This document shows, piece by piece, positions 1-57,576 of a stretch of DNA of 57,576 nucleotides (position 1 is the stretch's first letter; every line of letters starts with the position of its first letter). The stretch is from Myxococcales bacterium. Lineage in GTDB: Bacteria > Myxococcota > Myxococcia > Myxococcales > JAKAPL01. The stretch is taken from assembly GCA_021783235.1 (NCBI GenBank), contig JAJXUD010000026.1, positions 1 through 57,576 of the forward strand, in the 5' to 3' direction. Under the pieces are notes generated by a model, which did not search any database, was not told where the DNA came from, and worked only from the letters and a program-made list of their open reading frames with translations. Position numbers and translations under genes: made by a program.

Positions 1-110
1 ATCGCTACACGCTTCGGTCGGGCCATTGTCCTCTCCTTTGGAAAAGATCGCACTTTCCCAATAGAGGCTTTGGCCTTTTGTTCAAGCGAAATCACACCGC
101 CACGCCCTCG

Positions 111-401
111 CTAGACGAACGCCCATGGACCTGGCAGATATGGAGGCGGAGTGACCTGGCATTGGCACTGAGTGTTGCCACACGTGTCTGGGCCGAGGTA
201 GTAGCAATCGGTGCAAGGGCAGACGCCGGCAGTCGCAGAGCCGACGGTTGGTGAGCCACCGCACTGGAGCATACGCCAATTGGAGTATCCTTCTGTTCCG
301 TAGTTGGCCTGCCACCACGGAGTTGCATTGGCTCGCACGGGCTGAAGGAGGATCATGATGCTCGCGGCTGCCGGAAGATAAGATGCGTGATGTGGGCGCA
401 T
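111..401 (-). CDS. small exported Cys-rich protein, unknown function
   Basis: I do not recognise the family. The 96-residue product opens with a short basic segment and a hydrophobic stretch ending around ARA/NAT, which reads as a secretory signal peptide. The mature part is rich in Cys (CPCTDCYYLG, CGNTQCQCQV) and Pro, suggesting an extracytoplasmic disulfide-bonded protein. A longer in-frame start exists at 461. I chose the ATG at 401 because an AGGAGA ribosome site (408-413 read on the minus strand) sits 6 bases upstream and because the signal peptide then starts at the N terminus. It lies downstream of the beta-propeller gene on the same strand. The surroundings are less GC-rich than the rest of the window. 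Confidence 0.6.
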   Translation of the reverse strand: MRPHHASYLPAAASIMILLQPVRANATPWWQANYGTEGYSNWRMLQCGGSPTVGSATAGVCPCTDCYYLGPDTCGNTQCQCQVTPPPYLPGPWAFV

Positions 402-482
402 GGCGAGTCTCCTGCAGAGGGATGGCCTCATGCAGGTAGGTAGTCGGGCGCCGAACGCCAAGCCCCCAAGGTGGGGCCTATC

Positions 483-1793
483 TCATTTCGGAGTCAGCTT
501 AAAGAGCCCATCGGCGCTCCAATAGATACTCGTCCGATCCACGGCGAGCCCGCCAGGGGCTAGCTGAGAGGAGGCGAGAAGCCTCAGCGCTCCTCCCAGC
601 TTTGCGACACTCAGGACCGCGCCGTTAGTCCAATTGTATGCCCCACTTCCGTTAGTCGTCCAGTAGACTCGATCTCCGTCAAGGGCGAGACCATAGGCTG
701 GGGAGCTTTGCCCGGTCGCAAGAGAGACTGGGTCGCCTCCGTCTTTCGGCATCTTCAGGATGACGCCATTGGGCCCACTGCGCGTCCAATAGACCCAATC
801 CTGGTCGACCTGAATGCGGGAGGCATAGAGCTGGTTGCCCGCGAGCAGCTGAGGAGGGCCACCCGCAAGGGGCGCTCGCATCACGCTACCATCCTCGAAA
901 CCGTTCTCGATGGTGCCTTGGTTCGTCCAATATACCCAGGTCGAATCGACGGCGATTCCGATAGGGGTCGGCTGGTGCGTGGCCAATGCGATCGGCGTTC
1001 CGCCTTGGCGGCTCAGCCGCATGATCACGCCATCCTGGTACCCGGCGTCGCTCGTTCCTTCGTTCGTCCAGTAGAGATTGTCAACATCCCCGACGATGGC
1101 AAACGGGTTCGCCTGTCCCCCTGCGAGGACGTTTGGCGATGATCCATTCGTGGTGCATGTGAAGATGTCACCGGCCCAGGATGCCCAGAAGAGATCGGCG
1201 CCGAGCAGGATGAGCTGATTGCCCGGATGCTGACCCTCCAAGAGAGTTTCCGGCCCGCCATTCTTCGGAATCTTCTTGAGAAGCGGGTCCAGCATGTAGA
1301 CGCTCGCCGAATCGACGACGATCCCGTCTGGGTCAGCCCCAGGCGCAAGGGTGACCAGGCAGCCGGTCTGCGTCACCGCCCCGTCGCAGGGTTCACAGCT
1401 CCCGAGATCGCAGAAGTCTCCCGCTGGGCAGGCCTTCCCGCAGGCGCCGCAGTGACCCGGATCTCGACAGGCGTCGATGCTTGCCGGAGGCGTCCCGCAC
1501 GACAACTGGTCATTGCAGGGCGAGCCTCCATCACCGATGATGGCCCCAGCGTCGCCCGGGCCCGTCGCCCCGTTCGAGCCGCCGCTGGTGGTGCTCCCAC
1601 CGCCCGTCGTGGAGCTTCCCGCTCCGCTGCTGCCCCCGGACGTGGTCCCAAAGGACGCCGCCGTCGCCGAACCCGAGCTTCCCCCAGCGCTCGGAGGCCT
1701 GCTGCCTGCCGCCCCCCCTCCCGAGCCACCCATTCCACCGCACGCGTTCGCGGCAGCCATCGCGGCGATCAACCCAAAGCCGTCGAATCTCAT
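483..1793 (-). CDS. exported Cys-rich protein with YWT beta-propeller (DUF5050-like)
   Basis: This is a 436-residue secreted protein, probably a lipoprotein. The N terminus is hydrophobic (LIAAMAAANAC), with a weak lipobox ending at Cys18, followed by about 60 residues of Gly/Ser/Thr low-complexity linker. A Cys-rich block at about 95-140 contains the GHCGACGKAC pattern found repeatedly in myxobacterial surface proteins. The rest carries at least five VYWTN/LYWTN repeats, each with a downstream GG.P or AL.GG element, typical of DUF5050-type six-bladed propellers. A binding or scaffolding role at the cell surface is inference. No catalytic residues can be assigned. The ATG at 1793 is preceded by a G-rich stretch that could serve as the ribosome site. 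Confidence 0.8.
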   Translation of the reverse strand: MRFDGFGLIAAMAAANACGGMGGSGGGAAGSRPPSAGGSSGSATAASFGTTSGGSSGAGSSTTGGGSTTSGGSNGATGPGDAGAIIGDGGSPCNDQLSCGTPPASIDACRDPGHCGACGKACPAGDFCDLGSCEPCDGAVTQTGCLVTLAPGADPDGIVVDSASVYMLDPLLKKIPKNGGPETLLEGQHPGNQLILLGADLFWASWAGDIFTCTTNGSSPNVLAGGQANPFAIVGDVDNLYWTNEGTSDAGYQDGVIMRLSRQGGTPIALATHQPTPIGIAVDSTWVYWTNQGTIENGFEDGSVMRAPLAGGPPQLLAGNQLYASRIQVDQDWVYWTRSGPNGVILKMPKDGGDPVSLATGQSSPAYGLALDGDRVYWTTNGSGAYNWTNGAVLSVAKLGGALRLLASSQLAPGGLAVDRTSIYWSADGLFKLTPK

Positions 1794-2315
1794 GCCCTCG
1801 CCCCCCGGCCAGGTCCTCGAGTATTTCGAAGCTTAGGGATTCGTGGGCTCGAACGGCGTGGCCCCCCCCCTGCGGCAAGGAGAAAATCACCCAGAGCCGG
1901 CCGCTGCTGGCGAGCGACGAGCCTGAGCTCAGCCGGGCTGCGCTCCCGGCGGGCGAGGTCGAAGGCCCTCTGTCGCCATCGCCCCCGTCCGCCCAGGCCC
2001 GCTGCGCCTGGGCTCTCGCCCGATGTCGGAAGCCCAAAGGCATGCTTCCGTTGCGATGAAGAGTTCCCATAGGCTATCTTAATCTTGGCATGAAAGGAGC
2101 ACCAAAGGCTGTGTTGACGCCGGGAGGCGCAGCTCGAGAGGGCTCCGCAGCAGCGCGCCCTGCTGGATGCCCAGGTTGACCGCGCTCCGCCCGCTGGCGG
2201 AGAACGCTCTCGTCCCACCGCGTCGCGGATGGTTCAAGGCGGTTCGCTAGGGCCTCGGCATGGCCGCCTCGGGGCAGCGCCGCGGGAGGACGAGGCGCGG
2301 CATGAGGGAGTCCGA
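1794..2315. other. 522-base intergenic region without a recognised gene
   Basis: This gap separates the divergent propeller gene and ATPase gene. Short frames exist on both strands, but none shows domain motifs, a good ribosome site or a coherent protein composition. It contains a nine-base C run at 1862-1870 and a sigma-54-like element at 2086-2100. The left boundary of the accessory ATPase module probably lies here, but I see no direct repeat, tRNA fragment or integrase. Confidence 0.5.
2086..2100 (+). promoter_or_regulatory. possible sigma-54 (-24/-12) promoter element
   Basis: TGGCATG-N4-GAGC matches the TGGCACG-N4-TTGC consensus at the GG and GC dinucleotides with the required spacing, but misses both T residues of the -12 element. 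It points toward the ATPase gene, whose ATG is 215 bases downstream. One such match in a window this size can arise by chance. Confidence 0.2.
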
Positions 2316-4013
2316 ATGACGATCAGCGATGACGCCCGCGCTCTCCTGCAGGAGGTTCTGGAGCAACTCTACCGGCCGGAGTCGCCGCAGTTCCCAGCGG
2401 TGCAGGCATTTCGGCTGAGCCACGAATCGAAGCGTCCGTTGCTCGACGAGCTCTTCTCCAGCGAGCACCTCAAGGGCGACGGCCGCCGGTATCTACTTTC
2501 CATCAAGGGACTCCTTGCTTGCGGGTCGACCGACGCGAGGCGCGAAGTGGAGGCGTGCGACGCGCTCCTGCCTGAGCTCAAGGATGCCTACCGTTCCGCG
2601 CCGCAAGAGAAGTGGTCGGTGGACGAGCTCTCCCGGCGCACAGGGAAGAGCATCGCCGAAGTGGCGAAGAACCTGACCTTCCTTGCCGAGCGTCCCATCT
2701 TCAGCTGGCTCGAGCGTGACCAGACGACGGGCCTCGTGAACGGCATGCAGCTTTCGGAGGGTGTTCTAGACGCCGAACCCATCGGTTGGCACGAGGACGA
2801 CCCAGCCCCGGACGGCGAGGTCGCGGCGCCCAATGGCCTGACCATCGAGGCGATCGAGATCGACGGTTACCGCCCCTTCGCCCACTTTCAGGCGCAGCCC
2901 AAGAACCTGACGGTGATCATCGGCGCGAACGCGAGCGGCAAGTCGAGCCTGTTCGACTTCCTTCGGTTCGTGAGCTTCGCCGCGTCGAACCCGCTGCCGC
3001 GCGAGATCGATCCGCGGTCCGCCGGCAAGACGCTGTTTCACGTCGGCGGGCCGGAGCGGATCGACTTCGCCCTCGTCGTGGACCAGGGCCAGCGGAAGCC
3101 GCTGCGCTATCAGGTCGAGATCCAAGGCCCGGGCCCGGTCGGCAACCCGCGAGTCGTCCGCGAGCGCCTCGCAACTACGGAGCCGCTGACTTCAGGTGAG
3201 AAGGAGCCGTTCATCTTCCTCGACTTCCAAGGCGGCAAGGGGGTCGTCCGCGACCAGGTCGAGCGAAAGCTCAAGCGGCCCGAGTGGACGGTGCAACCGA
3301 ACGAGTTGGCTCTTCGACGGGCACTCGACCCCACGCTGGTCACGCTCTCGAGGTTCCAGGGCTTTTTGTCCTCGTGGCGGTTCTACTCCGGGTTCGACGT
3401 TTCCGGCAGCGCGGCGATCCGCAGACCCGTGCCGACCGATCCCAATCCCACCCTTGCCGAGGACGGGTCGAACCTGAGCGCGGTGCTGTTCTCGCTCATG
3501 ACCGAGCAGCAGGATGCGTGGCAGGAGCTCGAGACGCACCTGCGGTCTGCGATTCCCGGCTTCCGGTCCCTCAACGTGAAGCCGCGCGGGGGATCGGGCA
3601 CCGTCATTGGCTTCTGGCGCGAACTTGGCGTGAAGGACGAACTGGTGCTCGGGGACCTGTCCGATGGGACGCTGAGGTTGCTCTGCTGGGCGACCCTCTG
3701 CCTCGCTCCCTCCATCCCCCCGCTCGTCTGCATCGACGAGCCGGAGCTTGGACTCCATCCGCGGGTCCTGCCGATCCTCGCCGGCCTGCTACGCCTCGCG
3801 GCTGCGCGCAGCCAGCTCTTGGTCGCGACCCACTCGCCCTACCTGCTCTCGCAGTTCACGCTCGACGAGATCGCCGTCATGCGGAAGGAGGACGGCCGCG
3901 CCGTGTTCGTTCGCCCCGGAGACAGCAGAGCGCTTCGCCGGGAAGTTGAAGAGCTTGGGGGAGACGCGCTCTCGCAGCTCCACATCTCCGACGAGCTCGA
4001 GGTGCGCTCGTGA
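2316..4013 (+). CDS. AAA family ATPase (AAA_21/OLD-like) of a putative defence pair
   Basis: This 565-residue ABC-type ATPase of the SMC/OLD-like class has Walker A GANASGKS at 203-210, Walker B VCIDEPELGLHP at about 471-482, and the switch motif ATHS at about 504-507. The first ~190 residues are an extra helical region including a helix-turn-helix-like segment at about 99-135 (WSVDELSRRTGKSIAEV). Such ATPases usually begin directly with the P-loop domain. The ATG at 2316 was chosen for the GAGGGAG five bases upstream; an in-frame start at 2229 lacks one. Its stop overlaps the GTG start of the DUF4276-like gene by four bases, so the two are probably translated together. By analogy with OLD/TOPRIM and PARIS-type systems, a phage-sensing or nucleic-acid-linked defence role is inferred, not shown. 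Confidence 0.85.
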   Translation: MTISDDARALLQEVLEQLYRPESPQFPAVQAFRLSHESKRPLLDELFSSEHLKGDGRRYLLSIKGLLACGSTDARREVEACDALLPELKDAYRSAPQEKWSVDELSRRTGKSIAEVAKNLTFLAERPIFSWLERDQTTGLVNGMQLSEGVLDAEPIGWHEDDPAPDGEVAAPNGLTIEAIEIDGYRPFAHFQAQPKNLTVIIGANASGKSSLFDFLRFVSFAASNPLPREIDPRSAGKTLFHVGGPERIDFALVVDQGQRKPLRYQVEIQGPGPVGNPRVVRERLATTEPLTSGEKEPFIFLDFQGGKGVVRDQVERKLKRPEWTVQPNELALRRALDPTLVTLSRFQGFLSSWRFYSGFDVSGSAAIRRPVPTDPNPTLAEDGSNLSAVLFSLMTEQQDAWQELETHLRSAIPGFRSLNVKPRGGSGTVIGFWRELGVKDELVLGDLSDGTLRLLCWATLCLAPSIPPLVCIDEPELGLHPRVLPILAGLLRLAAARSQLLVATHSPYLLSQFTLDEIAVMRKEDGRAVFVRPGDSRALRREVEELGGDALSQLHISDELEVRS

Positions 4014-4678
4014 GAGTCCTCGTCTACGTCGAGGGGCCATCTGATCGGGCGGCCCTCGAGGCTCTCTTGGAGCCCGTCATCTCCGCCGGACGGGAGCGGC
4101 GCGTTGGGCTTCGCTTCCTGGTGCTGAACGACAAGGCGTCGATCTTGAAGGACAGCGGACGCAAGGCTGCCGACCACCTTTCAGACAACCCCGGCGACTG
4201 GGTGTTCGCGCTTCCGGACCTCTACCCGATGTCGGTCTACGACGGGACCCCCGAGCAGCATCGCTCGTTCGCAGAGCTTGATGAGCTCTTGAGGTCACGC
4301 TTCCGGGCGCGTGCGGCGAGGGTGGGCGTTCCCGAGGCCGCGAGGAACCACTTCCGAGTCCACTGCCTGAAGTACGACCTGGAGGGCTTGCTTCTCGCGG
4401 CGCCCGACGCGCTCAAGCGGCGCCTCCAGACCGCCGACACGCTCAATAACCACTGGCGCAGACCCGTCGAGGACCAGAACGACAACAACCCGCCCAAGCG
4501 CGTCGTCGAGGGGCTCTTCGAGAAGTACCGGAGGAAGCCCAAGTACACCGACACGACCGATGCCCCATGGATCTTGAAGCGGACGCCTCTTGAGACCGTC
4601 GTCGCGGCCTGCTCGCAGCGCTTCGCGCCGTTCGTGGCGGAGCTCGCGGCACTCGCGAACGGGAGCGCGCCAACGTGA
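4010..4678 (+). CDS. DUF4276-like TOPRIM-fold protein, partner of the upstream ATPase
   Basis: The product is 222 residues. It starts VLVYVEGPSDRAALEALL (Glu8), the typical opening of DUF4276/TOPRIM-like proteins. An acidic position follows the next strand (VFALPD, Asp70), and a conserved Glu sits in a helix (KYDLEGLLLA, Glu125). TOPRIM folds use such acidic residues to bind metal in nucleases and topoisomerases, so metal-dependent nucleic-acid cleavage is the likely activity. This is family inference. The start is GTG, overlapping the ATPase stop in the sequence GTGA with no separate ribosome site, which implies translational coupling. The gene ends about 60 bases before the convergent queG. 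Confidence 0.8.
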   Translation: MRVLVYVEGPSDRAALEALLEPVISAGRERRVGLRFLVLNDKASILKDSGRKAADHLSDNPGDWVFALPDLYPMSVYDGTPEQHRSFAELDELLRSRFRARAARVGVPEAARNHFRVHCLKYDLEGLLLAAPDALKRRLQTADTLNNHWRRPVEDQNDNNPPKRVVEGLFEKYRRKPKYTDTTDAPWILKRTPLETVVAACSQRFAPFVAELAALANGSAPT

Positions 4679-4738
4679 TGGTGGACGGTCGTGGCGGGCG
4701 CTCGAACCAGAAGGAGAAGCAGCGATGGGCGGAGCGGG

Positions 4739-5767
4739 CTAGCCGAGCCGCCTCGCCACCCAGCGGGCGGTCTCGGAGACCACCTCCGAGGGGTCGTCCT
4801 CGAGCCGCTCGCAGGCCTCCCGCGCGTCCGCGCCGCCCTCGCGGAGCAGCCCGAGGAGGGCGCTGCGGCGCAGCCCGTCGAAGCCGGCGCGGCGCAGGGG
4901 CGAGCCGCGGGCGTGCCGCTCGAACTGCTCGGGCGAGAGCCCCGCGAGCGCGGAGCAGCGGAGCTCCACGATGGGGCGCGGCGCGAAGTCCGGGAGGCTC
5001 GCGGTCGCGGGCGAGCGGTTCCACGGGCAGGCGTTTTGGCAGTCGTCGCAGCCGAAGGTCCAGCGGGAGGTCGCGGGGCGAAGCTCCTCGGGGATCGACC
5101 GCTCCGTCTCGATGGTCCAGTAGGAGAGGCAGCGGCGCGAGTCGAGCCGACCCTCGCCGAGCAGCGCCCCGGTGGGGCAGGCGGGCAGGCAGTCGGCGCA
5201 GCTCCCGCAGCGGTTCGGCTGCGGCTCGTCGGGCGCGAGCTCGAGATCGGTGACGAGCGTCGCGAGCAGGACCCACGAGCCGTGCTCGGGCGTCAGGAGG
5301 AGCCCGTTCTTGCCGATCCAGCCGAGCCCCGCCCGCTGCGCCCAGATCTTCTCCATCACGGGGCTGGTGTCGGTGGAGGGGTGGATCCGGGCGCCCGGCG
5401 CGGCGCGCAGGAGCCGCCGGCGCAGCCGCCGGAGCCGCTTCTGGAGGAACTGGTGGTAGTCGCGCCCCTGCGCGTAGCGGGCGATGCCGGGCCGGGCGTC
5501 GGGGCGCCAGTAGGCGACGGCGAGGGCGACGACCGAGCGCGCGCCCGGCAGGAGCACGCGGGGGTCCAGCCGCTCGTCGAGGCGGCGGCGCAGGTAGGCC
5601 ATCTCCGCCTCGCGCCCCTCGGCGAGGAAGCGGCGCAGCTCCTCGCCGTCGAGCGGCTCGGCCCGCGCGACCCCGCAGAGGTCGAAGCCGAGCGCGCGCG
5701 CCTCCGCCTTCACCGCGGCCGCGAGCGGCCCCGGCTCAACCCGGCCGTTCGGCGATCCAGGGGACAT
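4739..5767 (-). CDS. queG: epoxyqueuosine reductase QueG
   Basis: QueG catalyses the last step of queuosine tRNA modification, reducing epoxyqueuosine to queuosine with cobalamin and two [4Fe-4S] clusters in the cytoplasm. The 342-residue length is normal. Visible motifs are the ferredoxin pair CGSCADCLPAC (Cys187, 190, 193, 197) and CDDCQNACPW (Cys240, 243, 247), the STDTSP segment containing the likely catalytic Asp133, and a C-terminal helical-repeat segment. The ATG lies inside the 3' end of the cobalamin adenosyltransferase gene (32-base overlap), so the two form an operon, and both products work with cobalamin. Confidence 0.95.
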   Translation of the reverse strand: MSPGSPNGRVEPGPLAAAVKAEARALGFDLCGVARAEPLDGEELRRFLAEGREAEMAYLRRRLDERLDPRVLLPGARSVVALAVAYWRPDARPGIARYAQGRDYHQFLQKRLRRLRRRLLRAAPGARIHPSTDTSPVMEKIWAQRAGLGWIGKNGLLLTPEHGSWVLLATLVTDLELAPDEPQPNRCGSCADCLPACPTGALLGEGRLDSRRCLSYWTIETERSIPEELRPATSRWTFGCDDCQNACPWNRSPATASLPDFAPRPIVELRCSALAGLSPEQFERHARGSPLRRAGFDGLRRSALLGLLREGGADAREACERLEDDPSEVVSETARWVARRLG

Positions 5768-6293
5768 CGGAGACGCCGGCCCGCCGGTTGGCCGCGCGGG
5801 CGAGCACGAAGAGCAGGTCCGAGAGCCGGTTCAAGAAGACGAGCGCCTCGCCCCGCACCGGCTCGGTCTCGCGAAGCCGGACGGCCGACCGCTCGGCCCT
5901 CCGGCAGACCGTCCGGGCGAGGTGGAGGCCGGCGGCGGCGGGGCTCCCGCCGGGCAGGATGAAGTGCGTCTGGGCGGGCAGCTCCTCCTGGAGCCGATCG
6001 ATGGTCCGCTCGAGCCGGGCGATCTCGTCCGCGCCCAGCGGCCGGCTCGCCCGGTTCTCGGTGCCGGGCGGCGTCGACAGCTCGGCGCCGAGGCGGAAGA
6101 GATCGTCCTGGAGCCCCGAGAGCACGGCGTCGAGCTCCCCGTCGCCCGAGAGCGCGGCGCGCGCCAGGCCGAGGGTCGCGTTCAGCTCGTCGATCTCGCC
6201 GTACGCCTCGACGCGCGGCGACGCCTTGGAGGCGGCCGCCCCGCCGAACAGCGAGGTCTCTCCCTGGTCGCCGCGCTTCGTGTAGATCTTCAT
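5736..6293 (-). CDS. PduO-type ATP:cob(I)alamin adenosyltransferase
   Basis: This cytoplasmic enzyme transfers the adenosyl group of ATP to cob(I)alamin to make adenosylcobalamin. The 185-residue protein has the family N-terminal ATP-binding motif YTKRGDQGETSLFGG at about residues 4-18, then the ELNATLGLAR helix and the C-terminal RLSDLLFVLAR signature, as in the PduO/MMAB family. It is the first gene of a two-gene unit with queG, whose start lies within it. Its own ATG is 28 bases from the divergent lipoprotein start at 6322, leaving a very short shared promoter space. Confidence 0.93.
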   Translation of the reverse strand: MKIYTKRGDQGETSLFGGAAASKASPRVEAYGEIDELNATLGLARAALSGDGELDAVLSGLQDDLFRLGAELSTPPGTENRASRPLGADEIARLERTIDRLQEELPAQTHFILPGGSPAAAGLHLARTVCRRAERSAVRLRETEPVRGEALVFLNRLSDLLFVLARAANRRAGVSDVPWIAERPG

Positions 6294-6321
6294 GGTGGCC
6301 GCGTCCTATATCATGGGGCCA

Positions 6322-6738
6322 ATGCGCGTCCGAGCCGCCCTCGTCCTCCTCTCCGCCCTCGCGGGCTGCCACTCCGACCGCTCGCCCGGCGACGTGGCCG
6401 GCCGCTTCCTCGACGACTACTACGTCGAGGTGAACCAGCCGGCCGCCCTCGCGCTCGCGACGGGGCCGGCCGCGGCGCGGCTGCGCGCCGAGATGGCCGA
6501 CCTCGACGAGGCCCGCCGCCAGGGTGTCGAGGCGGCGCCCTCCCGACCGCACGTCTACTACGAGCCGCTCCAGAAGCCGGAGCCGCCCGCGGCCGGGAGG
6601 CAGAGCCGGAAGTACCGGCTCTCCATCGACAGCGGCGGCGTGATGCTGCAGAAGCGCGTCGACCTGCTCCTCTCCGACGAGGGCGGCCGCTGGCGCGTCT
6701 ACCAGTTCGGCGAGGCCGATCTCTCGGCCGCTCCCTGA
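6322..6738 (+). CDS. small lipoprotein, unknown function
   Basis: This is a 138-residue exported protein. The N terminus MRVRAALVLLSALAGC has a basic start, a hydrophobic core and a good lipobox (LAGC, Cys16), so it is probably membrane-anchored. The rest is acidic and Arg-rich without motifs I recognise. It resembles the compact alpha+beta lipoproteins that accumulate in Myxococcota, with a final WRVYQFGEADL strand. I chose the ATG at 6322 over the in-frame 6292 because it places the signal peptide at the N terminus. The stop codon directly abuts the stop of the convergent cytochrome gene at 6739. Confidence 0.65.
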   Translation: MRVRAALVLLSALAGCHSDRSPGDVAGRFLDDYYVEVNQPAALALATGPAAARLRAEMADLDEARRQGVEAAPSRPHVYYEPLQKPEPPAAGRQSRKYRLSIDSGGVMLQKRVDLLLSDEGGRWRVYQFGEADLSAAP

Positions 6739-7104
6739 TCAGCGGGCGGGCGGCGGCTTCGCGCCGCGGAACGAGCGGACGTAGCTCACGAGCCCGTCGA
6801 TCTGGGCGGCGGTCAGCTTGTCCTGCCAGGCGGGCATGCGGCGCATGCCGTCGACGACCACGCCGCCCATGATCGCGCGCTTCAGATCCGGGTCCTGGGC
6901 CTCGCCCTGGAACTTCTCGGCGGTGAAGTCGGGCGCGTGGAAGCGCCGCCCCATCCGCGTGTCGCCGCGGCCGTCCTGGCCGTGGCAGACCGAGCACTTC
7001 TCGACGTAGAGCTGCGCCGCGGGCTTCGCGATGGGCTGAACGGTTCCAGCGTCGGCGGCCGCTGCCCCGAGCGAGGCCACGAGGACGAGGCCGACGGCCG
7101 GCAT
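6739..7104 (-). CDS. periplasmic class I cytochrome c
   Basis: This is a 121-residue monoheme cytochrome. A signal peptide (about residues 1-18, ending in AAADAG) is followed by the heme-binding motif CSVCH at 37-41. The distal Met ligand is probably the Met in the RMPAW segment (about residue 90). This is typical of cytochrome c6/cL-like carriers of the cytochrome_CBB3 family. It would shuttle electrons in the periplasm; its partner is unknown. The ATG overlaps the stop of the preceding lipoprotein gene in TGATG, so translation is probably coupled. It lies downstream of a large Fe-S oxidoreductase on the same strand. Confidence 0.9.
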   Translation of the reverse strand: MPAVGLVLVASLGAAAADAGTVQPIAKPAAQLYVEKCSVCHGQDGRGDTRMGRRFHAPDFTAEKFQGEAQDPDLKRAIMGGVVVDGMRRMPAWQDKLTAAQIDGLVSYVRSFRGAKPPPAR

Positions 7105-7580
7105 CAGAACGAGCTCACCACGCAGCGGCCCTGCAGGCAGTTGACCTGGCTGCAGCTCCCGGCCGCGGCGGGCGGGTTGCCGCTCGCGAGCTGGCCGTTC
7201 GGGTAGCAGGCCTGGCAGAAGCCGCAGACCAGCCCCGCCTGAGCCTGCGCGAACGACTGGGCCTGGCTGGCCGCGACGGCGACGCTCACCGGCTGCACGT
7301 AGCAGCTCCCCGGCAGGTACGCGCCCGTCGCGACGACGCAGTCCTGGTCGGTCTGGCAGCTCTCCGCCGCGGTGACGTTCGCGAGCAGCGCGGTGTCGAG
7401 GTCGGTGCCCGAGCAGCCGCCGTCCCAGGGCGCGCAGCCCGCGGCGCCGGCGTCGCCCGCGCCTCCGTCCGCCGAGAGGGCGAAGGTGGGCGGCTGGCAG
7501 CCGGCGTCGGGGGGCGGCAAGGGGGCGGGACGGCAGGCGAGCGCCAGGGCGGCGGCGATCAGGGCGAGCGTTCGGCGCAT
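7104..7580 (-). CDS. Cys-rich lipoprotein, unknown function
   Basis: This is a 158-residue exported protein with the lipoprotein signal MRRTLALIAAALALAC (Cys16 follows LALA). The mature part contains about ten Cys, including CQTDQDC and CGFCQAC, plus an Ala/Gln-rich helix (QAQSFAQAQAG). I do not recognise the family. An in-frame start at 7688 is rejected because ATG 7580 has an AAGGAG site seven bases upstream and begins the signal peptide. Its stop is fused to the cytochrome c start (TGATG), suggesting a joint periplasmic redox or assembly role. That role is inference only. Confidence 0.75.
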   Translation of the reverse strand: MRRTLALIAAALALACRPAPLPPPDAGCQPPTFALSADGGAGDAGAAGCAPWDGGCSGTDLDTALLANVTAAESCQTDQDCVVATGAYLPGSCYVQPVSVAVAASQAQSFAQAQAGLVCGFCQACYPNGQLASGNPPAAAGSCSQVNCLQGRCVVSSF

Positions 7581-7694
7581 GGAAACTCCTTCCGATCGGC
7601 CGGAGAGTAGCACGGCGAAGCGAGCGGGCGCTCGCGTTTTCGCCGGCGTCGGGGCCTTCCGCCCCAGTGCCCCTCGTCGACGGATCACCGAGCC

Positions 7695-8267
7695 CTAGCC
7701 CGGCTTGCGCCAGATCGCCCGCTCGAGGAGTCCGAGCGTGCGGTGGCGGGCGACGGCCACGTAGCCGCGCGCCTGGAGGAAGCGGCGGATGGTGCCGAGC
7801 TGGACGAGCTCGAGGTAGACGAGCTGCCCGCCGGGCTTCAGCAGCCGGTCGAGCTCCGAGAGGCCGCGCTCGAAGCTCTCGTGCGCCTTCCGCCCGAAGT
7901 GGCCGCCGAGGTGGTGGAGGACCAGGAACGCGAAGGCGGCGTCGAAGCTCCGGTCGGGGTAGGAGAGCGAGAGCGCGTCGGCCTGCTCGACGGCGACCTC
8001 GGGGGGGACGCGGCCGAGCGCGCGCACGAAGCTCGCCCGGGTGGCGGTCACCTGCGCCGGATCGTGGTCGGTCTCGACGAGGCGCGACGGCCGGAAGAGC
8101 TCGTGGACGAGCAGCCCGAGATCGCCCGAGCCGCTGCCGATCTCGAGGATCGCGGGGCCGGCCGGCAGCTTCAGCGACTGCAGGAGCCAGCGGCGGACGA
8201 AGCGCCGGTAGAGCGGGCCGTTCGTGCGGCCCACGAACCAGCGGGCGGTGGCGGACATCTCGGGCAT
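7695..8267 (-). CDS. class I SAM-dependent methyltransferase
   Basis: This 190-residue cytoplasmic Rossmann-fold methyltransferase has the SAM-binding motif I ILEIGSGSGDLG at about 40-51, an acidic residue ending strand 2 (VETDHD), motif DALSLSYPDRSFD, the post-motif FLVLHHLGG, and the LLKPGGQLVYLEL segment. The pattern resembles UbiE/COQ5-like and small-molecule methyltransferases. The substrate is not evident. A GGAGG ribosome site stands seven bases before the ATG. The gene follows the large oxidoreductase on the same strand after 81 bases. Confidence 0.85.
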   Translation of the reverse strand: MPEMSATARWFVGRTNGPLYRRFVRRWLLQSLKLPAGPAILEIGSGSGDLGLLVHELFRPSRLVETDHDPAQVTATRASFVRALGRVPPEVAVEQADALSLSYPDRSFDAAFAFLVLHHLGGHFGRKAHESFERGLSELDRLLKPGGQLVYLELVQLGTIRRFLQARGYVAVARHRTLGLLERAIWRKPG

Positions 8268-8348
8268 GGGCGGCCTCCAGAATCGAGACGCCTGATCTGC
8301 TCCTTTCGGGGGGCGCGCGCAACCGCGCGACGAGCCCCGAAAGGGTGG

Positions 8349-11300
8349 TCACACCCGCAGCAGCCCCGGGGCCTCGCGCAGGAGGTGGTCGAGCCAGGCG
8401 TTCGAGAGCTTCTCGAGGACGCCCGTCTGCCGCAGCCGGCTGTTGAGCTGCTGGAAGTCCACCCGGTCGAGCTCCTGGTCCTGGTTGAAGCAGGAGAAGA
8501 CGAAGCTCTCCTTGCCGGTCTCGGGGTCGACGTGCCGCTGCAGGCACTGGGCGCAGATCTCCTTCATCATGCACTGCATCGGCGAGTTGATGGAGCCGAT
8601 CGCCTTGTGCGGGGAGAGGAAGGGCGCGAGCACGCCGTGGCGCGCCTCCTTGACCGCGAGCATCATCCGGTCGGAGCCGATGGCGACGATCCGCTTCGCC
8701 TCCGAGAGCGGCGCCACCCGCTCGCCGAGCTTCCCCTCGCCGAAGGCGACGAGCGCCTGGACGATGTTGCCGACGAAGCTGCGGTCCTGGGGCCGGCGCG
8801 CCGGGATGGGCGCGCCCGAATCGACGCTCCAGACCACCTGGTCGGTCGCGGCCTCGATCTCGTCCCGCTTGAAGAGATCCTCGGCCTTCTTGTAGCCCGC
8901 GAAGTAGAGCACCCGGTTGCCGCGCTCGCGCAGCGCCTTCGCGATCGAGAAGAGGACCGCGTTGCCGAGGCCACCGCCGCAGAGGAGCACGGTCTCGCCC
9001 TCGGGGAGCTCGGTGGGCGCGCCCGTCGGGCCCATCAGCACCACGGGCTCACCGGGCTCGAGCGCCGCGCAGAGGCGCGAGCTGCCGCCCATCTCGAGCA
9101 CGATGACCGAGATGAGCCCCTTCTCCTTGTCGGTCCAGGCGCCCGTGAGCGCGAGCCCCTCCATGGTGAGCTTCGTGCCCGAGACGCGCGGCGCGAGGCT
9201 CTCGAAGTTCTGCAGCCGGTAGAACTGGCCGGGCTCGAAGTGGCGGGCCGCGAACGGGGCCCGGACCACCACCTCGACGATGGTCGGAGTCAGCCGCACG
9301 ACCTTCTCCACCCGGGCCGAGAGCCCGTCCTGCAGCTTCGCCGCGAAGGCCGCGAAGCGCGCGTCGCGCAGCGGCTGCTCGTCCGGCCGCAGCCCCGCGA
9401 GCTCCTTCGCGAACAGCTTCGTCACCTCGGGATAGCCGTCCTTCGCCGAGGCCATCGCCTTGACGACGCTCCCCGCGTAGGTGGGGTGGTTGTCGCCGTA
9501 GTAGCTGACGAGCTGCCCCTTGGGCCCTCGGTGCGAGGTGAAGAAGCCCGGCCGCGACTTCGGCCGCTCGGTCTCCTCGGGCGGCACCTTCACGAGCTCG
9601 ACCCCGTCGCCGGAGGGCTCGAGCCGGTGCAGCTGGAAGAACTCGCGGTCCTGGTCGAGCTCGAGGCTGCCGGGCCGCTCCTTCTCGTAGGTCACGTTGG
9701 GCGAGGTGCCGGCCGCGATGCAGAGGGTGCGCGCCGGCAGCTCGACGATCTCGCCGTTGCCGCGCAGCTTCCCGTTCTGGAGCGTCTGCCGCTCGAAGCG
9801 GACGGCGCGCACCGCGCCCCGCTCGTCGGGCAGCGCCTCGAGGGGGCTCATCCGCTCGACGTAGCGGATCCCCTCCTCGAGCGACTTCAGGACCTCCTCG
9901 TGGTTCAGCCGGTAGGCGGGCGAGTCCTCGAGCGACTTGCGGTAGGCGATGGAGACTCCGCCCCACGCCTGGACGAGCTTCGCGAAGTCGGGCGCTTCGC
10001 CGGCCGCCTTCGCCCGCTCCCGCTCGGCGCGCACGGCCCGCCCGTGGGCGAGCAGCTCGCCGAGCGTCTCCTGCTCCTCGGCCGAGTAGCCGCGGCGCAG
10101 CTCGGCCTCGGGCAGCTCCTTCGAGAGGGTCTCGAAGCGGGCGAGCAGCTTCTCGCACTGGAGCGGGTAGTAGGCGGCGAGCTCGGTGGCGGTGTCGATG
10201 GCGGTGAGGCCGCCGCCGATGACCAGCGCGGGCAGCCGGACCTGGAGGTTCGCCATCGATTCGCGCTTGAAGGCGCCCTGCAGCTGCAGCGCCATGAGGA
10301 AGTCGCTCGCCTTGCGGACCCCGCGCAGCAGGTTGTTCTTGATGCCGATGAGGGTCGGCCGGCCGGCGCCCGCGGCGATGGCGACGTGGTCGAAGCCGAG
10401 CTCCCAGGCGTTCTCGAGCGTCAGCGTGCCGCCGAAGCGGATGCCGCCGTGGATGCGCAGGCTCGGGTGGCGCGAGATGACGAGCTGGAGGAGCGTGAGG
10501 AAGTTCTTGTCCCAGCGGACGGTGATGCCGTACTCGGAGACGCCGCCGAAGCCGGCGAGCACCCGCTGGTCGAGCTCGCGCTCGAGCTGCGCGAAGTCGC
10601 GGATGGGCCCCTCGCGGAGCGACTCGGGGACGGGCTCGATCTTGAGGCCGTCGATGCCGACCACGCCGAAGCCCTCGCAGGCGAGCTGGTGGGCCAAGGT
10701 GTAGCCCGCGGGGCCCAGGCCGACCACGAGGACGTTCTTGCCGTTGTACGGCCTCGCCTCGGGGCGCCGCGCGTGGAGCGGGTTCCAGCGGGTGAGCAGG
10801 TCGAAGATCTCGACGCCCCAGGGGAGCCGCAGGACGTTCGTGAGGACCGCGGTCTCCACCTCCGGGATGTTCACCGGCTCCTGCTTCTGGAAGATGCACG
10901 CCTTCATGCAGTCGTTGCAGATCCGGTGGCCCGTGCCCGGCAGCATCGGGTTGTCGATGCAGACCATCGCGAGCGCGCCGAGCGAGTCGCCGCCGTTCTC
11001 GAGCTGCTGCATCTCGCCGATCCGCTCCTCGAGCGGGCAGCCGGCGAGCGGGATGCCGAGGGGGTTCTTCTTGAAGCCCTCGGCGTCGTGAAACCCCTTC
11101 GAGCAGTGGTCCTTCTCGCGCTCGTGGCAGTAGAGGCAGTAGTCGGCCTCGGCGATGATCTCGAGCCTGTGGCCGCGCCGGTCGGTGAGGGTGAAGCCGT
11201 CGCGCCGGCGCCGCCGGTCGAGGGGGCCGACGAAGGCCTCGGGCAGCGCGGGGTCGGGGCGGACCACCTCGACGAGCGCCGCGTGATCCAGCGGCTTCGG

Positions 11301-12023
11301 CAGCCTGATCGACTGCCAGCGGGCGAGCTTCTTCTTCTCCTCGGGCTGCTCGCAGCGGGCGAAGGTGTAGCGGTCCAGCAGGTCGAGCGCGGCCTTCACC
11401 TCGGTCAGCGGATCGCCGGCCGCCCCCGCGTCGCGCAGCGCGCTCCAGCGCTCCTTCGCCGAGAGGGCCGCCTCGCCCCCCGCGGCGAGCGCCGCCTCGA
11501 GCCGGATGAGCTCGAGCACGGCCTTCGCGAAGGCGAGCTCGTCGAGATCGGCCTCCGGTGAGAAGCGGGCGAGCAGGGGCCGCGCCTTCGAGGCGAGGGC
11601 GAACCACTCCGAGGGGGCGGGCCGGTTCTTCGCCCCCTTCTTGAAGACCCGCTTCGCCATGAAGTCGCGCTTGAGGTCGAAGCGGGGCCGCTCCCCGAGC
11701 GTCGCCTCGCGCAGGGCGCGCGCCTCGGCCTCGACGCCGAAGAGCTTCGCGACGAAGGCCGAGAGCTGGCCCGCGACCTCGATGAGCAGCGCCGACTCCT
11801 GTGGCTTCGAGAGGCCGTGCGCCGGCCCTTGGCCGCGCTCGGCCTTCCGGTAGGAGTCGAAGCGGGCGAAGAGGGGCGCGTCCGCCTCGCGCAGCGCCGC
11901 GTCGAAGGCGGCGCTCAGCGCGGGGAGCCGGTCGGGCCGGTGGAGGTCGTCGAAGGTGAAGCCGAAGGCGAGGCGCAGCGGCTCGGCGCTGGGGGCGTGG
12001 TCGGTTTTCTTGGGGGCGTTCAT
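8349..12023 (-). CDS. giant GltD-like Fe-S/FAD oxidoreductase fused to a PyrK/FNR-type reductase
   Basis: This is a 1224-residue multidomain cytoplasmic electron-transfer protein. Residues 1 to about 280 are a helical N-terminal region. A Cys-rich region follows (Cys296, 299, 307, 329, then Cys369, 372, 376 in CNDCMKAC), as in the glutamate synthase small-subunit family. An FAD-binding motif VLVVGLGPAG lies at 431-440 and a second nucleotide site (VIGGGLTAIDTA) further on. The last ~300 residues form a ferredoxin-reductase domain ending with the [2Fe-2S] motif of dihydroorotate dehydrogenase electron-transfer subunits (Cys1151, 1157, 1160, 1178). It probably moves electrons between NAD(P)H and another carrier; the substrate is unknown. 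The ATG at 12023 starts the conserved part. An FNR/CRP-type palindrome lies 61-74 bases upstream. Confidence 0.85.
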   Translation of the reverse strand: MNAPKKTDHAPSAEPLRLAFGFTFDDLHRPDRLPALSAAFDAALREADAPLFARFDSYRKAERGQGPAHGLSKPQESALLIEVAGQLSAFVAKLFGVEAEARALREATLGERPRFDLKRDFMAKRVFKKGAKNRPAPSEWFALASKARPLLARFSPEADLDELAFAKAVLELIRLEAALAAGGEAALSAKERWSALRDAGAAGDPLTEVKAALDLLDRYTFARCEQPEEKKKLARWQSIRLPKPLDHAALVEVVRPDPALPEAFVGPLDRRRRRDGFTLTDRRGHRLEIIAEADYCLYCHEREKDHCSKGFHDAEGFKKNPLGIPLAGCPLEERIGEMQQLENGGDSLGALAMVCIDNPMLPGTGHRICNDCMKACIFQKQEPVNIPEVETAVLTNVLRLPWGVEIFDLLTRWNPLHARRPEARPYNGKNVLVVGLGPAGYTLAHQLACEGFGVVGIDGLKIEPVPESLREGPIRDFAQLERELDQRVLAGFGGVSEYGITVRWDKNFLTLLQLVISRHPSLRIHGGIRFGGTLTLENAWELGFDHVAIAAGAGRPTLIGIKNNLLRGVRKASDFLMALQLQGAFKRESMANLQVRLPALVIGGGLTAIDTATELAAYYPLQCEKLLARFETLSKELPEAELRRGYSAEEQETLGELLAHGRAVRAERERAKAAGEAPDFAKLVQAWGGVSIAYRKSLEDSPAYRLNHEEVLKSLEEGIRYVERMSPLEALPDERGAVRAVRFERQTLQNGKLRGNGEIVELPARTLCIAAGTSPNVTYEKERPGSLELDQDREFFQLHRLEPSGDGVELVKVPPEETERPKSRPGFFTSHRGPKGQLVSYYGDNHPTYAGSVVKAMASAKDGYPEVTKLFAKELAGLRPDEQPLRDARFAAFAAKLQDGLSARVEKVVRLTPTIVEVVVRAPFAARHFEPGQFYRLQNFESLAPRVSGTKLTMEGLALTGAWTDKEKGLISVIVLEMGGSSRLCAALEPGEPVVLMGPTGAPTELPEGETVLLCGGGLGNAVLFSIAKALRERGNRVLYFAGYKKAEDLFKRDEIEAATDQVVWSVDSGAPIPARRPQDRSFVGNIVQALVAFGEGKLGERVAPLSEAKRIVAIGSDRMMLAVKEARHGVLAPFLSPHKAIGSINSPMQCMMKEICAQCLQRHVDPETGKESFVFSCFNQDQELDRVDFQQLNSRLRQTGVLEKLSNAWLDHLLREAPGLLRV

Positions 12024-12083
12024 GGGCGCGAGTGTTCTAGCGCGGACTCGGCGTCCGATCAAAACCATCGTTCGGTCCGGCGA

Positions 12084-12097
12084 TTGACCCCGATCAA
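12084..12097. promoter_or_regulatory. FNR/CRP-family operator upstream of the fused oxidoreductase
   Basis: TTGAC-CCCG-ATCAA matches the FNR/DNR half-site palindrome TTGAT-N4-ATCAA at nine of ten defined positions. It is centred 67 bases upstream of the oxidoreductase ATG on the minus strand, a normal distance for an activator site. Oxygen- or nitric-oxide-responsive control would suit an Fe-S electron-transfer gene. No FNR-family regulator is encoded in this window. Confidence 0.6.
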
Positions 12098-12152
12098 CGA
12101 TTGGCTCGGAGGCCACCTCGGCGCGGCCAGCGCTGAAACGAGAGCTGGTCGA

Positions 12153-12866
12153 TCAGCGGTTCTCGTGCACCCGCTCGGGCGGGACCCCGAGCTCCGCGAG
12201 CGTCTCGCGGACCCCGGCGACCATCGCGGGCAGCCCCGCCACGTAGGCCACCGCCTCCGACAGCCGCTCCGCGGGCAGCGCCCGCCGCGCCGCCTCCTGC
12301 ACGTGGCCCGTCGCCCCCGTCCAGCCGGGGCCGGGCCGCGAGGCGACGAGGAGGATCTCGACGCCGGCGCGCCGCCAGCCCTCGTGCTCCTTCGCGTAGG
12401 CGAAGTCGCCCCCGTCGCGCTGCCCGTAGAACAGGTAGACCTTCCGCTGGAGCGGCCCGCCCGCGAGCAGCCGCCGCAAGAGCGCCCGGATCGGCGTGAT
12501 CCCCGAGCCGGCGGCGAAGAGCAGCACGTCCCGCCCCGTCGCCTCGTCCAGCCGGAAGCCGCTCCCGATCGGCGGGGTCAGCTCTATCGAGGCGCCCGGT
12601 CGCGCGTGGGCGATGAGCGCGTCGGCGATCCGACCGCCGCGCTTGACGAGCAGCTCGGCCTCGAGGTCACCGGGCGCGGAGGCGAGCGCGAAGTAGCCCG
12701 CCTGCCCGCCGGGCACCCGGGCCTGCACGACCTGCCCCGGCGAGGCGTGCCGCGCCGCCACCGGCGCTGGCAGCGCGAGCCGCAGCCCGCGGAGCGCGGG
12801 CGTCTCGTCCCAGGCGGCGAGGACCAGGGCAGGGTGGAGCTCTGGAGGCGGCGTGACGTTCGTCAC
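12153..12866 (-). CDS. ferredoxin-NAD(P) reductase-fold protein
   Basis: This 237-residue cytoplasmic flavoprotein has the FAD-binding region around YFALASAPG, the NAD(P)-binding GSGITPIRALLR motif, the LFYGQRDGGDFAY strand-loop and a final C-terminal strand. That is the two-domain layout of ferredoxin-NADP reductases and oxygenase reductases without an attached ferredoxin. I chose the GTG at 12866 (VTNVTPPPELHP) rather than the in-frame ATG at 12980, because the upstream residues resemble no reductase and run toward the neighbouring island. It lies upstream of the fused oxidoreductase on the same strand, but with a separate promoter region carrying the FNR-type box between them. Confidence 0.8.
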   Translation of the reverse strand: MTNVTPPPELHPALVLAAWDETPALRGLRLALPAPVAARHASPGQVVQARVPGGQAGYFALASAPGDLEAELLVKRGGRIADALIAHARPGASIELTPPIGSGFRLDEATGRDVLLFAAGSGITPIRALLRRLLAGGPLQRKVYLFYGQRDGGDFAYAKEHEGWRRAGVEILLVASRPGPGWTGATGHVQEAARRALPAERLSEAVAYVAGLPAMVAGVRETLAELGVPPERVHENR

Positions 12867-12919
12867 CGGCCGATGATAACACGCGCCGTCCGGGCGCTTC
12901 GCCAGCTTCCCGTTGGGAA

Positions 12920-13504
12920 TCAGGTGGCGCGGTCGTCTTTCAGTGCCGTCAGTATCCGGTCGCGCAGCCTCCCGAGGCACGGAAGTGCCTCGAGTAGATT
13001 GCCGCGAGTCTGGCGATACCCCGGCTTGCTCGCGCGCTCGAAGATTCGATCTCGGGCGACGCGAACCTTGGCAATGGCATCGTCGAAGAGCGCTTGCTCG
13101 AGACCCAGCTGTCGTGCCTCTGGCTCGAGGGCCGTGATGATGGATTCGACGTTTCGTTCCAAGAGGACGATTGTCAGCCGCTCGGGGACATCACATCCTT
13201 TGGTGAGGGCCTCGATCACCTGCCTTCGGCAAGCGCCCTTGTCCAATGACAATGCCGTTCTGATCTTGTCTTCATCGGGGACTGCGATCACCGTCTGGCC
13301 CCCGGGAGCGACAGTTTCGAGATCCCGAGCCATCTTGATCAGGTTGCCATTCGAGTTCGTGGTCCGAGCGTCGATCAGAGGGGCCACTTTCCAAGTGTCC
13401 TCCTCCAGCAGATCGGCGACCAGGGCGACCACCAGTTGATGTGGGCCAAAGTCGGCACCCGACACCCGGCTGTCTTCGTAGAGGACGACGACCATCGGTT
13501 TCAC
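12920..13504 (-). CDS. TOPRIM/DUF4276-like protein, partner of AAA ATPase
   Basis: This 194-residue protein is of no firmly recognised family. Its skeleton follows the DUF4276/TOPRIM pattern: MVVVLYED (Glu10) at the end of strand 1, VIAVPDEDK (Asp77, Asp79) at the end of a later strand, and a helix with LLERNVESII (Glu116/Glu120). These align by position with Glu8, Asp70 and Glu125 of the protein at 4010-4678, although overall identity is low. A metal-dependent nuclease-like role is inferred. The GTG start overlaps the stop of the ATPase gene as GTGA, so the pair is translationally coupled. Composition is less GC-rich than the flanking genes, suggesting acquisition. Confidence 0.65.
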   Translation of the reverse strand: MKPMVVVLYEDSRVSGADFGPHQLVVALVADLLEEDTWKVAPLIDARTTNSNGNLIKMARDLETVAPGGQTVIAVPDEDKIRTALSLDKGACRRQVIEALTKGCDVPERLTIVLLERNVESIITALEPEARQLGLEQALFDDAIAKVRVARDRIFERASKPGYRQTRGNLLEALPCLGRLRDRILTALKDDRAT

Positions 13505-14754
13505 CCGGTGTCTCCGGCTGGTCGGAACACCGCCGCCTCATGCCCTCCGGCGCGCAATTCAGCAAATCCGGCATAGTTCTTGCGCCAGCGGGTCAGAGCC
13601 TCAGCGTCTGGGTGGGTCAAGACCGTGCGGCCCTTTGAGTCGAGGCTGCACAGGATGACGGAGTTCACCGGGTCCGAGAGGGCATCGAGGAGGGCATCCG
13701 AGTGGGTGGCGAGCAGCACCGGTTGCTGGCGTCCTAGCGACTCGTAGAACGAGACGACTCGGGCGAGGAGCCGAGGGTGAAGGTGAACCTCCGGCTCGTC
13801 AAAAGCGAGCAGAGCGGGTCGTGCCCGCAGTCGGTAGAGCGCGACGTGGGCGAGGTAGGCCAGCGTTCCTTCCGAAATGGCGGCAGCCGGCACCGGATCA
13901 CGAAGCCCACGGAGCCGCAGCGCCAACGCCACCGCTCCGCCACTCGGATCCGGAGGGAAGACGACCTCCTGGATCGCTTCTCCAAGCCCCATTTGAATGA
14001 GCTCCAGCGTCTCTTCCCACCGGTCCGCCCCATCATTCCTGAGCGAATGATAGGCGTTGGCCAGATTCTTCCCATACCGGGAGAGAGTCTCCGCTGGTTG
14101 CAGCAATTCGGACTCGCGTAGGTGGGACCGAAGCTTTTGCTCGCGTAGCGCCCAGGCTGGTCGTACGTCGAACGGCAGGTGAACCTGAATCGACGACAGG
14201 AGCTTTGCCACCAACTCGCGAGCCGGCTGCCGAAACGGAATCCCTACCCCACTGAGAATCGTTGACGTGGAGGACGCGTCGGTTGGGTCAATCAGTTGCC
14301 CCTGGACTGGGTCGAAGACCTTGATGGATGCGCCCGAACGCCGAATGACATGGAGCGGCTCGGTCTTGCCCGGCATGGGGCCGTAATCCAACCGCTCTCG
14401 CTCGATCGCGACCGCACCATTCTGCTCGATGAGCGAAAGCTCATAAGAGAAGGGGCGCTCCGGGTCTTTCTCCGACGCCTTGGCGTCACGTCCTTTCACG
14501 GCAAATTGGATGCGCTGTGCCCCCTGCTGGCGGAGCCAGAAAAAGCCGCCATGAATTCCCATTAGCTGATCGGTGAAGTCGGTCTTCGGAATTCGACTCA
14601 GGATCTCGCAAGCTTCGATGAGCGAACTCTTGCCAGAGCCATTCGTTCCAATGAGGACCTTGAGCCCATCGAGAGGGAGCGTCACATCTTCCAGGGAGCG
14701 GATTCCCTGGATTCGGATTTCGCTGATCCTCGCGTCCAACGCCTCGGGCGGCAT
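13501..14754 (-). CDS. AAA family ATPase (AAA_21-like), second ATPase/TOPRIM module
   Basis: This 417-residue ABC-type ATPase has Walker A GTNGSGKS at 36-43, a Q-loop region after it, Walker B LLAFDEPEVHLHP at about 315-327, and the ATHS switch at about 349-352. The C terminus has the LTRWRKNYAGFAELRAGG segment often seen in this group. Unlike the ATPase at 2316-4013 it begins directly with the P-loop domain. It overlaps the downstream TOPRIM-like gene by four bases (GTGA). The ATG has GAGG about six bases upstream. A defence role is plausible from the architecture but untested. The gene sits between core genes in a distinctly less GC-rich patch. Confidence 0.85.
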   Translation of the reverse strand: MPPEALDARISEIRIQGIRSLEDVTLPLDGLKVLIGTNGSGKSSLIEACEILSRIPKTDFTDQLMGIHGGFFWLRQQGAQRIQFAVKGRDAKASEKDPERPFSYELSLIEQNGAVAIERERLDYGPMPGKTEPLHVIRRSGASIKVFDPVQGQLIDPTDASSTSTILSGVGIPFRQPARELVAKLLSSIQVHLPFDVRPAWALREQKLRSHLRESELLQPAETLSRYGKNLANAYHSLRNDGADRWEETLELIQMGLGEAIQEVVFPPDPSGGAVALALRLRGLRDPVPAAAISEGTLAYLAHVALYRLRARPALLAFDEPEVHLHPRLLARVVSFYESLGRQQPVLLATHSDALLDALSDPVNSVILCSLDSKGRTVLTHPDAEALTRWRKNYAGFAELRAGGHEAAVFRPAGDTG

Positions 14755-15042
14755 GGAAACCTCATTGCCTCGCGATGGGAGTTCCGACTTCGTCTACCAG
14801 CCGTTGCGCAGACGGGCAAGCCTGGACGCCGCCGACGAGGTCGAGTTCGCCGCCAGGCTTCGGCGGCTTCGGCCCTCCGGCCTCCGGCGAGGAGGGGCGC
14901 TTGGGCTCAACCACCGCGCCTCAGCCGGCGAAGCGCTTCACGCGTGCCTTCGGAGAGCGGCTCCTGGTAGGCGAGCGGCCGCTCGCGATCGGACCGTGCG
15001 TCGCTCGTTCACGGGGCCGCCGCCGGAGTGTAAGCTTTCCGG

Positions 15043-15339
15043 GTGCCCCCTGCCTTCTTGCGCGCCGTCGCTGGCGGCGTCGAGCTCCTGGTCCACGTCC
15101 AGCCCGGCGCGGCGACGAGCGCCGTCGCGGGCGAGCACGGCGGCCGGCTCAAGATCCGGCTCGGGGCTCGCCCGGTCGAGGGCGCCGCGAACGACGAGCT
15201 CGTCCGCTACCTCGCGGAGCTCGCGGAGCTCCCGCGCCGCCAGGTGACGCTCGTTCGCGGCGAGCGGTCGCGCGAGAAGACCGTCCGCCTCGAGGGGGTG
15301 ACCCCGGAGGCGATCGAGCGGGCGCTCGTCACCGGTTGA
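15043..15339 (+). CDS. DUF167 (YggU) family protein
   Basis: This is a 98-residue conserved small protein. The pattern LLVHVQPGAATSAVAGEHGGRL, then RLGARPVEGAANDEL, then a hydrophobic C-terminal half with VTLVRGERSREKTV, is diagnostic of DUF167/YggU. The family's biochemical role is not established. The start is GTG. The gene ends 38 bases before the convergent radical SAM gene. Confidence 0.9.
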   Translation: MPPAFLRAVAGGVELLVHVQPGAATSAVAGEHGGRLKIRLGARPVEGAANDELVRYLAELAELPRRQVTLVRGERSREKTVRLEGVTPEAIERALVTG

Positions 15340-15376
15340 CCTGGAGGGCGCCGAACTGGCGCGCCGTCGGCTCCGC

Positions 15377-16729
15377 TCAGCAGAACCACGATTCGGTGAG
15401 CGACGGCGCGTTCCGCCGCCGCCGGTGGCGCGGCGGGATCGCGGGTCGCACGACGCCGAGCTCCTCCCGGGCGAGGGCCCAGGCTCGCTCGAAGAGCGCC
15501 TCGGGCGAGCCGCCGCGCTCGACCTCGCCAAAGAGGCGTCGCTGCAAGGCGTCCATGCGCCCGTCGGGGTGGCGCCAGTCGTGCGAGAGCGTCTCGGGGT
15601 CGAGCGGTCCCAGCCCGGGGATCTCCTGGGCGAGCAGCGCCGAGCCGGGCGGCACGAGGAGCCGGAGCGCGAGCTGCAAGGGGTCGAGCGACTGGATGAG
15701 ATCGCCCCGCTCGACGAAGGCGAGCATCGCCGCGTAGTCCTCGGCGGAGGTCCAGGGGGTGAAGGCGACGAAGGTCGGCCGGAGCGGCAGCCCGGCCGAC
15801 TCCGCGAGGTCGAGGGCCCGGCCAAGGTCCGCGGCCGAGTGCCCCTTGCCGAGCAGCTCGAGGACCCGGTCCGAGGTCGACTCGAACGCCGAGGTGACGA
15901 AGGCGCAGCCGCTCTTCGCGAGCTCGGGGAGCAGCTCGGCGTGGCGCAAGAGGTGCTCCACCTTGATGGTGACGTCGTAGCTCACCTCGGGGAAGCGGCG
16001 GTGGAGCTCGGAGACGATCGCGCGCGCGTGGCCGGGGCCGTTCCAGAAGTCGGGGTCGCCGAAGGTGAGGTGGCGGGCGCCCGCCTCGATCTGGGCGGCG
16101 GCGTCGGCGAGGACGATCTCCTCTGGCACGACGAAGAAGCGGCCCTGGTAGACGGGCGTCACCGGGCAGTGGGCGCAGAGATGCTTGCAGCCGCGGCTCG
16201 CCTCGAGGTGGCCCGCGGGCCGCTCCTCGCCCGACGGAAGCCGTAGCCGCGCGTAGGGCCCCGGGAGTCCCGATCGGTCGGGCGGCGCGAAGGCGAGCTT
16301 CCGGAGCACGGGCTCCGCCGGGCGGCCCGGCAGCGAGAGGCCGGGGATCGGCTCGAGGGGCGTGCCCGCCCGGAGGGCCTGGGCGAGCGCGACGAGCGTC
16401 TCCTCGGCCTCGCCCGAAGCGACGGCGTGGGCGCCGCGCGCGAAGAGGAGATCCTGGTTCAGCGCCGCGTAGAGGCCGTGGAAGCAGAGCCGCGCCCGCG
16501 GGGCGGCGGCCCGGATGTCGGGCAGCGCCGCGAGCGCGAGCCGCAGCGCGGTGTGCATCGGCACCGAGAGGAGCACGAGCCGGGCGCCCGCGAGCCGGGC
16601 GGGATCGAGCGGCCCCTGCGAGAGGTCGTGCGCCGTGGGCGAGAAGCCCGCGCGTCGCAAGAAGCCCGCCGGTCCCGCGATGCCCTGCGGCGAGTGGCCC
16701 TGCTCGTAGAACGAGAGGAGGTGGACGAT
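15377..16729 (-). CDS. B12-binding radical SAM protein, apparently with a non-canonical start codon
   Basis: This 450-residue protein combines an N-terminal cobalamin-binding-like Rossmann region with a radical SAM domain carrying CKHLCAHC (Cys181, 185, 188, numbered from the proposed start). It also has ladder-like strands (HLTFGDPDFWNG, FVTSAFES) typical of this superfamily. The substrate is unknown. No ATG, GTG or CTG precedes the conserved N-terminal strand, and the first canonical option is a TTG at 16660. Translation from there would delete the IVHLLSFYEQGHSPQG segment that opens the B12-binding fold. The frame stays open back to the stop of yggX (16736-16738). I propose ATC at 16727-16729, nine bases after AAGGGG. 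A sequencing error is the alternative. Confidence 0.75.
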   Translation of the reverse strand: MVHLLSFYEQGHSPQGIAGPAGFLRRAGFSPTAHDLSQGPLDPARLAGARLVLLSVPMHTALRLALAALPDIRAAAPRARLCFHGLYAALNQDLLFARGAHAVASGEAEETLVALAQALRAGTPLEPIPGLSLPGRPAEPVLRKLAFAPPDRSGLPGPYARLRLPSGEERPAGHLEASRGCKHLCAHCPVTPVYQGRFFVVPEEIVLADAAAQIEAGARHLTFGDPDFWNGPGHARAIVSELHRRFPEVSYDVTIKVEHLLRHAELLPELAKSGCAFVTSAFESTSDRVLELLGKGHSAADLGRALDLAESAGLPLRPTFVAFTPWTSAEDYAAMLAFVERGDLIQSLDPLQLALRLLVPPGSALLAQEIPGLGPLDPETLSHDWRHPDGRMDALQRRLFGEVERGGSPEALFERAWALAREELGVVRPAIPPRHRRRRNAPSLTESWFC

Positions 16730-16735
16730 GGGCCG

Positions 16736-17014
16736 CTACCCCTTGGAGCGAGGCGGCGTGTAGTCGGGCGGCAGCGCCGCGCCCTCGCCGAAGAAGAACT
16801 CCTCGCACTGCTTGTGGAGCAGATCGTACCCCTCGGGCGAGGCGGGGTTCAGCCGGTACTCGTTCAGGAGCATCTTCTGGTGCTCGAGCCACATCTTCCA
16901 GGCCTCCTCGGAGACCTGGTCGTAGATTCGGTCGCCGAGCTCGTCGGGCCAGGGGGCGTCCTCGAGCCCGGGCAGCTCGCGGCCGAGCTTCACGCATTTG
17001 ACCATTCGCGCCAT
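16736..17014 (-). CDS. yggX: YggX-family Fe(2+)-trafficking protein
   Basis: This 92-residue cytoplasmic protein shows the classic family pattern: [14 protein letters not shown] at the start with one conserved Cys, then a helical core [21 protein letters not shown]. YggX is linked to iron handling and protection of Fe-S clusters from oxidation. Its TAG stop is followed by only six bases before the proposed start of the B12-dependent radical SAM gene, so the two are likely co-transcribed. A supply or repair role for that Fe-S enzyme is an inference. Confidence 0.93.
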
Positions 17015-17072
17015 GCACTCCTCCGGCGAACCGTTGCGAGAGGCACTTTCTACCAGAGGGCGGCGGGCGGCG

Positions 17073-17927
17073 CTATCGAGTCTGAACCGGCAGCTCGGCC
17101 ACCGCGCGGCTCTCGGCCTCGATGGCGCCGGCCCCGGCGCGGTTCGCGTGCCAGACCTCGACGAGGCCGAGCCCGGCCGCGGGGAGCTGGCCCAGCGCGG
17201 CGGGGCCGATGAGCTGCCGACCCGGGTCGGTCTGTTGCGGGCACTCGACGCTCTCGAGGTTGCCGCTCTGCGGATCGGTCACCTCGACCCAGGCGTCGCT
17301 GAGGCTCGCCCCGCCGGGCATCCAGCGGACGTCGAGCGCGCTGTCGCGCGAGAGGAGCGGCAGCCCCGCCTGCGGGAGGGCCGGCGCCGTCACGGTGACG
17401 GGCGCCACGGCCCCGACCGTCACGTCGAAGGTGGGAAAGCCGTTCTGCCCGCCCCCCTTCACCTCGAGCGCGTCGTTCGCCTTCCAGACGAGCGGTTCGC
17501 GCAGCTCGAAGACGTAGAGCCCCTGCCGGAAGTGGAGCGTGCCGACGGTGGTGCCCGCGACGATCACGTCGACCGGGCCCACGTCGAGGTTCTCCTCGAC
17601 GCAGCCGTCGTCGGTGACGCCCGGGTCGGTGGCGCTGACGCAGCAGCCGCCCTGCACGTTGCCGGGGCAGGGGTTCGCGACGGTTCCCGCGTCGACGCCC
17701 GCCGCCTGGGCGGAGGCCGACAGGCCGCTCCAGAAGCAGGCGTTGATCCGGTAGGTCGGCTGGCTCCCGGGGCTCGCGGGCGCCCGCTCCGCGAAGGTCA
17801 CGAGCCCCGTGGGGCCGTCCACGGGGCCCGCGTCGAACGGGCCCGACGGGCCGTTCTTGCAGGCCGTCGCCGTGAGGCACGCGAGCGCGAAGGCGGCGCC
17901 GGCGAGGAGTCGTTGAACTGAATTCAT
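17073..17927 (-). CDS. exported lipoprotein, unknown function
   Basis: This 284-residue protein has a signal peptide [17 protein letters not shown] with the lipobox Cys at about 23, followed by a short DAGPVDGP linker typical of Myxococcota lipoproteins. The rest is beta-rich with several Cys (ACFWSG, GCCVS) and no catalytic motif I recognise. A middle portion ([18 protein letters not shown]) looks like an immunoglobulin-like or C2-like strand series. I chose the ATG at 17927 over upstream in-frame starts because it begins the signal peptide. It is divergent from the GIY-YIG gene, only 36 bases away. Confidence 0.75.
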
Positions 17928-17963
17928 GGCGGCTTTGCCCCGTTCGTCTGCGAAAGTAGGGCC

Positions 17964-18335
17964 ATGCCGCCGAGGTCGCCACCCCCGCCGAGGCTCCCCG
18001 CGGCCGGCTGGATCGTCTACCTGCTCCGCTGCCGCGACGGGAGCCTCTACGCGGGGATCACGAACGATCTGCCGCGGCGGCTCGCCGCCCACAACTCGGG
18101 AAAGGGGGCGGCCTACACCCGATCACGCCGGCCGGTCGCGGTGGTCTACCGGGAGGGGGGGCTCGATCGGTCGGCCGCCCTGCGGCGGGAGGCCGCGCTC
18201 AAGCGGCTCACCCGGGCGCAGAAGCTCGAGCTCGCCGGGCTGGCCCAGCGGCCCGTCAGGCGAGCTGCACGTACACCGCGGTCCCGTCGAAGCAGACCGG
18301 GATCGACGGCAGGTTCTGATAGGCCGGGCCGGTGA
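17964..18335 (+). CDS. GIY-YIG nuclease-domain protein (YhbQ/UPF0213-like)
   Basis: This 123-residue protein has a GIY-YIG domain at about 15-85: the WIVYLLRC strand, YAGITND in place of the strict YIG triad, catalytic-type Arg in LPRRLAAHN, and YTRSRRP. Family members of this size are single-domain nucleases or nuclease-like proteins of unclear function. The last ~40 residues are Arg/Ser-rich and overlap the 3' end of the convergent Rieske gene by 80 bases, so the C-terminal tail may be only a read-through extension beyond the family's usual ~95 residues. Confidence 0.85.
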   Translation: MPPRSPPPPRLPAAGWIVYLLRCRDGSLYAGITNDLPRRLAAHNSGKGAAYTRSRRPVAVVYREGGLDRSAALRREAALKRLTRAQKLELAGLAQRPVRRAARTPRSRRSRPGSTAGSDRPGR

Positions 18336-18831
18336 GGACCTTGCCCGTCAGGTCGTAGGTCGAGCGGTGGCAGGGGCACTCGAGGACGTTCCCCGCCGGG
18401 GAGACCTCGCAGCACTGGTGGGTGCAGGAGGCCGAGAAGGCCGAGAACTGGCCGTTGCCCTGGTTCACGACCGCGAAGACGTTCCCCTGGCAGATCGGAT
18501 CCGAGTAGCGGTTGTCGGTGTAGACGCCGATCCCGTTCGGGCTCGCGATCTCCGGGTGGTCCGCGAGGGTCAGGACGAGCGTGTTGGCGTTCGTCTCGCA
18601 GGCGGGGCCTCTGCCCGCGTCTGCGCCGCCGCTGCTCGTCCCCCCGCTGCTCCCGCCAGTCGACCCGCCGCTCGTACCGCCGCTCGTACCGCCCGTCGAG
18701 CGGGCGCCGCCGGTCTCGGGAGGGAGACAGGCGGCCGGAATGGCGAGCGCCGCGAGGCCGGCGGCCTGAAGGATGCTCCTTCGCGTCAGCGGTTGGTCGA
18801 GGATCGGGAGGAGGCGCTTGTCGTCGGGCAT
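18256..18831 (-). CDS. Tat-exported Rieske [2Fe-2S] lipoprotein
   Basis: This 191-residue protein has a twin-arginine signal (LTRRSILQ) followed by a hydrophobic stretch and lipobox IPAAC (Cys35). A Gly/Ser/Thr linker covers about residues 40-70. A Rieske domain follows with the ligand pairs CTHQC (about 136-140) and CPCH (about 152-155), and a disulfide-type extra Cys after the first box. It would sit on the periplasmic side as a small electron carrier, unlike quinol-cytochrome reductases, whose partner genes are absent here. The ATG at 18831 lies 50 bases from a Pho-box-like tandem repeat shared with the divergent kinase. Confidence 0.9.
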   Translation of the reverse strand: MPDDKRLLPILDQPLTRRSILQAAGLAALAIPAACLPPETGGARSTGGTSGGTSGGSTGGSSGGTSSGGADAGRGPACETNANTLVLTLADHPEIASPNGIGVYTDNRYSDPICQGNVFAVVNQGNGQFSAFSASCTHQCCEVSPAGNVLECPCHRSTYDLTGKVLTGPAYQNLPSIPVCFDGTAVYVQLA

Positions 18832-18880
18832 GGTGGCGGAGAATACCTCGCCCGGGCCCGGAGTCGAAGCGCACGGTTGT

Positions 18881-18898
18881 GTGACATCTCCGTGACGG
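18881..18898 (-). promoter_or_regulatory. Pho-box-like tandem repeat
   Basis: Read on the minus strand, CCGTCAC-GGAG-ATGTCAC reproduces the 7-4-7 layout of the PhoB/PhoP box (CTGTCAY-N4-CTGTCAY), with five to six matches in each half. It lies in the 126-base divergent region between the Rieske and kinase genes. A response-regulator site is plausible; no regulator gene is nearby. Confidence 0.35.
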
Positions 18899-18957
18899 AA
18901 AGGTCGCGGGGATGAACCGCTGGCCGTGCGGCCCAGCCGTCGGTAGAGTGGCTTGCC

Positions 18958-20670
18958 ATGTCCGAGGGGGTTCCATTCGGCCGTTATCTCCTGCTGCGGC
19001 AGATCGCCGCCGGCGGGATGGCCGAGCTCTTCCTCGCGCGCCAGGGGGGGCCGGGCCGCTTCTCCCGGAGCCTCGTGGTCAAGCGGATCCTCCCGCACCT
19101 CGCGAGCGACCCGAAGTTCGTCGGGATGTTCCTCGACGAGGCGGCGCTCGCGGCGCAGCTCTCGCACCCGCACATCGCGCAGCTCTACGACTTCGGCGAC
19201 GTCGACGGGCAGTACTTCCTCGCCCTCGAGCTCGTGCGCGGGCCGGACCTCTCGAGCGTCGTCGAGGCCGCCCGCGCGCTCGGCGAGCCGATTCCCGTCG
19301 AGATCGCGCTGCGGCTCGGATGCCAGCTCCTCTCGGCGCTCGACTACGCCCACCGCGCGGCGGACGACGAGGGGCGCCCGCTCCGGATCGTCCACCGGGA
19401 CGTCTCGCCGCAGAACGTCCTCGTCTCGTACCAGGGCTCCGCGAAGCTCGTCGACTTCGGCATCGCCAAGGCGGCCTCCGCGCTCCAGCGGACGGACGCC
19501 GGCATGGTGAAGGGGAAGTTCAACTACATGGCGCCCGAGCAGCTGCGCGGCGATCCGCTCGACGGCCGCTGCGACGAGTACGCGGCGGCGCTCGTGCTCC
19601 ACGAGCTCCTCACCCTCTCCCCCGCGCTCGAGGGCGAGGGGGCGGGCGCCATCGCGGGGGCGCTCGAGGCGCGGGTGCGGCCCGCCGCCGAGCTGCGGCC
19701 GGATCTTCCGCCCGAGGTCGCCCTCGCGCTCGGGCGGGCGCTCTCCAAGGATCGCGAGGTGCGCTTCCCCTCCTGCCGCGAGTTCGGCGAGGCGCTCGAG
19801 GGCTTTCTCGTCGGATCCGGCCGGACCGTGCCGGAGCACGAGATCGCGAGCTTTCTCGAGGCGCTCCAGGCGCGGGTCGGTCGGCCGCTCGCGGCGGTGG
19901 GGCCGGGGAGCGGCAGCGAGCAGCGGGTGGGGGCTTCGCCGGGGAGCGGGCCGCACGACACGCTGCTGAGCGGGCAGAGCGGGAAGAGCGCCCAGGAGCT
20001 CCCCGTCGAACCGGTCGCGCCGTCGCGCCGCCCGGCGGCGCTTTTGGCCGTGGGGCTCGTCGTCGCGGCGGCGTTCGCGGGCGGGCTCTGGTGGAAGGAG
20101 GGGAAGCGGGCCGCGGAGCCGCCTCGCGCTCCGGCGGCGACGGCGGCCCCGGCCGCGATGGCGGAGACCAACCTGCCGCCCCTGCCGTCGCTGCCGTCGA
20201 CTCCGACGCCCGCTCCCGACCGGCCGCGGGAGGCGCACGAGCGCGAGCTGCCCGCGCGGGAGTCGGAGCTCGCCCATCGCCGCGCGGCCGAACAGCGCGC
20301 GGCCGAGCGCCGTTCAGCCGAGCGCCGTGAAGCCGCGCCCGCTCGGGTGAAGCCGCCGGCCGCGGCCGTCGCGGCGTCGCCTGCCGGCGCGAAGCCCGAG
20401 GCGCCCCTCGCCGCGCCGCCCGCCGCGCCGACGCAGTGGGACGACTACCAGCCGTCGGCGCCGGCCACCCCGACCGCGCCCCCCTCGTACCCGGGCTACG
20501 GGCAGGGCTACCCGCCGCAGGGTTACCCCCAGCCGTACGGCCAGCCCTACGGCCAGCGTTACGGGCAGCCCTACCAGCAGCCCTACGGGCAGCGCTACGG
20601 ACAGCCGTACCAGCAGCCCTACGGGCAGCCCGGCTCCCAGGGCTACGGCTATCCGGGCTGGGGGCGCTGA
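18958..20670 (+). CDS. membrane Ser/Thr protein kinase with extracytoplasmic Tyr/Gln/Pro repeat tail
   Basis: This is a 570-residue Hanks-type kinase. The cytoplasmic N-terminal kinase domain (about 8-275) has a G-rich loop AAGGMAELF, Lys42, Glu61, the catalytic HRDVSPQN at 146-153 and DFG at 166-168, so it should be active. A single membrane segment lies at about 360-378. The outer part is an Ala/Pro and Arg/Glu-rich stalk and then a tail of YGQPYQQPYGQR-type repeats (about 520-565). The tail resembles low-complexity adhesive or prion-like regions. The signal sensed is unknown. It shares a divergent promoter region with the Rieske lipoprotein. Confidence 0.93.
   Translation: MSEGVPFGRYLLLRQIAAGGMAELFLARQGGPGRFSRSLVVKRILPHLASDPKFVGMFLDEAALAAQLSHPHIAQLYDFGDVDGQYFLALELVRGPDLSSVVEAARALGEPIPVEIALRLGCQLLSALDYAHRAADDEGRPLRIVHRDVSPQNVLVSYQGSAKLVDFGIAKAASALQRTDAGMVKGKFNYMAPEQLRGDPLDGRCDEYAAALVLHELLTLSPALEGEGAGAIAGALEARVRPAAELRPDLPPEVALALGRALSKDREVRFPSCREFGEALEGFLVGSGRTVPEHEIASFLEALQARVGRPLAAVGPGSGSEQRVGASPGSGPHDTLLSGQSGKSAQELPVEPVAPSRRPAALLAVGLVVAAAFAGGLWWKEGKRAAEPPRAPAATAAPAAMAETNLPPLPSLPSTPTPAPDRPREAHERELPARESELAHRRAAEQRAAERRSAERREAAPARVKPPAAAVAASPAGAKPEAPLAAPPAAPTQWDDYQPSAPATPTAPPSYPGYGQGYPPQGYPQPYGQPYGQRYGQPYQQPYGQRYGQPYQQPYGQPGSQGYGYPGWGR
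20510..20650 (+). repeat. imperfect tandem repeats encoding PYGQ/YQQ units
   Basis: The 3' end of the kinase gene is built from short repeats of the form CAGCCSTACGGS with a higher-order unit of about 36 bases (YGQPYQQPYGQ plus R or P) visible twice. Such arrays commonly vary in copy number between strains. Confidence 0.7.
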
Positions 20671-20699
20671 CGTCGCGGCGCATCGCACGAATCCCGGAT

Positions 20700-20727
20700 T
20701 TGCCAAGTCCTTTTTCATGGCTATCTT
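20700..20727 (+). promoter_or_regulatory. candidate housekeeping-type promoter of lon
   Basis: TTGCCA (20700-20705) and TATCTT (20722-20727) are separated by 16 bases. They lie in a locally AT-rich stretch 91 bases upstream of the lon ATG and just after the kinase stop. This suggests lon is transcribed independently of the kinase. Confidence 0.35.
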
Positions 20728-20817
20728 CAGCCGGTTCGGATAGTAGCTGAAGGCCGCGCGGTCGAGCGAGCGGCGCCCCGCGACGGGGCCGTCCAGCCAG
20801 GAGAGAAGAGAAGACCC

Positions 20818-23289
<2,472 letters not shown>

Positions 23290-23320
23290 TCCAGCCAGCT
23301 CTGGTAGACCGTCGAGCCCG

Positions 23321-23908
23321 TCAGAAGAGGGGGAAGCCCAGCTCGCGGAGCGCGTTGAGGACCCGGAGCGCGGGAAGGCCTCGGGCATTGAAGATGTCGC
23401 CCTCCACCCGGTCGAAGAGCTTGAGGCCCCGACCCTCGATCCGGTAGGCGCCGACCGAGCCTTCCCACTCCCCGGTCTCGACGTAGCGGTCGATCTCGTC
23501 GTCGCCCACCATCCGCATGGAGATCCGCGTCAGCTCGTGCTGGACGCGCAGCGCATGGCTCTTCTCGCAGAGGAGCGCCACGCCGGTGATGAGGTGGTGC
23601 TGCCGTCCGCGCAGCCGCTGGAGCTGAGCGCGGGCCGCGGCGGCGTCCTCGGGCTTGGAGAACAGCTCCCCGTCGCAGACGAGGATCTGGTCGGCGCCGA
23701 GGACGAGCGCCTCGGGAAAGCGCCGCGCGACGCCGCGCGCCTTCCCGAGCGCGAGCGCCTCGGCGAGGTCCCCTGGCGAGAGCCCGGGCGGCCGGGTCTC
23801 CTCGTAGTCGGGAGGCTCGATCCGGAAGCGAAGCCCGAGCGCCTCGAGGATCTCGCGGCGCGTGGGGGAAGAGGAAGCGAGGATGAGCTCGGTCGGCGCG
23901 TCGGCCAT
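23321..23908 (-). CDS. maf: Maf family nucleoside triphosphate pyrophosphatase
   Basis: This 195-residue cytoplasmic house-cleaning enzyme hydrolyses non-canonical or modified nucleotides. The signature strands LILASSSPTRREIL near the N terminus, the metal-binding Glu in YEETRPPG, GADQILV in the middle, and the C-terminal YRIEGRGLKLFDRVEGD are all present. It is convergent with lon, 31 bases apart. Subfamily (dTTP/UTP or m7GTP) was not assigned. Confidence 0.94.
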   Translation of the reverse strand: MADAPTELILASSSPTRREILEALGLRFRIEPPDYEETRPPGLSPGDLAEALALGKARGVARRFPEALVLGADQILVCDGELFSKPEDAAAARAQLQRLRGRQHHLITGVALLCEKSHALRVQHELTRISMRMVGDDEIDRYVETGEWEGSVGAYRIEGRGLKLFDRVEGDIFNARGLPALRVLNALRELGFPLF

Positions 23909-23946
23909 CGGCTGCTCACTCTACACCAAGCCGCGAGAAGGAGCGG

Positions 23947-24327
23947 CTACCTTCGCCCCGAGCAGCCGAGCGCGTGCAGTTTCCGCAGCAGGGGCACGAG
24001 CAGCGGGTCGGTCTCGGGGACCCCGCCGTCGACGCTCGAGAGCTCCGAGACGTCGCGGGAGGCGTCCTCGCTGGCGGGGAACTGAGTCGGCAAGGCGCAG
24101 TCCTCGTCGCGGGGGTGACTCTCGCAGTAGGGCGAGAAGGTGGGGTCGGTGGGGAAGCGAAGCCGCTCCTGCTCGCGGATCTGCAGGAAGTGCCTCCGCC
24201 GCTCGATCCGCGCCCGGAGCTGCGAACAGCGGTCGCCTAGCGCGGCCTTGGGCGACGGGGACGCCGGCGGCGGCGTCCCCGCTGGGGTGGAGAGGAGCGC
24301 GAGGAGCGTCAGCAGGCGGGCGATCAC
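23947..24327 (-). CDS. hypothetical exported protein
   Basis: This is a 126-residue protein with an N-terminal signal peptide (MIARLLTLLALLSTPAG, then a Pro/Ser/Ala linker). The mature part has four Cys (DRCSQL, YCES, DCAL, LGCS) and a charged helix with RIERRRHFLQIREQERLRF. I do not recognise a family. It lies in the space between ppx and maf on the same strand. Typical codon usage and an intact signal peptide support a real gene. Confidence 0.6.
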   Translation of the reverse strand: MIARLLTLLALLSTPAGTPPPASPSPKAALGDRCSQLRARIERRRHFLQIREQERLRFPTDPTFSPYCESHPRDEDCALPTQFPASEDASRDVSELSSVDGGVPETDPLLVPLLRKLHALGCSGRR

Positions 24328-24345
24328 GGCTGCAGCGTACTCCTG

Positions 24346-25845
24346 CTAGCCCCGTGTCGTCTTCATCTGGAGGCGCCGGGCGAAGACGCGGCGGAAGAGC
24401 AGCGCCTCGTGCTGGGCGTCCCAGAGCTCGAGGTCGCAGGGGGAGCGGGCGCGCAGCCGCACCTCGACCACGCGGCCGTCCGTCCGCGCGCGCAGATCGC
24501 GGACGGGCTGGTGGTGGCTCCGATCGAAGGCGTCGGCGAGCCTGAGCAGGGTGGAGAGCTTGCGGACGGTCGTCACCTCGGCGGCGGAGAGGCCCGCGAG
24601 CCCCGAGTGGCCCCGCTCGGGCGTGCTGCGCCGGTGGTAGCGGGCGATCCGCGCGACGATCTCTCGCTCCCGATCGGTGAGGCCGGGGAGATCGGCGTTC
24701 TGGATGAGGTATTGGGAGTGCTTGTGGTGCCGGTGGTAGCTGACCGAATGGCCGACGTCGTGGAGGAGCGCCGCCACCTCGAGCAGCCGCCTCGACGAAG
24801 CGGGGAGCCGGTGCAGGCCGGCGAGGTCGTCGAAGAGCCGGAGGGCGAGGCGGCGGACCTGCTCGCCGTGCGCCCGATCGAACCCGAAGCGTTCCCCGAA
24901 GGCCGCCGCGGCGGCGGAGACCGAGCGGTCGTCGTCCGGGGTGCGGGTCCGGCGCATCAGGTCGACGAGCAGCCCGTCGCGCAGGCCGCGGTCCACCGCG
25001 GTCACCGTCTCGAGGCCGAGGCCCCGCATCAGCGATTCGAGGATGACGGCGCCGGCGACGACGATCTCGGCGCGGCGCGCGTCGAAGTGGCGGCGCCGCT
25101 CGCTCAGGCCCATCCGCGCGAGCTCGTCGACCGACCGGGTGACCTGCCGCCGGGTCGCGTGCGCGGTCCCGGCGCTCGCCGCATAGCCGACGACGGCGTG
25201 GATCGTGCCCGAGCTGCCGAGGGCCGATCGCGGCCCCGGGAGTCGCTTCGGCAGCGCCTCGGCGACCGCCTCGTCCGCGAAGCTCCGCAAGAGCCCGAGC
25301 TTCCGCTCGGAGATCCGCCCCGAGGCGCCGAAGAGCTCGGTCAGCCGGACGGCGCCGAGCGCGACGCTGCTCAGAGTCTCGGGCCGATCGCCGAGCGCGC
25401 TCGCGACCTCGGTGGAGCCGCCGCCGATGTCGACGACGATCGAGCGGCGCGTCGCCGGGGCGCCGTGCAGGACGCCGAGGCAGATGAGCCGCGCCTCCTC
25501 GCGCCCCGAGATGACCTCGAGCTCGAGGCCGGCCTCGTGGCGCGCCCGCTCGACGATCTCGTCGCGGTTGCGGGCCTCGCGCACGGCGCTCGTGGCGACG
25601 GCCCGCACCCGCGCCTGGTGGCGGCGGCAGAGGGCACCGTAGCGCCTGAGGGTCGAGAGGAGCCGATTCGCGACCTCGCGCGGGATCGCGCCGGTGGCGA
25701 AGACGCCTTCCCCGGGCCGGGTGGGATCGCGCTCCTGGTGCAGGAGCGCGAGCGAGCCGTCGGCCTCCGGGCGGGCGAGCTCGAGCCGGACCGCGTTGGT
25801 GCCGACGTCGATGGCCGCGAGGATGGTGGGGGCTGGCGAAGTCAT
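24346..25845 (-). CDS. ppx: Ppx/GppA exopolyphosphatase with C-terminal HD domain
   Basis: This 499-residue cytoplasmic enzyme removes terminal phosphates from polyphosphate and possibly pppGpp. The N-terminal actin-like ATPase fold carries AAIDVGTNAVRLEL (phosphate loop 1), then VVDIGGGSTEV (loop 2). The C-terminal helical half is an HD domain with LLHDVGHSVSYHRHHKHS, as in longer members of the family. The ATG at 25845 has AGGA seven bases upstream; the longer upstream frame is antisense to ppk. It is divergent from ppk with 138 bases between starts, so degradation and synthesis of polyphosphate are probably co-regulated. Confidence 0.95.
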   Translation of the reverse strand: MTSPAPTILAAIDVGTNAVRLELARPEADGSLALLHQERDPTRPGEGVFATGAIPREVANRLLSTLRRYGALCRRHQARVRAVATSAVREARNRDEIVERARHEAGLELEVISGREEARLICLGVLHGAPATRRSIVVDIGGGSTEVASALGDRPETLSSVALGAVRLTELFGASGRISERKLGLLRSFADEAVAEALPKRLPGPRSALGSSGTIHAVVGYAASAGTAHATRRQVTRSVDELARMGLSERRRHFDARRAEIVVAGAVILESLMRGLGLETVTAVDRGLRDGLLVDLMRRTRTPDDDRSVSAAAAAFGERFGFDRAHGEQVRRLALRLFDDLAGLHRLPASSRRLLEVAALLHDVGHSVSYHRHHKHSQYLIQNADLPGLTDREREIVARIARYHRRSTPERGHSGLAGLSAAEVTTVRKLSTLLRLADAFDRSHHQPVRDLRARTDGRVVEVRLRARSPCDLELWDAQHEALLFRRVFARRLQMKTTRG

Positions 25846-25877
25846 CGATTTTCCTGGCGGAAACCGGCGGCGCGGAA

Positions 25878-25912
25878 ATGTCACAGCCGAAATCGGCCGA
25901 ACCGTACTAAAT
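25878..25912 (+). promoter_or_regulatory. candidate ppk promoter with palindrome and Pho half-site
   Basis: A TACTAAAT -10-like element (25905-25912) follows a perfect GCCGA-AA-TCGGC palindrome (25886-25897), which overlaps a single ATGTCAC half-site (25878-25884). The second Pho half-site is not recognisable, so PhoB-type control is only suggested. The region also serves the divergent ppx. Confidence 0.3.
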
Positions 25913-25983
25913 ACTCCCCCTGCCTGACAGCGGGCCGTCGCTCCTGACGCAAACGGGGCGGCGCACCGCTGCTGGCGCCGCCG

Positions 25984-28200
25984 ATGGCGAGTTCGCTCGA
26001 CAACGTCCGTCCGATCCGCCAGCTGCCTTCTTCTCCCGAGGCCGGCCCCCCCCCCTCGGAGAAGGACGGGGCGGCCCTCGGACAATCCCCCGAGGCCTGG
26101 CCGGGGCCGGAGCTCGCCGACCCGCGCCACTACCTGAACCGAGAGCTCTCGTGGCTCGCCTTCAACGAGCGGGTCCTCGGGGAGGCCAGGGACGAGCGGC
26201 TGCCGATCCTCGAGCGGCTCAAGTTCCTCGCGATCGTCGGCTCGAACCTCGACGAGTTCTTCATGGTGCGGGTGGCGGGGCTCAAGCAGCAGATCTCCGG
26301 GAAGGTGGCCGACGCGCCGCCCGACGGCCTGCTCCCGGCGGAGCAGCTCGCCCGGATCTCCGACCGGGCCCATGCGCAGGCGGCCTCCGCCGACGGGCTG
26401 TGGCTCTCGGAGATCCGGCCGACTCTCGCCCGCCACGGGCTCGCGCTCGTGCCCGCGGCCGACTGGAGCGCGGAGCAGCGCGCGGCCGTCCGGGCGGCCT
26501 TCTCGAGCCAGGTCTTCCCGGCGCTGACGCCGCTCGCGGTCGACCCGGGGCATCCCTTCCCGCAGCTTCGCAACAAGTCGATCAACGTCGCGGTCAGCCT
26601 TCGGCCGCCCGCCGGCGGCCGGCGGAAAGGGGCGCGCGCGAGCCTGCTCGCCGTCGTGCAGGTGCCGCAGGTTCTCGGGCGAGTCCACCGGCTGCCCGTG
26701 GCGGTGGGCCAGGCGTTCGCGCTCCTCGAGGACGTCATCGCCGCGCACGTGGGCGATCTCTTCCCGGGCTATTCGGTTCGCCACACCGCGGCCTTCCGCG
26801 TGACCCGCAACTGGGACCTCCTCTTCGACGACGAGGACTCCGAGGATCTCCTCTCGACCGTCCAGGAGGAGCTGCGCCGCCGCGATCGGGGCGCCGCCGT
26901 GCGGCTCGAGATCGCGGCCGGGGCCCCGCCGGAGCTCGAACGGGCGCTCGCCGCGGCGCTCGGACTCGAGGCGGCCGACGTGTACCGGCTGGAAGGGCCG
27001 CTCCAGCCGCAGGATCTGCTCTCGCTCGGCGAGCTCGACCCGAGGCCCGAGCTGCGCGTCGAGCCCTTCGTCCCGACCGTCCCGGCGGCGCTGCGCGACG
27101 CCGGCAGCGTCGCGCAGGCGATCTCGCGCAGCGACGTGCTGCTGCACCACCCCTACGAGTCGTTCGACCCGGTCGTCCGCTTCGTCGAGGAGGCGGCCGA
27201 CGACCCCACGGTCCTCGCCATCAAGCAGACGCTCTACCGCACGAGCGGCGACAGCCCCTTCGTGCGCGCGCTCTCCCGGGCCGCCGAGAACGGCAAGCAG
27301 GTGACGGCCATCGTCGAGATCAAGGCGCGTTTCGACGAGGCGAACAACATCGCCTGGGCCCGCCGGCTCGAGGAGAACGGCGTCCACGTGGTCTACGGCA
27401 TCATCGGCCTCAAGACCCACTGCAAGGTGGCGCTCGTGGTGCGCCGCGAGGGCGGCCGCATCCGCCGCCACGTCCACCTCGGCACCGGCAACTACAATCC
27501 GCAGACCGCGCGGCAATACACCGACCTGTCGCTCTTCACGGCCCGCGAGGAGCTCGCCGACGACGTCTCGGCCCTCTTCAACATGCTGACGGGCTACTGC
27601 CAGCCGCCGCAGTGGAAGCGGCTCGCGGTCGCCCCGCTCGACCTGCACCGCCGCGTGATCGAGCTCGTGGGCCGCGAGGCGGCGCGGGCCCGCGCGGGGG
27701 AGCCTGGGCGCATCGTCGCCAAGATGAACTCGCTCGCCGATCCCGAGGTCATCCGCGCGCTCTACGCCGCGAGCGCCGCGGGGGTGGAGATCGACCTGTT
27801 CGTGCGCGGGATCTGCTGCCTCCGCCCCGGTGTTCCGGGCGTCTCCGAGCGGATCCGCGTGACCAGCATCGTCGACCGTTTCCTCGAGCACAGCCGCGTG
27901 CTGGCCTTCGGCGAAGGGGAGCGGGCCGAGGTCTACCTCTCCTCCGCGGACTGGATGCCGCGAAACTTCCACCGGCGCATCGAGGTGCTCTACCCCGTCG
28001 AGGACCCCCGCCTGCGGGCGCGGCTGCTCGACGAGGTGCTGGGTCTCGCGCGCCGCGACGGCCAGAAGGCGCACGGCCTCGCGTCCGACGGCAGCTACGA
28101 GCCGATCGCACCCGAGGGGAAGCCGCTGCGCAGCCAGGCGGCGCTCCTCGAGGCGGCGCGCCGCGGGCCGGCGAAGCCCGAGCCGCTGCTGCGCGCCTGA
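25984..28200 (+). CDS. ppk: polyphosphate kinase Ppk1
   Basis: This 738-residue enzyme reversibly polymerises the gamma-phosphate of ATP into polyphosphate. The family N-terminal segment HYLNRELSWLAFNERVL starts near residue 45. The catalytic half contains AIKQTLYRTSGDSPFV, IVEIKARFDEANNI and GLKTHCKVAL with the phosphorylated-type His, then HVHLGTGNYNP and the second histidine region FHRRIEVLYPVED. Before the core is a variable Pro/Ser-rich leader containing a run of ten C residues (26046-26055). Length is normal for Ppk1. Polyphosphate supports stress survival and development in myxobacteria. Confidence 0.97.
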   Translation: MASSLDNVRPIRQLPSSPEAGPPPSEKDGAALGQSPEAWPGPELADPRHYLNRELSWLAFNERVLGEARDERLPILERLKFLAIVGSNLDEFFMVRVAGLKQQISGKVADAPPDGLLPAEQLARISDRAHAQAASADGLWLSEIRPTLARHGLALVPAADWSAEQRAAVRAAFSSQVFPALTPLAVDPGHPFPQLRNKSINVAVSLRPPAGGRRKGARASLLAVVQVPQVLGRVHRLPVAVGQAFALLEDVIAAHVGDLFPGYSVRHTAAFRVTRNWDLLFDDEDSEDLLSTVQEELRRRDRGAAVRLEIAAGAPPELERALAAALGLEAADVYRLEGPLQPQDLLSLGELDPRPELRVEPFVPTVPAALRDAGSVAQAISRSDVLLHHPYESFDPVVRFVEEAADDPTVLAIKQTLYRTSGDSPFVRALSRAAENGKQVTAIVEIKARFDEANNIAWARRLEENGVHVVYGIIGLKTHCKVALVVRREGGRIRRHVHLGTGNYNPQTARQYTDLSLFTAREELADDVSALFNMLTGYCQPPQWKRLAVAPLDLHRRVIELVGREAARARAGEPGRIVAKMNSLADPEVIRALYAASAAGVEIDLFVRGICCLRPGVPGVSERIRVTSIVDRFLEHSRVLAFGEGERAEVYLSSADWMPRNFHRRIEVLYPVEDPRLRARLLDEVLGLARRDGQKAHGLASDGSYEPIAPEGKPLRSQAALLEAARRGPAKPEPLLRA

Positions 28201-28302
28201 CGTCACCCAGAGTCAACGCGGCTTTCGCGCGGGCGCCATCCGCGCCCGGCAGACTGGGCATCGTGCCGAGGTGGCCGCCGACGGTCCACCTCCCTCGACG
28301 AG

Positions 28303-29115
28303 GTGCCTCCAGTGACGTTCGCTCATGCCTCCGATCTCCACTTCGGCAGAAGCGTCTGCGGCGACGTCGCCGCGCGGCGGATCTGCGAGGCGGTTCGATC
28401 CGCCCGGGTCGACGTCCTCGTGGTCACGGGCGACCTCACCCACCGCGGTCGGATGGAAGAGCTCGAGCAGTTTTGGGAGGCGTTCGGTCCGCTCGCGAGG
28501 ACGGGCCGGCTTCTCGTCGTTCCGGGCAACCATGATCGGTTGGGCGACGACGTCGCGGACGAGATCCAGTCGGGGGCGCGGGTCTCGAGCTGGCTCGGGC
28601 CAGGCCTCGGGATCGTGCGGGTCGACTCGACCGGGCCGCAGAATCGGCGTCTCGTGGACGCCTGGGGAGAGCTCTCGGCGCGCGACCTCGACCGGATCGA
28701 CGAGGCCGTCGACGCCCTGCCCGATCGGGGGGTGCGCGCCGTCGCGCTCCACCACCACCCGCTGCCGCTGCCGGAGGAGGGCGTCTCAGAACGGGTCGCG
28801 CGGCTCGTCGGACTTCGGTGCGGACGCGAACTCTCGCGCGGTCGTGAGCTCGTCCGCCGGCTCGCGGGCCGCTGCGATCTGTTGCTGCATGGCCACCGCC
28901 ACCTGCCAAGCGAGGCGATCGTCGGCGCCGGCGGGCCCCGCCCACTGCGGATCTTGGGGGCGGGATCGACCGCATCGCTCGGCTGGATGCGCGTATTCCC
29001 GTGCGAGGGAGGCGCCGCGGGGGAGCCGCGCTGGCTCGAACTGCCCCACCACCAGCGTCCCCCGTTGCGGCTGCCGCCGGGACTCGGCGCCCCGATCACT
29101 TCGTCGATCGCCTAG
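28303..29115 (+). CDS. calcineurin-like metallophosphoesterase
   Basis: This 270-residue cytoplasmic phosphoesterase has the five metal-binding blocks: FAHASDLHFG, VVTGDLTHRG, VVPGNHDR, LHHHPLP and LLHGHRHLP. The layout is that of small class III phosphoesterases, including lipid A precursor and cyclic-nucleotide hydrolases. The exact substrate is not predictable. The start is GTG at 28303; a second in-frame GTG at 28312 is equally possible. Only nine bases separate it from the glycosyltransferase gene, so an operon and perhaps a lipid-related role are likely. Confidence 0.88.
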   Translation: MPPVTFAHASDLHFGRSVCGDVAARRICEAVRSARVDVLVVTGDLTHRGRMEELEQFWEAFGPLARTGRLLVVPGNHDRLGDDVADEIQSGARVSSWLGPGLGIVRVDSTGPQNRRLVDAWGELSARDLDRIDEAVDALPDRGVRAVALHHHPLPLPEEGVSERVARLVGLRCGRELSRGRELVRRLAGRCDLLLHGHRHLPSEAIVGAGGPRPLRILGAGSTASLGWMRVFPCEGGAAGEPRWLELPHHQRPPLRLPPGLGAPITSSIA

Positions 29116-29124
29116 GAGGGTCTC

Positions 29125-30306
29125 ATGCCCGCCGTCGCCAGCCTGTTTGCCGCCGCCGCTCTCGTGGGGCTCGTCCTCGCCTTCCTCGAATGGCGGGCGC
29201 TGGTCGCGCAGCTCGCCGAGCCCCGTCCCTCGTCCGACCGTCCGCCTCCGATCTCGATCCTCAAGCCGCTCTGCGGCGTCGACGACGGGCTCTGGGAGAA
29301 TCTCGCCTCGTTCGCCGCGCTCGACCACCCGTGCTTCGAGATCTTGCTCGGCATCGCGAGCTCCGCGGACGCGGCTGCTCCCATCGCTTCGTCGGCGGCG
29401 AGACGCTGGCCAGCCATCTTTCGGGTCGTCGTGCAGCGGCGCGAGGCGGGGCTCAACCCGAAGGTCAGTCAGCTCTGCGCGTTGGCCGCCGAGGCCCGCC
29501 ACGACCTGCTCGTGGTGAGCGATTCGAACGTCCGCGTCGATCCCGGCTACCTGCGGGAGATCGCAGCGCTGCTCTCGGATCCGGAGGTCGGCCTCGTCAC
29601 GCACCCGATCGCCGGGGTCGGCGAGCGGAGCCTCGGGGCGCTGATGGACAACCTCCAGCTTGCCGGGGGCGTCTCGAACGCGATGGCGGCCGCGAAGCGG
29701 ATCGCCCACCAGGATCTCGTGGTCGGCAAGTCCATGGCGCTTCGGAGAGGGGACCTGCGTGCGCTCGGCGGCTTCGAGTCGGTGGCCGATGTCCTCGCCG
29801 AGGACTACGTGCTCGGGCGACGAGTGCCGCGCGAGCTCGGCAAGCGGGTGGAGGTGGCGCGGCGCCCCGTCCTGCAGCTCTCGTCGGGCCGGGGCGTCCT
29901 GGACTTCTGGCGCCGATACCGGCGCTGGGGCGTCATGCAGAAGAGCCTCGTCGGGCCTTGGGTCTACTTCCTGCAGCTTCTCCTCAACCCCGTCCTCCTC
30001 TCGCTCGCCTCCGCGCTCATCGATCCGTCGTTCGCGTGCGCGCTGGGGGTCGCGGCCTGCTGGGCCGCCAAGGCCGCGCTCGACGGCGCGGCGGGGCGCG
30101 CGCTCCGCGCCGAGCCGTTCCGACTCGTCGATCTCGCCCTCGTGCCATTCAAGGACCTGGTCCTCGGGGCGGCCTGGGCGAGCGGGCTCTTCGCCGACCG
30201 GATCGAGTGGCGGGGGCACCGGTTGCGGGTGGGGCCGGGCTCCGTGCTCTCGCCCGTCGAACCGGACGCTCCTGCCCCTGCGGTCGCGAGCCTACCGGCG
30301 CCTTAG
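29125..30306 (+). CDS. GT21-family ceramide glucosyltransferase / HpnI-like glycosyltransferase
   Basis: This 393-residue membrane glycosyltransferase has an N-terminal membrane segment (about 5-28), then a GT-A catalytic domain beginning PPISILKPLCGVDDGL. Conserved acidic motifs are VVSDSNVRVD and AEDYVLG, the acceptor-side motif is RRYRRWG, and several C-terminal membrane helices follow. This arrangement is that of GT21 ceramide glucosyltransferases and the hopanoid enzyme HpnI. Sphingolipids are known in some myxobacteria, so glycosylation of ceramide or another long-chain lipid at the inner membrane is the best guess. It lies immediately after the metallophosphoesterase. Confidence 0.85.
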   Translation: MPAVASLFAAAALVGLVLAFLEWRALVAQLAEPRPSSDRPPPISILKPLCGVDDGLWENLASFAALDHPCFEILLGIASSADAAAPIASSAARRWPAIFRVVVQRREAGLNPKVSQLCALAAEARHDLLVVSDSNVRVDPGYLREIAALLSDPEVGLVTHPIAGVGERSLGALMDNLQLAGGVSNAMAAAKRIAHQDLVVGKSMALRRGDLRALGGFESVADVLAEDYVLGRRVPRELGKRVEVARRPVLQLSSGRGVLDFWRRYRRWGVMQKSLVGPWVYFLQLLLNPVLLSLASALIDPSFACALGVAACWAAKAALDGAAGRALRAEPFRLVDLALVPFKDLVLGAAWASGLFADRIEWRGHRLRVGPGSVLSPVEPDAPAPAVASLPAP

Positions 30307-30354
30307 CCCCGCCGTGAACTCGACCTCTGGCCGGGGAGCGCGTACTGTACCGCC

Positions 30355-30654
30355 GTGCGCTGGTTCGTGCTCGGGCTCTGGGCGTGGACGGGGTTCGTCT
30401 CCTGCGAGGATCCGGGGCGGATCGCGGCCGCGGTCCGCGCGGCGTTGCCCAGCGAGAAGGGGCTCGACGTCGACTGCCACGAGCCGCGCCTCTGGTACTC
30501 TGAGAAAGATTGGGCCTGCGACGTCTACGTGCGAGGGCAGCGGCGCTGCTTTCACGTGCGGAGCGTCGAGGAGCCCGCCTGGGAGGTCACGTGCCGTCGC
30601 CACGATCCGGACGAGGGAAAGATCGTCTTGCCCTCGTCCTCCCCCTCGCGCTGA
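30355..30654 (+). CDS. small secreted protein, unknown
   Basis: This is a 99-residue product with an N-terminal hydrophobic segment (WFVLGLWAWTGFVSC), possibly a lipoprotein signal ending at Cys17. Four further Cys are spread over a short beta-rich body (DCHEPRLWYSEKDWACDVYV). I do not recognise it. The start is GTG. Its 3' end overlaps the start of the next lipoprotein gene by 64 bases in another frame, so the two are probably co-expressed. Confidence 0.6.
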   Translation: MRWFVLGLWAWTGFVSCEDPGRIAAAVRAALPSEKGLDVDCHEPRLWYSEKDWACDVYVRGQRRCFHVRSVEEPAWEVTCRRHDPDEGKIVLPSSSPSR

Positions 30655-31214
30655 TCGGAGGCGCGGGGCTCGTGCTCGCGCTCTCGGCCTGCCCGATCCC
30701 CCCGGACAACTTCGACGCCGGGACGCTGGATGGCGGTCCCGACGCCGGGGCCACCACCTCGGACGGCGGCTCCGCGGACGCGGGCTCCCTGGCCTCGGGC
30801 ACGATCTCGTGCATGGTCGGCACCTCGACCCAGCTCGCGCAGCTCGCCGAATGGACGGACGCCGATCTCGCCGGCACGACGAGCCTCCAGCCGGGCGACG
30901 GCACGACGACGGTGAGCCTCTCCGGCCAGAACGCCAACTCGGGGCAGATCGCGCTCGGGATCTCCGGGCTCACCCCGGGCACTCAGGCGGGGACGCTCGT
31001 CACGGCCGGATATGCCTCGCCCTCCGGGCAGAGCCAGGACCAGTGGAGCTGCACGACGACGGCCCAGTGCTCCGCCACCTTTTCGGTCCAGGCCTTCGAC
31101 GGCGTGAACCTCGCGGGCACCTTCCAGATCCAGTTCTTCTCGAACGCGAGCACCTCGGGCGCGCAGGCGGCGAGCCTCAGCAACGGCTCTTTCCGCGTCG
31201 TCCTGCCGCAGTAG
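30591..31214 (+). CDS. lipoprotein, unknown function
   Basis: This is a 207-residue exported lipoprotein. The hydrophobic signal ends LVLALSAC (lipobox), followed by a DAGTLDGGPDAG linker and a beta-rich mature part with two short Cys spacings (ISCMVG, SCTTTAQC). I see no catalytic motif. I chose the GTG at 30591 because GGGAGG stands just upstream; an in-frame start at 30510 has no ribosome site and would bury the signal. It overlaps the preceding gene by 64 bases. Confidence 0.75.
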   Translation: MPSPRSGRGKDRLALVLPLALIGGAGLVLALSACPIPPDNFDAGTLDGGPDAGATTSDGGSADAGSLASGTISCMVGTSTQLAQLAEWTDADLAGTTSLQPGDGTTTVSLSGQNANSGQIALGISGLTPGTQAGTLVTAGYASPSGQSQDQWSCTTTAQCSATFSVQAFDGVNLAGTFQIQFFSNASTSGAQAASLSNGSFRVVLPQ

Positions 31215-31255
31215 GGGCCGGTGGCGGGCGCGGCGCTCGGGCGGCCAGCGCGGCC

Positions 31256-31786
31256 CTAGTGAATGAGTCGCCAGCGGCCGGGCCCGAAGACGCGGAAGCC
31301 GGCGGTCTCGAAGAGGTTCTCGGCGTCGGGGGTCACCTCGGCCACGACCTCGGCGCCGAACGGGGCGGCGCCCACGAGCGCCGCCAGCAGGAGCTCCGAG
31401 ACCGGCAGCCCGGAGGCCGCGTCGACGAAGATGCGCCGCCGATGGCTCGGCGCCACGTCGAGCCGCGACACCCGGCAGTAGCCGCGGGCGGTCGCGAGCT
31501 CGCCGGGCGTCGGCCGCCCCACGAGCAGCTCGCCCCAGCCGACCAGCCGCCGCCTTTGGCGGGGGCCGCCCTGGATGGTCGCGAGCGCGACGGCGAGCAC
31601 GCCCCGGGTGATGAATCGTTCCGGGTCGCCGCGCGGGGCCGAGAGCTCGCGCAGCTCGCGCCCGTAGCGCAGGCCCGACGCCACCGGGGCGTGCGCCCGC
31701 TCGAGCGCGCCAGCGTCCTCGCAGATCGTGAGCGAGACCGGCCCGCGCCGGAGCTGCCGATCGATAAGTTGGGACTCCGCTCTCAT
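31256..31786 (-). CDS. GNAT-like acyltransferase, divergent
   Basis: This 176-residue cytoplasmic protein has parts of the GNAT fold: a central strand with CRVSRLDVAPSHRRR, a helix, and the terminal FETAGFRVFG motif, similar to the Tyr/Phe-Gly-Phe end of N-acetyltransferases. The pyrophosphate-binding RxxGxG loop is not clear, so activity is uncertain. I chose the ATG at 31786 over the in-frame 31822 because the shorter protein starts with a normal hydrophilic segment and the longer has no ribosome site. Confidence 0.55.
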   Translation of the reverse strand: MRAESQLIDRQLRRGPVSLTICEDAGALERAHAPVASGLRYGRELRELSAPRGDPERFITRGVLAVALATIQGGPRQRRRLVGWGELLVGRPTPGELATARGYCRVSRLDVAPSHRRRIFVDAASGLPVSELLLAALVGAAPFGAEVVAEVTPDAENLFETAGFRVFGPGRWRLIH

Positions 31787-31853
31787 GCGCGGCAGGGTAT
31801 CGGTCCGTCCCCCGGGGAGCAACCCGTGCGGGGGGTTGGGGCGGGGCGAGGCG

Positions 31854-32636
31854 CTAGAAGCCAGCCACCGCCAGCCCGCCGGCCCCCGGGGCGAGCGCGA
31901 GCGACCCGCCGCCCGAGCCGACCAGAAAGAGGATCCCGGACGCCACGAGGCTCGCCGCCGCGCCGACGAACAGCGCGTCGGCCGCGAGGCCGAAGCCCTC
32001 CGAGCGGCCCACCCGCTGGTTCAAGATCCATTCGTTCGGCGCCGCGACCGGCCGCGTCATCCCCTGGGCGGCCTGCGAGTTGGCGCTCGCGACGAGCGCG
32101 GATCCCAGCCCGAGCGCGCCGAGGCCCACCGCGAGCCCGAGAGTCCCGTAGGCCCAGCCGCTCGGCGCCGCCGAGGGCGGCGCTTCGCCCCGCACCACCA
32201 CCACCGGCGCGACGTCGCTCTCCGGCGCGAGCAGCCCGGGCGCGGAGTGGAGCGCCTCCTCCTTGGGCGCGCTCGAGACGAGGGGCACGGCATGGAGTCG
32301 CTCGGCGTTCGCCTGGGCTTCGACGAGCGAGACGAGCTTCTCCACCTGGGGCCGGTTTTTCGCCGCTGGCGCCCGGGCGAGGTAGCGCCGGTAGAAGAAG
32401 GCTGCCTGCTCCCAGTGGTGGAGCGCCCGGTGGCACTGCGCGAGGTTGAAGAGGAGGGCGGGCAGCGGGTCGAGCTCGTAGGCCCGCGTCTCGTCGGCGA
32501 GCGCCTTCTCGAAGTCGCCGGCGTCGTACTCGACCATCGAGCGGCGGGTGAGGGCTCGCGCCTGCCTCGCCGCTGCCGGAGAGGGCGCGGCGGGCGAGGC
32601 CGCGAGCGCGAGCGCGAGCGCGACGGAGGAGAGCAT
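31854..32636 (-). CDS. exported TPR-repeat protein with C-terminal membrane hairpin
   Basis: This is a 260-residue protein. The first ~20 residues form a signal peptide. Two TPR-like units at about 27-100 (DAGDFEKALADETRAYELDP, then the LFNLAQCHRALHHWEQAAFFYRRYL region) are followed by a linker and two strongly hydrophobic Gly/Ala-rich helices (about 160-190 and 215-245). This layout is common in Myxococcota, where such proteins are thought to assemble envelope complexes; no partner is obvious here. It lies upstream of and divergent to the tRNA-Thr gene. Confidence 0.75.
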   Translation of the reverse strand: MLSSVALALALAASPAAPSPAAARQARALTRRSMVEYDAGDFEKALADETRAYELDPLPALLFNLAQCHRALHHWEQAAFFYRRYLARAPAAKNRPQVEKLVSLVEAQANAERLHAVPLVSSAPKEEALHSAPGLLAPESDVAPVVVVRGEAPPSAAPSGWAYGTLGLAVGLGALGLGSALVASANSQAAQGMTRPVAAPNEWILNQRVGRSEGFGLAADALFVGAAASLVASGILFLVGSGGGSLALAPGAGGLAVAGF

Positions 32637-32754
32637 TCGAATCGTCTACCGCGCCGCACGTGAGCCTGCAAGAAAACGAAGCGGGCGAACTCCCCCCTTC
32701 CCAGCAGGGCGGAGACGAGCTAAAAGGCCCGCCGTTTCGAAGAGTGGACGGTTC

Positions 32755-32830
32755 GCCGACATAGCTCAGTTGGTAGAGCAGCTGATTCGTAATCAGCAGG
32801 TCCCCGGTTCAAGTCCGGGTGTCGGCTCCA
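32755..32830 (+). tRNA. tRNA-Thr (CGT)
   Basis: The 76-base cloverleaf has acceptor stem GCCGACA/TGTCGGC, D-arm with GCTCAGTTGGTAGAGC, anticodon stem GCTGA/TCAGC with loop TTCGTAA (anticodon CGT, reading ACG), T-arm CCCGG-TTCAAGT-CCGGG, discriminator T and an encoded CCA end. A long inverted repeat begins six bases further on. Confidence 0.97.
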
Positions 32831-32836
32831 ACGATC

Positions 32837-32957
32837 GGCCGTCGAGAAGGGCTCATCTGCTGCGTCGTCGGGCCGGCTGCGGTGCCCTCGTTCCCGGCGA
32901 CGCGCGCTCCGCTCCCCGCCGGCCCTCCGCCTTGCAGCTTCGCCCTTCTCGACGGCC
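32837..32957. repeat. 121-base nested inverted repeat between tRNA-Thr and the outer-membrane gene
   Basis: Perfect 16-base arms (32837-32852 and 32942-32957) enclose a second perfect 8-base pair of arms GGGCCGGC/GCCGGCCC (32870-32877 and 32918-32925), with a GCTGC/GCAGC pair between them. The RNA would fold into one long imperfect hairpin ending 15 bases before the ATG of the Omp85-like gene. It may be a 5' leader structure or a small mobile-type element. No gene is visible inside. Confidence 0.7.
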
Positions 32958-32972
32958 TCGCGGCGGGGACCG

Positions 32973-34169
32973 ATGATCTCGAGCCTCTTTCTGGCGGCGG
33001 TAATCACGGCGCCTCAGCAGGTGCTGCCGCCGGGCGGGGCGGACTCGCCGCCGAACTCGCGGCTCGCGCCCGCGCAGGAAGGTCAGGGGCCCATCTCGCT
33101 CGGCACGGGCCCGTGGACCATCCTGCCCGTGCCGCTCGTCAGCTACGACAGCGACAACGGGCTCGGCCTCGGGCTCGCGGCGGCGCTCTTCTACAACGAC
33201 GGGGTCTCGGAGCCCTACCGCTTCTCGCTGATCGCGCAGATCCTCGGGACCACCGACGGGGTCACCCAGGACTACGTGAAGCTCGACTACCTGAACCTCT
33301 TCGGCTCGGGGCTGCGGCTCAACGCCGAGGCCCGCTTCCTCCACGAGCCGAACGCCTCCTGGTTCGGGATTGGCAACACGACCCAGAACCTCGCGGGCGA
33401 GCCGACGGACTACTACCAGTACCACCGGACGGCGCCGGCGCTTCGGACGGTGTTGCGCCACGTCATCCTGGGCGGCTGGTACGGCTACGCGGGCTACCTC
33501 CTCGAGGACATGTTCATCCAGCCGTACCCCGGCAGCCTGCTCGTCGAGCAGCAGCCGCTCGGGATCGGCGGCGGGCTGAACGCCCCCGTGATGCTGGGGA
33601 TCGCCTACGACTCGCGCGACTTCGAGCCCTGGCCGACGAGCGGCGAGTACACCGACCTCTCGTTCCGCGCGGCCGAGCCTTGGACCGGCTCGCAGTACGC
33701 CTGGGTCGGGGGGACGCTCGTCTGGCGGACCTACGACAGCCTCCCCTGGCGCCTCGTCTTCGCGCAGCGCTTCCTCGCCGACGTCATGTACGGAAACGTC
33801 CCGTTCTTCGCCGAGGACGAGACGGGGGGGCTCGAGGAGCTGCACGGCCTGGGCGGCTGGAGCACGCTGCGCGGCTTCGTGAAGGACCGCTTCCTGGGCG
33901 ACGGCAAGGTGCTCGAGAACCTCGAGCTGCGCCGCTTCTTCTTGGGCCTGACGCCGTTCCACCAGCGGATCGATCTCGGCTTCACCGCCTTCGCGGACCT
34001 CGGCCGCGTGTACGGCGAGAGCTTCGTGGACGGCCCCCCCTTGCTCATCCACTGGGATCTGGGCGGCGGGTTGCGGGCGATGCTCAACCGCAACCTCGTG
34101 ATCCGCGCGGACGTCGGCGCCTCGGACGAGGGGCCGCGGATCTACCTTCTCTTCGGGAACCTCTTCTGA
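32973..34169 (+). CDS. Omp85-type outer-membrane beta-barrel (D15/BamA-like surface antigen)
   Basis: This 398-residue exported protein starts with a short signal peptide (about 1-14). It has the strand pattern of an Omp85 16-stranded barrel, with an amphipathic strand repeat throughout. The lid-lock region GGWSTLRGFVKDRFLG is close to the conserved (R)G(F/Y)-containing L6 loop, and the C terminus ends RIYLLFGNLF with an aromatic final residue as in BamA-targeted barrels. No POTRA domains precede it, so it is probably a barrel-only family member rather than the main BamA. Its leader contains the long inverted repeat described at 32837-32957. Confidence 0.82.
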   Translation: MISSLFLAAVITAPQQVLPPGGADSPPNSRLAPAQEGQGPISLGTGPWTILPVPLVSYDSDNGLGLGLAAALFYNDGVSEPYRFSLIAQILGTTDGVTQDYVKLDYLNLFGSGLRLNAEARFLHEPNASWFGIGNTTQNLAGEPTDYYQYHRTAPALRTVLRHVILGGWYGYAGYLLEDMFIQPYPGSLLVEQQPLGIGGGLNAPVMLGIAYDSRDFEPWPTSGEYTDLSFRAAEPWTGSQYAWVGGTLVWRTYDSLPWRLVFAQRFLADVMYGNVPFFAEDETGGLEELHGLGGWSTLRGFVKDRFLGDGKVLENLELRRFFLGLTPFHQRIDLGFTAFADLGRVYGESFVDGPPLLIHWDLGGGLRAMLNRNLVIRADVGASDEGPRIYLLFGNLF

Positions 34170-34238
34170 CGTCGGCGCGCGTCTTCTCGGCCCGGGCCTC
34201 GATGGCTAGCTTGACGGGGATCTCGGCTCCCGGTTTCC

Positions 34239-34267
34239 TTGACGCCGGCCCGGGCCTCTGGTTAGAG
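34239..34267 (+). promoter_or_regulatory. candidate promoter of gap-pgk-tpiA
   Basis: TTGACG (34239-34244) and TTAGAG (34262-34267) lie 17 bases apart. The gap ATG is 30 bases further on and has a GGAGG ribosome site. The -35 element is good, the -10 element weak. Confidence 0.35.
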
Positions 34268-34296
34268 GGGGCCCGACAGACTCTCGGAGGCATTCC

Positions 34297-35301
34297 ATGG
34301 CCCGCATCGCCATCAACGGTTTCGGTCGCATCGGTCGCTGCATCCTGCGCGCGTCCTTCGCCCGCAAGACGCCCCTCGATGTCGTCGCCATCAACGACGT
34401 CGACAAGCCCGAGACCCTCGCCTACCTGCTCAAGTACGACTCGGTGCACGGGCGGTTCGACGGCGAGGTGAAGGCCACCGCCAAGGGGCTCCTGGTCAAC
34501 GGCAAGGAGATCGAGGTCACGGCGATCCGCGAGCCCTCCGAGCTGCCCTGGAAGGCCAAGGGGGTCGACATCGCCCTCGAGTGCACCGGCCGCTTCACGG
34601 CCCGCGAGCAGTCCGAGAAGCACCGCACCGCCGGGGCTCGCAAGGTGATCATCAGTGCGCCGGCCAAGGGGCAGGACATCACGCTCGCCTACGGCATCAA
34701 CCACCAGAAGTACGACTCGGCGAAGCACCACGTCATCTCGAACGCCTCCTGCACGACGAACTGCCTGACGCCCGTCGCCAAGGTCCTGATGGACTCCTTC
34801 GGCATCGTCCGCGGCCTGATGACCACCATCCACAGCTACACGAACGACCAGCGGATCCTCGACCTGCCGCACGAGGATCTGCGCCGCGCGCGCGCCGCCG
34901 CGCTCTCGATGATCCCGACGAGCACCGGGGCCGCCAAGGCCGTGGCCGAGGTCATCCCCGAGCTCAAGGGCAAGCTCCACGGCATCTCCATCCGGGTGCC
35001 GACGCCCAACGTCTCGCTCGTCGATCTGACGGTGGAGCTCGGCAAGAAGACGACCGTCGAGGAGATCAACGCCGCCATGAAGGCCGCCGCCGAAGGGCCG
35101 CTTCAGGGCGTCCTCGCCTATGCCACCGAGCAGACGGTCTCCGTCGACTACAACGGCGACAGCCACTCGGCGATCCTCGACTCGACGAACACCCAGGTGA
35201 TGGACGGAAACTTCGTCAAGGTGATGGCCTGGTACGACAACGAGTGGGGCTTCTCGAACCGGATGATCGACGTGACCCAGTACGTCGCGTCCAAGCTCTA
35301 G
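34297..35301 (+). CDS. gap: glyceraldehyde-3-phosphate dehydrogenase
   Basis: This 334-residue cytoplasmic glycolytic enzyme oxidises glyceraldehyde-3-phosphate with NAD to 1,3-bisphosphoglycerate. The NAD-binding start is INGFGRIGR. The catalytic Cys152 sits in [10 protein letters not shown], with the catalytic His in [10 protein letters not shown]. The C-terminal [12 protein letters not shown] is complete. It is first in the gap-pgk-tpiA operon, and the pgk GTG follows after 16 bases. Confidence 0.98.
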
Positions 35302-35317
35302 CCGCGTCGAGGGGCTC

Positions 35318-36490
35318 GTGATCAAGAGCGTCAAGGATCTCGCCCCCGAGGGCAAGCGGGTCTTCGTCCGGGTCGACTTCAACGTACCGCTCACCGACGC
35401 CCGCGAGGTGGCGGACGACGCGCGAATCCGCGCGGCGCTGCCGACCATCCGCTTCCTGCTCGATCGGGGCGCGAAGGTCATCCTCGCCTCCCACCTCGGG
35501 CGGCCCGAGCGGCCCGATCCGAAGCTCTCGCTCGAGCCGGCGGGGGTGCGGCTCTCGGAGCTCCTCCGCAAGGACGTCGTGCTCGCCGACGACTGCGTCG
35601 GCGACGGCGTGAAGAAGCTCGTGCAAGAGCTCAAGGGCGGGCAGATTCTCTTGCTCGAGAACCTGCGCTTCCACCCGGAGGAGGAGAAGAACGATCCGGT
35701 CTTCGCCCAGGCCCTCGCCTCGCTGTGCGACGTCTACGTCAACGACGCCTTCGGCACGGCCCACCGCGCCCACGCCTCGACGGCGGGCATGGTGAAGCTG
35801 GTCCCCGAGCGGGCGGCCGGCTTTCTGATGCAGAGGGAGCTCGACTTCCTCGGCAAGCTTCTCGGCAAGCCGGAGAAGCCCTTCGTCGCGATCCTGGGCG
35901 GGGCCAAGGTCTCGGACAAGATCAAGGTCCTCGAGAACCTGCTCGCGCGGGTCGACGCCCTGCTGGTCGGCGGCGCCATGGCCTACACCTTCCTCCGGGC
36001 GACGGGCGCCTCGGTCGGCAAGAGCCGCGTCGAGGAGGCCAAGATCGGACTCGCCGGGGAGCTCCTCGAGAAGGCGACGAAGCTCGGCGTGCGGCTGCTG
36101 CTGCCGCGCGACCACGTCGCCGCGGCCGACCCCGACGCCGATCCCGTCACCGTCGAGCAGGCCTCCCTCCCGTCGAACCTGATGGGGCTCGACATCGGGC
36201 CGGCCACGGTGAAGGCGTTCACCGACGAGATCGCCCGGGCGAAGACCATCTTCTGGAACGGCCCGATGGGGCTCTTCGAGAAGAAGCCGTTCTCCCGCGG
36301 AACCTTCGCCATCGCCGAGGCGCTCGCGAGGAGCCGCGCCACCACCGTCGTCGGCGGTGGCGACAGCGCGGCGGCGGTGGCCGAGGCCGGCCTCGCCGAG
36401 AAGATGACCCACGTCTCCACGGGGGGCGGGGCCGCGCTCGAGCTCCTCGAGGGGCGCGAGCTGCCGGGCGTCAAGGCACTGGAGAACTGA
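35318..36490 (+). CDS. pgk: phosphoglycerate kinase
   Basis: This 390-residue enzyme transfers phosphate from 1,3-bisphosphoglycerate to ADP. It shows the N-terminal VRVDFNVPL substrate-binding segment, [20 protein letters not shown], the nucleotide-domain GGAKVSDK and the C-terminal [10 protein letters not shown] and [10 protein letters not shown] loops. The start is GTG (35318). The stop overlaps the tpiA ATG as TGATG. Confidence 0.98.
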
Positions 36491-37254
36491 TGGCACCCGC
36501 GCGCAAGCCGGTCATCGCCGGCAACTGGAAGATGTTCAAGACCGCCTCCGAGGGGGCGGCGTTGGCCCGCGAGCTGCGGCCCAAGGTGTCGATGATCCAC
36601 GACGTGGAGATCGTCGTCTGCCCGCCCTTCACGACGATCCCGGCCGTGGCCCAGGCGCTCGCCGGTTCGAACGTCGGCGTCGGCGGGCAGAACCTCCACT
36701 GGGAGCAGCACGGCGCCTTCACGGGCGAGGTCTCGGGGCCGATGCTGGCCGACGCCGGCTGCCGCTGGGTGGTCGTCGGCCACAGCGAACGGCGTCAGCT
36801 CTTCGGCGAGACCGATGAGGGCGTCCACCGCAAGGCCAAGGCAGCGCTCGCGGCGAAGCTCTCTCCGATCGTCTGTGTCGGCGAGACGCTCGCGGAGCGG
36901 GAGGCCGGCCGTACCCTCGAGGTCGTCGGTCGCCAGATCGGCGGCGCGCTCGGCGGACTCTCGGACGGTGAGATCGCGGGGCTCGTCGTCGCTTACGAGC
37001 CCGTCTGGGCGATTGGTACCGGAAAGACGGCGACGTCGGCCCAGGCGGAAGAGGTCCACGCCGCCATCCGCGCCCAGCTCGCGAAGAGCCACGGCCAGAA
37101 GGTCTCCGACGGGCTTCGGATCCTCTACGGCGGCAGCGTCAAGCCGGAGAACGTGAAGGAGCTGATGGCGCAGCCCGACGTCGACGGAGCGCTGGTCGGG
37201 GGCGCGAGTCTGACCGCCGATTCGTTCGCGGCGATCGTCCGTTACCGCGGCTAG
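36490..37254 (+). CDS. tpiA: triose-phosphate isomerase
   Basis: This 254-residue TIM-barrel enzyme interconverts dihydroxyacetone phosphate and glyceraldehyde-3-phosphate. It has the catalytic Lys in GNWKMFK, His in VVGHSERRQ, Glu in VAYEPVWAIGTG and the phosphate loop YGGSVKPEN. I chose the ATG at 36490, which overlaps the pgk stop by one base (TGATG). In many bacteria secG follows tpiA directly. Here a convergent yeiH/LysR module is inserted first. Confidence 0.98.
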   Translation: MAPARKPVIAGNWKMFKTASEGAALARELRPKVSMIHDVEIVVCPPFTTIPAVAQALAGSNVGVGGQNLHWEQHGAFTGEVSGPMLADAGCRWVVVGHSERRQLFGETDEGVHRKAKAALAAKLSPIVCVGETLAEREAGRTLEVVGRQIGGALGGLSDGEIAGLVVAYEPVWAIGTGKTATSAQAEEVHAAIRAQLAKSHGQKVSDGLRILYGGSVKPENVKELMAQPDVDGALVGGASLTADSFAAIVRYRG

Positions 37255-37277
37255 GCGTCCGCGCGCTTCGAGGGCGT

Positions 37278-37292
37278 GGGCGCGAAGCGCCC
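37278..37292. terminator. hairpin between tpiA and convergent yeiH
   Basis: GGGCGC-GAA-GCGCCC forms a perfect six-base GC stem with a three-base loop, 24 bases after the tpiA stop and 27 bases before the yeiH stop. There is no T tract on either side, which is common for terminators in GC-rich bacteria, so a factor-dependent or bidirectional role is likely. Confidence 0.4.
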
Positions 37293-37318
37293 GCTGCGTC
37301 GAAGCGGCGGGCGGGCCC

Positions 37319-38296
37319 TCAGACGAGAATCCCCGAGACGACGCCCGCGAGGCTCAGGCTCGCCATCGCGATCCAGAGCAAGAGCCCGTGGGCGAAGGGT
37401 CGGCCGCCGGCCTGCCGGAGCGCCGCTCGCGTGAGGCCGAGCCCGATGAGGAACAGCGTGACGACGAGGAGCTGCCGGGCGGCGCGGGCGACGAGCGCGC
37501 CCTCGGGCCGGAGGACGGGGAAGAGGGTCACGAGCGCCGAGGCGGCGAGGAAGCCCGCGATGAACCAGGGCTTCTTCGTGGCGGTGGCACCGCCGCCGCC
37601 ACGGCGCGCCTGCCAGGCGCCGACGAGCAGCGTCACGGGGACGATCCAGAGCGCGCGGGCGAGCTTGAGAGTCGTCGCGATCGGGAGGGCTCCCCCGCCG
37701 TACGAGAGGGCCGCGCCGACCACCGAGCTGGTGTCGTGGATCGCGAGGGCCGCCCAGACGCCGAAGCGGGCCGGCGTGAGTCCCACGAGCCGGCCGAGGG
37801 GGGGGAAGAGCAGCAGCGCGACGGCGTTGAGCAGAAAGACGATGGCGAGGGCGACCGACGCCTCCTCGTCCTTCGGGCGGACGACGGGCAGCACCGCGGC
37901 GATGGCGCTGCCACCGCAGATCGCGGTTCCGACGGTGACGAGCAGCCCGGTCGCGGGCGGCACCCGGAGCAGGCGGGCGAGCAGCGTGCCGAGGAGGAAG
38001 CAGGTGGCGATCCCGGCGACCGTGTAGGCGACGCCATGGGCGCCGACCCGGGCGACGACCGCGAGGTCGATGTCGGCGCCGAGCCCGACGACCGCGAGCG
38101 CGAGGAACCGGTGCGCGAGCTTCCGCGTCTGCGCGAGGTAAGGGTTTCCGACCGTCGCGGCGATCGCCATTCCGCCGAGCAGCGCGACCGGGGCGCTGAC
38201 CTGCGGGAGCAGGCAGAGCGCGGCTCCGAGCGGGACCAGGATCGCGCCGAGCCGCGCGACGGGGGAGAGGGGGAGCGTCGCGGTGGAGTTCGCCAT
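37319..38296 (-). CDS. yeiH: YeiH/UPF0324 family membrane transporter
   Basis: This is a 325-residue inner-membrane protein with about ten hydrophobic segments and the family hallmarks NPYLAQTRKLAHRFL, GAD(I)DL, TAICGGSAIAAV and WAALAIHDTSSVVGAA. The family (conserved hypothetical 698) is annotated as a putative sulfate exporter, but transport has hardly been demonstrated. I chose the ATG at 38296; an in-frame ATG three codons upstream is also possible. It is divergent from a LysR regulator with a perfect T-N11-A box between them, like yeiE-yeiH of enterobacteria. Confidence 0.88.
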   Translation of the reverse strand: MANSTATLPLSPVARLGAILVPLGAALCLLPQVSAPVALLGGMAIAATVGNPYLAQTRKLAHRFLALAVVGLGADIDLAVVARVGAHGVAYTVAGIATCFLLGTLLARLLRVPPATGLLVTVGTAICGGSAIAAVLPVVRPKDEEASVALAIVFLLNAVALLLFPPLGRLVGLTPARFGVWAALAIHDTSSVVGAALSYGGGALPIATTLKLARALWIVPVTLLVGAWQARRGGGGATATKKPWFIAGFLAASALVTLFPVLRPEGALVARAARQLLVVTLFLIGLGLTRAALRQAGGRPFAHGLLLWIAMASLSLAGVVSGILV

Positions 38297-38322
38297 GGCG
38301 CACATCCTCGCCCCCGGCTATG

Positions 38323-38339
38323 AATGCGCCAGCCGCATT
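38323..38339. promoter_or_regulatory. LysR-type T-N11-A operator in the yeiH/LysR intergenic region
   Basis: AATGCG-CCAGC-CGCATT is a perfect six-base inverted repeat with a five-base spacer and satisfies the T-N11-A rule. It is 27 bases from the yeiH ATG and 22 bases from the regulator GTG, the usual position for a LysR-family site controlling both promoters. Confidence 0.65.
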
Positions 38340-38360
38340 TTCGGATCGGCCATCAGCCCC

Positions 38361-39323
38361 GTGGATACCTCTCGACTCTCGCTCGACTCCCGCCTCCTCG
38401 AGACCTTCCGCGCCGTCGCGCAGGCGGGGAAGATCTCGGCCGCCGCCCGGACGCTCCACCTCTCGCAGCCGGCGGTCACCGCGCAGATCCGGAGGCTCGA
38501 GGAGGACGTCGGGAGGCCGCTCCTCGTCCGCACGGCTCGCGGCGTCGAACTGAACGAGCCCGGCCGGATCCTGCTCGGCTTCGCCATCCGGTCCGGCGCG
38601 CTGCTCGAGGAGGCCCGGGGGGCGCTGCGCGGCGCCGAACCGCTCGGCGGCGAGCTCGTGATCGGCGCGAGCACCACCGTGGCCGCCGACGTGCTGCCGC
38701 GGCTCCTCGAGACGTTCTTCCGGGCCGAAGGGGCGGGCGGCGTGCGGCTCGAGGTCGGCAACACGGGCCAGGTGATCGAGTGGGTCCAGCGCGCGGCGGT
38801 GCCGCTCGGGATCGTCGAGGGACCCTCCCGCGCGTCGCGCGTCCGGCTCGAGCCCTTCCTGCAGGACGAGCTCCTGCCCGCGGTGGCCGCCGACGCGCCG
38901 CCCTCCCTCGCCTCCGTTCGCCGCCCCTCGGATCTCGAGCGCGTCCCCGTCATCTGGCGGGAGCCGGGCTCCGGCACGCGGACGGTGGTCGAGCGGGCGC
39001 TCCGGCGCCTGCTCGGACGTCCCCGGCGCCACCACCCGGGCGATCTCCAGCTCGGCAGCGGCGAGGCCATCCGGCACGCGGTTCGCCTCGGCCTCGGGGT
39101 CGGCTTCCTCTCGCGCTGGTCCCTCGGACCCGAGCCCGGACGGGGGGGGCTGCGCCTCCTCGCCCTGAAGGGGCTCGACGCCAGGCGGGACTTCTCGTGG
39201 GCCCTGCCAGCGGGCGAGCTGCCGGGGCGAGCCGGCCGCTTCCTGCGCCATGCGCGCCGCAATCCCCCGGAACCCTTCGGCCGGGGCTCCTCGGCGCTTC
39301 TCTTTTCCAGGGAGTTGGGCTAG
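38361..39323 (+). CDS. LysR-family transcriptional regulator (YeiE-like context)
   Basis: This 320-residue DNA-binding regulator has an N-terminal winged helix (about 8-65) with the typical LysR run GKISAAARTLHLSQPAVTAQ. A substrate-binding domain follows (ELVIGASTTVAADVLPRLL onward). The start is a GTG at 38361; longer in-frame starts exist at 38283 but overlap the yeiH start and the operator. It is divergent from yeiH, and in several bacteria a YeiE-type regulator controls that gene. The ligand is unknown. Confidence 0.88.
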   Translation: MDTSRLSLDSRLLETFRAVAQAGKISAAARTLHLSQPAVTAQIRRLEEDVGRPLLVRTARGVELNEPGRILLGFAIRSGALLEEARGALRGAEPLGGELVIGASTTVAADVLPRLLETFFRAEGAGGVRLEVGNTGQVIEWVQRAAVPLGIVEGPSRASRVRLEPFLQDELLPAVAADAPPSLASVRRPSDLERVPVIWREPGSGTRTVVERALRRLLGRPRRHHPGDLQLGSGEAIRHAVRLGLGVGFLSRWSLGPEPGRGGLRLLALKGLDARRDFSWALPAGELPGRAGRFLRHARRNPPEPFGRGSSALLFSRELG

Positions 39324-39384
39324 GAATGGCGGTCCGCTCGGGGAGGTTTCCTCGCCAGCGCATTCACCTGCCCTCCGGAACGCC

Positions 39385-39801
39385 ATGATCTTCACCCTCG
39401 TCCTCATCGTCCACATCCTGGTCTGCGTCGTCCTCGTCGCCGCCGTCCTCATCCAGCAGGGCAAGGGCGCGACCATGGGCGCGGCCTTCGGCACGGCTGG
39501 CAGCCAGACGGTCTTCGGCAGCTCCGGCGCGGGCAACTTCCTGACCAAGCTGACGGCCGTCTGCGCGGCCACGTTCTTCGCGACCTCGCTCGTGCTCGCC
39601 TACAAGGGAAGCTTCCGCCGCTCGGTGGTCGACTCCCTGCCAGCCTCCTCGACGCCGGCGGCGCCCGGCGCGAAGGCCGAGAAGATCGTCGCGCCGGCGG
39701 CCGCCCAGAAGCCGGCGGCTCCCGCAGCGCCAGCTCCGGCCGCTCCCGCGAAGGCCGGCGCTCCGGTCCCGGACGTCGCGCCGGCGCCGGCCAAAAAGTA
39801 G
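39385..39801 (+). CDS. secG: protein-export membrane protein SecG
   Basis: This is a 138-residue subunit of the SecYEG translocon. It has two membrane helices (about 2-22 and 55-75) joined by the conserved loop LIQQGKGATMGAAFG, then the GSSGAGNFLTKLT segment. The C-terminal half is an Ala/Pro/Lys-rich tail (about 85-138), longer than in most SecG. The ATG is at 39385; a longer in-frame start at 39250 would overlap the LysR gene. It follows the LysR gene with 61 bases between. Confidence 0.93.
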   Translation: MIFTLVLIVHILVCVVLVAAVLIQQGKGATMGAAFGTAGSQTVFGSSGAGNFLTKLTAVCAATFFATSLVLAYKGSFRRSVVDSLPASSTPAAPGAKAEKIVAPAAAQKPAAPAAPAPAAPAKAGAPVPDVAPAPAKK

Positions 39802-39854
39802 AGCCCCTCCGCTCCTCGGCAGAACTTTCTCCCCGCTGGGAACCCGCCTGCCCA

Positions 39855-39884
39855 CCGCTCGCGAGGAGCGGCCGGTAAACGGCC
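39855..39884 (+). terminator. two adjacent GC hairpins after secG
   Basis: CCGCTC-GCGAG-GAGCGG (39855-39871) and GGCCG-GTAAA-CGGCC (39870-39884) lie in the 167-base gap between secG and the sigma-factor gene. They may terminate secG transcription or form part of the sigma-factor leader. There is no T tract. Confidence 0.25.
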
Positions 39885-39968
39885 CCTTGCCGCTGGCGCG
39901 CTTCCTGCTCTTGCCTCTCAGGGTCCACTTGCCGCTTCGCGCGGCGACCCGTTCGGAGGCATCTGCCG

Positions 39969-40865
39969 ATGATTGCCAAGCCCTCTTTCCTCGCATCCAG
40001 CGACAGCCTCAGCCGGTACATGGAGGAGGTCGCGGTCTACCCGCTCGTCACCGCCGACGAGGAGAAGCGGCTCGCCCGGCAGTACCGCCGCGCGAACGAC
40101 AAGGCCTCGGCCGAGCGGCTCGTGACCGCGAACCTCCGCTTCGTCGTCAAGATCGCCTACGAGTACCGCTCGCACGGCCTGCCGATGGCCGACCTCATCC
40201 AGGAGGGCAACCTGGGGCTCATCCGGGCGGTCGAGAAGTTCAACCCGGACAAGAACATTCGCCTCATCTCGTACGCCGTCTGGTGGATCCGCGCCTTCAT
40301 CCAGAACCACATCCTCCACTCCTGGTCGCTCGTGAAGGTCGGGACCACCCAGGCGCAACGCCGCCTCTTCTTCGGGCTCGCCCGGGCCCGGCGCGAGATC
40401 GCGAAGCACGAGGGCGCGCCGCAGGATCCCGATCGGGATCGGAGCTGGATCGCGAAGCGGCTCAAGGTGCGCGAGGAGGACGTCTCCGAGATGGAGGCCC
40501 GCCTCTCGGGGCGCGACTGCTCGCTCGACGCGCCGCTCGACACCGAGGATCACCGGACGACCCACGGCGAGCTGCTCCCCCACCCGGGCGCCTCGCAGGA
40601 GAGCCTCCTCGGGGACCTCCAGGTCCGCAAGCTCACCGCGCGGATGGTGCAGCAGGCGCTTCAGCGGCTGGACCCGCGCGAGCGCTACATCATCGAGCTG
40701 CGGCTCATGAGCGACCAGCCGATGACGCTCACCGACGTGGGGCGGAAGTTCGGCTTCTCGCGCGAGCGGGCCCGCCAGCTCGAGACGCGCGCCCGCAACA
40801 AGCTGCGCGCCCACCTTCAGGAGGCGCTCTCGGAGGCCGGGATGGAGGAGGCGCCGGCGGCCTGA
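39969..40865 (+). CDS. rpoH: RpoH-family (sigma-32-type) RNA polymerase sigma factor
   Basis: This 298-residue sigma factor has region 2 with the LVTANLRFVVKIAYEYRSHGLPMADLIQEGNLGLI run and the -10 recognition part (WWIRAFIQNHIL). The RpoH-box-like segment QRRLFFGLARAR is present, and region 4 has TLTDVGRKFGFSRERARQLE. The RpoH box separates this group from RpoD. Myxococcus has several RpoH-like factors (SigB, SigC and others) used in heat shock and development, so the exact role is uncertain. It lies downstream of secG, with tRNA-Leu convergent. Confidence 0.9.
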   Translation: MIAKPSFLASSDSLSRYMEEVAVYPLVTADEEKRLARQYRRANDKASAERLVTANLRFVVKIAYEYRSHGLPMADLIQEGNLGLIRAVEKFNPDKNIRLISYAVWWIRAFIQNHILHSWSLVKVGTTQAQRRLFFGLARARREIAKHEGAPQDPDRDRSWIAKRLKVREEDVSEMEARLSGRDCSLDAPLDTEDHRTTHGELLPHPGASQESLLGDLQVRKLTARMVQQALQRLDPRERYIIELRLMSDQPMTLTDVGRKFGFSRERARQLETRARNKLRAHLQEALSEAGMEEAPAA

Positions 40866-40988
40866 GCGCGGCGCGAAACCCCGGCCTACCGCGCGGCGCG
40901 CCGCCAGTCGACCTCGGCCGGGTTCTGCTGGGAGGGAGCGCGAGCCGACCGCCGCCGACGAGCCCCTCGTTCCCCTCCCGGCCCGGGA

Positions 40989-41012
40989 GCGGCCGCCCGG
41001 ATTGGCGGCCGC
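40989..41012 (-). terminator. terminator-like hairpin downstream of tRNA-Leu
   Basis: GCGGCCGCC-CGGATT-GGCGGCCGC is a perfect nine-base stem with a six-base loop. It lies 25 bases past the 3' end of the minus-strand tRNA-Leu gene and about 120 bases past the rpoH stop, so it could serve both. There is no clear T tract. Confidence 0.45.
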
Positions 41013-41036
41013 GCTTCGCTGCGGAGAACCTCTGGG

Positions 41037-41118
41037 TGCCCAGGGCGAGACTCGAACTCGCATGCCTTACGGCGCCACCCCCTCAAGATGGTGTGTCTAC
41101 CAATTCCACCACCTGGGC
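41037..41118 (-). tRNA. tRNA-Leu (GAG)
   Basis: On the minus strand the gene begins GCCCAGGTGGTGGAATTGGTAG in typical tRNA-Leu form. The acceptor is GCCCAGG/CCTGGGC, the anticodon stem is CCATC/GGTGG with loop TTGAGGG (anticodon GAG, reading CTC/CTT), a class II variable arm of about 13 bases follows, and the T-arm is GCGAG-TTCGAGT-CTCGC. After the discriminator the sequence reads CCCA, so a correct CCA end is not encoded and must be added by the nucleotidyltransferase. Confidence 0.95.
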
Positions 41119-41273
41119 AACTACCGGCCGAAGCTCCCCGAGGGGCTCTAGCGGCGCGAGCGCTTCGTAGCAAAGCGGCCGGAGCGTGTCCAGCGGGAAG
41201 CTGCGCGGTCGCGCCCGGGGCGCCGAGAGGCATGGGGACTCGGCTCCGATTTTCCCGGGCGGCCTCCCTCGCG

Positions 41274-41279
41274 TATAAC
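41274..41279 (+). promoter_or_regulatory. possible -10 element (TATAAC) before the Gln-rich exported protein gene
   Basis: TATAAC matches the -10 consensus in five of six positions and is 41 bases upstream of the ATG at 41320. A weak TTTCCC stands at the -35 position. AGAGGA serves as ribosome site. Confidence 0.3.
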
Positions 41280-41319
41280 GGTCGTCACTTCGGCGCCCTT
41301 TCGTCTGCCAGAGGACTCC

Positions 41320-42246
41320 ATGCGCGTCACCACGTCCGCCCTCGCCGCCTGCTGCCTGCTCTTCGCCACCGCCGCGCTCGGCCAGACGCAGGCGACCTCT
41401 GCCGATCGACAGTGGCTCGCCGAGATGCGCAAGCTCATGAAAAACCCGTCGCCCAAGGCCGCCCGGCAGCGGGCAACGCTCGCCTACTGGACCCTGACGG
41501 CGTACCGGGGTCGGGCCGAGCGGCTCGGGATCGATCCCAGCGTGGTGCGGAAGCAGGGGCTGAAGGACGCGCTCGCCGCCGCCCAGGGGCTCCCCGACAG
41601 CCCTGGGGTCTGGAAGGAGATCGCCGCTTGGCGCGCCCTCGGCCCCGTCGACGCGGTGGCGGCCGCCGCCGTCGCCTGTCCGGCCGCGAAGGGCCTGCCG
41701 AGGAAGATGGACGTCTCGGAGCTCTGCGGCGACTTCCGCCGGGACTCGGGGGACGCCCGCGGCGCCGTGCGCGCCTGGCGCCGGGCGCTCGCCGATGCGA
41801 CCGAGCGGGAGGATCGGCTCAGGCTCATCGTCAAGATCGACGAGACGAGCGCCAACCCGGACCAGGATCTCGCGGGCGTGCCGGCCGGTCTGCGCCAGCA
41901 GGCCCACCTCGAGGAGCAGCAGCAGATGCAGGCGCGGCAGCAGGCCCAGGCCCAGAGGCAGGCCGCGGCGCAACAGCAGGCGCAGGCCGCGGCGCGGGCG
42001 TCGTCGATGGTTCAGACCTGCCTCGAGAGCTGCGCCGTCGACTCCTCCCAGTGCCACTACGAGAACGGCTACACGCTGCTCGACTTCTGCGACTCGCGGC
42101 AGACGAGCTGCAACAGTCAGTGCTACCTGACGAGCGGCGCGAGCAACCCCGTGGTGGTTCCGCCGGCCTATTTCGACCCGATGCCCGGCGCCTACGACCC
42201 CTCGGAGCTGATGGTCGGGCCAGGCGCCCCGGGCTTTCCCTGGTGA
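41320..42246 (+). CDS. exported protein with Gln/Ala-rich coiled coil and Cys-rich end
   Basis: This 308-residue protein is of unrecognised family. The signal peptide ALAACCLLFATAALG is cleaved near residue 22. A helical body follows, then a Gln/Ala-rich coiled coil (about 190-228, QQQMQARQQAQAQRQ), and a Cys cluster (LESCAVDSSQC, CDSRQTSCNSQC) probably held by disulfides. The C terminus is Pro/Gly-rich. The stop overlaps the start of the mannosyltransferase-like gene (TGATG), so expression is coupled. The protein could be a glycosylation target or scaffold for that enzyme, which is speculation. Confidence 0.75.
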   Translation: MRVTTSALAACCLLFATAALGQTQATSADRQWLAEMRKLMKNPSPKAARQRATLAYWTLTAYRGRAERLGIDPSVVRKQGLKDALAAAQGLPDSPGVWKEIAAWRALGPVDAVAAAAVACPAAKGLPRKMDVSELCGDFRRDSGDARGAVRAWRRALADATEREDRLRLIVKIDETSANPDQDLAGVPAGLRQQAHLEEQQQMQARQQAQAQRQAAAQQQAQAAARASSMVQTCLESCAVDSSQCHYENGYTLLDFCDSRQTSCNSQCYLTSGASNPVVVPPAYFDPMPGAYDPSELMVGPGAPGFPW

Positions 42247-43379
42247 TGGCGATCGTCGCGCCCACCGCTGCCGGCGATCTGGGCGAGAGGCTGGCCCTGC
42301 CGGATCTCGCCCGTCGCCTGCGCACGCCGCTCCTCCTCGCGCTCGCGCTGCTCGCCCACCACTTCGGCCTCTGGTTCTTGGCGTGTCGCCACCACGGCAT
42401 GACGCTCGCGGTGCTGCTCGACCACTGGGACGGCGGCCACTACAGCAACATCGTTCGGCAGGGGCTCCACGGCGACGAATGGGCCTTCCTCCCGCTCTAC
42501 CCGATGCTCGTGCGGCAGCTCGGTCGGCTCACCGGAACGATGGCGGCGCCGCAGCTCGTGGGGAGCCTCGCCTCCACGCTCCTGCTCTTCGCCTTCATCG
42601 TGGCGGTCGAGTGGCGCGCGCCGCGCACGCGGCACGTTCCGGGGCTCGCGCCGCGCGACGGCTGGGGCTGGTTCCTCCTGCTCTACGGTCCGGCGAGCTT
42701 CGCATTCCACTCCAACCACACCGAGTCGCTCTTCTTGCTCCTCTCGTTCCTCGCCTTCTCGCTCTCGGCGGAGGCGAGGGGAGGCGCCGCCGGCGTCTTC
42801 GCCGGCCTCTCGATCTTCGCGCGGATCCAGGGACTCTTCGTCGCGGGAGCGGCGGCCTGGCTCGCCGCCGGCGTGCCCGCCGCGGCGGGCCGGCGCTGGC
42901 GGGTATTCCTCGCCGCCGGCGCGCTCTCCGCGCTCTTCTTCGCGGGGCTCCTCGCCTTCGAGTACCATGGAAGCGGCGACCCGCTCGCCTTCGTCACGGC
43001 GCATCGCGCCTGGACGCATGCCCACTCCCTCGCCGAGGTGGCGCGGACCTTCTGGATGGGAAATCCCTGGCAGGGCCGGGACGGGGTGGCCATCGGTTAC
43101 GAACTCTTCTTCTTCGGATGGGTCGCCGCCGCGCTGTTTCTCTGGCGCCGGCAGCCGGCGCTCGGCGCCTATGCCCTCGTCTCGGCGGCGGTCCTCCCGC
43201 TCCAAGCCGAACTGATCAACGGCTTTCGCTACGAGGCGGTCCTCTTCCCGCTGGCCTTCTCGCTCGGAGATTGGCTCTCCGAGCGGCCGGTCTGGCTCCG
43301 CTGGGGCTGCGTGCCCGCGATCGTGCTCCTGAACCACTGGGATACGCTCAATTACGCCCGGATGTGGTGGGCCTACTGA
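42246..43379 (+). CDS. PIG-V/GT76-like mannosyltransferase, multi-span membrane protein
   Basis: This is a 377-residue integral membrane protein with about eight hydrophobic segments. The first periplasmic loop contains WDGGHYSNIVRQGL, the acidic motif of GT-C enzymes of the PIG-V (GPI mannosyltransferase 2) family, followed by FLPLYPMLVRQL and later NHTESLFLLLSFLAF. Such bacterial relatives transfer sugars from polyprenyl-phosphate donors to extracytoplasmic acceptors; the acceptor is unknown. I chose the ATG at 42246, overlapping the stop of the preceding gene in TGATG. The longer frame upstream is antisense to tRNA-Leu and is not translated. Confidence 0.85.
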   Translation: MAIVAPTAAGDLGERLALPDLARRLRTPLLLALALLAHHFGLWFLACRHHGMTLAVLLDHWDGGHYSNIVRQGLHGDEWAFLPLYPMLVRQLGRLTGTMAAPQLVGSLASTLLLFAFIVAVEWRAPRTRHVPGLAPRDGWGWFLLLYGPASFAFHSNHTESLFLLLSFLAFSLSAEARGGAAGVFAGLSIFARIQGLFVAGAAAWLAAGVPAAAGRRWRVFLAAGALSALFFAGLLAFEYHGSGDPLAFVTAHRAWTHAHSLAEVARTFWMGNPWQGRDGVAIGYELFFFGWVAAALFLWRRQPALGAYALVSAAVLPLQAELINGFRYEAVLFPLAFSLGDWLSERPVWLRWGCVPAIVLLNHWDTLNYARMWWAY

Positions 43380-43445
43380 CCGCCCCGGGCCGCCGCCTCC
43401 GACGGGCGGATCGATTGAACGCTCCGCCGACCGTGACGGGGCGCC

Positions 43446-44114
43446 CTACGGCCCGAGCCCCACCCAGCTCGCGCCGTCCTCGTAGACCTCGCGCTTCCAG
43501 ATCGCCGCCTCGGCCTTGAGGGCGTCGATGGCCGCTTCGCAGGCGCGAAAGGCCTCGCGGCGGTGCGGCGCGGCGGCGCAGAGGGCGACGGCGATCTCGC
43601 CGACCGCGAGCACGCCGACGCGGTGGAGGATCGACAGCCGCGCGCCGTGGGCTCGCTCGAGCCGCTCGCCGATCGCCGTCAGCTGGGCGAGCGCCATCGG
43701 CGCGTAAGCCTCGTATTCGAGTCGAGCGACCCGCCGGCCCCGGCTCTCGCCGCGCACGGCCCCGGCGAAGCCGACCAGGCCGCCGAAGGCGGGCCCACGG
43801 ACCAGTCGCTCGGCGTCGGCGAGCGCGATGGGCTCGGCCGTGATTCGGAAGCGGCCGGTCTCGCTCCCCGCGCCGCCCGCCACCGGCGGCAGCAGCGCGA
43901 TCTCCTGCCCGTCGCGCAGCGGGCTCTCGGGCGCCGCGATCTCCCGGTCGACCGCCACCTGGAGGTAGGGCCAGAGCGGGTCCAGCGCGGGCAGCCGCTC
44001 GGCGAGGGCGGCGCGCAGGCTCGCCACCGTCGCCCCTTCGGGGAGGTCGAGCGAGAGGCGGGAGGTCCCCGCGGCCTCGCGGGCCGCGGCGAAGAGGAGC
44101 ACGGTGAGGCGCAC
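43446..44114 (-). CDS. MoaD-MoaE fusion, molybdopterin synthase
   Basis: This is a 222-residue fusion. Residues 1-81 are MoaD-like (LLFAAAREAAG at the start, LPPVAGG with Gly80-Gly81 at the end). The rest is MoaE-like, with ALCAAAPHRREAFRA and the catalytic Lys region AIWKREVYEDG near the C terminus. Molybdopterin synthase converts cyclic pyranopterin monophosphate to molybdopterin and needs a free MoaD C-terminal Gly-Gly thiocarboxylate. The fusion must therefore be cut after the Gly-Gly or work in cis. The start is uncertain: GTG 44114 gives a standard MoaD start, while an ATG at 44144 is also in frame. No other moa genes are nearby. Confidence 0.88.
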   Translation of the reverse strand: MRLTVLLFAAAREAAGTSRLSLDLPEGATVASLRAALAERLPALDPLWPYLQVAVDREIAAPESPLRDGQEIALLPPVAGGAGSETGRFRITAEPIALADAERLVRGPAFGGLVGFAGAVRGESRGRRVARLEYEAYAPMALAQLTAIGERLERAHGARLSILHRVGVLAVGEIAVALCAAAPHRREAFRACEAAIDALKAEAAIWKREVYEDGASWVGLGP

Positions 44115-44182
44115 CCGCTCGTTTTGCCTCCGCCTGGGCGGCATGGCAAGATGGCCCGCCGTCTTCGGGAGGGTTCGCCCCA

Positions 44183-46030
44183 ATGTCCCTGCGTCTCTTC
44201 GCCGCGGTCGCGCTTCCCCTCTGCCTCGTCGGTTGTCCCCACCCCGCCGGGAACGCCGACGGCGGCTCGACCGGCGGCACGAGCGGCGGCCAGAGCGGCA
44301 GCTCCAGCGGCGGCGGAAGCGGAGGGGGCGACGCGGGCCGCGACGCCGGGCCGGGCCGCTGCACGGTCGACGTCGACTGTCTCTGGGAGGGGATGCGCTG
44401 CGCCCCGGACGGCGGCTGCGTTCCGGCCTCGCCCTGCGACCCGAACCAGGGATCGGCCAACTGCTCGAACGACCCCGACTGCTGGACCGCCGGCATCTCG
44501 ACCACGAACAACTGCTACTGCCACCCCTACGAGGACGGGGGGCTCTGCTACGTGCAGATCCCGCCTTGCGGCGCCTGCGCGAATTCGCTCGACTGCGGCG
44601 GCAACGAGGTCGACAACCCCGCGCTCTGCGGGCCGCTCGGCGACGCGGGAAACTTCTGCCTGCCGCTCGATCAGACGGGGAGCTGCCCGCAGGGCTTCGT
44701 CTTCGCCACCGCCGACGGCGGCGTCCCGATCTGCGTCCCCTCCTGCGGGAGCTGCCCCTGCTCTGGCTGCGCGAGCGACGAGGACTGCAAGGCGCTCCAG
44801 GCCGGCGTCTGCAACTCGCGCGGCGTCTGCGAGGCGCCGTGCCGCGGCGCCGGCGACTGTCCGAACGGCCAGGTCTGCCACGTCCTCGGCAAGTACCTCG
44901 ATCCCGCGGTCGGCCCGTTCTACGGCGACGGCAAGTGCGGTCCGCCGTGCTCGCCCGGCGGCTCCTGCGCCGCCTACCAGGACGACGCCGGCCCCGCGCT
45001 CGTCTGCGAGACCGACGACGGCGGGACCCGCTGCCGCCCGACGGGCTGCCTGACGGATCAGGAGTGCGCCGGGACGCCGGCGGGCGCCGACGCCTCGGTC
45101 GCCCCCTGGTGCGACATCTGGGGCGGCAACGTCTGCGACGCGACGGGCTGCCGCATCGGGGTCGATCCCGCCTCGCAGCTCGCCTACCAGGACTGCGTGG
45201 GCGGCTACGGCTGCGAGCTGCCCGACGGCGGCCCGCCCCCCGCCCCCTCGGACGCGGGTCCGCCGCTCATCGGCGCCTGCTTCCAGATCCCCTGCTACGC
45301 CTTCCCGGGCGGCGGCCGCAACGCCTGCGCGGCGGGAGAGCTCTGCTGCGGCGACGGCGACGGCGGGACCTCGTGCCACGGCGCCGCTCCCGGCGCCTGC
45401 TACCCCGCGCCGAACCCGCCCTGGTGCGTCGCCTGCAACCCCCAGAACGGCAGCTACTTCAACCCCGACTGCGCGAGCGGCGGCGACGGCTTCCCCGGCC
45501 CGGTCGCCTGTCTGCCCGCGAGCGGGCTCGGCTCCTCGCCGCCGTCCTACTGCGGATCGGCCTGCGACCCGAAGGAAGAGTGGACCTGCCCCGCGGGCTG
45601 GCAGTGCGCGAGGCAGTCCTACATCGTCCAGTCCTGCAGCTCCTGCGGCTCGGACCCGTGCCTCGACGCGGGCCAGGACCCGCAGGCGGGGCAGGTCCAC
45701 CAGTGCGGCTGCGGCGCCAGCTCGCCGTGCCCGTTCCTCCCTCAGGCCCTCGCCGAGTACCCGGACTGCACGAGCTGTGCGTCCATCCTCACCTGCCAGC
45801 GGGCGGCGGACGACGCCGGCTACACCTGCGGCTGCGTCCTGGACGGCGGCGCCTGCGCCCCCTCGACGTTCGCCGGCGCCGCCGTGCCCGCGGCCTGCGT
45901 CGACACGAGCGGCAACGGCGCGGGTCCGTTCGAGTGCGCGGCCGGCGTCCAGTCGAGCTGCCAGGGGGGCGTCTGCACCCTGGGCTACGCCTGCAACGCG
46001 CAGCACTACGCCTGCGACGCGGGGCCGTGA
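44183..46030 (+). CDS. large Cys-rich surface lipoprotein
   Basis: This is a 615-residue exported lipoprotein. The signal sequence ends CLVGC (lipobox, Cys18), followed by a Gly/Ser linker and about 550 residues containing more than 60 Cys in short spacings (CGACANSLDCGG, SCPCSGCASDEDC and similar). This is EGF/metallothionein-like at first sight but has no strict periodicity. It is a typical Myxococcota surface protein; function unknown. The ATG has GGGAGGG about nine bases upstream. It is divergent from the MoaD-MoaE gene. Confidence 0.85.
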   Translation: MSLRLFAAVALPLCLVGCPHPAGNADGGSTGGTSGGQSGSSSGGGSGGGDAGRDAGPGRCTVDVDCLWEGMRCAPDGGCVPASPCDPNQGSANCSNDPDCWTAGISTTNNCYCHPYEDGGLCYVQIPPCGACANSLDCGGNEVDNPALCGPLGDAGNFCLPLDQTGSCPQGFVFATADGGVPICVPSCGSCPCSGCASDEDCKALQAGVCNSRGVCEAPCRGAGDCPNGQVCHVLGKYLDPAVGPFYGDGKCGPPCSPGGSCAAYQDDAGPALVCETDDGGTRCRPTGCLTDQECAGTPAGADASVAPWCDIWGGNVCDATGCRIGVDPASQLAYQDCVGGYGCELPDGGPPPAPSDAGPPLIGACFQIPCYAFPGGGRNACAAGELCCGDGDGGTSCHGAAPGACYPAPNPPWCVACNPQNGSYFNPDCASGGDGFPGPVACLPASGLGSSPPSYCGSACDPKEEWTCPAGWQCARQSYIVQSCSSCGSDPCLDAGQDPQAGQVHQCGCGASSPCPFLPQALAEYPDCTSCASILTCQRAADDAGYTCGCVLDGGACAPSTFAGAAVPAACVDTSGNGAGPFECAAGVQSSCQGGVCTLGYACNAQHYACDAGP

Positions 46031-46121
46031 GGCTCCTCCCCCGCGCGCGGCGTCTTGCGGCTGGAGGCAGCGGAAGCGATCGCTTTACTTCGCCCGCCTC
46101 CTTTGGCGTGATGGGTCCTCC

Positions 46122-47780
46122 GTGATCCCGCTCCTCGCGCTCGCGCTCGCCGCCACCCCCGCCGCCCGCTGCGTCGAGCTCGTCGGCACGAACGACCTGC
46201 ACGGCCACGTGAGCCCCGAGCGGATCGTCATGCCGCCCCCGCCGCCCGTGGGCGTGCGGCGGCGCGGCGGCGACCCGGCCTACCCCGCGAGCGGGGAGGG
46301 GGAGGGGGAGCTGCGCGGCGGCCTCGCCTGGTTCGGCGGCTACCTCGCGCGGCTGCGCGGGCAGCGGCTGCCCGTCGTCCTCGTCGACGCGGGCGACCTG
46401 TTCCAGGGCACCCTCGAGAGCAACCGCTCCCACGGCCGGGCGGTCATCGAGGCCTACGACGCGCTCCACTACGACGCGGCGACGCTCGGCAACCACGAGT
46501 TCGACTTCGGCGCCGAGCCGCCCGACCGAGATCTGCTCGCGGCGCTTCGCCACCGGCTCGCCGAGGCCGACTTCCCCTTCGTCGCCGCGAACGTCACGCT
46601 GCGGGCCACGGGTGCCCCGCCGCCCTGGAAGCGGCTCGCCCCCTCCGTGCTCCTGCGCGAGGGGGCGCTCACGGTCGGGATCGTCGGCGTCGCGCACCCG
46701 GAGACCCCGTCGCTCACGCTGCGGCAGAACGTCGCCGCGCTCGTCTTCGAGGATCCCGTCGCGGCGGTGATCCGCGAGGCGGGGAGGCTGCGGGCCCGTG
46801 GCGCCGACCTGGTCGTCCTGCTCGCCCACTTCGGCGGCGCCTGCTCCGAGCTCTCGGGGAGGGGCGACGAGCGGAGCTGCGAGCCGGACGGCCGCATCGG
46901 CCGGCTGCTCCACGCGCTTCCCCCGGGCACGGTGGACGTCGCGGTGGCGGGCCACACCCACCAGCTCATGGCCAACTGGATCGCGGGCGTCCCCGTGGTC
47001 GAGGCCGGCTTCGGCGGCCGCGCCTTCGACTGGATCACCGCCTGCGCGAAGCCGGGGGGCGGCCTCGATCGCGAGGCGAGCACGCTCCACCCGCCCGTCG
47101 CCGTGGTGCCGGGCGGGACGTTCCTAGGCGCGAAGGTGACCCCGGATCCGGAGGTCGCCCGGCGGCTCGCGCCCTTCCTCGAGCGCGTCGCCGCCCAGGC
47201 CGATCGCCGCCTCGGGCCGGTGCTCGGGGGCCCGATCGTGCGCGACTACCGCTCGCTCTCGCCGCTCGGCGCGCTCGCGGCCGAGGCGCTGCGCCGCTAC
47301 GCCCACGCCGACGCCGCGCTGCTGAACCCCGGCGGGCTGCGCGCCGACCTGCCGAAGGGCGAGCTCACCTATGGGGCGCTCTTCCGGGCGCTCCCGTTCG
47401 AGAACCGCGCCGTGGTCCTGCGCGTGCCAGGGCGGACCCTCGTCGCGCTGCTCGACGCGCTCAGCCAGGGGCACGGCTACCCGCAGGTCGCGGGGCTGCG
47501 GCTGCAAGGGCCCCCGGGCGCCTTCTCCAAGGTGACGCTCGCGGGCGGGGAGCCGGTCGATCCCGAGCGGACCTACCGGCTCGCCACGGTCGACTTCCTC
47601 GCGTCCGGTGGCGACGGGCTCGGGCCGGTCATCGCCCGCATTCCGCCCTCCGCGGTCGAGCGGCTCACGGGGGCGCCGGTGCTGCGCGAGATCGTGCTCT
47701 CCTACCTCGAGAGGCACCCGAGCGCTCTCGACGCCGCCCAGCCGAAAGGGGCCGCGCCGCTCGCCGCGCCGCCGCCGTGA
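46122..47780 (+). CDS. UshA-like 5'-nucleotidase / metallophosphoesterase, exported
   Basis: This 552-residue periplasmic phosphoesterase has an N-terminal signal peptide (IPLLALALAATPAAR), then the calcineurin-type metal-binding domain: GTNDLHGH, DAGDLFQGT, GNHEFDFG, LLAHFGG and VAGHTHQLM. The C-terminal 5'-nucleotidase substrate domain (about 340-530) has LLNPGGLRADLPKG and FENRAVVLRV. It would release phosphate from nucleotides or cyclic nucleotides outside the inner membrane. The start is GTG at 46122, with no clear ribosome site. Its stop overlaps the GTG of the cardiolipin synthase gene (GTGA). Confidence 0.9.
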   Translation: MIPLLALALAATPAARCVELVGTNDLHGHVSPERIVMPPPPPVGVRRRGGDPAYPASGEGEGELRGGLAWFGGYLARLRGQRLPVVLVDAGDLFQGTLESNRSHGRAVIEAYDALHYDAATLGNHEFDFGAEPPDRDLLAALRHRLAEADFPFVAANVTLRATGAPPPWKRLAPSVLLREGALTVGIVGVAHPETPSLTLRQNVAALVFEDPVAAVIREAGRLRARGADLVVLLAHFGGACSELSGRGDERSCEPDGRIGRLLHALPPGTVDVAVAGHTHQLMANWIAGVPVVEAGFGGRAFDWITACAKPGGGLDREASTLHPPVAVVPGGTFLGAKVTPDPEVARRLAPFLERVAAQADRRLGPVLGGPIVRDYRSLSPLGALAAEALRRYAHADAALLNPGGLRADLPKGELTYGALFRALPFENRAVVLRVPGRTLVALLDALSQGHGYPQVAGLRLQGPPGAFSKVTLAGGEPVDPERTYRLATVDFLASGGDGLGPVIARIPPSAVERLTGAPVLREIVLSYLERHPSALDAAQPKGAAPLAAPPP

Positions 47781-49234
47781 GCTTCGAGGCCCACCTCCTG
47801 CACGGCATCCAGCTGCTCGGCTGGACGCCCCGGGCGCTCTGGAAGATCCTCGGCTCGGCGGTGGGGATCTCGGTCGGCGTCCTCCACCTCGCCTTCATCC
47901 CGCTCGTGCTCGCGCGCCGCCGCGAGCCCTCGGTGACGCTCGCCTGGCTGCTCGCGCTCTTTCTCTTGCCCGCGGTCGGCGTCGTGCTCTTCTGGATCTT
48001 CGGCCGCGGCGCCGTCCGCCGCACCGCCCGGCCGCGCCGCCGGCTGCTCGAGGGGAGGCGCGTCAGCGAGGCCGAGCCCGATCTCGACGCCATCCCGAGC
48101 GCGCTGCGGCCGCTCGCGCACGCCGCCTGGCGGGCGGCCTCGGCGCAGGTGACGGGCGGCAACCGGGTGGAGGTGCTCGTCAACGCGGGCGAGGCCTACC
48201 CCGCGAAGCTCGCGGCCATCGAGCGGGCGAAGTCCCGGATCGACATGGCCTACTACATCTTCCGCCCGGACGGGACCGGCCGTCGCTTCCGCGACGCGCT
48301 CGCGGCGGCGGCGCGGCGGGGCGTCGAGGTGCGGCTCCTCCTCGACGCCGTGGGCTGCGCCGGCACCGGCCGCTTCTTCCAGCCGCTGCGGCAGGCGGGC
48401 GCGCGCGTCGCGTCCTTCCTGCCGCTCAGCCCCTGGCGCGCCTGGACGTTGAACCTGCGCAACCACCGCAAGATCCTCGCGGTCGACGGCGCGATCGGCT
48501 TCACCGGCGGCATCAACATCGGCGACGAGTACCTGGGCGCCTCGCGCGTCGGCACCTGGCGCGACACCCACCTCTCGCTCGAGGGGCCCGCCGTCCAGGC
48601 CCTCTCGGCGGTCTTCGCCGACGACTGGTCGTACTCGACGGGCGACCCGATCCCCACCCCCGTCGCGCCGCCCCCCGCCGTGGGCGGCAGCTTCGTGCAG
48701 ATCGTCCCCTCGGGGCCCGAGGATCGCGCCGAGGCGATCTACCAGGCCTACTTCGCGGCCATCGCCACCGCGCGGAGCAGCCTCGATCTGACGACCCCCT
48801 ACTTCATCCCCGACCGCGCCATCGCGGTGGCGCTCGTCTCGGCGGCGCTGCGCGGCGTGCGCGTGCGGCTGCTCGTGCCCTACAAGAACAACCAGCGGCT
48901 CACCGCGCTCGCCGGCCGCTCCTACTTCGACGAGCTCATCGAGGCGGGCGTCGAGATCTACCTCTACACGCCGGGGATGATCCACGCGAAGACGCTCGTC
49001 ATCGACGGGGCCTTCGGCTCGGTGGGCACGGCCAACATGGACGTGCGCAGCTTCCGGCTGAACTTCGAGGTGAACGGCCTCTTGTACGGCGGCACGGCCG
49101 TGGCGCGGCTCGGGGAGATCTTCGAGCGCGACCTCGCCGCCGGCACCCGGCTCGACCCCGACCGCTTCGGCCGCCGATCGCTCTGGCAGAAGGCCGCCGA
49201 GGGCGGCGCGCGGCTGCTCTCGCCGATCCTGTAG
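47777..49234 (+). CDS. cls: cardiolipin synthase (phospholipase D family)
   Basis: This 485-residue inner-membrane enzyme has two N-terminal membrane segments (about 25-47 and 54-75). It carries two HKD phosphatidyltransferase motifs: NHRKILAVDG, followed by the FTGGINIGDEY strand, and IHAKTLVIDG, followed by the VGTANMDVRS strand. This pattern is diagnostic of ClsA-type cardiolipin synthases, which join phosphatidylglycerol molecules. The start is GTG, overlapping the nucleotidase stop as GTGA, so the two enzymes are probably made together. The pairing is unusual. Confidence 0.94.
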   Translation: MSFEAHLLHGIQLLGWTPRALWKILGSAVGISVGVLHLAFIPLVLARRREPSVTLAWLLALFLLPAVGVVLFWIFGRGAVRRTARPRRRLLEGRRVSEAEPDLDAIPSALRPLAHAAWRAASAQVTGGNRVEVLVNAGEAYPAKLAAIERAKSRIDMAYYIFRPDGTGRRFRDALAAAARRGVEVRLLLDAVGCAGTGRFFQPLRQAGARVASFLPLSPWRAWTLNLRNHRKILAVDGAIGFTGGINIGDEYLGASRVGTWRDTHLSLEGPAVQALSAVFADDWSYSTGDPIPTPVAPPPAVGGSFVQIVPSGPEDRAEAIYQAYFAAIATARSSLDLTTPYFIPDRAIAVALVSAALRGVRVRLLVPYKNNQRLTALAGRSYFDELIEAGVEIYLYTPGMIHAKTLVIDGAFGSVGTANMDVRSFRLNFEVNGLLYGGTAVARLGEIFERDLAAGTRLDPDRFGRRSLWQKAAEGGARLLSPIL

Positions 49235-49279
49235 CTCGTGGAACCCGCACCCCCGGGCCCCTCCCGGCGCAATCCCTCT

Positions 49280-50119
49280 CTACCGATCGTCCGTCGCTGC
49301 GAGCGCCAAGTAGACCTGCTTCGCGAACTCGCGCGCGAATCTACGGGCTGTCTGGACGAACAAGAAAGGGAGCACGAGGGCCGAGACGGTGCAGAGCAGC
49401 ATTGCCCACGCTGTGATGACGCCGCCGGTCTGGGAGGCCAGAGCGTTGCCTGTCACCATCGACAGAAGAACGAGGAAGAGAAACCAGAACCACTTGAACT
49501 CGCGTCGCTCGTACCAGGCGAGCGCGCAGAGCCCGACGGCGCAGAGCAAGAACAGGACCTGCGCTGCGGGCGTTTTCACCCCGAACCAGGCCGTCAAGCG
49601 GGCGTCCAAGGCGTCGCGGAAGAGGAAGAGCAGGTGGCCGAGGAAGCTCGCGGACGCCAGGAACAGGGCGGCGGCGAAGCCTCTTGCCAGGCACTGCATG
49701 CCCTGCATCTGCTCCGCGTAGGAGGGTAGCTTCTTCGCCAGCAGGAAGGCGCGCGCCAGATCGAAGAGCTGCTGCCGCTGGGCGTCGCCAGCGGGGAGGG
49801 GCAGGCCCCAGAGGTTTGTGGCACGCTTTGCGATCCGATCCTTGACCTCCTTGGTCAGCGTGCCGTCTGTTGGATCGAGAAGCCGTTGGGACTCGTTCAG
49901 TCCGTCGCGCCTCGTCTCGAACCAAGGCACACGGCGTGCGCTCGCATACAGCACGTGGCCGAGCAGGTAGCCGGCCGTGACGCCAGCAACCGCCGAGAGC
50001 CAGTCGGCGGAGATCGCCCTCCCGGACGTGAAGACGTACGGCACCGCGACGAGGACCATCCACGCGAGGCCCGGCAGAAGGTAGGCGTAGAGATCGAAGA
50101 AGTTCAGTCGCTCAATCAC
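49280..50119 (-). CDS. multi-span membrane protein coupled to a DHH phosphoesterase
   Basis: This 279-residue protein is of no recognised family. Hydrophobic segments lie at about 8-30, 40-58, 155-180, 190-212, 218-238 and 242-262, with a soluble charged loop (about 65-150) between the first and second groups. The first segment NFFDLYAYLLPGLAW resembles a motif found in many uncharacterised small integral membrane proteins. The start is a GTG at 50119, which overlaps the last eight bases of the DHH gene in a different frame. The pair is visibly less GC-rich than its neighbours. A role as membrane effector controlled by a nucleotide-cleaving partner is possible but purely inferential. Confidence 0.8.
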   Translation of the reverse strand: MIERLNFFDLYAYLLPGLAWMVLVAVPYVFTSGRAISADWLSAVAGVTAGYLLGHVLYASARRVPWFETRRDGLNESQRLLDPTDGTLTKEVKDRIAKRATNLWGLPLPAGDAQRQQLFDLARAFLLAKKLPSYAEQMQGMQCLARGFAAALFLASASFLGHLLFLFRDALDARLTAWFGVKTPAAQVLFLLCAVGLCALAWYERREFKWFWFLFLVLLSMVTGNALASQTGGVITAWAMLLCTVSALVLPFLFVQTARRFAREFAKQVYLALAATDDR

Positions 50120-51080
50120 GCGCGGTGGCCCCCTCGCTGGCCGGACTCTCGATCCTGGCGACGATGGCGGCGAGAACGCCGCTCGCCGCGCGCGCCCGCT
50201 TGCCGCGCAGATCCACGGCGGCGACACGCTCGTGGCCGCCACCACCGAAGTCCTCGGCGATACGTCCGAGTGGCACGCTGCGGAACGAGAGCCAGGGGTT
50301 GCGCATGACCAGGATCTTCGCCTGATCCGGCAGTCTCACGATGCCGGCCGAGTAGCGCGCCCGCGGCTGGAAGAGATAGGGGCCGTAGCGGCTGATCAGG
50401 ACGCCGGTGCCCTCGACGTCGAAGATCGCGGTCCCCTCCTCGTCCACGGTCAGGGATCGCCGCAGCCGCCGCAAGCCAGCGGCGGTCCGTCGCTCCACAT
50501 CCCCCGCCGCCGCACGGACGGCCCGCCTCGCTGCCACCTCCTCGAGCGACTCGGTCCGCAGCCGCCGGACGAGCGCGATGGAGAGATCGATTCCCTCGGG
50601 GGCCGCGAGGGCCGACCGGATCCGTGCCGCCGCGCCTCGGCCGAAGACCGCCTCCTCCACCGACGCGTACCTCGCCCCGTCGATCCGATCCGCCCAGCTG
50701 GCCAGCTCGGAGCGGTCGACGCCTCGTCGGCGCAGCAGGCCGCGGTAAGTCCTCCAGAGGAGCCCGGCGCAGGAGTCGGAGGTGGGATCGAAGAGCCGGA
50801 AGGCCTTCGCGCTCGATCGAAAGGACCGCCGGAGCGAAGGATCGAGGAAGCTCGTCGGGTGGTGATCAGCGAAGAAATCGGCCTGCGGATGGTAGAGAAA
50901 GTCCACGATGGCGCTGTGCTCGGGGAAGCGCGTCCGGACCCAGCGGTTGCGCAACCTGTAGTCGACCGGGTGGAGCGAGGGGTCGCGCCAGCCCCAGCGA
51001 GCCTCGAGAACGTCCCACGCTAGAACGGCGGAGGCGACGCCGTCGAAGCACGGCGAATGAAAGAAGATGTGCCCTTCCAA
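50112..51080 (-). CDS. DHH/DHHA1-family phosphoesterase
   Basis: This is a 322-residue cytoplasmic protein of the DHH superfamily (RecJ, NrnA, cyclic-di-AMP phosphodiesterases). Motif I HSPCFDGVASAV (His8, Asp13) and motif III ADHHPTSF (Asp72, His73, His74) are visible, with Asp60 between. The C-terminal DHHA1 part has GGGGHERVAA at about 279-288. A second Asp in motif I, normal for NrnA, is not seen, so activity may be altered. I chose TTG at 51080 because GGAGG stands exactly seven bases upstream; the ATG at 51263 has none and would add about 60 residues unlike the family. It overlaps the membrane-protein gene by eight bases. Confidence 0.82.
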   Translation of the reverse strand: MEGHIFFHSPCFDGVASAVLAWDVLEARWGWRDPSLHPVDYRLRNRWVRTRFPEHSAIVDFLYHPQADFFADHHPTSFLDPSLRRSFRSSAKAFRLFDPTSDSCAGLLWRTYRGLLRRRGVDRSELASWADRIDGARYASVEEAVFGRGAAARIRSALAAPEGIDLSIALVRRLRTESLEEVAARRAVRAAAGDVERRTAAGLRRLRRSLTVDEEGTAIFDVEGTGVLISRYGPYLFQPRARYSAGIVRLPDQAKILVMRNPWLSFRSVPLGRIAEDFGGGGHERVAAVDLRGKRARAASGVLAAIVARIESPASEGATARD

Positions 51081-51303
51081 TGACTGGCCTCCTACGATTT
51101 TCCAGCGTAACGCATCCCTCTGACCACATCCACATGCGCGCGGGTCGACTTCGCCTCCGTCGCCACGTGTGAGGACCACGGCCGGCGTTGACCGACACGC
51201 GTCAGCGCTCCCCTGCGCACCCGGGCCAGACGAGGTACGTGGCCCGCGCGGCGCGGGGATCACCTCGAAGCCTGCAGCCCGACGAACTCGAGCCGGGCCG
51301 CGC

Positions 51304-52581
51304 TCACGTCGCGAGCCGGCGCAGCTCCTCTTGCAGCCGGGCGGTCGCCGGCCGCGCCTTCGGATCCTTCGCGAGGCAGGCGAGCAAGAGCGCGGCGGTC
51401 TCCGCGCGCAAGGCGGGTAGCCGCTCGCGCGCGTCGGGCGGCGGCGAGTGGAGCGCGTGGTAGAACGGCTCGCCGGCGGGGAACACCACTTGGCCCGTGA
51501 GCAGCCGGTGGAGCGTCGCGCCGAGCGCGTAGACGTCGGTCCAGGGGCCGAGGCCCAGCCCCTGGATCTGCTCGGGCGCCATGTAGTCGGGCGTCCCCGA
51601 CGCTCCGGTGCGCCCCTCCGCCCGCAGCGTGTGGGCGACGCCGAAGTCCATCAGCTTCACCCGCCCGGTCCGCGCGACGAGGAGCGCGTTCTCGGGCTTG
51701 ACGTCGCGGTGGACGAGCCCTTGGGCGTGGACCGCGCCAAGCGCGTCCGCGAGGTCCGCCCCCCAGCCGAGCGCCGTCCGCTCGGCCACCGGCGCGCTCC
51801 CCGCGACCGCGCGCAGGGGCCGCCCCTCGACGAGCTCCATGACGAGGTAGGGCGCATCGCCCGCGAAGCCCGCGTCGAAGAGCGTCACCACGTTCGGGTG
51901 CGAGACCGCCGCCATGGCGCGCGCCTCGCGCAGAAAGAGCTCCTGCGCCGGCACCTCGCCGAGCGCGCCGAGCAGCTTGACCGCGACCGGCCGCCCGAGG
52001 AGCTGATCCCGCGCTCGGAAGACGCGCCCCATCGCCCCCGAACCGAGCTCCGCTTCGAGGAGGTAGCGGTCGGGCAGCGCCGTCGCCTTCACCCGCGACG
52101 CCGTCGAGGCGAACGGCGCGCCGCCGCTCCCGAGGCTCAGCGCCGTCGCCTCGCGGGAGAGCACGCTCGGCGAGTACTCGACCGGATCCTGCGCCACCGG
52201 CTCGGCGAGCTCTGGCTCGGCGCCTCCCCCCGGCTCGTCCGACAGCTCGACCGCCGCCTCGATTCGGGCCGCGCCCGAGGCCTCGATCGACGGCGCCTCC
52301 GCGGCGAGCCGCGCCGCCTCGCGCCGCCGCGCGCCGGCCGATGCGGCGAGGCCGCCGAGGATCGCGGCGAGAGAGAGCGCGAGCCCCGCGGCCGGCCCGA
52401 AGCGGCGCGCGGGCGAGCCGGCGTCGGCGAGCCCCGCCGAGGAGAGGAGCCCCACCGCGCGCAGCGCGGTGTCGGGATCGAGCCCGCTGGCGGCGACGGT
52501 CAGCGCGTCGTCCACCGGCCCGAAGGTCGTGAGGGCGAGGAGCGCGCCGAGCAGTCCCAGGGTGAGGGCGAGGCGACGCAT
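51304..52581 (-). CDS. Ser/Thr protein kinase with N-terminal membrane segments
   Basis: This 425-residue Hanks-type kinase has two hydrophobic segments (about 3-22 and 63-85) preceding an acidic linker and the kinase domain (about 170-425). Visible motifs are the GSGAMGRVFRA loop, VAVKLLG (Lys), HRDVKPENALL (catalytic) and MDFGVAH, and a YMAPEQIQGLGLGPWTDVYALG activation region. All key residues are present. The topology inverts the usual myxobacterial layout by placing the membrane part before the kinase. It lies in the same orientation as the FG-GAP gene, 78 bases after its stop. The sensed signal is unknown. Confidence 0.93.
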   Translation of the reverse strand: MRRLALTLGLLGALLALTTFGPVDDALTVAASGLDPDTALRAVGLLSSAGLADAGSPARRFGPAAGLALSLAAILGGLAASAGARRREAARLAAEAPSIEASGAARIEAAVELSDEPGGGAEPELAEPVAQDPVEYSPSVLSREATALSLGSGGAPFASTASRVKATALPDRYLLEAELGSGAMGRVFRARDQLLGRPVAVKLLGALGEVPAQELFLREARAMAAVSHPNVVTLFDAGFAGDAPYLVMELVEGRPLRAVAGSAPVAERTALGWGADLADALGAVHAQGLVHRDVKPENALLVARTGRVKLMDFGVAHTLRAEGRTGASGTPDYMAPEQIQGLGLGPWTDVYALGATLHRLLTGQVVFPAGEPFYHALHSPPPDARERLPALRAETAALLLACLAKDPKARPATARLQEELRRLAT

Positions 52582-52659
52582 GGCTGCCCCTCAGTCTGCC
52601 ACGATCCCCGCCGCCGCCGCGAGCCGCGGATCGGTCTCGCGGGGGGGCCATCCCGCCCG

Positions 52660-54336
52660 CTAGCGGCAGCTCTCGAGGAGAGCCTCCACGGTGGCACTGC
52701 CCGAGCAGGCGACGGCGACGTCGGCCTGGCCGTCGCCGACGAAGTCTCCCGTGGCGACGGCGTCGGGATAGGCGTCCGTCGGCTGCGCCGATTGGGGCCC
52801 GAACCTTCCTTGGCCTTGGTTCCGCAGGATGCTGATGGAGTTGGCCATGGGGCCGTCATTCGCGGCGACCAGATCCGGCTGACCGTCGCCGTCGAAGTCG
52901 CCCACCGCGACCGAGCGGGGATTTGGGCCCGTGGGGTACGAGACCTCCGCCGCGAACCCACCGTCGCCCAGGTTCAAGAAGACGGCCAGATCGTTGCTCC
53001 CCTCGTCGGCCGTGACGAGGTCGAGGTGGCCGTCGGCGTCGAGATCGGCAACGGCGATCGACCTCGGCGAGCCACCGGTGGGGAGCGGCCGCTGGACGGA
53101 GAACAGCCCGGTCCCGCCCGGATTGAGCAGCAAGCTCACGGAGTCGTCGCTGGCGTTGGTCACGGCGAGGTCGAGGTGACCGTCACCGTCGAAATCTCCG
53201 ACCGCGACCGAGCTGGGGTTGGCCCCGACGGGATAGGCGACTTGCGGCGCGAACGAGCCGTCGCCCCTCCCCAGGAGCACGCTGAGGCTGTTGGCCTGGA
53301 AGTTGGCCACCGCGAGATCGAGCCGCCCGTCCCCGTTGAAGTCCCCCGCCGCGAGCGCCGAGGGGTAGCTCCCCGTCGCGGAGGGCGGGGGGGGGGCGAA
53401 GGTCGGGGGCGAGCCGCCTTGGTTCAGCAGGACGGCCACCGCGGCGCTGCCGGTCAGCGTGACCGCCAGGTCCAGCCGGCCGTCGCCGTCGAAGTCCGCG
53501 ATCTCCACTGCGCTGGGACCGCTTCCCACGGAGAGGCTCGTCCGAGGGCCGAACGTTCCCCCGCCGAGGTTTCGGAACAGGCTCACCGTGCCGCCCGCCG
53601 TCTCGACCGAGACGAGATCGGGCTTGCCGTCGCCGTCGAGATCGCCGACGGCGACGTCGACCGGCCCGTTGCTCCCGTCCGCGTAGCTCACCGCTGGATC
53701 GATGCTCCAGCTGCAGCAGCTGCTCTGCGAATGGCACAGCTGGGTCGGCTGGCAGGCGAGGCAGGCAGCGCCGCCAGCCCCGCACGCCGAGGGCTCGCTG
53801 CCCGATTCGCAGCCGTTGGCGTCGCAGCAGCCGGTCGGGCACGAAGCCGGGGTGCACTGGCAGCTCCCCGAGACGCAGAGCTCGCCCGCGGGGCAGGCGA
53901 TACCGGCGTCACAGCCGCTCCCGCCGGTCGCGACGCACGCTCCATCGCTGCAGATCTCGTCGGGCGCGCAGCCGGCGAGGCAAGCCGAAGTGTGACAGAC
54001 GCCGGCGACACAGGCCTCTCCGGCGCCGCAGACAACGCCGCAGTCGCCGCAGTTGGACGGATCCGACGCCACCTCCGCGCAGCCACCGGCGCAGGACTTC
54101 TCCCCCGTCGGACAGGGCGCGTTCGCGCAGCCCCCATCCTCGGCGCAGGCCGCGGAGCAGGCGGCCGAACCGTCGGGACAGGCCGGAGTCACCGAAGCGG
54201 CCCGACTCGTGCAGCCGAACGTTCCGCCGAAGGAGAGCGACGAGACGACGACGAGGAGGATCGCCGCCGCGGCCGGAGGGAAGGGCGCCGCGGCCCTTCC
54301 CTCCGGAGACCCGCCGCCGGTCGTTCTCGGGCGCAT
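52660..54336 (-). CDS. secreted FG-GAP/VCBS-repeat protein with Cys-rich head
   Basis: This is a 558-residue exported protein with an N-terminal hydrophobic segment (about 20-40) ending at Cys42 (FGGTFGC). About 140 residues of Cys-rich repeats (CGDCGVVCGAGEAC, CAPDEICSDGAC) follow. The rest consists of about six VCBS/FG-GAP repeats of the form VAVGDLDGDGKPDLV, in which the DxDGDGxxDL motifs bind calcium in an integrin-like beta-propeller. It contains a run of ten G (53387-53396, Pro codons on the coding strand), a slippage-prone site. The ATG overlaps the stop of the GHL15-like gene (TGATG), so the two are coupled. Confidence 0.9.
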   Translation of the reverse strand: MRPRTTGGGSPEGRAAAPFPPAAAAILLVVVSSLSFGGTFGCTSRAASVTPACPDGSAACSAACAEDGGCANAPCPTGEKSCAGGCAEVASDPSNCGDCGVVCGAGEACVAGVCHTSACLAGCAPDEICSDGACVATGGSGCDAGIACPAGELCVSGSCQCTPASCPTGCCDANGCESGSEPSACGAGGAACLACQPTQLCHSQSSCCSWSIDPAVSYADGSNGPVDVAVGDLDGDGKPDLVSVETAGGTVSLFRNLGGGTFGPRTSLSVGSGPSAVEIADFDGDGRLDLAVTLTGSAAVAVLLNQGGSPPTFAPPPPSATGSYPSALAAGDFNGDGRLDLAVANFQANSLSVLLGRGDGSFAPQVAYPVGANPSSVAVGDFDGDGHLDLAVTNASDDSVSLLLNPGGTGLFSVQRPLPTGGSPRSIAVADLDADGHLDLVTADEGSNDLAVFLNLGDGGFAAEVSYPTGPNPRSVAVGDFDGDGQPDLVAANDGPMANSISILRNQGQGRFGPQSAQPTDAYPDAVATGDFVGDGQADVAVACSGSATVEALLESCR

Positions 54337-55934
54337 CAGCAGCGCGGCGCGCCCGAGACCACGAGGATCAGCCCGGAGCTCGCGGGCAGCGACACCGGCG
54401 AGCTGACCGGGTTGCCGTAGAGGTCGTCGAAGCTCTCCCCGGCCGGGAGCGTCACCGAGACGGTGCCGCTCGCGGCTGGATTCACGAGGGCGATCCCGCC
54501 GCTGTAGCTTCGCATCGCGTAGCCGTTGCTCTCGCTGTACGCGGCGCAGGGGTGGCCGATCGGGGCATCGAACTCGGGATACCAGAGCGCGCTTCCGTAG
54601 CCTTGGACCGTGGAGATGAAGATCGACTCCGAGTGCTCCTTGCCCATGAGGTAGGAGGCGATGGCCCACTGGAGAGTCGCCTGATCGGTCGTCGTGGCCT
54701 GGTTGACCAGGTAGTAGGGCATGCCGAGCTCCTGCACCTGCTCGATGAAGGCGACCCAGTTGGTCCACTGGGATCCCGTCAACCGGTTCGAGCCGCTTCC
54801 CCAGTTGGTGAAGCCCTGCTCGTCGAAGAGGCCGTCGATGCTCCCGAGGGCCTTCTGCACGTTCGGGTCGGTCGGGTCCCCGAAGGAAAAGTTCGGGATC
54901 AGCGCGAGGGGCGGCGAGAGCGCGTGGAGCTGCGCGCGGAAGGCGCCGAGCCAGCCGAGCACGGCGTTCACGTAGGCCGAATCACTGCTCTGTCCCGAGT
55001 AGAGCGCGACCCAGCTCCCATTGCGAAACACCCCGCAGGCGCCGAGCCAGTTGTGAAGGTCGACGTTGTCGGCGGCGATGGCGTCGAAGCCGTGCGCCGC
55101 GGCGGGGGCGCCGTAGTTCTGGATCTGCCAGGCGATCACGGCGGGATTCGTGATGTCGAGGGGCACATTCGGGTCCGAGCCGAAGTAGGCGGGGGTGGAT
55201 TGATCGCACTTGTAGACGATCCAGTCCGGGTGGTTGGTCTTCCAGTAGGCGAGGCTGTTCGTCCCCGGATCCCTCGCGAAGGGGATGTACTGGCTGAGCG
55301 AGATGTCGGGATTGGCCGTTCGGTAGGCGGCGATGTTCGAAGGCGAGCCCACTCCCCAGACGAAGTCGTACTTGGGCGCGACGGTGGCGGGGTCCGTCAC
55401 CTTGCCGTCGAAGGTGAGAAAGGCGTGGATGCCGGAGATGGTGTCCGTCGTCGGCCACGACGCCGGACGGGCGCCGCCCGACGTCGAGCCGCCTGACGTC
55501 GAGCTTCCGGTCGTCGTGCCGCCCGAGGTCGAGCCACCCGACGTCGAGCTCCCGGTCGTCGAGCCACTCGAGCTCCCGCTGGTCGTGCCGCCGGACGTCG
55601 AACTCCCGGATGTCGTGCCGCCGGACGTCGTGCCCGCCCGGCAGACGGCGTCGACGCAGACCGAGCCGTTCGGGCAGGGCGGGTCGCAGGAGAGGTCGGT
55701 GCAGAAGCCGTGGATGCAAGAGAAGGCCGAGGGGCAGTCGGAGGCGACGTTGCAGGAGAGCGGGACGCAGCTCCCCCCCACGGAGCGCAGGCCGACGGCG
55801 CAGGGTTGGGCGCAACCGCCGTCGGTCGACCCACCCTCCGCGCGCGAGGCTGCTCCGCCGGATGAGCAGCCGCACGCCATCGACAAGAAGAGCGCCGGCC
55901 AGAGGCGTCGGGAGGAGAGCATCGATCTGGGCAT
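54336..55934 (-). CDS. putative GHL15-type glycoside hydrolase lipoprotein
   Basis: This is a 532-residue lipoprotein. The signal peptide has lipobox ACGC (Cys21/23), followed by a Cys-rich segment and a 60-residue Gly/Ser/Thr linker. The ~340-residue C-terminal TIM-barrel-like domain matches the pattern of hypothetical glycosyl hydrolase family 15 (GHL15): an early ISGIHAFLTFDGK strand, DAIAADNVDLHNW with the candidate catalytic Asp pair, GLFDEQGFTNWG, and the closing YAMRSYSGGIALVNP. Substrate and activity are unproven. The ATG has AAAGGGA eight bases upstream. It is coupled to the following FG-GAP gene, which may aid surface attachment. Confidence 0.8.
   Translation of the reverse strand: MPRSMLSSRRLWPALFLSMACGCSSGGAASRAEGGSTDGGCAQPCAVGLRSVGGSCVPLSCNVASDCPSAFSCIHGFCTDLSCDPPCPNGSVCVDAVCRAGTTSGGTTSGSSTSGGTTSGSSSGSTTGSSTSGGSTSGGTTTGSSTSGGSTSGGARPASWPTTDTISGIHAFLTFDGKVTDPATVAPKYDFVWGVGSPSNIAAYRTANPDISLSQYIPFARDPGTNSLAYWKTNHPDWIVYKCDQSTPAYFGSDPNVPLDITNPAVIAWQIQNYGAPAAAHGFDAIAADNVDLHNWLGACGVFRNGSWVALYSGQSSDSAYVNAVLGWLGAFRAQLHALSPPLALIPNFSFGDPTDPNVQKALGSIDGLFDEQGFTNWGSGSNRLTGSQWTNWVAFIEQVQELGMPYYLVNQATTTDQATLQWAIASYLMGKEHSESIFISTVQGYGSALWYPEFDAPIGHPCAAYSESNGYAMRSYSGGIALVNPAASGTVSVTLPAGESFDDLYGNPVSSPVSLPASSGLILVVSGAPRC
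55480..55637 (-). repeat. low-complexity tandem repeat encoding the Ser/Gly/Thr linker
   Basis: The linker DNA is made of variants of a 12-base unit of the type GACGTCGAGCTC/CCGGTCGTCGTG (plus strand). It encodes SGG/TSG/GSS units over about 158 bases. Similar linkers occur in the lipoproteins at 483-1793, 18256-18831 and 44183-46030. These are probable sites of strain-to-strain length change. Confidence 0.6.
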
Positions 55935-56068
55935 GACGGGATCCCTTTCTATTGGGGCGCGCCGGGAAATCGGCCGTGCCCCCGGCGATGCTCCGCACGG
56001 TACGCGGAGCGTGGGCCGTGGGGCCATCCGTCGACTGGCCGGTCCTCCCGTGAGCTGCCGAAGGCGCC

Positions 56069-56875
56069 CTACTCTGCGACGATCTCCGCCACCGTGCCCC
56101 AGTCGCCGAGCGCCGCGGGCGGCTTCGCCTTGCCGGGCCTCTGCGCCTTCGCCCAGGCCTCGAAGGCGGAGAGCGGGATCGGCCGGTCGCCCGCGACGAG
56201 CGCGAGCCGGTTCGAGCCCTTCTGGAAGGCCTTCGCCGGGATGGCGAGCGAGTCGTCCGGGCAGAACTCGCCGCAGACCGTCGCCGTCTGCCCGTCGCGC
56301 AGCAGCGCGAGGGTCCCGTCCGGCCGGACGAGCGCGGCGGCGAGGTAGGGGCCGTGGCCCGCGCGGAAGAGGCCGACGTGCAAGGGCCCCCGGTCGCGCT
56401 CCGCGATGCGCGGCGCGAACTGGAAGTCGAGGTTCACCTGGGCCCCCACGGGATCGCGCGCCGGGGCGGCGTTGGCGCCGAGGCGCGGGCCGGCGTTCGC
56501 GCCGGGGACGAGCCGCAGCGCGGGCGCGGGCCAGAGGAGCAGCGCGAGCACCGCCGCTCCGGCGAGCGCGGCGGTGGCGAGCGCGGGCCAGAGGCGCCGG
56601 AGCCCTCGCCGCTCGCCCTCGACCCGCAGCCGCGCCTCGGCCCGATGGGCGAAGGCGAGCAGCTCGTCGGCGCTCCGCATGGGCGCCTCGCCGCGCCAGA
56701 GCGCCTCCACGGCGGGGAGGAGCTCTTTCGCGCGGGCGAGGGTGGCGCGGCAATCCGGGCAGCCCTCGAGGTGGGCCTCGAACGCCGTCCGCTCCTCGGG
56801 CGAGAGCGCGCCGTCGAGGTAGTCGACGACCGACTCTCGCCGGGCGGCGTGGAAGTCGCGCGTCGGCTCAGCCAT
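56069..56875 (-). CDS. anti-sigma factor with zinc-binding N terminus
   Basis: This 268-residue membrane protein has a cytoplasmic zinc-finger anti-sigma (ZAS) domain at about 15-75, with His35, Cys39 and Cys42 in HLEGCPDC. A single membrane segment (about 92-113) follows, and then a periplasmic domain of about 150 residues with two Cys in VCGEFC. The usual mechanism is that the ZAS domain binds the sigma factor until a signal is received. The start overlaps the last eight bases of the sigma-factor gene (56868-56875), indicating stoichiometric production of both proteins. Confidence 0.9.
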   Translation of the reverse strand: MAEPTRDFHAARRESVVDYLDGALSPEERTAFEAHLEGCPDCRATLARAKELLPAVEALWRGEAPMRSADELLAFAHRAEARLRVEGERRGLRRLWPALATAALAGAAVLALLLWPAPALRLVPGANAGPRLGANAAPARDPVGAQVNLDFQFAPRIAERDRGPLHVGLFRAGHGPYLAAALVRPDGTLALLRDGQTATVCGEFCPDDSLAIPAKAFQKGSNRLALVAGDRPIPLSAFEAWAKAQRPGKAKPPAALGDWGTVAEIVAE

Positions 56876-57467
56876 TGGCGAGCCCCCTGAGATCGTCCTG
56901 CGCGGCCGAGGCCTCGGCCAGGGCGAGCAGCGCGAGCTTCGCGCGCCGGAAGAGCTGTCGGGCGTGGTCGGGCGCGACGCCGAGCGCCTCCGCCATGGGC
57001 GGCGGCTCCTGCGCCTTCGCCCGCAGGACGGCCTGATCGCGCGGCGCGAGCCGCCCGACGAGCCCCCAGAGGCCCGCGCGCCCCTCCTCGCGGGCGAGGA
57101 GCTCCTCGGCGGACTCGGGCCCGGCGGCGGGAAGCGAGGCCTCGGCGCTCGCGAGTCGCTCGTCGCGCATCGCCCTCTTCTTCGCGCCGTTCGCGCACTG
57201 CTTCACGAGCCGTCCGACGAGCTCCGCGAGGCTCTCGCCCGGCCGCAGCCTCTTCTCGGCGCGCCAGCGGACGACGGTCTCGAGCGCCTCGGCCTCGACG
57301 TCGTCCGCCACGTGGCGCAAGGAGGGCCAGCGGCGCCTCACCTCGGAGCGAACGGCCGTCTGGAGGGCGTAGAGGAAGCGGCGGGAGCCCGCGGGATCGC
57401 CCGAGGCGAACCCTTCGAGCTCCGCCCGCTCCGATTCTTCGCTCGTGCCCTGGGATCCCGTCCCCAC
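56868..57467 (-). CDS. ECF-like RNA polymerase sigma factor
   Basis: This 199-residue sigma factor has a region 2-like N-terminal half (SRRFLYALQTAVRSEVRRRW onward) and a region 4 helix-turn-helix near the C terminus (MAEALGVAPDHARQLFRRAK). The length and absence of regions 1 and 3 fit an ECF factor, although region 2 is atypical and short on aromatic residues. It overlaps its downstream anti-sigma partner by eight bases. The upstream region contains a 42-base tandem repeat reaching the window end, which may include its autoregulated promoter. Confidence 0.85.
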   Translation of the reverse strand: MGTGSQGTSEESERAELEGFASGDPAGSRRFLYALQTAVRSEVRRRWPSLRHVADDVEAEALETVVRWRAEKRLRPGESLAELVGRLVKQCANGAKKRAMRDERLASAEASLPAAGPESAEELLAREEGRAGLWGLVGRLAPRDQAVLRAKAQEPPPMAEALGVAPDHARQLFRRAKLALLALAEASAAQDDLRGLANG

Positions 57468-57498
57468 GAGGGACGAGTACCACGGCCCCGAGGTTCGA

Positions 57499-57576
57499 TT
57501 CCAACTTCGAAGTGGCCGCTTCGAGGCTCGTGGAGGTCGCTTCCAACGATCAACCGGTCGGTACGAGGCTCGTGGA
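57499..57576. repeat. imperfect 42-base tandem repeat at the right edge
   Basis: TTCCAAC occurs at 57499 and 57541, and the 13-base CGAGGCTCGTGGA at 57522 and 57564, each pair exactly 42 bases apart. The second copy is cut by the window end. The middles of the two units differ. The array begins about 30 bases upstream of the sigma-factor start and may continue outside the window. Confidence 0.6.

Follow-up and report, generated by a model that had tools for sequence, protein, structure and literature searches.

A conserved TOPRIM-like partner family encoded behind an OLD-type ABC ATPase in a Myxococcales bacterium

Results

The gene pair

The window analyzed here is a whole stretch of 57,576 nucleotides from a Myxococcales bacterium (contig JAJXUD010000026.1). 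It contains, on the reverse strand, a gene for an ATPase followed by a gene for a smaller partner protein, the stop codon of the first overlapping the start codon of the second (Table 1). The open reading frames, strands, GTG start and overlap given for this locus in a first-pass annotation are all borne out on the sequence. Such overlaps are ordinary in genomes of this kind, and pairs of an ATPase with a DUF4276 protein often overlap as well. The partner is present in a single copy in its own genome.

Table 1 Features of the ATPase-partner module, in window coordinates.
Feature	Position	Strand	Basis or remarks
OLD-type ABC ATPase, 417 aa, first gene, proposed sensor/regulator subunit	13501..14754	-	Pfam and PADLOC matches
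TOPRIM-like partner, 194 aa, second gene, GTG start, putative nuclease effector	12920..13504	-	Model, conserved acids, distant DUF4276 profile match
GTGA overlap, ATPase stop TGA/partner start GTG	13501..13504	-	Sequence
Walker A GTNGSGKS, ATPase residues 36-43	14626..14649	-	G36, N38, G39, G41, K42, S43 invariant (nine clade ATPases)
ABC-signature-like SEGT, ATPase residues 294-297	13864..13875	-	S294, G296 invariant (nine clade ATPases)
Walker B and OLD-type LLAFDEPEVHLHP, ATPase residues 315-327	13774..13812	-	D319, E320, H324, H326, P327 invariant
H-switch THS, ATPase residues 350-352	13699..13707	-	T350, S352 invariant
Partner motif 1, E10-D11, end of strand 1	13472..13477	-	12/12 invariant; model strand 5-10
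Partner H22, helix 1, FGxH motif	13439..13441	-	Invariant
Partner motif 2, D77-x-D79, after strand 3	13268..13276	-	Invariant; model strand 71-75
Partner motif 3, N118-x-E120, start of helix after strand 4	13145..13153	-	Model helix 119-129
Partner R151-D152, C-terminal helical part	13049..13054	-	Each 11/12

The first gene product matches the Pfam families AAA_21 (5e-24) and AAA_15 and, among the PADLOC models, HEC-01A (1.2e-41, the best match), AriA (1.4e-22), AbiLi (2e-15) and GajA. The profile of the ATPase clade to which it belongs (see below) matches the solved structures of PtuA, TsOLD and AriA. Walker A, a signature-like motif, a DEPExxLHP Walker B and an H-switch are all intact in the sequence and coincide with invariant columns of the alignment, which identifies the protein as an ATPase of the OLD-type ABC class.

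Conserved residues of the partner family

The 194-residue partner had no match in Pfam, NCBIfam or PADLOC, and did not reach the DUF4276 (PF14103) gathering score of 30.2 bits. None of the family members had a significant match in PADLOC or PHROGs, and a sequence search of the PDB recovered no relative of the partner and likewise none of DUF4276. The literature search found no activity test of the partner family, and a search by name on HEC-01 and DUF4276 found nothing relevant. The partner is nonetheless a real, conserved family: across the 12 aligned members, E10, D11, H22, D31, D77, D79 and N118 are invariant, position 120 is always E or D, and R151 and D152 are each retained in all members but one.

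The first-pass annotation had pointed to Glu10, Asp77/79 and Glu116/120 as acidic positions shared with a DUF4276 protein encoded elsewhere in the window. The first three are invariant and position 120 is always acidic, but position 116 varies (E/V/K/D), so that this part of the residue list is wrong. E116 is thereby ruled out as a catalytic residue. The list also lacked the invariant D11, H22, D31 and N118 and the near-invariant R151-D152. On the side of the DUF4276 protein, the three acids named (E8, D70 and E125) are invariant in an alignment of six sequences.

Distribution, linkage and ATPase phylogeny

Whole-genome searches of the phylum, which is Myxococcota going by the named records that match these genomes, detected relatives of the partner in 12 of the 195 genomes with a single sequence as the query and in 13 of the 189 genomes with a profile. 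A single-sequence partner search of genome contigs returned no relatives, and there was no match to the partner on plasmids, phages or viral contigs. The full-length members number 14, all from Myxococcota among named records. A pattern scan covering one genome per species (~85,000 species) yielded five loci, all named Myxococcota or Deltaproteobacteria. The scan was built on a five-row alignment, the 12-row alignment being too diverse; because it demands near-exact motifs, confinement of the family to Myxococcota is suggested rather than shown.

In all 14 full-length loci, the partner gene lies directly behind an ATPase gene with a stop/start overlap of 1 or 4 nucleotides, a linkage beyond chance. 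In a maximum-likelihood tree of 50 ATPases, the 15 that precede a partner gene (including one with a truncated partner and one with only a C-terminal partner piece) form a single clade (support 100/100), distinct from the ATPases of three DUF4276-paired groups and of one RloB-paired group. Thus, the ATPase clades match the partner types, that is, partner type and ATPase lineage are inherited together.

Several copies are damaged. At one locus (L013, G064:C292), an intact ATPase is followed by a partner missing approximately its first 58 residues; at another (L066, G155:C661), an open ATPase gene stands beside a C-terminal partner piece only; at a third (L014, G070:C42), the partner is in two parts. 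An effector that is lost ahead of its ATPase would be consistent with toxicity of the effector, although errors in draft assemblies may also account for the damage.

Relation to DUF4276, RloB and DUF4435

To place the partner among known families, profiles were compared. With hhalign, the partner family aligned over its full length (174 columns) to a profile of 24 DUF4276 proteins from the phylum, with a score of 39.9 and an E-value of 2.5e-5, against at most 19.2 for 30 column-shuffled decoys and 11.4 for the reversed control. Across aligners and directions, the score ranged from 31 to 44 (decoys, at most 21). When the D1 or the D3 subgroup of DUF4276 was left out, the score fell to 21-27, near the decoys. 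The comparison between RloB and DUF4276 gave similar values (28-45), and the partner family compared with RloB alone and with DUF4435 alone scored at decoy level. Thus, of the two profile comparisons proposed in the first-pass annotation, that with DUF4276 gave a moderate, subgroup-dependent signal and that with DUF4435 gave none above the decoys. Among searches with single members, one of the 12 matched DUF4276 (E 0.006) and one matched AbiLii (0.039). Given a full-length score that exceeds the decoys but depends on the subgroups included, the partner family is probably, as judged from these alignments, a distant cousin of DUF4276 lying beyond the curated limits of that family. The earlier view that the two partners belong to different families, only remotely alignable, agrees with this profile match and with the lack of an entry in Pfam, NCBIfam, PADLOC or PHROGs.

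The partner might, conceivably, be no more than a very divergent DUF4276 protein, in which case the module would be a HEC-01-like pair and only its sequence distance would be new. Such a reading draws on the full-length profile match, on HEC-01A as the best ATPase match, and on a gene order and overlap like those of DUF4276 pairs. However, the partner itself matches neither DUF4276 nor HEC-01B, DUF4276 is reached by just the one member, the paired ATPases constitute a separate clade, and the family has invariant residues of its own (LYED, FGxH, NxE). We consider this explanation unlikely.

Genomic context

The GC content of the module is 0.618, compared with 0.725 across the remainder of the window. 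The module lies between an oxidoreductase gene and yggU, with no flanking repeats of note. A second module is located at positions 2229-4678 on the forward strand (GC 0.666) and consists of an OLD-type ATPase, with an N-terminal extension of about 200 residues before the ATPase domain, and a DUF4276 partner, close relatives of which (52-55%) occur in no more than three further genomes of the phylum. Upstream of it, GC content is low over most of positions 1-2200 (0.59-0.72), and an open reading frame of 436 codons (483-1793, reverse strand) has no Pfam or PADLOC match.

The first-pass annotation took the two modules as a sign of a genomic hotspot. Both are low in GC, and the flanking regions recovered from two genomes of the same family carry no copy of either module; because synteny breaks beside the module in both of these genomes, they do not provide a clean empty site. 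On the other side, no tRNA was found near either module, no mobile-element hallmarks were found at them, and their ATPases belong to different clades, the ATPase at 2229-4013 falling on the D1 side of the DUF4276-paired part of the tree (94/92). The hotspot idea is therefore weakly supported: the modules, both low in GC and separated by about 8 kb in one genome, bear no mobile-element marks, and a pair of them is too small a number for a hotspot. The different clades also mean that neither module arose as a recent copy of the other, which rules out a recent duplication of the DUF4276 module. For the module itself, patchy occurrence (13 of the 189 genomes) together with low GC fits horizontal gain.

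In this and in other genomes, most flanking genes of the module are housekeeping genes, e.g. recA or lon, with no defence island; across the other genomes, the neighbours are mixed. This location would suit a chromosomal toxin-antitoxin pair, or a housekeeping pair for DNA repair, that plays no part against phages, as would an archaeal OLD-family ATPase for which a cell-cycle role is reported (PMC12796447). However, the patchy distribution and low GC are at odds with a housekeeping function, and close kin of both parts occur in defence systems, so that this alternative appears unlikely. Related pairs were observed on other replicons: the nearest ATPase on a plasmid (Meiothermus taiwanensis pMtWR-220, 2953-4850, L021) has a DUF4276 partner and lies inside a type I restriction-modification locus, and an IMG/VR contig (892-2654, L103) encodes an ATPase and DUF4276 pair with an ATGA overlap. 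The latter pair is directly behind a putative CI-type repressor gene, as prophage-carried cargo. The largest number of DUF4276 matches among the genomes listed is 10, in a single genome of the phylum (G010).

Predicted fold of the partner

An AlphaFold2 model of the partner, built with six sequences, had a pLDDT of 90.5 and a pTM of 0.87; the corresponding model of the DUF4276 partner from the other module had a pLDDT of 41. By DSSP, the strands of the partner span residues 5-10, 44-49, 71-75 and 110-112; they are followed in turn by helix 20-33, helix 52-65, helices within 78-101 and helix 119-129, after which come helices within 137-193. This is the element order of a TOPRIM domain, four strand-helix repeats, followed by a helical tail. 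The acids lie at the element ends where a TOPRIM site would place them, as E10 closes strand 1, D77 and D79 come directly behind strand 3, and E120 stands at the beginning of the helix after strand 4.

Foldseek searches of the PDB with this model gave nothing below an E-value of 1e-3 and no TOPRIM protein among the top matches, which were weak (RadA/RecA folds, TM about 0.35, and lumazine synthase; E above 0.004, query TM at most 0.37). Among viral models, the one informative match was to an RloB-like protein (probability 0.96, TM 0.44, 202 columns). Thus, the structure prediction called for in the first-pass annotation produced the anticipated element order and acid positions and no TOPRIM match in the PDB. 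Because of the latter, the case for a TOPRIM fold, resting on topology and motifs in place of a strong structural match, is good but not proven. That the partner has instead a Rossmann-like three-layer fold, e.g. of a signalling or nucleotide-binding protein in which the acids bind metal or ligand and no nucleic acid is cut, would explain the RadA/RecA and lumazine synthase matches but is very improbable, considering how weak those matches are, the lack of a Walker A motif in the partner, and an element order, E and D-x-D positions and resemblances to DUF4276 and RloB that all favour TOPRIM.

Discussion

OLD-ABC ATPases paired with nucleases, those of the TOPRIM type among them, have been widely described (PMC12839542, PMC10568477), and the module was compared with the members of this class; in the case of HEC-01, AbiL and PARIS, its second component failed to match each time. 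HEC-01, a PADLOC candidate system of an ATPase and a DUF4276 protein, is similar in ATPase type, gene order and overlap, and its partner is distantly alignable over the full length; however, the module has HEC-01A without HEC-01B, the ATPases are in a separate clade, and the partner retains D-x-D at the place of the D-x-Y seen in the main DUF4276 group. AbiL (AbiLi and AbiLii, RloB/TOPRIM) likewise consists of two genes, for an OLD-type ATPase and a small TOPRIM effector, and shows its likeness to the module in the AbiLi match of the ATPase, the AbiLii match of one partner and the RloB-like viral model, whereas the partner has no RloB (PF13707) or significant AbiLii match and its RloB profile score is at decoy level. 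PARIS (AriA and AriB) also combines a separate OLD-ABC ATPase with a TOPRIM nuclease, and the ATPase of the module matches AriA at the level of both models and structures, whereas the partner has no AriB match and aligns to DUF4435 no better than decoys do. Class 1-3 OLD proteins (P2 Old, GajA, retron effectors) contain the same ABC ATPase and TOPRIM parts (PMC10568477), in one polypeptide as opposed to the two genes found here.

In PARIS, a hexamer of AriA holds AriB, and sensing of a phage protein frees AriB, which cuts tRNA; two metals have been proposed for the AriB TOPRIM site, and an E26A mutant is inactive (PMC12409363). AbiL works by abortive infection, and toxic TOPRIM_OLD partners are neutralised by AAA proteins in expression tests (PMC10440598). 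Taken with these systems, the module is probably a stand-alone two-gene conflict module, in which an OLD-type ABC ATPase is joined by a separate TOPRIM-like nuclease of its own family, a distant cousin of DUF4276. The best reading, by analogy, is a sensor ATPase with a TOPRIM nuclease effector as in AbiL and PARIS, which would imply a function in defence.

Under this AbiL/PARIS-like reading, the overlapping genes would allow the ATPase and partner to be made together and to form a complex, within which an ATPase oligomer would keep the partner from acting. The ATPase might then be altered by a phage product, or by a state caused by the phage, such that the partner is freed or activated. The partner would cut nucleic acid, either RNA or DNA, through a putative metal site formed by E10, D77, D79 and E120, and this cutting would stop the infected cell.

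The suggestion in the first-pass annotation of an undescribed TOPRIM branch is partly upheld: an ATPase is indeed paired with a TOPRIM-like protein whose family has no entry in any of Pfam, NCBIfam, PADLOC and PHROGs, but, given the Foldseek results, the fold is not fully proven. We regard it as plausible, if somewhat short of probable, that the partner represents the first family of such a branch and, with an ATPase clade of its own, belongs to a defence system that has a distinct trigger and nucleic-acid target and is perhaps limited to Myxococcota. The kind of system is already known, and what is absent from the four libraries is the partner family, which may stand under another name in the ABC-ATPase survey of Krishnan et al. 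2020.

ABC ATPase and TOPRIM pairs recur in phage defence. The module described here would escape current defence finders, its partner being absent from all of the libraries searched. The conserved motifs make the partner family searchable, mutable and assayable and, together with the DUF4276 subgroups and RloB, it provides a set for studying the co-evolution of partners and ATPases.
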